Source of the DNA: Thermoleophilia bacterium
Lineage (GTDB): Bacteria; Actinomycetota; Thermoleophilia; BMS3ABIN01
Direction of reading: 5' to 3'
Length of the DNA: 34,155 nucleotides
NCBI GenBank assembly: GCA_014874175.1
Contig: JACWAD010000079.1
Span: forward strand, 1-34,155
The position numbers and the translations under genes were made by a program. This document shows positions 1-34,155 of the stretch, piece after piece. Positions within the stretch are counted from its first letter, which is position 1, and each line of letters begins with the position of its first letter. Under the pieces are notes generated by a model. The model had not been told where the DNA came from, ran no database searches, and saw nothing but the letters and a program-made list of their open reading frames with translations.

Positions 1-1
1 G

Positions 2-679
2 AATTTACAGAAGTTTAAGGGCACGACCTGAGCTGATTGCGACTCTCTACTCTCCATCGATACCGCCAAGGGCAAATACACTTACTTCTTCTGCCTGGGA
101 ACCAAAAGAGGCAGAGGCTGCACCCATACAAAGCACGCACCAGCAGCCGATATGGAAACCCAGGTTGAAAAGCTCTACGAAAATGTGCAGATGTCAAAAG
201 CTACAGCTAGGAAGCTTTCGAAACGTTTTGATGAGGAGCTGATATCGAAGCAATCAACCAATGCTATGGAGAAGGACTTTCTTGGCAAAAGAATTTCGAA
301 GCTTGCTCAGGAACAGACTAAGCTCATGCAGGCATATTATTCTGAAGCCATTCCTTTGCATCTTCTCAAGAAGGAACAGGCCAGGATTGAAGGCGAAATG
401 GCCACTTCTGAGAACAGACTGGAAATATTAAATGCGCAGCTCGGCGAGCTGAGGGAAGTTCTTGACCTGGCGTTAGAGATTGCCACGCAGTGCGGCTTTG
501 GCTACAAAGAAGCCAGTGACAACACCAGGAAATTTTACAATAAGGCCTTTTTTGAAAAGATTCTTATTAAAGACGGGAAAGTCGTGGACAAGGAATTTAC
601 ACCGATTTATTCCATGATCTCCTGTCCGAAGGTTCGGATAGACGAAGCTTGGTGGGCGATACTGGACTCGAACCAGTGA
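2..679 (+). CDS. large serine recombinase, C-terminal part, damaged
   Basis: This is the C-terminal part of a large serine site-specific recombinase, the enzyme type that integrates and excises phages and mobile islands. In frame 2 the sequence gives a recombinase zinc ribbon (ADCDSLLSIDTAKG, then KYTYFFCLGTKRGRGC) followed by a long helical, coiled-coil-rich tail. The N-terminal catalytic domain would lie left of the window. An in-frame TGA at 29-31 falls exactly where the first Cys of the CxxC pair is expected, so the gene looks broken; the only ATG after it is at 152. The last codons (WAILDSNQ, stop 677-679) are read out of the tRNA-Val gene on the other strand, so the native C-terminus was probably different. 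The DNA is visibly richer in A/T than the genes that follow, which fits horizontal transfer. I am confident of the family; whether it is functional is doubtful. Confidence 0.7.
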
Positions 680-726
680 CCTCCGCCATGTGAGGGCGGC
701 ACTCTAGCCAGCTGAGCTAATCGCCC
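650..726 (-). tRNA. tRNA-Val (anticodon CAC), CCA encoded
   Basis: Read on the minus strand, the gene has a 7-bp acceptor stem (GGGCGAT with ATCGCCC), a D arm with GCTC/GAGT, an anticodon stem CCGCC/GGCGG around the loop CTCACAT, a variable AGGTC, and a T arm ACTGG-TTCGAGT-CCAGT. The anticodon CAC decodes the valine codon GUG. Discriminator A is at 653 and an encoded CCA occupies 650-652. The 3' end points at the recombinase remnant, the usual arrangement when a tRNA 3' end has served as an integration site. Confidence 0.95.
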
Positions 727-727
727 G

Positions 728-769
728 TAAAACCGGATTTTGGATATTGGACTTTGGATTTTGGATCAG
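728..769 (+). repeat. heptamer element, copy A (GGATTTT-type)
   Basis: GG dinucleotides at 735, 742, 749, 756 and 763 mark five degenerate 7-bp units (GGATTTT, GGATATT, GGACTTT, GGATTTT, GGATCAG). They follow the edge TAAAACC, which resembles the edge TAAARCRGAT seen at other copies in this window. It lies just upstream of the tRNA-Val gene. I see no promoter-like pair that I would trust between this repeat and 838. Confidence 0.75.
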
Positions 770-838
770 CCAATACCCATTCATATCAGGCGTCCTGCTT
801 TCGCTATTTTAGATATCGCATTTTGGCAACGCAAGGGT

Positions 839-1438
839 CTAATCGAAATCATCGGGATGGTCCTGTTTTAGCTGCGCCGCCTGGTTGTGCAGGGCCTCGG
901 CGTCGCCAAGGATTTTGTCCATGCTTGATTCCCGTGCATGCACCTGCGCCACTGTTTTTTGCGCCTGGGCCTGGTCCCAGCCGGCCAAAGAATACAGCTG
1001 ATTTTGAAGCAGGGCTGTAATTTGCTGGCCGGCAGCAATGGCTTGCTCCAGCTTGTCGTTGTCTGATTTAAGCAGGGCGAGATAATGCTTGAAATTGCTG
1101 TTTACGTTAAGCTTTGCGGCCTTATCCAGGGCGGCAGCCCTTTGCGACAGTTCGGACTGGGCTGACGAAAGATCCGAGTTTGCCTGCGCTATCGTCGCCC
1201 TGGTCTGGTTGACAGGCAGCGCGTCGCCGGAGGCGGCGCCTTCGATAAGGTTGTCGATTGCAAGCGTCTCCTTGCTGAGCTTGTCCGCCGCATCCCGCCT
1301 CAGCGACTCGGCGTTCAGGGACAGGCCGGCGGCCCGGGTCTGGCCGCTGGAATTTCCGCGGACAAGGATAAAGGCGAAAAATGCCGCCCCCAAGACAACA
1401 GCAACTGCTGCAATGACAAAATAATGAAGTCTTCTCAT
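839..1438 (-). CDS. membrane-anchored coiled-coil protein, unknown function
   Basis: The family is not recognised. The protein of 199 residues starts MRRLHYFVIAAVAVV, with one hydrophobic segment at about residues 5-25 that should act as an uncleaved anchor or signal. The rest is rich in Ala, Gln, Leu, Lys and Asp with heptad-like spacing, suggesting a long coiled coil outside the membrane, and it ends in an acidic tail. I chose ATG at 1438 because GAGAG lies a few bases upstream; a TTG at 1462 would add eight residues. It is divergent from rpmE and stands alone. The position next to an integration-like junction makes either an old host gene or an island gene possible; the sequence does not decide. 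Confidence 0.7.
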   Translation of the reverse strand: MRRLHYFVIAAVAVVLGAAFFAFILVRGNSSGQTRAAGLSLNAESLRRDAADKLSKETLAIDNLIEGAASGDALPVNQTRATIAQANSDLSSAQSELSQRAAALDKAAKLNVNSNFKHYLALLKSDNDKLEQAIAAGQQITALLQNQLYSLAGWDQAQAQKTVAQVHARESSMDKILGDAEALHNQAAQLKQDHPDDFD

Positions 1439-1479
1439 TTCTCTCAGGATAGCAGATAGCAAAGCAAGCGGGTCTGAAA

Positions 1480-1522
1480 AGGTCTATCCAGAATCCGGAA
1501 TCTAGCATCCAGCAACTGTTTT
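1480..1522 (-). repeat. heptamer element, copy B
   Basis: ATCC-type units start at 1486, 1493, 1500 and 1507, exactly 7 bp apart. On the minus strand they read TGGATGC, TAGATTC, CGGATTC, TGGATAG behind an edge with AAAACAG. The element fills the space between the divergent coiled-coil gene and rpmE. Confidence 0.7.
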
Positions 1523-1563
1523 TTGCTATCATTTCTTGTTGCTTACAATTTGTGAGGAAAAAA

Positions 1564-1776
1564 ATGAAGAAAGATATACACCCCAAATACATGGAAACCA
1601 AGGTTCGCTGCTCCTGTGGCGATGAGTTTACGACCCGCTCGACGGTGCCCGAGATTCACGTGGAAATCTGCGCCAAGTGCCACCCTTTCTACACTGGCAA
1701 GCGCAAGCTGGTTGACACCGGCGGCCGCGTGGAGCGCTTCAAGCGCAAGTATGCCAAGAGGCAAACCCCCAAGTAG
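1564..1776 (+). CDS. rpmE: 50S ribosomal protein L31, zinc-binding type
   Basis: This is the large-subunit ribosomal protein L31 in its zinc form. The 70-residue product begins MKKDIHPKY and carries the Cys pairs CSC (about residues 16-18) and CAKC (about 36-39) that bind zinc in C+ paralogues. Length is normal for the family. ATG at 1564 is chosen because GAGG at 1554-1557 lies six bases upstream; the longer GTG start at 1552 would have no such signal. In actinobacteria rpmE is followed by prfA and prmC, as it nearly is here; the usual upstream neighbour rho is absent, replaced by the coiled-coil gene and the tRNA/recombinase junction. Confidence 0.95.
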
Positions 1777-1788
1777 CCGGTCCCGCCG

Positions 1789-2556
1789 GTGCCTGCCCGC
1801 CTGAACGTCGTCCTGCTCTCTCACACCCCCGACCCGGAGCGGACGGTTGCTGCTGCCGGCAGGCTTTGCTATTCCTCCTCAACTGCCGCAAGCCTGAAGG
1901 AAAGCATGTCTGCTGATGAAGTGGAGCGGCTGCTCAAGATCCTCATCGGCTCGGGCCACTTAAGTACGCTCGAGCACGCCAGCTTTACTTTTGGCATCGA
2001 CGGCATTTCCCGCGCCTGCTCTCATCAGCTGGTGCGTCACCGCCTGGCTTCCTACAGCCAGCAGTCGCAGCGCTATGTCCGTTTTTCCGATGATGAAGGA
2101 TTTATTATTCCGCCCCGGGTCGCCGAGAATGAAAAGGCGCTGGCAGTTTTCAAAGAGGCGATGGCCGGAGCCATGCGCGCTTACGAGCGTCTTGTCGAGC
2201 TTGGCGCCGGGCAGGGGCTGGGCAAGGAGGCTGTCCAGGAGGACGCCCGTTTTGTCCTCCCCAATGCCGCCGAGACCAGGATCGTCGTTACCATGAACGC
2301 CCGTGAGCTCAGGCATTTTTTCCAGGTGCGCTGCTGCCGCCGCGCCCAATGGGAAATCAACCGGCTGGCCTGGTGGATGCGCTCCCTGGTGCTGGAGGCG
2401 GCACCGCTTCTGTTCCGCAAGGCAGGCCCGGACTGCCTCTTCCGCAGGTGCCGTGAGGGAAAGATGTACTGCGGTGAGGAATACACACAGGAAGAAGTTG
2501 ACAAGATGGAAAAATACTGGGAAACGAGCCTGAGCGGCAGCAGGGAAGATCTTTGA
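1789..2556 (+). CDS. thyX: flavin-dependent thymidylate synthase
   Basis: ThyX makes dTMP from dUMP using methylene-tetrahydrofolate as carbon donor and FAD/NADPH as reductant. The signature RHRLASYSQQSQRY at about residues 83-96 matches the family motif RHRxxSxxxxSxRY, which binds FAD and dUMP. An N-terminal stretch LLSHTPDPE is also typical. The length of 255 residues is normal. The start is a GTG twelve bases after rpmE. A short gap leads to the DUF1385 gene, so rpmE, thyX, DUF1385 and perhaps prfA may be cotranscribed. glyA and a dCMP deaminase in this window would feed the same dTMP pathway with methylene-THF and dUMP. Confidence 0.96.
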   Translation: MPARLNVVLLSHTPDPERTVAAAGRLCYSSSTAASLKESMSADEVERLLKILIGSGHLSTLEHASFTFGIDGISRACSHQLVRHRLASYSQQSQRYVRFSDDEGFIIPPRVAENEKALAVFKEAMAGAMRAYERLVELGAGQGLGKEAVQEDARFVLPNAAETRIVVTMNARELRHFFQVRCCRRAQWEINRLAWWMRSLVLEAAPLLFRKAGPDCLFRRCREGKMYCGEEYTQEEVDKMEKYWETSLSGSREDL

Positions 2557-2569
2557 GCAGGGCAGTTCC

Positions 2570-3496
2570 TTGAGCGGGGAGAAGCAAGCGTCGGCTTCGG
2601 TAGGGGGCCAGGCTGTAATCGAGGGCGTGATGATGCGGGGTAAGCGGCACTGGTCCCTGGCTGTGCGCCGTCCCGATGACGGCGTCGGGGTTCACTCCGA
2701 GCCGTTGAACCCGCTGGCCGACCGCCATCTCTATTTAAGGCTGCCGGTCGTGCGTGGCGTTGTAGGCTTGTGGGAATCGCTTTCCCTGGGCATGCGGGCG
2801 TTGGCGATGTCGGTAAACGAGTCAATGGGGGATGAGGAAGAAGACATCTCCAGGAAGGAGATGGGGCTTAGCATCGCCATCGGCGTCATTTTGGCGGTTG
2901 GTTTGTTTGTGGTGTTGCCGCTATTTGTGGCCCGGTCGGTGCGCGGCTGGCTGCCAAACTCTTCCCTGTTCGTGCTGATGGAAGGTCTGCTGCGCATCTT
3001 CATCCTGATTGCCTACATCTGGGCGGTGTCGCGGATCAGGCAGCTGCGCCGCGTGTTTGAATATCACGGCGCCGAGCACAAAACCATCCACGCCCTCGAG
3101 TCGGGACTGGAGCTGGTGCCCGAGAACGTGAAGAAATTTTCTCCTCTTCATCCCCGTTGCGGCACCAACTTTCTTTTGATAGTCATGGTGCTGGCGATTG
3201 CAGTGTTCTCGTTTGTAGGGGTGCCGGGTCTGCTTTGGTTGATAATTTCACGTCTTTTAGGCATCCCGCTCATTGTTGGCCTTTCGTACGAAGTGATAAA
3301 ATATGCAGGGAGGCACAAGGACAGCCGAGCGATGCAGTTGGTCATGCTTCCCGGCCTGCTGCTGCAGAAACTTACCACCCGCGAGCCCGACCTTTCTCAG
3401 ATAGAAGTGGCGATTGCCGCACTGGAGGCAGTGGCGGCGGTGGAGCCGATCGAAATGGATCACGGCGGCCGGGCGGATGTGGAAGTGATGGCGTAA
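2570..3496 (+). CDS. DUF1385 family membrane protein (YqhQ-like)
   Basis: This 308-residue integral membrane protein belongs to the DUF1385/YqhQ family, whose biochemical role is not established. Family marks visible are GGQAVIEGVMMRGK near the N-terminus, EYHGAEHKTIHALE in the middle, and the HPRCGTNFL segment. There are about four hydrophobic segments, two before and two after the HGAEHK motif. The start is TTG at 2570, thirteen bases after thyX, without a strong Shine-Dalgarno sequence. In many Gram-positive genomes this gene sits beside rpmE and prfA, as here, so it is part of the conserved block. Function stays unassigned. Confidence 0.92.
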   Translation: MSGEKQASASVGGQAVIEGVMMRGKRHWSLAVRRPDDGVGVHSEPLNPLADRHLYLRLPVVRGVVGLWESLSLGMRALAMSVNESMGDEEEDISRKEMGLSIAIGVILAVGLFVVLPLFVARSVRGWLPNSSLFVLMEGLLRIFILIAYIWAVSRIRQLRRVFEYHGAEHKTIHALESGLELVPENVKKFSPLHPRCGTNFLLIVMVLAIAVFSFVGVPGLLWLIISRLLGIPLIVGLSYEVIKYAGRHKDSRAMQLVMLPGLLLQKLTTREPDLSQIEVAIAALEAVAAVEPIEMDHGGRADVEVMA

Positions 3497-3551
3497 TGAG
3501 CAGTAACTGAAAAACAAGTTTGACAGTTGGTAAATAATAACAATAGTTTCT

Positions 3552-3590
<39 letters not shown>

Positions 3591-3602
3591 AACTTTTTTG
3601 AC

Positions 3603-4670
3603 ATGATCGAAGAACTGATAAACGAAATCGAAGCTACATATGAAGGGCTTAACCGGGAGTTGAGCGACCCGGCAGTGATGAATGACCGGCAACATTACGC
3701 GGAGCTGGCGAAGTCCCATTCCGGCCTGCAACCGGCATACGACCTGGTGCGCCGCTACAGGGAGGCAGAGCGGAGCCTTTCCGAGGCGGACGAGATGCTT
3801 TCCGGGGACGGATCGGTTGATCCGGAGATGCGGGAATTTCTGCGCGAAGAGATATCTGCCTCCCGTGAAACAATGGAGAAGCTGGCGGAGGAGATCCGCG
3901 AAACCATGCTGGAGCCTGATCCAAACGACGGGAAGGATGTCATCATTGAGATTCGCGCCGGGGCCGGTGGCGACGAAGCCTCCTTATTTGCGGCCGACCT
4001 GCTGCGCATGTATTCCCGCCATGCTGAGCAAAAGAAGTTCAAGGCCCGGATCCTCTCCAGCAGCGAAACCGAGATGGGCGGGTTCAAGGAAGTCATCATC
4101 GAGGTGGAAGGCAAGGGAGCATACAGCGCCTTTAAATACGAAAGCGGCGTGCACCGGGTGCAGCGCATACCGGTGACCGAGTCCGGCGGCCGTATCCATA
4201 CATCTACTGCCACAGTTGCGGTGCTGCCGGAAGCGGAGGACGTTGAGGTTGAAATTGACCCGGCGGACGTGCGTGTCGATATTTTCCGATCCACCGGCCC
4301 CGGCGGCCAGTCGGTGAACACCACTGACTCGGCCGTGCGGCTGACGCACGTTCCCACCGGCTTGGTGGTGTCCTGCCAGAACGAGAAATCGCAGCTGCAG
4401 AACAAGCAGCAGGCGATGAAGATTCTGCGGGCGCGCCTGTACGAGCTGAAGCTGGCCGAGCAGCAGAAAGAGCTGGCCGACGCCCGCAAGTCGATGGTTG
4501 GCACCGGGGACCGCAGCCAGAAGATACGCACCTACAATTTTCCCCAGGGGCGCATCACCGATCACCGCGTCGGCCTTACCCTGCACAAGCTTGACGCGGT
4601 CCTTCAGGGGGACATCGGTGAATTCACCGAGGCGCTGGCGGCCCATGACCGGGCCGAGCGGCTGAAGTAA
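3603..4670 (+). CDS. prfA: peptide chain release factor 1
   Basis: RF1 recognises UAA and UAG stop codons and triggers release of the finished peptide at the ribosome. The 355-residue protein has an N-terminal helical domain, the PxT-type codon-recognition tripeptide (PVT in [10 protein letters not shown]) that marks RF1 rather than RF2, and the catalytic GGQ at residues 234-236 in [15 protein letters not shown]. Length is normal. The ATG at 3603 begins [10 protein letters not shown], the expected N-terminus, but no ribosome-binding site precedes it; the CCGGAAA array and a T-run fill that space. It overlaps prmC by one base (TAATGA), which fits translational coupling with the enzyme that methylates this GGQ. 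Confidence 0.98.
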
Positions 4671-5542
4671 TGACGATTTCAGAGCTGCTTAAGACATCCG
4701 CTGCCTACCTGAAGGAAAAAGGGTCGGCGACTCCCCGCCTGGACGCGGAGTTGCTCCTGGCGGAGGTGCTGGGCGCCAGCCGGATCGAGCTTTATACGAA
4801 TTTTGATAAACCGCTTAACTCTGGCGAGATTGATCATTTCCGGGAGCTTGTCAGGCGCCGGGCGGCGCTGGAGCCTGTGGCCTACATCCTGGGCCGCTCC
4901 TATTTTCGCAACCTGACGCTGAAGGTAAGCAGGTCCGTGCTTGTTCCCCGTCCGGAGACCGAGATCGTGGTCGATGCGGCGCTGCGCTTCCTGATGGAGA
5001 GGGACTGGCAGCGACAGCCGCGCGTGCTGGACCTGGGCACGGGCAGCGGCGCCATAGCCATTTCCGTACTGGCCGGATTTCCGCAAGCGCAGGTCACCGC
5101 TGCCGACTTAAGCGCAGAAGCCTTGGGAATCGCAAAAGAGAACGCCAGGACCGCCGGTTTTGACGGCAACATTGAGTTTCTCCTGTCTGACTTTTTCGAG
5201 ATGATTGACCCGATGGAAACTTTTGACCTCATCGTCTCCAATCCCCCCTATATTTCTGAGGAGGAATGGCCACAGCTCCCGCCTGACGTGCGCGACTTCG
5301 AGCCGCGCCAGGCCCTATACGGGGGACCGGACGGACTTGACTCTTACCGGCGCCTGGCGGCCGAGGCACCCCAGTATTTGCGGCCGGGCGGCTGCCTGAT
5401 TATTGAGATCGGCTACCGTCAGGGCGACCAGGTGCGCGAGCTTTTTGCCGGCGCCGGCATGTTCGGGCAGTTTGACATCGATCAGGATTACGCAGGCAAT
5501 GACCGGGTGGCCGTTGCCTGCCGCGATGCGATGACGGCCTAG
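4670..5542 (+). CDS. prmC: release factor glutamine methyltransferase
   Basis: PrmC (HemK) uses S-adenosylmethionine to methylate the glutamine of the GGQ loop in release factors. The 290-residue product has the usual helical N-terminal domain, then a Rossmann methyltransferase domain with LDLGTGSGAIAI (SAM binding) and the catalytic NPPY at about residues 191-194. The start ATG overlaps the prfA stop codon. It ends two bases before the stop of a convergent gene on the minus strand, so transcription of this block meets opposing transcription here; I see no hairpin terminator between them. Confidence 0.97.
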   Translation: MTISELLKTSAAYLKEKGSATPRLDAELLLAEVLGASRIELYTNFDKPLNSGEIDHFRELVRRRAALEPVAYILGRSYFRNLTLKVSRSVLVPRPETEIVVDAALRFLMERDWQRQPRVLDLGTGSGAIAISVLAGFPQAQVTAADLSAEALGIAKENARTAGFDGNIEFLLSDFFEMIDPMETFDLIVSNPPYISEEEWPQLPPDVRDFEPRQALYGGPDGLDSYRRLAAEAPQYLRPGGCLIIEIGYRQGDQVRELFAGAGMFGQFDIDQDYAGNDRVAVACRDAMTA

Positions 5543-5544
5543 AC

Positions 5545-5931
5545 CTATTCCCCTTCCTCCGCCTCTTCCTCGGCGAATAACTCGAGCATCTTCTCTTTCA
5601 TCTCTTTCTTCCGCTTCCACATTTCTTTTTTCAGTTTCATCTTTTCTTCTGCCATGTCAACCATTTCCTGGGCGATGGCGTCAAGTTTGCCGCCCCAGCG
5701 CTCATCTATCTTGGCCTTCATCTTCTCGATCAGGAGTTTCTTGGCCGCTTTTTTGACAAGATGGTGGCGGCCGTACCCGGCTTCCATTCCTCCAACCCTG
5801 GTTTTACCGCCATGCGGCATGCCACAAATCGGGCAGGCGTGCGGGGATTTTCTCACGCCCCCATATCCGCCATACTCGCGGCAGCCATGTCCATGGCCGT
5901 ATCCGTGTTCATGTTCCGATCCACAAGTCAT
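5545..5931 (-). CDS. small His/Cys-rich protein with charged helical tail
   Basis: I do not recognise the family. The 128-residue protein has an N-terminal half rich in Gly, His, Tyr and Cys (HEHGYGHGHGC), then CPICGMPHGG, a CxxC zinc-knuckle-like motif. From about residue 55 it changes to a strongly charged, Lys/Glu/Met-rich helix with coiled-coil character that ends in an acidic stretch. Metal binding is an inference from the His and Cys content. The ATG at 5931 has a good ribosome-binding site (GGGAGG six or so bases upstream), so translation is likely. It has its own AT-rich upstream region and ends tail-to-tail with prmC. Confidence 0.7.
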   Translation of the reverse strand: MTCGSEHEHGYGHGHGCREYGGYGGVRKSPHACPICGMPHGGKTRVGGMEAGYGRHHLVKKAAKKLLIEKMKAKIDERWGGKLDAIAQEMVDMAEEKMKLKKEMWKRKKEMKEKMLELFAEEEAEEGE

Positions 5932-5997
5932 GATGACCTCCCTGGTCCGATGACATTTACAAAGACGCTTTCCCGGTGACCCTTCCTCCGAAACATC

Positions 5998-6152
5998 CGC
6001 TCAAATGCGGAATGCGAATCTTGGATTCCAGGATGAAAAGCCCAAGAAATTTTTTTAGTTTTTAAGGAATTGGTTTTTAATTCCGCATTCAGCATTCCGA
6101 ATTCCGCATTTGAATTTTCAGACGGTTTATCCAATATCTAAAATCCAGCGTC
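5998..6152. repeat. ATTCCGC heptamer array with element copy C
   Basis: Two adjacent arrays lie in the gap between the His/Cys-rich gene and the polymerase gene. Units ATTCCGC, ATTCAGC, ATTCCGA, ATTCCGC start at 6080, 6087, 6094 and 6101; a looser inverted relative (AATGCGG, AATGCGA) lies at about 6005-6030. Then ATCC units at 6129, 6136, 6143 and 6150 form copy C, which on the minus strand reads TGGATTT, TAGATAT, TGGATAA behind the edge GTAAGCGGA. Between them 6045-6080 is T-rich. Confidence 0.75.
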
Positions 6153-6155
6153 CGC

Positions 6156-7469
6156 TTACATTAACGTTGGTATCCCCAGCCGCTGCCGTTCCGTCTCGCC
6201 CTTAAACAGCTCTTTCCTGCGCTTGGGGGCGTCGCCGCGCTCGCCCAGGTGCTGGCCGAACTTGTGGGCGTAGAAGCTGGAGCCCAAAAAGAGCGTGTGT
6301 TTGCCATACTTTACGCGCACGCCGTCCACTGCTTCGTAGACCTTGACCAGCCGCTCGTAGCGGGCGGTGACGCCAAAGAGGTCAGGCTGGACGATGTGGT
6401 CCTCGGTGAGCTTGAACAGCACCACGCCGGTGGAGCGGTACAGCTCTTTCGGGTTGAACAGCCGCTTGAAGGCCGGCCCCATGGCTGCGATGATCTCGTG
6501 CGGGAAGGGCGTGGCGCGCGAGAACCTGATCTCGGCGCCTGTACCGTGGAAATCCTGGGTCTTTAAAAACAGGATGGCGCGCCCGGCTGCCAGCCTGTAG
6601 CGCCGCGCCTTCATGGTGGCGTTCTCCACGTTCTTGGACAGCTGGGCGAAGACGAACTCGGGGTCGCTGGACGGGGGTGTGAAGGTCTTTACTTTCTGGA
6701 TCGACGCGTAGGTGTCCTTTTCTTTTGTTTCCAGCTCGTAGACCATGCGGCCGTTTAGCTCCTGCCAGGTTTCGTAAAACGGCTTGCTGAAGCGCGCCTT
6801 CACCCAGTCCTCGTCTTTTTGGGCGAACTCAAGCGCCGTGCGGACGTCCAGCTTGTCAAGATACGCTGCCGTCTGCGGGCCGATGCCCCACACCATCTCC
6901 ACCGGCATGCCGCGGATGAAGTCCTGGATGTCGCGGCCGCGGATGACCGTCAGCCCCGACGGCTTCTTCCACTTCGACGCGATCTTGGCAATCGTCTTGT
7001 TGGGCGCCAGCCCGCAGGAAAAAGTGAGGCCGAAGGAACGGTCCAGCTCCTCCTTGACCGCCGCGGCGATGCGTGGGAAGCTCATCTTAAGCGGCCGGCG
7101 CATACCGGTGATGTCGGCAAAGCACTCGTCGATGCCGTACTCCTCCACGTCCGGCGTAAAGCGCCTGACGATGGCGAAGAACCTTTTTGACAAGAGACTA
7201 TATGTCTCGTAGTCGGACGGCAGGAAGACCGCGTCCGGGCAGAGCTTCCTCACCTCCGACAGCCGCATGGCGCGCACCACGCCGCGGGCCTTGGCCTCGT
7301 AGCTCATCGAGGCGACGATGTTGCGCTCCTTGCCGGTGATCACCGGCCGCCCCCTGAGGCTCGGGTCGCGCGCCTGCTCGCAGGCGGCAAAGAAGGCGTC
7401 GGCGTCGATGTGGATGACCGCCCGGGGAAATGAAGAGATGGTGAGATTATCGTGCCGGCCGCGGCTCAA
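6156..7469 (-). CDS. dinB: Y-family DNA polymerase (DinB/UmuC type)
   Basis: A translesion polymerase that copies damaged templates with low fidelity. The 437-residue protein has the first acidic site in HIDADAFFAACEQ (D22, D24), the catalytic pair D114-E115 in YGIDECFADITG, a helix-hairpin-helix region (MVWGIGPQTAAYLDKL), a little-finger domain, and QPDLF near residue 360, which fits the beta-clamp-binding pentapeptide. It is longer than typical DinB and nearer UmuC in size. The start is TTG at 7469, with AAGGAGG nine bases upstream. It follows the LexA-like gene by 21 bases, so the two form an SOS-type operon controlled by the promoter at 8094-8123. These genes interrupt the order prmC-sua5 usual in actinobacteria. 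Confidence 0.94.
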   Translation of the reverse strand: MSRGRHDNLTISSFPRAVIHIDADAFFAACEQARDPSLRGRPVITGKERNIVASMSYEAKARGVVRAMRLSEVRKLCPDAVFLPSDYETYSLLSKRFFAIVRRFTPDVEEYGIDECFADITGMRRPLKMSFPRIAAAVKEELDRSFGLTFSCGLAPNKTIAKIASKWKKPSGLTVIRGRDIQDFIRGMPVEMVWGIGPQTAAYLDKLDVRTALEFAQKDEDWVKARFSKPFYETWQELNGRMVYELETKEKDTYASIQKVKTFTPPSSDPEFVFAQLSKNVENATMKARRYRLAAGRAILFLKTQDFHGTGAEIRFSRATPFPHEIIAAMGPAFKRLFNPKELYRSTGVVLFKLTEDHIVQPDLFGVTARYERLVKVYEAVDGVRVKYGKHTLFLGSSFYAHKFGQHLGERGDAPKRRKELFKGETERQRLGIPTLM

Positions 7470-7490
7470 GGTGGAGCGCCTCCTTAAGGG

Positions 7491-8069
7491 CTAATACTTC
7501 CGGATGACCGCCCGCACCACGGCGGCGATGCGGAGCTCCTGCCGCGGATATATGGGTTTGTACTTGCTGTTGGCCGCCTCCAGCCAGACCTTGCCGTTCT
7601 TCCTGCGGTAGTACTTCATGGTCCACTCGCGGTCGACTTCGGCGATGATGATGTCGCCGTCCTTCTCGCGCACGCCCCGCTCCACCAGGACCATGTCGCC
7701 GGGCATGATCCCCGCCCCGATCATCGAGTCGCCCTGCACCTTGAGGATGAAGGTGTTATCCGGCCGCTCGATGAGAAACTCCTCCAGGCTCATCGTGTCC
7801 AGCAGCTCCTCCTCGGCGGGAGAGGGCCAGCCGGCCTCGACCGTGCCCAGTTGCGGCAGGTTCATGAACCGGCTTCCGGGCAGCAGTTTTCCCTTCTCGT
7901 CGCGCTGAACCAGGCCCAGGTCCACCAGCCGGTTCACCAGCTTGTACGTGCTTCCCTTGGAGCGCAGCCCGGCGATCCCGGCAACCTCGGCGTGGCTGGG
8001 CATGCGCCGGTGGGCCCGGTAAAAGGCGACGATCTTGTCGAAATGTTTTGGCGTCCTGGTTCTGTTCAT
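7491..8069 (-). CDS. lexA: LexA/UmuD-like autoproteolytic repressor
   Basis: The 192-residue protein has an N-terminal winged-helix DNA-binding part (residues 1-70) and a C-terminal S24 peptidase domain. The catalytic pair is Ser115 in GDSMIGAG and Lys152 in EWTMKYY, and the expected self-cleavage site is Ala79-Gly80 in VEAGW. Activated RecA would stimulate cleavage and relieve repression. Start ATG at 8069 begins MNRTRTPKHFDKIV, the natural start of the helix-turn-helix; the longer reading would begin inside the promoter. Being first in an operon with the Y-family polymerase, it likely controls that operon and itself. It may be the main LexA or a dedicated UmuD-like repressor; this window cannot decide. 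Confidence 0.92.
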   Translation of the reverse strand: MNRTRTPKHFDKIVAFYRAHRRMPSHAEVAGIAGLRSKGSTYKLVNRLVDLGLVQRDEKGKLLPGSRFMNLPQLGTVEAGWPSPAEEELLDTMSLEEFLIERPDNTFILKVQGDSMIGAGIMPGDMVLVERGVREKDGDIIIAEVDREWTMKYYRRKNGKVWLEAANSKYKPIYPRQELRIAAVVRAVIRKY

Positions 8070-8093
8070 TATGAGAGTGGATCGGGGAAATAC

Positions 8094-8123
8094 ATTATAG
8101 GCGTACGAACGTACGCCTGTCAA
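8094..8123 (-). promoter_or_regulatory. sigma70 promoter with palindromic operator for lexA-dinB
   Basis: On the minus strand a perfect -35 TTGACA (8118-8123) and a perfect -10 TATAAT (8094-8099) are separated by 18 bp. The whole spacer is a near-perfect palindrome, GGCGTACG-TT-CGTACGCC. A repressor bound there would block RNA polymerase, so this is very likely the binding site of the LexA-like protein encoded next. The transcript would start near 8087, leaving an untranslated leader of only about 18 bases without a Shine-Dalgarno sequence. Confidence 0.85.
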
Positions 8124-8205
8124 GGAAAACTTTTATTATGGCTGGCAAGCGGCTGCCAGCTCCGCGTCAGACCGGTCTTGTCCGGACGCCCTGCGGTTCC
8201 GGCCG

Positions 8206-8580
8206 TCAGGCCGCCTTGTTGCGCTCCGCCTGCGCCTGCACGCGGCCCTGCTGTTCCCTGAGCTCGGGAGTAAGCTCGGCGCCGAAGTCTTCGGCTTCGA
8301 AGATGGGACGGATCTCGATCTCCACGCCGCCGCTGAAGGGCGCCTTCTTGAGCCACCCCACGGCGTCGTCCATGGATCCCACCTGCCAGATCCAGAATCC
8401 GGCGAGCAGCTGGCTGGTTTCGGGGAAGGGACCGTCGATCACCGTGGTCCCCGTGACGTCGAACCTGACACGCTTGCCCCGGGAGCTGGGATGGAGGCCT
8501 TCAGCAACCAGCAGCACGCCCGCGTTCGCCAACTCCTCGTTGTAACTTCCCATTGCGGCAAGGCCTTCGCGCTCCGGCAT
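8206..8580 (-). CDS. YciI/DGPF-domain protein, probably 5'-truncated
   Basis: This belongs to the YCII-related DGPF family, small ferredoxin-like-fold proteins of unclear function, often beside ECF sigma factors. Family marks are AGVLLVAEGLHPSSRG, DGPFPETSQLLAGFWIW and EIEIRPIFEAEDFG. Relatives normally begin with a short beta strand (roughly MRYMLLxK) about 20 residues ahead of the EREGLAAMGSYNEEL region. That strand is missing: upstream codons in this frame, and the other two frames, show nothing similar. I used ATG at 8580, preceded by a G-run; a TTG at 8598 is also possible. It may be a pseudogene. It is divergent from sua5 and stands alone. Confidence 0.75.
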   Translation of the reverse strand: MPEREGLAAMGSYNEELANAGVLLVAEGLHPSSRGKRVRFDVTGTTVIDGPFPETSQLLAGFWIWQVGSMDDAVGWLKKAPFSGGVEIEIRPIFEAEDFGAELTPELREQQGRVQAQAERNKAA

Positions 8581-8839
8581 GCCCCCCGTTTCGGACAACC
8601 GCGGTGAATGGGCCAGCCGCTCCTGATCCTTATATAAACTGAAAGGCAGCTCTTCAAACCCGAACCAATCCGGGGCAGCGTCTTGACTGCAACGGCGCCT
8701 GAATGTAGTTTCAGACCATGGACATCAAATCCCAGCGCAACCACAGACTGTGCATCCGGGCGCTCCGCCGGATGGGACCCGGGCCGCGGCTGCCGGTGGC
8801 ATTTGAGCGCGCCGGTTTTCCCCGGGGGCGCTTCCGTTC

Positions 8840-9487
8840 ATGAAGCTTCTTTCCCTCAACACCATGACCCGCTCCGACTGGGCGGACGTGGCCGCCGCGC
8901 TGGAGCGCGGGCGGCTGATCGGCGTGCCTGCCGATACGGTTTACGGCATCGCCTGCAAGCCGGAGCCCGCAGCGCTGGCGAGGCTTTTCGCCATCAAGGG
9001 GCGGGAGCCGGACAAGCCGGTGGCGCTGGTGTTCGATGACGTCATCCGGCTGGTGCACGCCTACACGTGCCTGCCGGCGGCGGTGCTAAACGCGGTGGAG
9101 GAGCTGCTGCCAGGGCCGGTGACGCTGATACTGCCCGCGCCGGCGGGTGTGGAGAGGAAGCCGGGGGCGGCTGTTGCTTTCGAAGGCGGCATCGGCGTGC
9201 GGGTGCTGCCGGAGCCACAGGCGGCGCTGTTTAAACGGCTGCCGCCGCCGCTGGCGCTGACCAGCGCCAACGCCTCCGGAGGGCCCGATCCCTGTAAAGT
9301 TGATGAGATTCCCGCGGCGATCCAGGAGGGCTGTGAGTTTGTCCTGGACGCGGGAAGGATCGAAGCTTGCTCTCCCTCGACCGTTATCGACCTGCGGCCA
9401 CTGACTATGGGTGAGCCGGCGCGCATCTTGCGGGAAGGGGCGATGCCGCGCAAGGAAGTTGCGACCCTGATCGGAAAGATCATCTAG
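8840..9487 (+). CDS. tsaC: threonylcarbamoyl-AMP synthase (Sua5/YwlC/TsaC)
   Basis: The enzyme makes threonylcarbamoyl-AMP from threonine, bicarbonate and ATP, the first step of t6A modification of tRNAs that read ANN codons. The 215-residue protein has the YrdC fold with VPADTVYGIAC, FAIKGREPDKPVALV, LLPGPVTLILPA and ALTSANASGG, all typical. It is the single-domain TsaC form, lacking the extra C-terminal Sua5 domain. The ATG at 8840 begins MKLLSLN. It lies after the minus-strand SOS cassette and before rpiB and glyA; in actinobacteria it normally follows prmC directly, so the insertion between them is secondary. Confidence 0.95.
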   Translation: MKLLSLNTMTRSDWADVAAALERGRLIGVPADTVYGIACKPEPAALARLFAIKGREPDKPVALVFDDVIRLVHAYTCLPAAVLNAVEELLPGPVTLILPAPAGVERKPGAAVAFEGGIGVRVLPEPQAALFKRLPPPLALTSANASGGPDPCKVDEIPAAIQEGCEFVLDAGRIEACSPSTVIDLRPLTMGEPARILREGAMPRKEVATLIGKII

Positions 9488-9510
9488 GCGATTCCACATG
9501 CATGGTTTTG

Positions 9511-9556
9511 CTTTTAATCCAGCATCCATCATCCAGCATCCAGAATCTGTTTTATG
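9511..9556 (-). repeat. heptamer element, copy D
   Basis: ATCC units start at 9517, 9524, 9531, 9538 and 9545. On the minus strand they read TGGATGC, TGGATGA, TGGATGC, TGGATTA behind the edge ATAAAACAGATTC. It begins about 25 bases after the tsaC stop codon. Confidence 0.8.
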
Positions 9557-9578
9557 TATACTTGGCGTTGCTGTTTCC

Positions 9579-9602
9579 GGCCGGCTGGATGGCCAGCCGG
9601 CC
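9579..9602. repeat. 10-bp inverted repeat in the tsaC-rpiB gap
   Basis: GGCCGGCTGG and CCAGCCGGCC are separated by ATGG, giving a perfect 10-bp stem. No T-run follows, so an intrinsic terminator is not supported. The remainder of the gap up to 9758 shows no gene I would defend. Confidence 0.6.
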
Positions 9603-9758
9603 GCCGGGATCGACATTACCGGTCCCGTCGGGGAGAGCGTGGGATATTTATCTGGAAGTGCTTGCTGAGTATGTTAAATCCAACCATACCGCGCGTTTTA
9701 GGGGTGCTTCTGGGCGCCGCCGACGCCGGGATCAAGGCAAGAACCGGGGAGGAAACGG

Positions 9759-10214
9759 GTGAAGGTTGCCCTGGCGGCGGATCACGCAGGTTTTGAGCTA
9801 AAACAGATGACGGTCAGGCGTCTCGAGGCGGCAGGCCACGAAGTGATTGACATGGGCACAAATTCCGGCAAAAGCGTGGATTACCCCGCCTACGCCATCG
9901 GTGTCGCAAAAGCGGTCTCCGCCGGCAAGGCCGACCGGGGCGTTCTTGTATGCGGCACCGGCCTGGGCATGTGCATCACTGCCAACAAGGTCGCCGGCAT
10001 CCGGGCGGTGGGTCCCTGCAGCGTGGATCATGCCGTTATGAGCCGCCGGCACAACGACGCCAACGTGCTCTGCCTGGGTCAGCGCTCGCTGGAGGACAGG
10101 ACCGCATTTGCCATCCTGGATGCCTGGATGGAGACAGGTTTCGATGGCGGCCGCCATGCCCGCCGGCTGAGCCAGATTGCTGAACTGGAGAAGAATTGGC
10201 GCGTTCCCAAGTAG
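9759..10214 (+). CDS. rpiB: ribose-5-phosphate isomerase B
   Basis: RpiB interconverts ribose 5-phosphate and ribulose 5-phosphate in the pentose phosphate pathway. The 151-residue protein belongs to the RpiB/LacAB family: [12 protein letters not shown] at the N-terminus, the active-site Cys65 in [20 protein letters not shown], and [15 protein letters not shown]. Length is normal. Start GTG at 9759 has GGAGG seven to eight bases upstream. The glyA start lies inside its last codons, so the two are translationally linked. The enzyme supplies ribose for nucleotides, while glyA supplies one-carbon units. Confidence 0.96.
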
Positions 10215-11479
10215 AAGCAAAAACGCAGCCCGAGTTTAGGGAGCGGCTCAGGGAGGCAGACCCCGAACTGGCCGGCCTGCTTAAAAAAGAGCTGGCGCGC
10301 CAGCGCGGCACTATCGAGCTGATTGCCTCCGAGAATTTCACCAGCCGGGCCGTCCTGGAGGCGGCGGCTTCTGTGCTTACCAACAAGTACGCGGAAGGAT
10401 ACCCTGGGGCCCGCTATTACGGCGGCTGCGAAGTTGTTGATGAGGTGGAGACGCTTGCTGTTGACCGCTGCAAGACCCTTTTCGGCGCCGAGCATGTCAA
10501 CGTCCAGCCGCATAGCGGCTCAACAGCCAACCAGGCAGTTTATTTCGCGGAGCTGGCCATGGGGGACGCCCTCCTGGCGATGAAGCTGGACCATGGCGGC
10601 CATCTCACCCACGGGCTTAAGGTCAACTTCTCGGGGCGCTTTTACCACGTTCACAGCTATGGACTCGACAGGGAGACCGGCCGGCTCGATTATGACAGGA
10701 TCGAGGAGATTGCCCGTGAGCGCCAGCCGCACCTGATCGTAGCCGGAGCCAGCGCCTATCCGCGGCGCATCGACTTCGCCCGTTTCGCCGGGATTGCCCG
10801 CTCCGTGGGCGCCAGGCTGATGGTGGACATGGCTCATATCGCCGGCCTGGTGGCGGCAGGGCTGCACCCGGACCCGGTGGCGGTCAGCGATTACGTTACA
10901 ACCACCACGCATAAAACGCTTGCCGGCCCTCGTTCGGGCGTCATCATCTGCAAGCAGGAACTTGCCCGGAATATTGACAAGGCGGTTTTTCCCGGTTTGC
11001 AGGGAGGCCCGCTGATGCATATTGTCGCCGCCAAGGCGGCGTGCTTCAAGCTTGCGGCCACGGAAGAGTTTCGCCAGAGGCAACAGCAGACGGTTGCCAA
11101 TGCAGCCGTGCTGGCTGCCAGCCTCCAGCAAGGCGGCATCCAGCTTGTCTCCGGCGGCACCGACAATCATCTCATGCTCGCGGACCTGACCGACATCGGC
11201 ATCACCGGCATTGAGGCGGAAAACCGCCTGGAAGAAGTCGGCATCACGGTAAACAAAAATCCAGTCCCCTTTGACCCGTTGCCGCCAACGGTGACCAGCG
11301 GCATTCGCATCGGGACGCCGGCGGTCACCACGCGCGGCTTTCGGGAGGCGGAGATGGAAGAAGTGGCGGCAATCATTCTGGCCGCCCTGGGCCGGAGCGT
11401 CACCGGCGCCGACAAAAAGAGGCTACGGCGGCGCGTGGGCGAGCTGCTGGCGTCTTTTCCTCTTTATCCTCATCTGTAG
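10196..11479 (+). CDS. glyA: serine hydroxymethyltransferase
   Basis: GlyA uses pyridoxal phosphate to convert serine and tetrahydrofolate into glycine and 5,10-methylene-THF. Its 427 residues carry [10 protein letters not shown], the glycine-rich [37 protein letters not shown] and the PLP lysine in [14 protein letters not shown] (about residue 240), all diagnostic. The start is TTG at 10196, overlapping rpiB by 19 bases, with GGAG five bases upstream. glyA is also near this place in Streptomyces, between sua5 and the ATP synthase genes. Its product methylene-THF is the cofactor of ThyX encoded at 1789. Confidence 0.97.
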
Positions 11480-11804
11480 CGGGCGGGCTTCCCCCCAAGG
11501 GAGCATGATTTATGACGGTCTTGTGTTATTTCCCGCGTCCGTGTATGCTTATTTGCACAAAATAGGCACAGTCTCAGCAAACACGGTCCATAGTCACAGG
11601 GGGCTAGGGGTATAAGGGGGGAAGTTCGTGTTGCAGTGGCTTGGTGCGCGGTAGGCGCGCGGGCTTTGCACCGGCAAGCGAGCAACTGAAATCTGCGGTT
11701 TTGAACTCTCGAACTTTCCCGGAGGCGTTAACAGGCAGGTTGCGCATTGGCGCGGCCAATTGCCTATAAGAATTGTTGCGCGCAAAAAAACGGAGGTTTC
11801 GGTC
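11480..11804. other. 325-bp gap: leader region of secreted-protein gene
   Basis: No gene is supported here. Two things can be seen. First, a possible stem-loop at 11643-11672 closed by GGTGC/GCACC. Second, a block at 11699-11731 with TTTGAACT, AACTTTCC, GGAGG and GTTAAC in order; the same series recurs at 16246-16283 upstream of the dCMP deaminase. A Shine-Dalgarno GGAGG at 11792-11796 serves the next gene. Confidence 0.5.
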
Positions 11805-13502
11805 TTGAGAAAAATAATTACAGCTCGGGCGCTTGCTTGGAAACTGTTGCCGGTTGTGGCTCTTTCATGCCTGCTGGCAGCGCTTGCCATTGCCGGCAGC
11901 GCCGGCGCGGTCCAGATTATGCCGGGTCCCAAGACTTATTATTTCACCTGGTATGACTCCACGGCCGTTGACGGGATGCAGGGCGACTGGATCGTCATCG
12001 GCAACCTGGAGAACAGCGCCGCCAGCGTGCAGGTGTTTTTTGGCAGCTCGGCCTCGCCGCGGGAATCGTTTACCCTGGGGCCCCTGGGGCGCCAGGTTGT
12101 CAGCTGGCCCAACACGATGGGGGGGCCGGTTAAAGTAGTTTCCACCGGCGGACAGGCGCTGGTTGTCACCCAGCGGGTCATTCACAATGGCTATTTCAAC
12201 GAAGTTGCCGCTATTATGAACAACAATCTCGATTCCTCTTATTATTTTGACTGGTACGACTTTACTCCCCGGGACAGCATGAACGGCAACTGGATCCTTA
12301 TCGCCAACGAGGACAACCAGGCGGCCGCGGTCAACGTTTATATTGGCAACGGCACGGCGCCCGTCCGGTCTTTCAATCTGGCGCCGGGGCAGTTTGTGAC
12401 CCCTGAGTTTCCCGGCCTGATGGGCGGACCCGTTCATGTCGCCAGCGCGGGCGGCCAGAAACTGCTTGTTTCCCAGCGCGTTCTTTACAAGAGCAGCTTT
12501 AATGAGGTGATGGGCTTTCCCGAAAGCCGCCTGGACAGCGTCTACTATTTCGACTGGTATGACATGACCTCGGATTTCAGTGCCGGCAACTGGATCCTGG
12601 TTGCCAATCCCAATAATGCGCCGGTGCAAGCCAAGGTCTTTATCGGCGGCAATTCCAATCCACGGGGAACGTACACTCTGGGGCCGCACCAGATTGTCAC
12701 GCCCACGTACGCCGGCCTGATGAACGGGCCTGTGCGGGTTGTCTGCACGTCAGGCTGCGCGGCCGGCGGCAAGCTCATTGTCAGCCAGCGCATGCTTTAC
12801 AAAAACTCGTTTGAAGAAGTCCAGGGTACGCCGCCGGCCGGCCTGGACACGGAGATGGACTTCGGCTGGTACGATGAGCAGACTCCCGGCATGCAGGACT
12901 GGCAGCTTATCTCCAATCCCGATCCGGCCTCGCCCGGGGCGGCGGTGAACGTTTACATGAACGCATCGCCAAGCCCCGTTTATTCGACGGCGATTCCCGG
13001 TGGCGGCCGGGTTACGCCCCAATTCCCCGGCGTGATGAACGGTCCCGTGGATGTGATGGGCGGGGGGTTGCTGCTGGCCAGCCAGCGGGTGCTTTACAAC
13101 AGCACCAGCTTTAACGAGCTGGTGGGACTGCCGCGGTACGCCACCGGCCAGCAGGCGGGTGCGCCGGGGCCGAATATGCAGTTGCTGTCGGCCATCAACA
13201 TCTATTGGGCCAGCACGGCCGATTATGCCAGCGGCACGCTGTCGGTTGACTTCCGTATCATGAATTATGGAACAGAAGAGGCGCTGGCGGCGTCGGTGGA
13301 CCGGGTGGACGCCAACAACAGCGTCACATCTGTCTCCCCGCTGCCCATTTCGCTGGGCAATATCGACACTCTTCCATTTCAAGGCAAAACCTTCACGATC
13401 AAGTACCATGTGCTGCAGGGCGTGCAGTCTTTCCACACGACAGTTTACGCCCATTGCCAGGACAGCAGCGGCAACACTTACTACTACCCCGGCAAGCCCT
13501 GA
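11805..13502 (+). CDS. secreted protein with four ~100-residue SQR repeats
   Basis: No named family is recognised. The 565-residue product starts at TTG 11805, eight bases after GGAGG, and has a signal peptide (basic start RKIITARALAWK, hydrophobic LLPVVALSCLLAALAIAG, cleavage near AGA-VQ). Then come four tandem repeats of about 100 residues starting near residues 46, 148, 249 and 352. Each reads roughly FxWYD, then NWILIAN, a short beta-rich part, PGxxVTPxFPGxMGGPV, and SQRVLYxxSFNEV. The C-terminal 115 residues look like a different beta-sandwich domain (YASGTLSVDFRIMNYG). A cell-surface or extracellular role, perhaps adhesive, is inference from the layout. The same repeat occurs in the next gene. 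Confidence 0.85.
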   Translation: MRKIITARALAWKLLPVVALSCLLAALAIAGSAGAVQIMPGPKTYYFTWYDSTAVDGMQGDWIVIGNLENSAASVQVFFGSSASPRESFTLGPLGRQVVSWPNTMGGPVKVVSTGGQALVVTQRVIHNGYFNEVAAIMNNNLDSSYYFDWYDFTPRDSMNGNWILIANEDNQAAAVNVYIGNGTAPVRSFNLAPGQFVTPEFPGLMGGPVHVASAGGQKLLVSQRVLYKSSFNEVMGFPESRLDSVYYFDWYDMTSDFSAGNWILVANPNNAPVQAKVFIGGNSNPRGTYTLGPHQIVTPTYAGLMNGPVRVVCTSGCAAGGKLIVSQRMLYKNSFEEVQGTPPAGLDTEMDFGWYDEQTPGMQDWQLISNPDPASPGAAVNVYMNASPSPVYSTAIPGGGRVTPQFPGVMNGPVDVMGGGLLLASQRVLYNSTSFNELVGLPRYATGQQAGAPGPNMQLLSAINIYWASTADYASGTLSVDFRIMNYGTEEALAASVDRVDANNSVTSVSPLPISLGNIDTLPFQGKTFTIKYHVLQGVQSFHTTVYAHCQDSSGNTYYYPGKP

Positions 13503-13560
13503 GCAGGTTTTCGGGAACATTCGCAGCAGCGGCAAAAGGCTTGTAATTTCAGGTAAATAT

Positions 13561-13600
13561 GGGGGATGATTTCGCGGCCCTTGCCGCGAAATCATCCCCC
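13561..13600. terminator. perfect 18-bp stem-loop after the first secreted-protein gene
   Basis: GGGGGATGATTTCGCGGC (13561-13578) is perfectly complementary to 13583-13600 around the loop CCTT. It lies 58 bases after the stop codon. No T-run follows, so it may be a 3'-end-stabilising or dispersed hairpin rather than a classical intrinsic terminator. Confidence 0.5.
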
Positions 13601-13777
13601 AAGCCTTGGCTGACAATCGGGCAATATCCGCGAGGAACCTGCCGGATAGGCACTAAACATTTGCCAACATTATTTAACCATGCCCTAACTTGACTTGGCG
13701 GCTGCAGGCCGTTAATTTAAATAAACCGCTGCTCTTCGTAAATCCCCAGAAACAATCTTTGTTTTTTGCTAATCTTT

Positions 13778-13855
13778 GAGGTGTAAAGGCAGAGGCGGGA
13801 GCGCCGATGAAAGACTGGGCCGCAAGGCCGTAAAGATGACGCCTCCCGGTTCTCA
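13778..13855 (+). promoter_or_regulatory. structured leader, candidate c-di-GMP-I (GEMM)-like riboswitch
   Basis: The 5' leader contains AAAGGCAGA, a hairpin GGCG/CGCC (13794-13805), a strongly purine-rich joining segment GATGAAAGACTGG, a hairpin GGCC-GCAA-GGCC with a GNRA tetraloop (13818-13829), then TAAAGATGACGCC and CCGGTT. The order (GGCA, hairpin, GAYGxAAAGxC, tetraloop hairpin, GATGxC, GGTT) recalls the c-di-GMP-I aptamer, whose common targets are secreted and surface proteins. Several consensus positions differ, so it could be a divergent member or another structured RNA. A second hairpin CCCGGG-GAAA-CCCGGG (13867-13882) lies between it and the ribosome-binding site at 13901. Confidence 0.4.
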
Positions 13856-13910
13856 TATTGTCCGGCCCCGGGGAAACCCGGGCAATCAACCCGATCATTT
13901 AGGAGAGATG

Positions 13911-16130
13911 ATGAAGGAAGTTTTTTCGCTGCGGGTCCTGTTATCGCTGCCGGCGCTGGCGGCGGCTTTTTTGGTTCTGACAATTTTTCCCTCAATATCA
14001 ATGGCGGCGGTCTGGAGTTCCCAGCCGGGCGTCACAACCAATAGGCTGTTTAGCATCAAGTTCGTGGACCAGAACCACGGCTGGGCAGTAGGCGACAGCG
14101 GCACTATACTTGCCACCACCAACGGCGGCGCCAGCTGGAGCGTCCAGCCAAGCGGGACGACCAGTTTGCTTTATGGCGTCAGCTTTGTGGACAAAAGCCA
14201 CGGCTGGGCTGCCGGAGCAGGCGGCACCATCCTTGCCACTACAAACGGCGGCGCCAGCTGGAGCGTCCAGCCAAGCGGCACGACCACCGATCTTTACCGC
14301 GTCTTCTTCCTGGATTTAAACCATGGCTGGGCCGTGGGGTATAACGGCACCATCCTTGCCACTACAAACGGCGGCGCCAGCTGGGGCGTCCAGCCAAGCG
14401 GCACGACCAACTGGCTTGCTGATGTCATTTTCACAGACCGGAACCACGGCTGGGCTGTCGGCACCGGCGGCACCATCCTTGCCACCACCAACGGCGGCGC
14501 CAGCTGGAGCGTCCAGCCAAGCGGCACAACCAATACGCTTGTGGGCGCCAGCTTCGTGGACCAGAACCACGGCTGGGCAGTTGGCGGCGGAGTGGCGCTG
14601 GGCGGCGGCTCCGGCGGCGGCACAATTCTTGCCACAAGCAATGGAGGAGCCACCTGGATTCCGCAGGCAAACGGCTGGGTTTATCGGTTTGACGGCGTCT
14701 GCTTTACGGACCAGAACCACGGCTGGGCAGTAGGCGACAGCGGCACTATACTTGCCACCACCAACGGCGGCGCCAGCTGGAGCGTCCAGCCAAGCGGGAC
14801 GACCAATAGCTTGTTTAGCGTCAAGTTCGTGGATCAAAGCCACGGCTGGGCTGCCGGCGCCGGCGGCGCCATCGTTGCCTACAGTCCAAACACTTCCTAC
14901 TGGACCTGGTACGACAACGTCGGCGGCAGTAACTGGGTGCTAATGGCCAATCCGGCCGGGGCTGCAAACAACCTCACCTACAAGCTTTCCATTGGCGGAA
15001 AGGCCATGAGCCTTCCGGGCGGCGGCGTTGTTACTCCGGGGCACTCCATTACGCCCGTCTACCCCGGTGTCATGGGCGGCCCGGTAGTGGCCACAAGGAC
15101 ATCGGCCGGCAGCGGCATCCTTTCCCAGCGCAGCCTCTGGCCCAAAGGGGGAAGCTCCATGGAAGAGGTCCCCGCAACCAACCAGGGCCGGCTGTCGAAC
15201 CATTTCTACTGGACCTGGTATGACCAGAACAGCCCCGGCATGACCAATTGGGTGCTTGTGGCAAACCCGGGTGTGGATCATAATGGTAATTCCCAGGGCG
15301 CGGTATCGGCCATGGTCAAGGTTGCCGGGGTTCCGGTCTGGTCAGGATCGATCGCCCCCGGCGCGAACATTACACCAACTTTCCCCGGGAGGATGGGCGG
15401 CCCGGTGGAGGTTATCTCCAGCGGCGGGGACGTCCTCGCCTCCCAGCGCGTTCTCTCAGGCGGCGGCTCCGCCTTTAACGAAGTGCCGGGCATCCCGGCC
15501 GCCGAGCTATCGGACCACTACCTCTGGACCTGGTACGATAACGCCTCTGCCGGCGCCACTGACTGGGTGCTTATCGCGAATCCAAACGCAACTGCGGTTA
15601 CCGCGCATATCAAGATAGCCGGCGCCCTCCACTGGAGCGGAAACATTGCCCCAGGAGGAAAAGTCACCCCCACTTTCCCGGGAGTGATGGGCGGACCGGT
15701 GGAAGTCTGGACCGACTCGGGCAGTCCCGTGATCGCCACCCAGCGCTCCCTCTTTGGCCCCTCCTTTGAAGAGGTGCCCGGCCTGGCCGCCTCAAAGGTC
15801 CCGGGAGGCTACTCGGCCCTTCTTTCCGACTACAACTGGACCTGGTACGACCAGAACAGCCCCGGCATGACCAACTGGGTGCTTGTGGCAAACCCCGGCT
15901 ACAACCATGCCGGCCAGGCCCAGGGGGCGGTAACTGCCCACATAAAGGTCGCAGGCGCCGACCGCTGGGACGTGACTATCGGCCCGGGGCAGAGCGCCAC
16001 CCATACCTTCCCGGGGCTTATGGGCGGCCCGGTGGAGGTGACCACCAACAACTCCGGCGACCTGATGGCTTCCCAGCGGGTGCTTTACAACGGCTACTTC
16101 AATGAGGTGCTGGGGACGCCGCTACAGTAA
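13911..16130 (+). CDS. secreted seven-bladed Ycf48-like propeller plus four SQR repeats
   Basis: The 739-residue product begins with a signal peptide (hydrophobic LLSLPALAAAFLVLTIF, cleavage near SMA-AVW). Residues 33-325 hold seven HGWA motifs, usually followed by GTILATTNGGASW, the pattern of Ycf48/BNR-type beta-propeller blades; seven copies would close one propeller. Residues 330-739 hold four repeats of about 104 residues (WTWYD near 330, 434, 539, 643; GGPVEV; SQRVL; FNEVPG), the same family as in the preceding protein. ATG 13911 is five bases after AGGAG; ATG 13908 is an alternative. Blade DNA is nearly identical in places, a sign of recent internal duplication. Binding or surface-structure roles are inferred; no enzyme motif is seen. 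Confidence 0.85.
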   Translation: MKEVFSLRVLLSLPALAAAFLVLTIFPSISMAAVWSSQPGVTTNRLFSIKFVDQNHGWAVGDSGTILATTNGGASWSVQPSGTTSLLYGVSFVDKSHGWAAGAGGTILATTNGGASWSVQPSGTTTDLYRVFFLDLNHGWAVGYNGTILATTNGGASWGVQPSGTTNWLADVIFTDRNHGWAVGTGGTILATTNGGASWSVQPSGTTNTLVGASFVDQNHGWAVGGGVALGGGSGGGTILATSNGGATWIPQANGWVYRFDGVCFTDQNHGWAVGDSGTILATTNGGASWSVQPSGTTNSLFSVKFVDQSHGWAAGAGGAIVAYSPNTSYWTWYDNVGGSNWVLMANPAGAANNLTYKLSIGGKAMSLPGGGVVTPGHSITPVYPGVMGGPVVATRTSAGSGILSQRSLWPKGGSSMEEVPATNQGRLSNHFYWTWYDQNSPGMTNWVLVANPGVDHNGNSQGAVSAMVKVAGVPVWSGSIAPGANITPTFPGRMGGPVEVISSGGDVLASQRVLSGGGSAFNEVPGIPAAELSDHYLWTWYDNASAGATDWVLIANPNATAVTAHIKIAGALHWSGNIAPGGKVTPTFPGVMGGPVEVWTDSGSPVIATQRSLFGPSFEEVPGLAASKVPGGYSALLSDYNWTWYDQNSPGMTNWVLVANPGYNHAGQAQGAVTAHIKVAGADRWDVTIGPGQSATHTFPGLMGGPVEVTTNNSGDLMASQRVLYNGYFNEVLGTPLQ

Positions 16131-16133
16131 CAG

Positions 16134-16173
16134 ATCAGCGCAGGGGCGCGGCATGCCGCGCCCCTGCGCTGAT
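16134..16173. repeat. perfect 40-bp palindrome
   Basis: The 20-bp half ATCAGCGCAGGGGCGCGGCA is followed directly by its reverse complement with no spacer. It starts four bases after the propeller-gene stop codon. It may act as a transcript-end hairpin; no T-run follows. Confidence 0.75.
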
Positions 16174-16194
16174 GGCAATGTCAGTAAAACGAAC

Positions 16195-16215
16195 GGGCGC
16201 GCCGCAGGCGCGCCC
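16195..16215. repeat. 9-bp GC-only inverted repeat
   Basis: GGGCGCGCC and GGCGCGCCC flank the loop GCA, 22 bases after the large palindrome. Both sit in the same gap between the secreted-protein gene and the deaminase gene. Confidence 0.65.
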
Positions 16216-16240
16216 CTCATCACCTCTCCAGAACAATCTC

Positions 16241-16283
16241 GGAAACTTTGAACTTGGAAATTTAAACTTTCCAGAGGATTAAC
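16241..16283 (+). repeat. CTTTGAA heptamer array
   Basis: Units CTTTGAA, CTTGGAA, ATTTAAA and CTTTCCA begin at 16246, 16253, 16260 and 16267, again 7 bp apart. They are followed by AGAGG and TTAAC, the series also present at 11699-11731. Confidence 0.6.
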
Positions 16284-16400
16284 GTGCCTGCGCCCGAAGA
16301 AGAAAAAGCGGGCAAAATGCGGAAAAAGCGGGGTCCGGGCCGATGCGGCAGCTTGCAAACGGTGGCCGGGGTGGATAACCTAGGGCATTGGTTTAAATGA
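16284..16400 (+). CDS. possible 38-residue small protein
   Basis: A short frame starts with GTG at 16284, six bases after GAGG, and ends with TGA 24 bases before the deaminase start. The product is basic (KAGKMRKKRGPGRCG) after an acidic start (MPAPEEE). There is no homology that I recognise. It is listed because of the well-placed ribosome-binding site; it could equally be chance. Confidence 0.25.
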   Translation: MPAPEEEKAGKMRKKRGPGRCGSLQTVAGVDNLGHWFK

Positions 16401-16424
16401 GAAGTCCATAAGAGGCGCAGGCAG

Positions 16425-16928
16425 ATGGACGCAAGGAAACCCAAGAAAAGTCTTCTTTCACCAGTTCCGCTCACCCGCCGCCAAGCCCGTCCTTCCTGGG
16501 ACGAGTATTTTTTCCAGATAGCAGGGCAGGTCGCCATGCGCTCAACCTGCATGCGGCGCCAGGTGGGGGCAGTGCTGGTCAAGGACAAGCGCATACTGTC
16601 CACGGGCTACAACGGCGCTCCCCGCGGCATCAGCCACTGCACCGAGGCCGGCTGCCTGAGGGAGCAGCTGGGGGTTCCCTCGGGCGAGCGGCACGAGCTT
16701 TGCCGGGCGCTGCACGCGGAGCAGAACGCTATCGTCCAGGCAGCCATGCACGGCGTAAAGATCGAGGGCGCGTCGCTTTACTGCACGCACCAGCCCTGCT
16801 CGCTGTGCGCGAAGATGATTATCAATGCCGGCATCGTGGAAGTCTATTTCAATGAGGGCTATCCAGATGAGCTTGCGGCGTCATTTTTCGCCGAAGCCGG
16901 CGTCAAGCTGCACCGGGTGGGCGATTAA
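16425..16928 (+). CDS. comEB: dCMP deaminase family protein (ComEB-like)
   Basis: A zinc-dependent deoxycytidylate deaminase that turns dCMP into dUMP, the substrate of thymidylate synthase. The 167-residue protein has the zinc and proton-relay motif HAEQNAI (H97, E99) and PCSLCAK (C125, C128), plus [21 protein letters not shown]. Length is usual for the ComEB/Dctd group, with about 20 extra residues at the N-terminus. ATG at 16425 has only a weak purine stretch upstream. The next gene starts one base after the frame's stop codon (TAAATG), so the two are translated together. With ThyX and GlyA it completes the dTMP supply seen in the window. Confidence 0.94.
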
Positions 16929-17996
16929 ATGGACTTTATTCAGAATCCCCTGGGAGGAACCAAGATTGCCCTGATGGCGTTCGTGGTCGCAGCCGCCATC
17001 GTCTTCATCGTCACGCCCACCGTCGGCTCCATCGCCCGCTTTGTCGGCGCCATGGACGAGCCTGATCACCGCAAGATCCACGAGGACCCGGTGCCGCGCC
17101 TGGGCGGGCTGGCGATATTCTTCGGTTTTATCATCCCTGCGCTCTGGTTTCTGGAGTTAACGCCGCAGATGAAGGGCGTGCTGCTGGGCGCGTCCGTCAT
17201 CACCCTTTTTGGCGCCGTCGATGACTTCAGGCCCACCGGGCCAGTGGTGAAATTTGCGGGCCAGTTCCTGGCGGCGGCTTTCCTGGTCGGCTACGGCATC
17301 CGCATCGACTACGTTACGCTGCCGCTGGTTGGCGTCGTCAACCTGGGCTCGCCGCCGGCAATCTTGCTAACGCTGATCTGGGTGGTCACCCTGATCAACA
17401 TTGTCAACTTTATCGACGGCATGGACGGCCTGGCGGCCGGCGTCTGCAGCATTGCCGCCGCCACTTTCGCCGTCATCGCCATCTCCATGGGAAGGCCGGG
17501 AGCTGGCATCCTGGCTGCGATTCTGGCCGGGACGACGCTGGGCTTCCTGCGGCACAACTTTTTCCCGGCCTCCATCTTTATGGGCGATTCCGGCTCCATG
17601 CTGCTGGGCTTCCTGCTGGCGGCTGTCACCGTGCACGGCGTGCTGAAAAGCATTGCTGCCGTCACCCTGATCATTCCACTGCTGATCCTGGGCGTGCCCA
17701 TCTTGGATCTTTCCTTTGCCATTCTCAGGCGCGTCAAGAACAAGCGCTCGATTTTCAAGCCCGACCGGGGCCATTTGCATCACCGGCTTTTCAACATCGG
17801 TTTTACGCAGCGCAAGGCGGTGCTAATCCTTTACGCCTGGTGCACGCTGATGAGCTCGCTGGCGCTCTCAATGCGGTTTGCGCCGGGCTTTGTGACGGTG
17901 ATATTAGCAAGCGTGGCCATAGGCGTCAGTTTGTATCTGGTTTACTTATTGCAAATATTAAAAATCAGGACTAGACGCAGCCCCCGCTTAAGGTGA
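16929..17996 (+). CDS. wecA: undecaprenyl-phosphate sugar-1-phosphate transferase (WecA/TagO)
   Basis: This integral membrane enzyme transfers a sugar 1-phosphate, usually GlcNAc-1-P, from its UDP form to undecaprenyl phosphate, starting the synthesis of wall-linked polymers. The 355-residue protein has about ten hydrophobic segments and the family motifs GAVDDFRPTGP, NFIDGMDGLAAG, MGDSGSMLLGF and the HLHHRL loop. These assign it to the WecA/TagO/MraY superfamily and, by HLHHR, to WecA/TagO rather than MraY. In Mycobacterium the homologue rfe likewise precedes the ATP synthase genes. The LCP-like protein encoded at 30604 would be a plausible later user of the lipid-linked polymer. Confidence 0.95.
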   Translation: MDFIQNPLGGTKIALMAFVVAAAIVFIVTPTVGSIARFVGAMDEPDHRKIHEDPVPRLGGLAIFFGFIIPALWFLELTPQMKGVLLGASVITLFGAVDDFRPTGPVVKFAGQFLAAAFLVGYGIRIDYVTLPLVGVVNLGSPPAILLTLIWVVTLINIVNFIDGMDGLAAGVCSIAAATFAVIAISMGRPGAGILAAILAGTTLGFLRHNFFPASIFMGDSGSMLLGFLLAAVTVHGVLKSIAAVTLIIPLLILGVPILDLSFAILRRVKNKRSIFKPDRGHLHHRLFNIGFTQRKAVLILYAWCTLMSSLALSMRFAPGFVTVILASVAIGVSLYLVYLLQILKIRTRRSPRLR

Positions 17997-18018
17997 TATT
18001 ATTTCCAGATTGTTACTC

Positions 18019-18047
18019 TTGTAGCGATTTACCTGCCATGGTATACT
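18019..18047 (+). promoter_or_regulatory. possible promoter of the ATP synthase operon
   Basis: TATACT at 18042-18047 is a good -10 box. TTGTAG at 18019-18024 is a weak -35 box at the usual 17-bp spacing. A transcript would begin near 18054, a few bases before the TTG start of the first AtpI-type gene. Confidence 0.4.
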
Positions 18048-18061
18048 GACGCGGTTTTTAT

Positions 18062-18274
18062 TTGCCTCCTAGGAAGGCAAAACCAAGTGGGCGCCGGGCC
18101 GGCTCCGCCAGCTGGGAATGGATTGCGTTCTACCTGCTGGGCGGGGTCCTGTTAGGCACCGTCTGCGGATTGGGGCTGGATTATCTTTTGAAAACCACTC
18201 CGCTTTTTTTAATACTGGGCGTCTTTGGCGGTTTTGCCGCCGGTCTTTACGGGATTTACAAGACCGTTTTCTGA
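18062..18274 (+). CDS. AtpZ/AtpI-like small membrane protein
   Basis: A 70-residue protein with a basic N-terminus (PPRKAKPSGRR) and two transmembrane helices, ending LGVFGGFAAGLYGIYKTVF. This fits the short AtpI/AtpZ family (putative F0F1-ATPase subunit) found at the head of ATP synthase operons and linked with ring assembly or Mg2+ handling. The only start in a suitable place is TTG at 18062. It has no Shine-Dalgarno sequence and would be nearly leaderless if the promoter at 18019-18047 is real. About 170 bases without a recognisable gene separate it from the second AtpI-type gene. Confidence 0.8.
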   Translation: MPPRKAKPSGRRAGSASWEWIAFYLLGGVLLGTVCGLGLDYLLKTTPLFLILGVFGGFAAGLYGIYKTVF

Positions 18275-18442
18275 CTCGCGCCGGCCGGTGTTTTCCAGGC
18301 AGACGGCAGCGGGGGGCAGGCCTAGGCTGCTGTTGCCGTGGGGGCCGGCTTGAAGCAGTTGCCTGCGGCTCGCGCAAATCAACCCCGCGCTGTGATTTCG
18401 ATGGCGTTTTATTTCTAAAATGTGAAGAAGGATTTTTGATAT

Positions 18443-18829
18443 ATGATTGGAAAGTTGGCAGCATTGATGACGGCGGTGATCACGATTGGCCTGCTGCTGG
18501 GGCTCTTGGTCAGACCGCTGTTTGTGCCCTGGGCGCTGGCGTCGGCAATCTTCGTTCTGAATTACGGTATGTCACTGCCGTTCATGCCCTTGATCGGGCG
18601 GCTCAACGCCGCCGCCGCGGCGGGAATTGCGGTGATCAGCTTTCTGATTCGCTTCGGGCTGATAGGCTTGGGCCTGCTGCTGGTGGCGCTGGCGCTGCCT
18701 CAGTACTTTGTCTCTACCGCCATCTGTTTCCTCGCCGTTTACACCGTTTTTCTGGGGCTGGAGATCTTCGTAGGCCTGAAAGGGCGGGCCGGTTTCGGGC
18801 AGGAGGTGAAGCGTGAGCGAGCAGCTTAA
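18443..18829 (+). CDS. atpI: ATP synthase subunit I (AtpI)
   Basis: A 128-residue protein with four predicted transmembrane helices, in the ATP synthase I superfamily; such proteins help assemble the c-ring but are not part of the finished enzyme. No catalytic motif is expected. Evidence is the membrane pattern, size and position directly before atpB, whose GTG start overlaps its end by 17 bases. ATG at 18443 follows AAGAAGGA by about a dozen bases. Together with the shorter upstream protein this matches the pair of AtpI-type genes often seen in anaerobes. Confidence 0.85.
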   Translation: MIGKLAALMTAVITIGLLLGLLVRPLFVPWALASAIFVLNYGMSLPFMPLIGRLNAAAAAGIAVISFLIRFGLIGLGLLLVALALPQYFVSTAICFLAVYTVFLGLEIFVGLKGRAGFGQEVKRERAA

Positions 18830-19640
18830 TCCCGCCGATGAATTTACCGACGCGCTCAAGCCGGTCGATATCGGCGGCCATCACCTCGAATTTCACCTTG
18901 GCCCAATTGACATGTCCATCAACAAGGTGGTGCTTTACCTGTTCCTGGGCGCGGCCCTGACCGCGCTGATCTGCATCGGCATCTCAAAAGTGGCGCGGGT
19001 GCTCCCCGGCCGAAAGCAGACGGCGTTCGAGGGGCTTTACGAATACGTGCGCGACGTGCTGGTGGGCGCGGTGATGCCCGGCGGGGCCGCGGCGGCCTGG
19101 TTTCCTTACATTGCCAGCCTCTTTCTCTTTATTCTCATCAGCAATATCATCGGGCTGGTGCCGCTGCCGTTCAACCTGGCGCCCGGTTTTCACAATATCC
19201 CCGAGTTCAAGACCTACGCCGCAACCGCGAACATCAACGTGACCGTTGCCCTGGCCGCAATCACGTTTGTGTCGACGCACGCTTCCGGAATGAGGGCCAA
19301 CGGCGTGGTCGGCTATTTCAGGGGCTGGATGCCATCGACTGCCCCGCCAGTGCTGAAACAGGTGCTGTTCGGACTGCACGCCATCAGCGAGGTTTTCCGC
19401 CTCGTTTCACTCTCAGTGCGGCTTTTCGCCAACCTCGTCGCGGGGCACCTGGTGCTGCTGGTTTTCTACGCGATGATCCTGATGATCCAAAGCTGGGCGC
19501 TGGCTGTGCTGATTGCTCCCCTGGAGCTGAGCGTCGTCGTTGTGAGCCTGTTTGAGATTTTTGTCGCCGGCATCCAAGCGTACATTTTTGCCATCCTGTC
19601 GGCGGTTTATATAGGTGGAGCAATCCACCAGGAGCACTAA
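18813..19640 (+). CDS. atpB: ATP synthase F0 subunit a
   Basis: Subunit a forms the two half-channels that carry ions to and from the c-ring. The 275-residue protein ends with the conserved helices, including the essential Arg at about residue 203 in SLSVRLFANLVAGH, and IAPLELSVVVVSLFEIFVAGIQAYIFAILSAVYIGGA. There are five to six transmembrane helices. The start is GTG at 18813, overlapping atpI, with AGGAGGTGA close upstream. A gap of 301 bases filled with repeats separates it from atpE, unusual inside an ATP synthase operon. Confidence 0.97.
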   Translation: MSEQLNPADEFTDALKPVDIGGHHLEFHLGPIDMSINKVVLYLFLGAALTALICIGISKVARVLPGRKQTAFEGLYEYVRDVLVGAVMPGGAAAAWFPYIASLFLFILISNIIGLVPLPFNLAPGFHNIPEFKTYAATANINVTVALAAITFVSTHASGMRANGVVGYFRGWMPSTAPPVLKQVLFGLHAISEVFRLVSLSVRLFANLVAGHLVLLVFYAMILMIQSWALAVLIAPLELSVVVVSLFEIFVAGIQAYIFAILSAVYIGGAIHQEH

Positions 19641-19662
19641 TAAAGCGGATATTGGATTTAGC
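19641..19662 (+). repeat. heptamer element, copy E (edge and one unit)
   Basis: TAAAGCGGATAT followed by TGGATTT, directly after the atpB stop codon. It is a short copy of the edge-plus-TGGA element. Confidence 0.65.
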
Positions 19663-19798
19663 GATCATCCAATTAGCTCAGGAAACTGTCATCCTGAGCC
19701 AAGGGCGAAGGATATCTGGTTTAAAAACCCAGATTCTTCGTCGCCGTTGGCTCCTCAGAATGACAAATCACTGTCCGTCCTGAGCTAATAGGATGAGC
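19663..19798. repeat. nested inverted repeat between atpB and atpE
   Basis: Outer arms 19663-19683 and 19778-19798 match in 19 of 21 bases (left arm CATCCAATTAGCTCAGGA). Inside them an imperfect pair lies at about 19688-19722 (GTCATCCTGAGCC...GAAGGAT) and 19728-19764 (ATTCTTCG...CTCAGAATGAC). The inner pair resembles the dispersed CATCCTGAG...CTCAGAATGAC inverted repeats found in many uncultured bacteria. RNA from here would fold into a long rod. Confidence 0.7.
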
Positions 19799-19800
19799 AG

Positions 19801-19918
19801 TTTGGACTTTGGACTATTGATATTTGGCAACCCCAAAATCCAAAAGTTGGCAGCGTGATAGACTTGCCAAGTTGTTATGTTTTTAATTTTATCCAATATC
19901 CAATGTCCAATATCTAAA
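19801..19918. repeat. heptamer element, copies J and F
   Basis: Units TTTGGAC, TTTGGAC, TATTGAT, ATTTGGC run from 19801; ATCCAAT, ATCCAAT, GTCCAAT, ATCTAAA begin at 19891, 19898, 19905 and 19912. The second array read on the minus strand has the edge AAACAGAT. It ends a dozen bases before the atpE ribosome-binding site. Confidence 0.75.
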
Positions 19919-19929
19919 CATCTGTTTGA

Positions 19930-20175
<246 letters not shown>

Positions 20176-20250
20176 GAAGTTCGGGCCTGGCGCTGAAGAT
20201 TGACGACCGCGTCACTCTGGCCTTGACGTTTTAGGAGGTGCTTCAAGTAC

Positions 20251-20757
20251 ATGCTGAACATTCAACCCGGACTGATGATATACACCTTGATAACTTTCGG
20301 GGTCCTGCTCTATGTTTTAAAGAGATATGCTTTCGGTCCGCTTCAAAAAATCATAGACCAGCGCCGCGACGCGATTGAGGCCAGCATCAAGACGGCGGAG
20401 GAAACTCGCAGCGAGGCCTACCGCCTGCTGGCTGAATACCGGCAGAGCATCGCCGACGCCAAGAATGAGGCCGAGGACATCATTGAGCGGGCCCGCAAGG
20501 TGGGCGAGGACCAGAAGGCCGAGATCGTGGGCGAGGCAAAAGCTCACGCGCACAAGGAAGTGGAAAGCGCCCGCGAACAGATCCAGCGCGAGACCAGGAA
20601 GGCGGTTCAGGAGATCAAGGACCAGGTCGCAGACCTGACGGTGCTGGCGGCCGGCAAGGTCGCCGGCAAGGCGATCACGAAAGAGGACCACCTCCGTCTC
20701 GTTGACGAAGCTCTGGCCGAGGTCGATTTTGACCAGCTGGCGGCGGGAGGGCCATAG
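20251..20757 (+). CDS. atpF: ATP synthase F0 subunit b
   Basis: Subunit b is the peripheral stalk that holds F1 against rotation. The 168-residue protein has one N-terminal transmembrane helix (about residues 7-27), the conserved junction FGPLQKIIDQRRDAIEASI, and a long charged coiled coil. Length is normal. Start ATG follows TTAGGAGGTG by about a dozen bases. Only three bases separate it from atpH. Confidence 0.96.
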   Translation: MLNIQPGLMIYTLITFGVLLYVLKRYAFGPLQKIIDQRRDAIEASIKTAEETRSEAYRLLAEYRQSIADAKNEAEDIIERARKVGEDQKAEIVGEAKAHAHKEVESAREQIQRETRKAVQEIKDQVADLTVLAAGKVAGKAITKEDHLRLVDEALAEVDFDQLAAGGP

Positions 20758-20760
20758 GGT

Positions 20761-21297
20761 TTGGCTGATACCAGGATAGCAAACGTTTACGCCCGGGCCC
20801 TCTTCGAAGCTGCGCAGGATGCGGGCACGCTTGAGGCCACCGGCGCCGACCTGAGCGCCTTTGTCGCGGCCATGCGCGGCTCGCGCGAGCTGACGGCGGC
20901 GCTTTACAACCCCATGATTAGCTCGCAGAAGAAAAAACAGATCGTGGCCGCCCTGACAGAGGCAGGGGACCGGATATTTATCAACGGTCTTAACCTGCTG
21001 ATCGACAAGCGGCATGCTGATTTGATTGCGGACGTACAAGAGGGCTTTGCCCGCCTCCTTCGGGAGGCGAACCGGATTGTGGAAGTTGAGATTGTCTCGG
21101 CCGTTGAGCTGCCTGAAGAGACCAGGGCAAGGATAAGAAGCCGGATTGAGGCGGCGACCCGCAAAAAGATTGAGATGAAAGCGACCGTGAGCAAGGACAT
21201 CGTCGGCGGGCTGATTCTCAAGGTGGGCGACGTTATCGTGGACGGGAGCCTGAAGGCAAGGCTTTCGCAGCTGCGCGCCAGGCTGGTCCAGGCGTGA
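20761..21297 (+). CDS. atpH: ATP synthase F1 subunit delta
   Basis: Delta links the b-stalk to the top of F1. The 178-residue protein starts ADTRIANVYARALFEAA, the family's N-terminal domain, and ends with KDIVGGLILKVGDVIVDGSLKARL, the conserved C-terminal signature. The start is TTG at 20761, ten bases after GGAGG at the end of atpF. Codon use and length are like the neighbours. Confidence 0.95.
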   Translation: MADTRIANVYARALFEAAQDAGTLEATGADLSAFVAAMRGSRELTAALYNPMISSQKKKQIVAALTEAGDRIFINGLNLLIDKRHADLIADVQEGFARLLREANRIVEVEIVSAVELPEETRARIRSRIEAATRKKIEMKATVSKDIVGGLILKVGDVIVDGSLKARLSQLRARLVQA

Positions 21298-21305
21298 TAC
21301 GGGTG

Positions 21306-21427
21306 AAGCGCGCTTCATGCCCCGAACGGATTTGGGTGGAATATGATAGCCGTGCCAGCATGGGTCGTGGGCCGGGTCAAACTATTTACCGGGATTGACA
21401 GCAGCCAAGCGCGCTTCCATCCCCGAA
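21306..21427 (+). repeat. pair of 21-bp direct repeats before atpA
   Basis: AAGCGCGCTTCATGCCCCGAA at 21306-21326 recurs at 21407-21427 with two differences, 101 bp apart, within the 152-bp gap between atpH and atpA. Each contains the palindrome AAGCGCGCTT. No gene is seen between them. Confidence 0.7.
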
Positions 21428-21449
21428 AAACAGGAAGGTGAGGATAGCT

Positions 21450-23015
21450 TTGAAACTGCGTCCTGAAGAAATTACCGCGGTTCTCAAAAGCCAGATTGAG
21501 AACTACGAGGCCGAGGTTGAGGTGGAGGAGGTCGGCCGGGTCCTCGAGGTAGGCGACGGCATCGCCCGCGTGCACGGACTGGAGAAGGCGATGTCCTCGG
21601 AGATGCTCGAGTTTCCCCATGATGTCGTGGGCCTGGCGCTAAACCTGGAGGAAGACAATGTTGGGGTCGTGCTGATGGGGGAGGACACCCTCATCGAGGA
21701 GGGGGACATCGTCAAGCGCACGAGCCGGGTAATGAGCGTGCCGGTGGGCGAAGCACTCATCGGGCGTGTCGTCAACCCTCTTGGACGTCCCATTGATGAT
21801 AAGGGTCCGATTGAGGCGACTGAATACCGCCCGGTCGAGTTTAAGGCCCCCGGCGTGGTCGCCCGGCAGCGGGTGCGCACGCCGCTGCAGACGGGCCTCA
21901 AGTCAATCGACTCGATGATCCCCATTGGCCGTGGCCAGCGTGAGCTCATCATTGGCGACCGCCGCACCGGCAAGACGGCAATCGCCATTGACACCATTAT
22001 CAACCAAAAGGGCCAGGACGTCATCTGCATCTACGTGGCCATCGGCCAGAAAGCGTCCAATGTCGCCAGCGTGGTGGCGAAGCTGGAAGAGAAGGGCGCG
22101 ATGGACTACACCATTGTTGTCGTGGCTTCGGCCTCGGAGAGGGCGCCGCTTAAGTTCCTGGCTCCCTATGCCGGCTGCTCCATGGGCGAGTACTTCTGCT
22201 ACAAGGGCCAGGAGGCGCTCTGCATCTATGACGACCTCACCAAGCACGCCGACGCCTACCGGCAGATGTCACTGCTGCTCAGGCGGCCGCCCGGGCGCGA
22301 AGCCTACCCCGGCGATGTTTTTTACCTGCATTCCCGGCTGCTGGAGCGGGCAGTCAAGATGCATGACGATTTCGGCGGCGGCTCGCTGACAGCGCTGCCG
22401 GTGGTGGAGACCCAGGCCGGCGACGTCTCGGCCTATATTCCCACCAACATCATCTCGATTACCGACGGCCAGATCTTCCTGGAGCCGGACCTGTTTTACT
22501 CAGGCGTGCGGCCGGCCATCAACGTCGGCATCTCGGTCAGCCGAGTCGGCGGCGACGCCCAGATCAAGGCGATGAAGAAAGTTGCCGGCATGCTGAGGCT
22601 AGACCTGGCCCAGTACAACGAGCTGAAGGCGTTCGCCCAGTTCGGCTCAGAGCTGGACGCGGCCACGCAGGCGCAGCTGGCCCGCGGCGAGCGGATGGTG
22701 GTGGCCCTCAACCAGGGGCAGTACCAGCCGATGCCGGTCGAGGAGCAGGTGGCCGTCATCTTCGCGGCCACGCAGGGATTCCTTGACAAGATCGAGGTCG
22801 AGCGGGTGCCCGATTTTAACGAGCTTCTGATCGCCAGGCTGCGCAGCCAGCATGCGGAGATTCTGTCCGCCATCCGCGATGAGAAGGACATTTCCGATGA
22901 CACCGACGCCAAGCTGCGCGCCGCCATGGAGGAAGCGCTGAAGGATTTCCAGCCGGACCACGAGCAGCTGAGCGGGCCGCCGGTGGCAGAAGAAGCTGAA
23001 GCGGCAACGGCTTGA
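21450..23015 (+). CDS. atpA: ATP synthase F1 subunit alpha
   Basis: Alpha forms the non-catalytic nucleotide sites of the F1 head. The 521-residue product has the Walker A motif [12 protein letters not shown] (near residue 170), RELIIGD before it, and the signature [18 protein letters not shown] chose TTG at 21450, giving [20 protein letters not shown], the common N-terminus, with GAGGA five to six bases upstream; GTG at 21438 would add four residues. The C-terminus carries a longer acidic Ala/Glu tail. Confidence 0.97.
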
Positions 23016-23054
23016 GAAAGAGAACAACCTTGATAGAATGATTGCCGTTGCAAA

Positions 23055-23100
23055 TTACATCCAACATCCAACATCCAAAGTCCAATAGCCGCTTTTAGGG
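23055..23100 (-). repeat. heptamer element, copy G, reaching into the atpG start
   Basis: Units ATCCAAC, ATCCAAC, ATCCAAA, GTCCAAT start at 23059, 23066, 23073 and 23080. On the minus strand they read TGGACTT, TGGATGT, TGGATGT, TGGATGT behind the edge CTAAAAGCGGC. The edge itself lies inside the first codons of atpG. Confidence 0.8.
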
Positions 23101-23978
23101 ACATAGCACGCCGCATAAGCTCGGTTAAAAATACGCGCAAGACCACCAAGGCCATGGAGATGGTGGCGGCGGCCAGGCTCAGGCGCGCCCAGGCGCGGAT
23201 CGAGGCGCTCAGGCCCTACGCCGAGCGCATGATGGAGCTGATGCAGGAAGTCGCCAAGCATACCGAGGGCGGTGGGCAATACCCGCTGCTTGACGTGCAC
23301 GACGAGGAGAAGACCATCGCCATCATCATGCTCACGGGCGACCGCGGCCTGGCCGGCGCCTTTAACGCCAATATCATCAGGCATGCGCTCGGCCTGCATG
23401 ACCAGGCGCGGGCCGAGGGCAAGAGCGTGGTCTGGGCCGCGATCGGCCGCAAGGGCGTGGGCACGATGCGCTTCCGCGGCTTTGAGGTGAGAGAGGCGAT
23501 CACCGGCATCACCGACCGCCCCAAGTTCACCGACGCCGAAGACATCGCCCACCGCGTCGTCAGGCTGTATGTCTCTGGTGATGTGGACCGGGTCTACCTG
23601 GTTTACAACCATTTCAAATCGCCAATGGAGCAACTGGTCACCGAGGAGGTGATCCTGCCGCTGGGCGAGGAGGTCGTCACCAGCGAGCCGGAGGTTTCTG
23701 AGCAGGAGCGGCTGCTCCAGGGAGATTTCATCTACGAGCCCAGTGCCAGCGCCATTCTCCAGGGGCTGCTTCCCAGCTACGTTGACAACGTTATCTACCG
23801 CGCCCTGCTGGAGTCCACCGCTTCGGAGCATGGCGCCCGCATGACCGCCATGCGCAACGCCTCTGAAAATGCGGAGGAGATGATTGGAAAGCTGACCCTG
23901 GCAATGAACAAGGCCCGCCAGGCCGCGATCACTCAGGACATCCTGGAAGTTGTGGCGGGGGCGGAAGCATTGGCATAA
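23085..23978 (+). CDS. atpG: ATP synthase F1 subunit gamma, non-canonical start
   Basis: Gamma is the central shaft whose rotation drives ATP synthesis. The conserved N-terminus is plain: FRDIARRISSVKNTRKTTKA followed by MEMVAAARLRRAQ, and the conserved C-terminal ENAEEMIGKLTLAMNKARQAAIT closes the protein. The first ATG in frame is at 23154, which would remove the N-terminal helix that sits inside the alpha-beta ring. Upstream to the in-frame TAG at 23034 there is no ATG, GTG or TTG. AUA at 23085 stands exactly where the family's first Met belongs, giving 297 residues. No Shine-Dalgarno sequence precedes it. A 16-codon frame (ATG 23038) ends at 23088, overlapping that AUA, so coupling is conceivable. 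Confidence 0.9.
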   Translation: MAAFRDIARRISSVKNTRKTTKAMEMVAAARLRRAQARIEALRPYAERMMELMQEVAKHTEGGGQYPLLDVHDEEKTIAIIMLTGDRGLAGAFNANIIRHALGLHDQARAEGKSVVWAAIGRKGVGTMRFRGFEVREAITGITDRPKFTDAEDIAHRVVRLYVSGDVDRVYLVYNHFKSPMEQLVTEEVILPLGEEVVTSEPEVSEQERLLQGDFIYEPSASAILQGLLPSYVDNVIYRALLESTASEHGARMTAMRNASENAEEMIGKLTLAMNKARQAAITQDILEVVAGAEALA

Positions 23979-24053
23979 AACGTTTCACGTTTAATGTTTC
24001 ACGTTTTATGTAAAAGCAAAAGTTTTCATGCGTGAGACGCTAAGTGAAACGAA
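23979..24053. repeat. CGTTTCA heptamer array with inverted partner
   Basis: Units AACGTTT, CACGTTT, AATGTTT, CACGTTT begin at 23979, 23986, 23993 and 24000, directly after the atpG stop. A short inverted relative (GTGAGAC, GCTAAGT, GAAACGA) follows at about 24032-24052, so the RNA could fold back. atpD starts 40 bases later. Confidence 0.75.
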
Positions 24054-24090
24054 GGCTTGTTAAATAATCAAAATTTGACATTTGAGGTGA

Positions 24091-25548
<1,458 letters not shown>

Positions 25549-25599
25549 CGAGCCGGCTTGCAGCAGGCTCGTAGGAGGGAAGGAAAGTGGCAGGTGGGC

Positions 25600-26019
25600 A
25601 TGGAAGAAAATAGCACCAGGCTTAAATGCGAAATAGTGACACCGGAAGGGTTGCTGGTGAGCCAGGATGTCGCCATGGTGGTTGTGCCAGGCGAGATGGG
25701 AGAGCTGGGCGTTCTGCCCCGGCATGCGCCCATTGTATCGGCGACGGCGATCGGCGAGGTCCGCATCAAGCACCTTGAGGATGACAAGTGGGAGCACCTG
25801 GCGGTAGGCAACGGCTATGTGAAGATGCAGTTTGACCGCCTGCTGCTTCTTGTGGATACAGCCGAGAAAGCCACGGACATCGACGCCGAGCGGGCACGGC
25901 AGGCGCTTGACCGGGCGGAGAAATGGCTGAGCCGCGCTGGCGAGCCGGAAGCGGACGCTCACCGGGCGGAGCAGTCCCGGCGCAGGGCGCTCAACCGGCT
26001 CAAGGTAGCCGGACGATAA
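25600..26019 (+). CDS. atpC: ATP synthase F1 subunit epsilon
   Basis: Epsilon couples the shaft to the c-ring and can inhibit hydrolysis. The 139-residue product has the N-terminal beta barrel (LKCEIVTPEGLLVSQDVAMV, GELGVLPRHAPIVSA) and a two-helix C-terminal part. ATG at 25600, with AGGTGG just upstream, gives the normal N-terminus; a TTG 42 bases earlier would add a poorly conserved lead. It closes the ATP synthase operon; a repeat-filled gap follows. Confidence 0.95.
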   Translation: MEENSTRLKCEIVTPEGLLVSQDVAMVVVPGEMGELGVLPRHAPIVSATAIGEVRIKHLEDDKWEHLAVGNGYVKMQFDRLLLLVDTAEKATDIDAERARQALDRAEKWLSRAGEPEADAHRAEQSRRRALNRLKVAGR

Positions 26020-26168
26020 AGCGGATGGTGGACGCCGGATTCTAGACTCCGGCTAAGGATCTGTCCCGGCAGGTCCTTAAACCCGGACGGTAGAATTGGT
26101 GGAGCAGCGGTTATATTATTTCCAGTATCCAGATCCAGTATCCAGAGTCCAGAATCCGTTTTATGAAT
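26015..26168. repeat. heptamer element, facing copies H and I
   Basis: Copy H on the plus strand starts ATAAAGCGGAT just at the atpC stop, with units TGGACGC, CGGATTC, TAGACTC. Copy I lies in the opposite orientation: on the minus strand ATAAAACGGATTC, then TGGACTC, TGGATAC, a 6-bp TGGATC, TGGATAC. Its edge includes the murA start codon. The two copies face each other across about 60 bases. There is no Shine-Dalgarno sequence for murA in this gap. Confidence 0.8.
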
Positions 26169-27449
26169 TCGTTTCTCATAAACGGCGGCATTCCCCTGAC
26201 GGGCAGCGTCAGGATTTCAGGGGCCAAGAACTCCGCCCTGAAACTGATGGCCGCTTCCCTTCTCACCACGGAAAAAACGGTGCTTCACAACGTGCCGTTG
26301 ATTCAGGATGTCCTGACGATGGCGGAGGTGCTGCGGGAGCTGGGGGCCGCGGTTTCGTTTGAAGGCGGCCGCGTCGAGATTGACCCAGGCGCGGAGCTTT
26401 CACATACCGCCCCTTACGAGCTGGTGCGCAAAATGCGCGCCTCCATAATTGTGATGGGCCCGCTCCTGGCCCGGCTGGGGCAGGCCCGGGTGGCCATGCC
26501 CGGCGGCTGCAACATTGGCCCCCGCAAGATCGATTTTCACTTAAGCGGGCTTGAGAAACTGGGGGCAAGCATTAACGTCGAGCACGGTTTCATTAATGTG
26601 GAGTCCCGTGGCCTGACCGGGGATATCATCTGCCTTAATTATCCCAGCGTCGGCGCCACCGAGAACCTGATGATGGCAGCCGTGATGGCCAAAGGCCGCA
26701 CCGTGATTGAAGCTGCCGCACGCGAGCCGGAAATCATTGACCTGGCGAAATTCCTGACCTCGATGGGGGCGCGCATCAGCGGCGCCGGCTCGGACACCAT
26801 CATTATTGACGGCGTTGGCGGGCTTGGCGGGGCCGCGCATACAGTCATCCCCGACCGCATCGAGGCGGGCACCTTTATGGCCGCGGCCGCCGTCACCGGC
26901 GGCGACATCGTCATCGAGGATTTCAACCCTCTGCACCTGGAAATCTTTATCAGCAAGCTGCGCGCCATCGGTGTTGACATCAACGAGTTTGATCACAAAG
27001 TGCGCTGCCGGGGAGCGGAAAAATATCACAGCACTGACATTGCCACCCTGCCGTATCCGGGTTTTCCCACCGACCTGCAGGCGCCGGTTATGGTGCTGCT
27101 GTCGCTGGCTCAGGGCCACAGCATAGTCACTGAAAACGTTTTTGAGAACCGTTTTGTATTTGTTGACGAGATGAACAGGCTCGGGGCCGATATCCGCACC
27201 AGCGGACATCATGCCGTCGTGCATGGCGGCTGCCGGCTTGAGGGAGCCATCGTTGAGGCCACGGACCTGCGCGCCGGCGCCGCCCTGGTGCTGGCCGGGC
27301 TGGTGGCGGCAGGCACCACCGAGGTAAGGCGCATCGGCCATATCGACCGCGGTTACGAGAACCTCGAGCAGAAACTGAAGGCTCTCGGAGGCGACATCGA
27401 ACGGGTCGGCACCAAAGACCGCCAACCGCAGGCGGCCCCCTTCAATTGA
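26163..27449 (+). CDS. murA: UDP-N-acetylglucosamine 1-carboxyvinyltransferase
   Basis: MurA transfers enolpyruvate from PEP to UDP-GlcNAc, the first committed step of peptidoglycan synthesis. The 428-residue protein has SGAKNSALKLMAA (substrate Lys-Asn) and the active-site Cys116 in MPGGCNIGPRKID, the residue attacked by fosfomycin; it is not replaced by Asp. Start ATG 26163 begins MNSFLINGG, normal for the family, although the region ahead is heptamer repeat and lacks a ribosome-binding site. proB begins inside its stop codon. murA after the ATP synthase operon is an actinobacterial arrangement. Confidence 0.97.
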   Translation: MNSFLINGGIPLTGSVRISGAKNSALKLMAASLLTTEKTVLHNVPLIQDVLTMAEVLRELGAAVSFEGGRVEIDPGAELSHTAPYELVRKMRASIIVMGPLLARLGQARVAMPGGCNIGPRKIDFHLSGLEKLGASINVEHGFINVESRGLTGDIICLNYPSVGATENLMMAAVMAKGRTVIEAAAREPEIIDLAKFLTSMGARISGAGSDTIIIDGVGGLGGAAHTVIPDRIEAGTFMAAAAVTGGDIVIEDFNPLHLEIFISKLRAIGVDINEFDHKVRCRGAEKYHSTDIATLPYPGFPTDLQAPVMVLLSLAQGHSIVTENVFENRFVFVDEMNRLGADIRTSGHHAVVHGGCRLEGAIVEATDLRAGAALVLAGLVAAGTTEVRRIGHIDRGYENLEQKLKALGGDIERVGTKDRQPQAAPFN

Positions 27450-28615
27450 GCAGCAGCGGAAACGGAAGTCCCCGAAGCTCAACAGTCGTCGTTGTCAAAT
27501 TCGGCAGCAATACCCTCACCGACGGGCAGGGCCGCCTGCGTGCAGAGGAAATGTCGCGCGGCGCCGGCGAGATCGCGGCCATGGCCAAAGGTGGGGCCAG
27601 GGTGCTCGTGGTTACCTCCGGGGCGATATCCTGTGGGCTGGGCCTTTTGCCAGGCGGCGGCAGGCCCACAGAAACAGTGGAGCTGCAGGCGGTATCTGCA
27701 GTGGGCCAGGGGCTGCTCTATGAGCGCTACCGGCGGCTGTTTGACGCCGCCGGCATCACAACGGCCCAGGTCCTGCTCACCTCTTTTGATATCGAGGCGC
27801 GCAGCCAGTACTTAAGCGCGCGCGGGACGCTAAAAAAACTGCTTGAGTGGCGGATCGTTCCCATCATTAACGAGAATGACACCACTTCCCCAGAGGAGAT
27901 ACGCTTCGGGGACAACGATTTCCTGGCGGCCCAGGTTGCCATCCTGGTCAAAGCGGATCTGTTGCTATTGCTCACCGATACGGAGGGGTTGTATACTAGT
28001 GACCCCGCCGTGGACCCCAACGCCAGGCTTGTCGAAGAAGTGAGTGACTGGTCCCTGCTTGACCGCATTGAGGCGGGCGGGGCTTTAAGCAGCGTTGGCT
28101 CCGGCGGTATGAAAAGCAAGGTCGTGGCCGCCGAGATGGCGACGTCGGCGGGCATAGAAGTTATCATCGCCAGCGGCCTGCGGCCCGGCGTGATCACGGT
28201 TGCGGCTGCTGGCGAGAAAGTTGGCACCAGGTTTCATCCCCTCAAGTCATCCATCAGCAGCTTCAAGCTGTGGTTAAAGTACGGCCGGCCCAGCGCCGGG
28301 GCCATCGTGGTGGATGCGGGCGCAGCTGCGGCTCTCACGGAGCGGGGAGGAAGCCTGCTGGCGGCGGGTATCACCGCTGTGGAGGGGGATTTTTCCGCCG
28401 GCGAGGCGGTGGACGTTTTTCGCGCCGCCGACCGCGCCCATATCGGCAAGGGCATTAGCGCTTACTCCGCGGCTGAGCTCGGTCAGATCAAGGGCATGCA
28501 CAGCAGCCAGGTCGCCCGCCTGATGCCGCATGGGAGCGAAGAAGTGATCCACCGCGATTATTTTGTTTTGGAGCTGGTCCCGAAAGGCGATTCGCAGGGG
28601 GCCGGTCCGGCATAA
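27446..28615 (+). CDS. proB: glutamate 5-kinase
   Basis: ProB phosphorylates glutamate, the first and feedback-controlled step of proline synthesis. The 389-residue protein has an amino-acid-kinase domain (VVVVKFGSNTLTD, VTSGAISCGLGLL, INENDTTSPEEIRFGDND, SVGSGGMKSKVVAA) and a C-terminal PUA domain (residues about 285-375, GAIVVDAGAAAALTERGGSLLA). TTG at 27446 overlaps the murA stop (TTGA), so translation is likely coupled. proA follows after 40 bases. obgE, which often precedes proB in actinobacteria, is absent here. Confidence 0.97.
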   Translation: MSSSGNGSPRSSTVVVVKFGSNTLTDGQGRLRAEEMSRGAGEIAAMAKGGARVLVVTSGAISCGLGLLPGGGRPTETVELQAVSAVGQGLLYERYRRLFDAAGITTAQVLLTSFDIEARSQYLSARGTLKKLLEWRIVPIINENDTTSPEEIRFGDNDFLAAQVAILVKADLLLLLTDTEGLYTSDPAVDPNARLVEEVSDWSLLDRIEAGGALSSVGSGGMKSKVVAAEMATSAGIEVIIASGLRPGVITVAAAGEKVGTRFHPLKSSISSFKLWLKYGRPSAGAIVVDAGAAAALTERGGSLLAAGITAVEGDFSAGEAVDVFRAADRAHIGKGISAYSAAELGQIKGMHSSQVARLMPHGSEEVIHRDYFVLELVPKGDSQGAGPA

Positions 28616-28655
28616 GATGCTTTTTTAAGATCATTGCTTGATGGAAGGATAGAAA

Positions 28656-29939
28656 TTGCCACAAGTTAAACGGAGAGACAAGACCCCGGTCAAGGACCTG
28701 TGCACCAGGGCCAGGGCGGCCTCGCTCCGGCTGGCAGCCATGTCCGGCAAACAGAAGAACAGGGCTCTGCTGGAGATAGCAGCGGCGCTGGAGCGGCGCA
28801 GGGGCGAAATCCTGAGGGAGAACCGCGACGACGTCAAAGAGGGAAAGGCCGCCCGCCTTTCGGGTGCGCTCCTGGACCGGCTGATGCTTGATGAGGACCG
28901 GATCAGAGAGATGGCGGCGGGAGTGCGCAAGCTGGCCCAGCTGCCGGATCCGGTGGGAGAGGTCGTGGAGGGAAAGCGCCTTCCCAACGGGCTTGAGCTG
29001 AAGAAGGTGCGGGTGCCGTTCGGCGTTGTCGCCGTCATCTATGAGGCCAGGCCCAACGTGACTACTGACGCCGCCGGGCTTTGCATCAAGACGGGCAATG
29101 CCGTCATCCTCAGGGGCGGAAGCGCCTCGCTTCACTCCATTCGCATGCTGACGGAGGTGATCAGCGGCGCCCTCATCGATGCCGGCTTTCCGCCCGACGC
29201 GGTTCTGCTGATTGAATCACGCGACCGCGCCCCTTTAAGGGAATTGCTCAGGATGAGGGAGTTTGTCGATATCGTCATTCCCCGCGGCGGCGAGGCGCTG
29301 AAAGAGTTCCTGGTCAAGAATTCCAACATCCCCGTGATCTACGCTGCCGGCGGCAACTGCCACGTATATGTTGATGCCGGCGCCGATCTGGAAAAGGCGG
29401 CGGCCATAACTGTGAATGCGAAAGTGCAGCGCCCCGGAGTGTGCAACGCTGCCGAGACGCTGCTTGTCCATAAGGATATTGCACCCGCATTTGCGCCTCT
29501 TGTTGCCGGGGAGCTGGCTGCCCGCGGCGTAAAGCTGTTTGTGACGCCGGAATTCAGGGAGATGGCGGGTGACAAGGCCAAAGGGATGGAGAAGGCAACA
29601 GAAGAGCATTTCGTCACCGAGTTCCTCGATTTAAAGATGGCCGTGAAGGTCGTTGACAGCCTGGATGAAGCAGTTGAACACATCGCCCGGTACGGCACGG
29701 GCCACTCCGAGGCCATCGTGACAGAGGACCTGGTGGCTGCGCGCGCCTTTGCCGACCGCGTCGATGCCGCCTGCGTCTACATCAACGCTTCCACCAGGTT
29801 TACAGACGGGGGCCAGTTCGGCATGGGCGCCGAGATCGGCATCAGCACGCAAAAACTGCATGCCCGTGGCCCCCTGGGCCTGCGTGAGCTGACGTCCACG
29901 AAGTATGTGATTACGGGTGAGGGACAGGTGAGGACATAA
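28656..29939 (+). CDS. proA: glutamate-5-semialdehyde dehydrogenase
   Basis: ProA reduces glutamyl 5-phosphate with NADPH to the semialdehyde that cyclises to pyrroline-5-carboxylate. The 427-residue protein has the aldehyde-dehydrogenase fold with VPFGVVAVIYEARPNVT, KTGNAVILRGGSAS and the catalytic Cys263 in VQRPGVCNAAETLLV. TTG at 28656 has AAGGA upstream; an N-terminal extension of about 15 basic residues precedes the conserved part. It forms one unit with proB. Confidence 0.97.
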   Translation: MPQVKRRDKTPVKDLCTRARAASLRLAAMSGKQKNRALLEIAAALERRRGEILRENRDDVKEGKAARLSGALLDRLMLDEDRIREMAAGVRKLAQLPDPVGEVVEGKRLPNGLELKKVRVPFGVVAVIYEARPNVTTDAAGLCIKTGNAVILRGGSASLHSIRMLTEVISGALIDAGFPPDAVLLIESRDRAPLRELLRMREFVDIVIPRGGEALKEFLVKNSNIPVIYAAGGNCHVYVDAGADLEKAAAITVNAKVQRPGVCNAAETLLVHKDIAPAFAPLVAGELAARGVKLFVTPEFREMAGDKAKGMEKATEEHFVTEFLDLKMAVKVVDSLDEAVEHIARYGTGHSEAIVTEDLVAARAFADRVDAACVYINASTRFTDGGQFGMGAEIGISTQKLHARGPLGLRELTSTKYVITGEGQVRT

Positions 29940-29946
29940 CCATTAG

Positions 29947-30012
29947 CGTTTCACGTTTAACGTTTCACGTTCCACGTATTTTTGTGATTCGTTAAACGTG
30001 AAATGTGAAACG
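29947..30012. repeat. CGTTTCA heptamer array with inverted partner, before nadD
   Basis: Units CGTTTCA, CGTTTAA, CGTTTCA, CGTTCCA start at 29947, 29954, 29961 and 29968. An inverted array GTGATTC, GTTAAAC, GTGAAAT, GTGAAAC runs from 29984, so the transcript can form a hairpin of about 25 bp around a short loop. GAGGG follows at once and serves as the nadD ribosome-binding site, so folding could limit access to it. Confidence 0.85.
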
Positions 30013-30019
30013 AGGGTTT

Positions 30020-30619
30020 ATGAAGTTAGCCATCATGGGCGGCACCTTCAACCCGGTTCACATTGGCCATCTGGTTTGCGCTGAGGAGGCCGTTTCCCAT
30101 TTCGGGCTGGACCAGGTCTTGTTCATGCCCGCCGGCCGGCCGGCCCACAAGGAGATTCTCAGCGGAGCCGGTCCCGAGGACCGCTACCGGATGTGCGCCA
30201 TCGCCATTTCCGGAAACCCGGGCTTTGATGTCTCGCGCTACGAGCTTGACAGGAAGCAGGTAAGTTACACGGTGGAAACCGTGCGCCACTTCCGCCGGCA
30301 ACTGCCGCAGGCGGAGCTTTGCTTTGTCACCGGCGCCGACGCCGTGCTCGAGATACTGGAGTGGAAGGACCCGGGGGAACTGCTGAGGATGGCGACCCTG
30401 ATCGCCGCCACCCGCCCCGGTTATCCCCTGGACCGGATTTCTGCGACCCTGGACCGGTTTCTGACAGAGAACAGGGTGAAGATCATGGAGATACCAGGAA
30501 TAGGCGTATCATCAACAATGATCAGGCAGCGGGTTTCCCAGAGAAAGTCGATCAGGTACCTTGTTCCCGAGGGCGTTCGCAGCTACATTGAAAAGGAAGG
30601 GCTATACCGTCAAGAATAA
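30020..30619 (+). CDS. nadD: nicotinate-nucleotide adenylyltransferase
   Basis: NadD joins nicotinate mononucleotide and ATP to make deamido-NAD. The 199-residue protein has the nucleotidyl-transferase motif GGTFNPVHIGHL at residues 7-18, FMPAGRPAHK, and the C-terminal VSSTMIRQR (ISSTxIR-type). ATG at 30020 sits three to four bases after GAGGG and begins MKLAIMGGTFNP; the GTG at 30005 lies inside the repeat and is less likely. It starts a conserved actinobacterial set: nadD, LCP/LytR_C-like protein, rsfS. Confidence 0.97.
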   Translation: MKLAIMGGTFNPVHIGHLVCAEEAVSHFGLDQVLFMPAGRPAHKEILSGAGPEDRYRMCAIAISGNPGFDVSRYELDRKQVSYTVETVRHFRRQLPQAELCFVTGADAVLEILEWKDPGELLRMATLIAATRPGYPLDRISATLDRFLTENRVKIMEIPGIGVSSTMIRQRVSQRKSIRYLVPEGVRSYIEKEGLYRQE

Positions 30620-31830
30620 ATCCCGGGCACAGCGATCTCTTCGCCGGCCCCTCCGCGGGGACGGGTTTACGTAAATCCGGCTACCGCAGCCAGAGGCTGG
30701 CAAGACGGCGCCAGGCAAGACAGAAGCGGCTGGCTCTCTACATTTTGATTGCGGGAATAGCCGCTGCCACAGCCGCATTTGCCGCAATCTTTCTGCTGGC
30801 AAGATCCCGGGGGGGCGGCCAGGCGGCGCCTCCGGCCGCCGCGCCCGGCACGGGCGGCGTAATTGTGACCGGATCCAGCCCCGGGGGGAAGCTGAGCCAG
30901 ATCCTGCTCGTATCTCCGGACGGCCGGGGCGGCTACAGCGTTTACACGCTTCCGGCCCGCACCGTGGCCGATACGCCTGGGCACGGCTTTCAGCAGTTGG
31001 GGGCGGCCCTGGGCCTGGGCGGCCAGCCGCTCCTGGACCAGACTGTCGCCAACCTGCTCCAGGCGCCGGTCCGTTATCACTTGAGCTTCGACTGGGGCGT
31101 GCTGGAATATCTCGCCGGGCAGGCGGGCACCATTGACTTTAAATCTGACCGTCCGCTAAGCAGCACGGACGGCGCCGTCAGCCTGGCGGCGGGAGACAAC
31201 CAGGAAAGCCCCGACGAGGCAATCTCGTATCTGAATGACTCAGCGGATGATGGCGGCGCCGGCCCCCAGATCCAGGCCCTGTTTTATCGCGGCCTCCTGG
31301 GCGGCATCGCGGGAAAGCCGGGGCTGGACCGGCGCAGCCTGGCCCGGGACTTGTACGGGCGCGTAAAGACTGACATGAGTGAAGACAGTTTCGTATCCCT
31401 GTTTACCGCCATGACCGGCCCGGGACGGCCGTCTGGAGTCTGGCCCCTGCCGGTTAAGCAGGCCGGCAGCGGCCAGTCGTGGTACCTGGAGCCTGAGCCC
31501 GATGAGCTTGCCGCGCTCTTGTCGGGCTCGCCGGTAAACTCGGCTTTTTCCCTAGAGATTCGCAGGGGCACCGCCGGCCAGGCCCTGGCTGGCGCCGCCG
31601 CCGCCCGGCTGGCGCCGCTTCGCTTCACAATGGTGCCCGCGGCCAGCCAGCCGGGAGTAGGTTTCGACAACACCCAGATCAGGTGCGGCAGCGACGCCAT
31701 CGGGCCCAGCAACCAGATCCATGACCTGCTGGGCAAGGGAACCGTCATCAAGGACGATACCCTCCAAAAGCGGCAAATCATTGTTATCATTGGAAGTGAC
31801 CTTACTTTGCAGGATCTGCAGAAACAATAG
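30604..31830 (+). CDS. LCP/LytR_C-like membrane protein, start codon unclear
   Basis: The protein has a basic cytoplasmic part (RSQRLARRRQARQKR), one transmembrane helix (ILIAGIAAATAAFAAIFLLA), a weak LytR-CpsA-Psr-like domain (ILLVSPD...YTLPARTVADTPGHGF...LLDQTVANLL), and a LytR_C-like end (FSLEIRRGTAG...LLGKGTVIKDDTLQK...IIVIIGSDL). LCP enzymes link wall polymers to peptidoglycan, but the catalytic Arg pattern is not preserved, so activity is doubtful. The first TTG (30745) lies within the membrane helix. GC-rich third positions show that coding extends upstream to about 30620, yet no ATG, GTG or TTG exists there before the in-frame TGA at 30589. AUA at 30604, six bases after AAGGA, is my best guess; AUA 30616 is an alternative. 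Confidence 0.8.
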   Translation: MPSRINPGHSDLFAGPSAGTGLRKSGYRSQRLARRRQARQKRLALYILIAGIAAATAAFAAIFLLARSRGGGQAAPPAAAPGTGGVIVTGSSPGGKLSQILLVSPDGRGGYSVYTLPARTVADTPGHGFQQLGAALGLGGQPLLDQTVANLLQAPVRYHLSFDWGVLEYLAGQAGTIDFKSDRPLSSTDGAVSLAAGDNQESPDEAISYLNDSADDGGAGPQIQALFYRGLLGGIAGKPGLDRRSLARDLYGRVKTDMSEDSFVSLFTAMTGPGRPSGVWPLPVKQAGSGQSWYLEPEPDELAALLSGSPVNSAFSLEIRRGTAGQALAGAAAARLAPLRFTMVPAASQPGVGFDNTQIRCGSDAIGPSNQIHDLLGKGTVIKDDTLQKRQIIVIIGSDLTLQDLQKQ

Positions 31831-31857
31831 CCGGGACAAAGCAACAGCCGGGGACAC

Positions 31858-32211
31858 ATACTGAAAAGCGATAAACTAGCCACAGAGATTGCCGCAGTGG
31901 CCGCCGGGAAGAAGGCGGAGGAGATAATCATCCTGACAATGAAGGACGTTTGCTCCTTTACCGATTTCTTTGTAATTATGACTGCCCGTAATCCCCGCCA
32001 GGCAAGGGCGGTCGCGGACGATATCCGCCGGCAAATGAAAAAGGCGGGCTGCTCTCCCCTTCACGTGGAAGGCGAGGCCCGCGGCGACTGGATCTTGATG
32101 GATTATTTAAACGTGGTTGTCCATGTCTTCTCGCCAGCGGCGCGCGATTTCTTCCGCCTTGAAGTTTTATGGAAAGACGCGCCCCGGCTGGAAGCAGCCC
32201 GGGCACGGTGA
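31858..32211 (+). CDS. rsfS: ribosomal silencing factor RsfS, non-canonical start
   Basis: RsfS binds ribosomal protein L14 and keeps subunits apart when nutrients are scarce. The sequence AAGKKAEEIIILTMKDVCSFTDFFVIMTARNPRQARAVADDI and GDWILMDYLNVVVHVFSPAARDFFRLEVLW match the family. The first GTG in frame (31897) would cut off the N-terminal helix, which is present upstream as LKSDKLATEIAAV. The only candidates at its head are AUA at 31858 and CUG at 31861, three and six bases after GGGGA; CUG has the better spacing. Back to the in-frame TAG at 31828 there is no ATG, GTG or TTG. With either start the length, about 117 residues, is normal. Confidence 0.92.
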   Translation: MLKSDKLATEIAAVAAGKKAEEIIILTMKDVCSFTDFFVIMTARNPRQARAVADDIRRQMKKAGCSPLHVEGEARGDWILMDYLNVVVHVFSPAARDFFRLEVLWKDAPRLEAARAR

Positions 32212-32224
32212 AGGTGGCAGCGGC

Positions 32225-33235
32225 ATGAATTCCCGTGAGCGGTTCCTGGCAGTTCTCGCCGGCGAGGCGCCCGACATGGTCCCGGTGGTTCCCGTTCTCG
32301 ACGGTTATTTTGCTCCCAAGGTAATAGGCCGTCCCTCCGACCTGTGCTGGCTGGACGGCAACTGCCTGGTTGAGACCCTTGCTGCTGCCCAGCGGACATT
32401 TGGTTACGACGGGGCCGTGGCGGAGATGGGCCTGGGGCCGCATCCCAACGTGCTCGGCTGCCGGGTCGAGGTTGAAGGCAACCAGGTGCCGCTGGTGGTT
32501 GAGACACTGGTCGAAGAGGCGCGCGACCTCGCCAAAATTGCTGTCCCGGATCCATGGCGGGACGGCAAGATGGAGCCGGTCAGGGGCCTGGCCCGCGAGC
32601 TGGGCAGGGACGTTGCCATCCTGGGATGGGTTCGCTCTCCCTTTGAGTATGCCGCCACCGTCCGCGGCCTGGCTGACTTTTTTGCTGACTTTTACCGCAA
32701 CCCCGGCTTTGCTCACGATCTCATCAGGGCCTGCCTGCCGGCGACGCTGGCGGTGGGCAGAGCCCTTGTCGAAGCGGGAGCCGACGCTATTGTCATGAAG
32801 GACTCTTTTGCCTCCACCAGCATGATTTCTCCGGATCATTACCGCGAGTTCGCCTTTCCGGCAGAGGCTCAGGCAATTTCAGAGCTTGGGCGTCAGGCGC
32901 CGGTTATCCTTCATGTCTGCCGCAACAGCATGCCTATCCTGCCGCAAATGGCTGCGACGGGCGCCGCCGCGCTTGAGATTGATTCGCCGGTAGACCTGGC
33001 GCTGGCCCGGGAAGCCGTTGGTGAAGGGGTGGCGCTAAAGGGAAACATTGACGCCGTCTCGGTCATGGAGAAGGGGTCCCCCGCCGATGTGGAAATGGCC
33101 GTGAAGGCCGCGATGGAGGCAGCCAAGGCAGGCAGGCGCTTTATACTTAGCACAGGGGACTCGATCCCCGTCAGTGCGCCGTCAGATAACGTGGCCGCGC
33201 TGGTCAATTCCGGCAGGAAGTACGGAAAGTATTAG
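32225..33235 (+). CDS. UroD/MtaA-family corrinoid methyltransferase
   Basis: A 336-residue TIM-barrel protein of the uroporphyrinogen-decarboxylase superfamily, nearer MtaA/CmuA-type methyltransferases than true HemE, as judged by MNSRERFLAVLAGEAPDMVP and the partner gene. Such enzymes move methyl groups to or from a corrinoid protein. The zinc motif H230-V-C232 (ILHVCRNSMPIL) is present. The third zinc ligand, a Cys in the usual GDC/GC-x-IP segment near the C-terminus, is replaced here (G311-D-S-I-P). ATG 32225 has AAGGTGG eight bases upstream. The substrate cannot be named. The corrinoid protein gene follows after three bases. Confidence 0.88.
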   Translation: MNSRERFLAVLAGEAPDMVPVVPVLDGYFAPKVIGRPSDLCWLDGNCLVETLAAAQRTFGYDGAVAEMGLGPHPNVLGCRVEVEGNQVPLVVETLVEEARDLAKIAVPDPWRDGKMEPVRGLARELGRDVAILGWVRSPFEYAATVRGLADFFADFYRNPGFAHDLIRACLPATLAVGRALVEAGADAIVMKDSFASTSMISPDHYREFAFPAEAQAISELGRQAPVILHVCRNSMPILPQMAATGAAALEIDSPVDLALAREAVGEGVALKGNIDAVSVMEKGSPADVEMAVKAAMEAAKAGRRFILSTGDSIPVSAPSDNVAALVNSGRKYGKY

Positions 33236-33238
33236 ACT

Positions 33239-33877
33239 ATGGAGCTTCTGGACAGGTTCCGGCAGGCGCTGGTTGACGGCGACGCCGATGAGGCCGGCCG
33301 CCTGGGAGGCGAAATTGCGGCCGGGACGGCGTATTCTGCCGACCGTATCCTTGCCGTCCTGTCTGCGGCGATGGGGGAGGTTGGCGCCAGGTACGAGACG
33401 GGGGAATATTTCATCCCCGAGATGCTGCGCTCGGCGGCTGCCGTGGAGGCGGCGCTTCAGGTGCTGGACCCCTACCTGTTCAGGCAGCGGCAGGAGAAGG
33501 CCGGCGTGGTGGTGATGGGCACCGTCAGGGGCGATGTCCACAACATCGGCAAGAATATCATTGTCTCCGCGCTTAGAGCCGCCGGCTACAAGGTTTATGA
33601 CTTGGGCGTCAATGTCCCGGCGGCGAAATTTGCCGCCAGGATTGAGGAAGTTGGAGCCGACCTGCTGCTGCTCTCCGCTTTCACCACATCGACCAAGCAG
33701 GCGCTCATTGATGTCGTTTCCACGCTTGAAGAAGCAGGCCTGCGCGGCCGGGTCAAGATAGTGTCCGGCGGCGCCGCCCACTCGCCCGAACTGGCCCGCG
33801 AAGTGGGAGTGGACGCGTTCGCCGGCGATGTCAAAAGCACGCTGGCCGTCTGCCGGGAGCTGATGGGCGGCAGTTGA
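33239..33877 (+). CDS. corrinoid (B12-binding) methyltransferase protein
   Basis: A 212-residue methyl carrier of the MtbC/MtaC type. Residues 1-85 form the four-helix cap (B12-binding-2), with YFIPEMLRSA, and residues 87-212 the Rossmann B12-binding domain with GTVRGDVHNIGKN, where His101 would be the lower cobalt ligand (DxHxxG). VSGGAAHSPELAREVGVDAFAGD is the typical C-terminal strand-loop. ATG 33239 comes three bases after the methyltransferase stop codon, so the two are one unit. The DVHN in place of the more common DxHD is a small variation. It ends at a stop two bases before IS30-like sequence begins. Confidence 0.95.
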   Translation: MELLDRFRQALVDGDADEAGRLGGEIAAGTAYSADRILAVLSAAMGEVGARYETGEYFIPEMLRSAAAVEAALQVLDPYLFRQRQEKAGVVVMGTVRGDVHNIGKNIIVSALRAAGYKVYDLGVNVPAAKFAARIEEVGADLLLLSAFTTSTKQALIDVVSTLEEAGLRGRVKIVSGGAAHSPELAREVGVDAFAGDVKSTLAVCRELMGGS

Positions 33878-34155
33878 ATTAAGTTTTGATCAGAGGTTCC
33901 CAAGGTTGATGTTTTGAAGAATACTTCATAGGGAGTTTTGAATCCAAGCTTCTTCCTGGGTCGGTGGTTTAACCTGAGCATGGCTTCCGATATGTCGACA
34001 TCATTGATGCTGGTAAAGTCGTGCTTCTTGGGAAAGTACCGGCGGATCAGTCCGTTGGTGTTTTCGTTGAGGCCTCGCTCCCAGGAGGAGTAGGGATGGG
34101 CGAAGTAAACATCAGCATCCAGACTCTTGGCGATCTGCTGATGAAAGGCAAACTC
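33878..34155 (-). mobile_element. IS30-family transposase, 3' part, truncated by the window
   Basis: On the minus strand the sequence reads DADVYFAHPYSSWERGLNEN, then TNGLIRRYFPKKHDF, and LNHRPRKKLGFKTPYEVFF, the C-terminal DDE region of IS30-family transposases; the E of SSWERGLNEN is the third catalytic residue. The gene starts beyond 34155. After TPYEVFFKTSTLGTS the frame meets no stop near the expected end of the element and runs on, antisense, into the corrinoid gene as far as 33595. Either the right end of the IS has been lost or the element relies on neighbouring DNA for its stop. The DNA is AT-richer than the corrinoid gene. Confidence 0.88.

Follow-up and report, generated by a model that had tools for sequence, protein, structure and literature searches.

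A four-unit repeat block, probably of the ASRAH superfamily, in predicted secreted proteins of a Thermoleophilia genome

Two adjacent genes and their repeat unit

The window (the whole analysed stretch of 34,155 nucleotides from contig JACWAD010000079.1) contained two adjacent plus-strand genes, P0001 and P0002, each encoding four repeats behind a hydrophobic, signal-peptide-like N-terminal stretch (judged by eye only). P0001 (11805–13502, within ORF 11760–13502) had a probable TTG start at 11805, read from the sequence and preceded by GGAGG at 11792; its N-terminus was followed by repeat units 1 to 4 (11937–12239, 12240–12542, 12543–12854, and 12855–13154, respectively) and a C-terminal tail of ~115 residues (13155–13499), which the preliminary description took for a beta-sandwich and which had no match in a Pfam scan. 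Orthologs of P0001 were present in all nine relatives examined, located downstream of glyA, with four units and a tail of 112–121 residues. P0002 (13911–16130, within ORF 13776–16130) had a probable ATG start at 13911 (alternatively 13908), likewise read from the sequence and preceded by TAGGAG at 13900; its N-terminal half held a Ycf48/BNR-type propeller (approximate edges 13998–14885; PF14870, E 1.6e-30; 1.3e-33 with the NCBIfam Ycf48 model, yet far below the cut-off of that model), and its C-terminal part consisted of repeat units 1 to 4 (14895–15203, 15204–15518, 15519–15830, and 15831–16127, respectively), with the stop codon directly after unit 4. The single-unit model of P0001 unit 2 (mc71227feaea4) begins one codon earlier than the unit itself. 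The preliminary description had claimed eight repeats, four in each of two adjacent proteins, and a propeller in one of them, and this was borne out.

The eight ~100-residue WYD repeats were spaced by 100–105 residues and shared 12 invariant columns (W, Y, D, W, N, M, G, P, V, Q, R, and E), with a mean column identity of 49%; the motifs named earlier (FxWYD, NWxLxANP, FPGxMGGPV, and SQRxL...FNEV) were present in the units, with variants. A profile of these eight units (matches to the units themselves being trivial) reached E 9e-43 in the nearest relative genomes, and reversed ORFs of distant loci gave no match below 1e-3 (best, 0.28); the repeat was therefore far above chance level. Neither Pfam nor NCBIfam, searched with both window proteins, held a model matching the repeat directly. 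Four candidates were dismissed: (i) PLipase_C_C (E 0.033, below cut-off, spanning 40 residues of one unit), taken as chance, and (ii) three PDB entries found by sequence, namely norovirus capsid (0.093), aspergillopepsin (0.71), and designed Ig proteins (0.0037, although none of the stretches passed the threshold by itself), ascribed to chance or composition. A scan of IMG/VR with one window-unit peptide pattern, a weak test, returned eight stretches and no confirmed relatives.

Relationship to WYLAEG repeats, DUF5719, and TM1070

Among 396 genomes of the phylum, the eight-unit profile matched at least 38, including at least seven of the window's own family and at least 31 from eight other families; no more than 12 candidates were scored per genome, which makes all counts lower bounds. 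At 23 of 23 loci from other families, picked because they matched, the match sat within tandem arrays (both strands), designated WYLAEG repeats; these arrays had exactly four units in 16 of 24 ORFs and lay mostly near the C-terminus. Profile–profile alignment by hhalign joined the window units (profile A1) to the WYLAEG repeats (profile A4) at 96.3% and E 1.7e-9, and at 96.0% when 123 units were used. In the reverse search, the WYLAEG profile matched 8 of 12 own-family genomes and none of eight others, missing the window's own genome and three more of its family. All five bridging WYLAEG proteins tested exceeded the Pfam cut-off of 26.2 for DUF5719 (PF18986), and one of them barely exceeded that of ASRT (PF07100; 26.1 versus 25 bits). 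The top solved-structure match of the WYLAEG profile was Thermotoga TM1070 (1nc7, E 0.001), and the invariant Asn of the WYLAEG repeats aligned to N32 of TM1070 (numbering from PMC2739507); a streptococcal R4 surface protein, ranked between 1nc7 and ASRT (0.0088), had no single stretch passing and was set aside.

By sequence, the window repeat is linked to ASRAH only through this WYLAEG bridge: the window units had no significant direct match to ASRT or DUF5719, the window proteins had none to PF18986 at E up to 1, and 1nc7 was not among the matches of profiles A1 and A6 to the PDB; PF18986 also gave no match over the genomes of 20 relatives, a scan in which no positive control gave signal. 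The window units resembled DUF5719/WYLAEG repeats in being tandem ~100-residue units, often four, near the C-terminus, and in the profile–profile match, but they carried WYD...GGPV...SQR...FNE instead of WYLAEG...SR...ER.MYWN and fell below PF18986. The distribution was patchy: the distant relatives belonged to different classes of the phylum, and eight other genomes of the window's class had neither window-type nor WYLAEG-type repeats. No literature on DUF5719 was found, and for ASRAH and WYLAEG/WYFAEG repeats only PMC2739507 was on topic among the matches listed.

The ASRAH superfamily was defined by De Souza, Iyer, and Aravind in 2009 as predicted sugar-binding domains with an eight-stranded beta-sandwich of TM1070 topology, in which strand 2 ends in an Asn that hardly varies and strand 1 opens with a conserved Trp (W7 in TM1070) that follows a polar residue (PMC2739507). 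An AlphaFold model of a single unit (P0001 unit 2, pLDDT 94.5) had seven strands of at least three residues plus short bridges by DSSP, and its overall fold matched that of TM1070 by both Foldseek and VIA. Against the PDB, Foldseek placed 1nc7 at ranks 1–3 (E 3.4e-3 to 7.8e-3, with no match below 0.001), and VIA aligned 96 of 102 residues to 1nc7 at Z 11.0; four ASRT entries followed at Z 7.6–7.8, and the first unrelated row had Z 6.7. Since AlphaFold was trained on the PDB, this match is not fully independent. The second long strand of the model (15–24) ended in N24, an Asn kept in 121 of 123 units, as in the ASRAH hallmark, and W6, present in 122 of 123 units and preceded by T, S, or D in 104, adjoined the first strands of the model. 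D8, R81, and E90 (model numbering) were invariant in all 123 units.

The pocket residues were not retained. In the ASRT-like family, the His and Cys of the signature SHEshChhN line the pocket (PMC2739507); in the repeats, the position of TM1070 His25 was occupied by T, G, K, R, and others, never His, and that of Cys29 by L in 113 of 121 units and by Cys in one. Judged from this residue pattern, the repeat lies outside the ASRT-like family yet is compatible with the ASRAH superfamily, and any ligand would differ from that of TM1070, for which evidence does not go beyond 1,2-ethanediol (PMC2739507). TM1070 (1NC7) and ASRT (2II7), which the unit model matched most closely in structure, further differ from the window proteins in being single-domain, intracellular, and tetrameric (PMC2739507), while the latter have four units per predicted exported chain.

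The preliminary description could not place the repeat in a named family. This stands in that no curated model matches directly, but the repeat can be placed: it most likely represents a diverged lineage within the ASRAH superfamily, because of the WYLAEG/DUF5719/TM1070 profile chain (A1 to A4, E 1.7e-9; A4 to 1nc7, E 0.001) and TM1070 as best PDB match of the unit model. Of the two checks proposed there, the profile search thus gave no direct family match and instead the bridge, and the structure prediction of one unit led to TM1070 and then ASRT. The fold of the repeat is well supported.

The block of four and its partner domains

Exactly four full units (a tetrad) were found in 43 of 55 unit-bearing ORFs and in all nine intact arrays of the window's 1.78-Mb genome, in agreement with the secreted ASRAH versions, which form dyads or tetrads (PMC2739507). 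The 43 tetrad ORFs came from 13 assemblies, as did the 45 loci; at least two of these assemblies were the genomes G001 and G002, so the counts are not independent. With the 12 ORFs lacking exactly four full units omitted, at most 11 residues followed the last unit in 38 of the 43 ORFs; P0001 and its orthologs, L054, and L055 are exceptions to the C-terminal placement. In the window's genome, six of the seven intact arrays whose ends were read had 0–4 residues after the last unit, and none of these arrays had an LPXTG-like end there. Units at the same position in different proteins resembled each other (0.433 versus a maximum of 0.404 in 500 shuffles; tetrad pairs at least 60% identical excluded, 911 of 990 pairs kept). 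The unit is not free: four of them make up one block, which is passed on whole and mostly lies at the C-terminus. The earlier view that the repeat serves this lineage generally as an extracellular building block held, given nine intact arrays in one 1.78-Mb genome and many unrelated partners, but it missed the block of four. The four-unit block as a C-terminal module is new in this analysis. One family genome, G009 (86% complete), had no tetrad.

These features bear on a possible ligand-free role of the tetrad as a rigid spacer or oligomerisation stalk, which would hold the N-terminal domain off the wall or pair proteins. Such a function would suit the model of the P0002 tetrad (14895–16127; pLDDT 95.2, pTM 0.91), the loss of the TM1070 pocket residues, and the structural look of many conserved residues (W, Y, G, P); nevertheless, spacers should vary in number and lie between domains, rather than occur in fours (43 of 55) at the C-terminus (38 of 43), and the three charged residues invariant in 123 of 123 units also argue against it, making it an unlikely explanation. 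The best PDB matches of the tetrad model were complement C3-like multi-domain chains at TM ~0.16, which is not meaningful, and the model therefore lends no structural support to tetramer-like packing.

A Pfam scan of 37 of the 43 tetrad ORFs, plus L081 (which ends at a contig edge), revealed varied partners: (i) peptidases of types M4, S8, and A4, together with a kumamolisin-type activation domain; (ii) wall-related domains, namely Amidase_2 plus SpoIID, SLT, and glucosaminidase-like; and (iii) CAP, Ycf48/Vps10 and PD40 propellers, FG-GAP, beta-helix, and Ig-like domains. Amidase_2 fusions were found in L054 and L116. ASRAH domains were already known in fours beside amidases (PMC2739507), and the window-type tetrads resembled this secreted family in modelled fold, four-unit arrangement in secreted proteins, strand 2 Asn, and Amidase_2 fusion; they differed in being too diverged for current sequence models, in missing the ASRT-like pocket residues, and in occurring on many kinds of protein, mostly C-terminally, in actinobacteria, from which lipoprotein dyads had been described (PMC2739507).

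The tetrad might also be a carbohydrate-binding module aiming enzymes at an external substrate (polysaccharide or the walls of other cells) instead of the cell's own surface. Sugar binding is predicted for ASRAH domains (PMC2739507), lectins and CBMs were among the lower-ranked structural neighbours of the unit model (Z 4.6–6.3), and several partners are wall hydrolases; but no shared substrate is apparent for partners such as peptidases, propellers, CAP, and beta-helix proteins, and a common location fits them better, so that external targeting seems rather improbable.

Possible role at the cell surface and genomic setting

SLH triplets and CWB2 triplets are wall anchors of other monoderms. 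The tetrad resembles them in that a fixed number of repeats, as a rule terminal, is attached to a wide range of unrelated exported proteins, and differs in that neither family was matched at Pfam cut-offs in the window proteins or, with positive controls giving signal, in any of 12 family genomes. SLH was also missing in six of eight other genomes of the class, and its absence is thus not special to tetrad-bearing genomes. Sortase was present in all 12 family genomes and LysM, with one match each, in 11, so that other surface routes are available; LPXTG-type anchors were found in one.

From the repeat, its placement through the profile chain and the predicted fold, the four-fold C-terminal block, and the varied partners, all of which are directly supported, we infer a role in which export route, glycan binding, surface retention, and tetramer-like packing are the conjectural parts. 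The tetrad is probably a divergent extracellular ASRAH branch serving as a fixed C-terminal module for glycan-bound surface retention of secreted proteins. Four ASRAH-type units per chain would make up this fixed module, which mostly lies at the C-terminus and is plausibly the in-chain counterpart of the TM1070 homotetramer; once exported, it would bind a cell-envelope glycan (peptidoglycan or a secondary polymer) and thereby retain varied enzymes and propellers at the cell surface, a task that falls to SLH and CWB2 blocks in other bacteria. The lack of SLH and CWB2 matches in the 12 family genomes and the pTM of 0.91 for the tetrad model also count in favour of this reading. A bolder version can be put forward only tentatively: the tetrad may be an unrecognised class of non-covalent anchor, a pseudo-tetramer holding wall glycan in inter-domain clefts, which would be the main retention device of this family, where SLH and CWB2 were not found, with the WYLAEG cousins acting alike in several other families of the phylum. 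An anchor of this kind would (i) explain how a group of uncultured actinobacteria retains its extracellular enzymes, (ii) provide a rule for reading genomes, by which a C-terminal tetrad marks a surface protein, and (iii) offer a test of the 2009 prediction of glycan binding by extracellular ASRAH domains. The analysis brings DUF5719, a family of unknown function, and a sequence group that no family model covers together under one fold, whose role can be tested.

In type IX secretion, C-terminal domains act as sorting signals, and the tetrad could by analogy be read during export by a dedicated secretion or attachment machine, given its C-terminal place on many unrelated proteins and the sortase genes of the genome family. 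This is highly improbable: ~400 residues in four globular domains are large for a signal, the tetrad ends read in the window's genome lack an LPXTG-like end, and the neighbours named at this locus comprise glyA and genes for a deaminase, a glycosyl transferase, and ATP synthase. As for surface retention through a glycan, the gene order with the downstream Glycos_transf_4 gene was conserved among relatives; this is a housekeeping stretch, and such a neighbour is therefore weak evidence for glycan binding.

The leader of P0002, which by eye suggested a riboswitch, had no Rfam match and folded no better than its shuffles (z −0.32), and its riboswitch-like motif occurred at 6 of 132 loci, all copies of this leader stretch from the window's own genome; the riboswitch reading was rejected. 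Rfam over 15 loci (six from that genome) identified one SRP RNA and two tRNAs.

Two adjacent tetrad genes and their locus

The first (11805-13502, plus strand) and second (13911-16130, plus strand) tetrad genes of the window, whose starts were probable and assigned by ribosome-binding site, were adjacent, and each encoded four ~100-residue repeats (units; four in one chain form a tetrad) together with a signal-peptide-like N-terminus as judged by eye. The eight copies reported in the preliminary description, four per protein, were recovered, and their alignment displayed 12 invariant columns (W Y D, W, N, M, G P V, Q R, and E). Of the flanking parts described there, the tail read as a beta-sandwich corresponded to ~115 residues after the repeats of the first protein, and the propeller of the second was of Ycf48/BNR type (PF14870) and lay ahead of the repeats. 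A perfect inverted repeat was found shortly after the stop of each gene (13560-13601 and 16134-16173, with 19-nt and 20-nt arms, respectively); these may be terminators, although they lack a clear T run, or small mobile elements of repeat type. The box ATTTGCCAACATT..TTTAACC...CTAACTTGACTTGG (about 13663-13700), upstream of the propeller-tetrad gene, exceeded its surroundings in conservation when aligned with loci L039 and L042, and it was a candidate promoter or operator. A tRNA gene was located at 653-726 (minus strand; Rfam).

The first-protein ortholog, with four units and a 112-121-residue tail, was found downstream of glyA in 9/9 relatives examined. Seven had a gap of <0.6 kb, and the other two, L129 and L131, one of 2-3 kb. 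A second unit-bearing gene came next in 6/6 relatives with a continuing contig: (i) an intact tetrad ending 2-3 residues before the stop in L124, L126, L127, and L131; (ii) an array interrupted between frames in L128; and (iii) a gene cut by the contig end in L132. dCMP deaminase, Glycos_transf_4, and ATP synthase genes then followed in 5/5 relatives reaching that far.

Probable relationship of the repeat to the ASRAH superfamily

Pfam and NCBIfam gave no family for the repeat in either window protein, and PDB sequence searches (one protein, 8 units, and 123 units) gave no credible match, so the difficulty in placing it that was met in the preliminary description was real; this held for direct matches, but the repeat could be placed through bridging WYLAEG repeats and its predicted fold. 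The profile search suggested there, applied as an eight-unit window profile to 396 genomes of the phylum, gave matches in 38, including seven of the own family and 31 from eight other families (E 7e-7 to 8e-4), all 31 being labelled as members of other classes within the phylum; it thereby disclosed relatives but no described family directly, DUF5719 and ASRT (Anabaena sensory rhodopsin transducer) being reached via bridging proteins. Twenty-three other-family loci, picked on grounds of profile match, harbored tandemly arranged repeats with the pattern WYLAEG...FETWVLxQNPG...SRxTV...DVS...VxERxMYWN; at the ORF level, matches <1e-3 were found in 23/23 (both strands), and the reversed sequences gave none <1e-3 (best 0.28). 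Profile-profile comparison with the WYLAEG repeats yielded 96.3% (E 1.7e-9) for 8 window units and 96.0% (E 4.1e-9) for 123 window-type units. The reverse search with the WYLAEG profile matched 8/12 window-family genomes, with no match in the window's own genome and 0/8 in other same-class genomes. All five bridging proteins scanned passed the PF18986 (DUF5719) cut-off, and one of the five was just above that of PF07100 (ASRT; 26.1 vs 25 bits). Among solved structures, the bridging profile best matched 1nc7 (Thermotoga TM1070; E 0.001), followed by a streptococcal surface protein of which no stretch passed the threshold on its own (0.0088) and by ASRT 2ii7 (0.048).

The unit structure prediction, also suggested in the preliminary description, gave a confident model (pLDDT 94.5, pTM 0.85) whose best PDB match was 1nc7; it was built with 123 aligned units, without template or ASRT sequence. 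The AlphaFold training set included solved structures. Three 1nc7 chains occupied Foldseek ranks 1-3 (E 3.4e-3 to 7.8e-3, probability 1.00), nothing in the PDB falling below 0.001. VIA-align gave Z 11.0 for 1nc7 (96 residues, rmsd 3.1), Z 7.6-7.8 for four ASRT entries, and Z 6.7 for the first unrelated row, where Z <8 may reflect merely a common arrangement. The ASRAH-type fold (the superfamily of ASRT and TM1070) was well supported. Modelled as one block, the four units of the second protein gave pLDDT 95.2 and pTM 0.91, indicating a well-defined predicted arrangement, and the whole tetrad had no meaningful PDB match.

ASRAH members display a TM1070-type beta-sandwich with a near-invariant Asn ending strand 2 and a conserved Trp starting strand 1; secreted members form dyads or tetrads, and the superfamily is predicted to bind sugars (De Souza et al. 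2009, PMC2739507). The window-type units shared the TM1070-type fold by model, tetrads in secreted chains, and the Asn (121/123 units), which was the final residue of the second long strand in the unit model; a Trp, present in 122/123, adjoined the first strands and is a candidate counterpart of TM1070 W7. In contrast to TM1070, the pocket-lining His and Cys were not conserved across the 123 units, which places them outside the ASRT-like family and means that any ligand must be held differently. Charged D8, R81, and E90 were invariant (123/123). The repeat is most likely a diverged ASRAH branch without a family model, serving as a general C-terminal module. Secreted ASRAH tetrads fused to amidases were already described in 2009 (PMC2739507); neither the wide C-terminal use nor the probable tie of these actinobacterial repeats to ASRAH appeared in the literature searched.

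Four-unit blocks and their partner domains

Thirteen MAG assemblies (labelled e.g. Actinomycetes, Thermoleophilia or Gaiellales bacterium) supplied 45 loci, which contained 55 unit-bearing ORFs counted stop to stop. Of these, 43 contained exactly four full units; six of the remaining 12 reached the locus end (L048 having a fragment in addition to its four full units, and then 309 further residues), and six were short, with one or two units. The last unit lay 0-11 residues from the ORF end in 38/43 tetrad ORFs, 23 residues in one, and 116-1201 residues in four (L054, L055, and the first-protein orthologs L039 and L078). In the window's genome, 9/9 intact arrays had four units, and four more loci were partial or broken. 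Exactly four units were likewise found in 16/24 WYLAEG ORFs, 12 of these ending <=21 residues from the ORF end; four others had five matches and four had two or three, some being cut by 3-kb loci. Same-position units across proteins were more similar (mean 0.433 vs 0.404, the largest of 500 position shuffles), which argues that the block was inherited whole; units 2-4 within one protein were also alike (about 0.50).

Pfam scans covered 37/43 tetrad ORFs, one cut ORF (L081), and seven proteins of the window's genome. The tetrad was joined to many kinds of partner, bearing out the earlier view of a general building block of the lineage: (i) peptidases M4, S8, and A4, plus a kumamolisin activation domain in two proteins, whose catalytic domain was not reported by the scan; (ii) wall-hydrolase-type domains Amidase_2 with SpoIID, SLT, and glucosaminidase-like (1/4 above its cut-off); (iii) Ycf48/Vps10 and PD40 propellers; and (iv) CAP, FG-GAP, beta-helix, multicopper oxidase, and Ig-like domains. 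No Pfam match at E 0.01 was obtained in six of these 38 ORFs and 3/7 window-genome proteins. L054 (3667-7512) and L116 (2491-6297) displayed the order Amidase_2-tetrad-SpoIID, one of few cases with an internal tetrad, here between two domains usually linked to peptidoglycan. A beta-helix-like gene in L118 (6832-8411, window's genome) had its tetrad split over several frames, an intact tetrad gene lying ~5 kb off on the same contig. Fragments or interrupted arrays in L122 and L123 (both window's genome) and in L128 (5810-8825) suggested decay or recombination of tetrad genes.

Distribution and proposed role

When 451 residues of the first protein served as query, 10/11 other same-family genomes matched (11/20 including the window's own), as against 0/8 other same-class genomes. 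The broader unit profile likewise gave no match in one window-family genome (G009) and the eight other same-class genomes, its positive control, 46 matches in the window's own genome, coming from a separate run only.

SLH triplets are of fixed-number design. The tetrad resembles them in its fixed repeat number and is mostly C-terminal. Its presence and modular use were demonstrated. From the predicted sugar binding of the superfamily, this fixed-number C-terminal design, and partners with no evident shared substrate, we infer that the tetrad of the exported proteins would bind envelope glycan and thereby hold them at the cell surface. Window-family genomes contained SLH in 0/12, CWB2 in 0/12, LPXTG-type anchors in 1/12, LysM in 11/12 (one match each), and sortase in 12/12; this pattern is compatible with, not proof of, the tetrad being a main anchor. 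SLH was found in 2/8 other same-class genomes, one of which had 67 matches.
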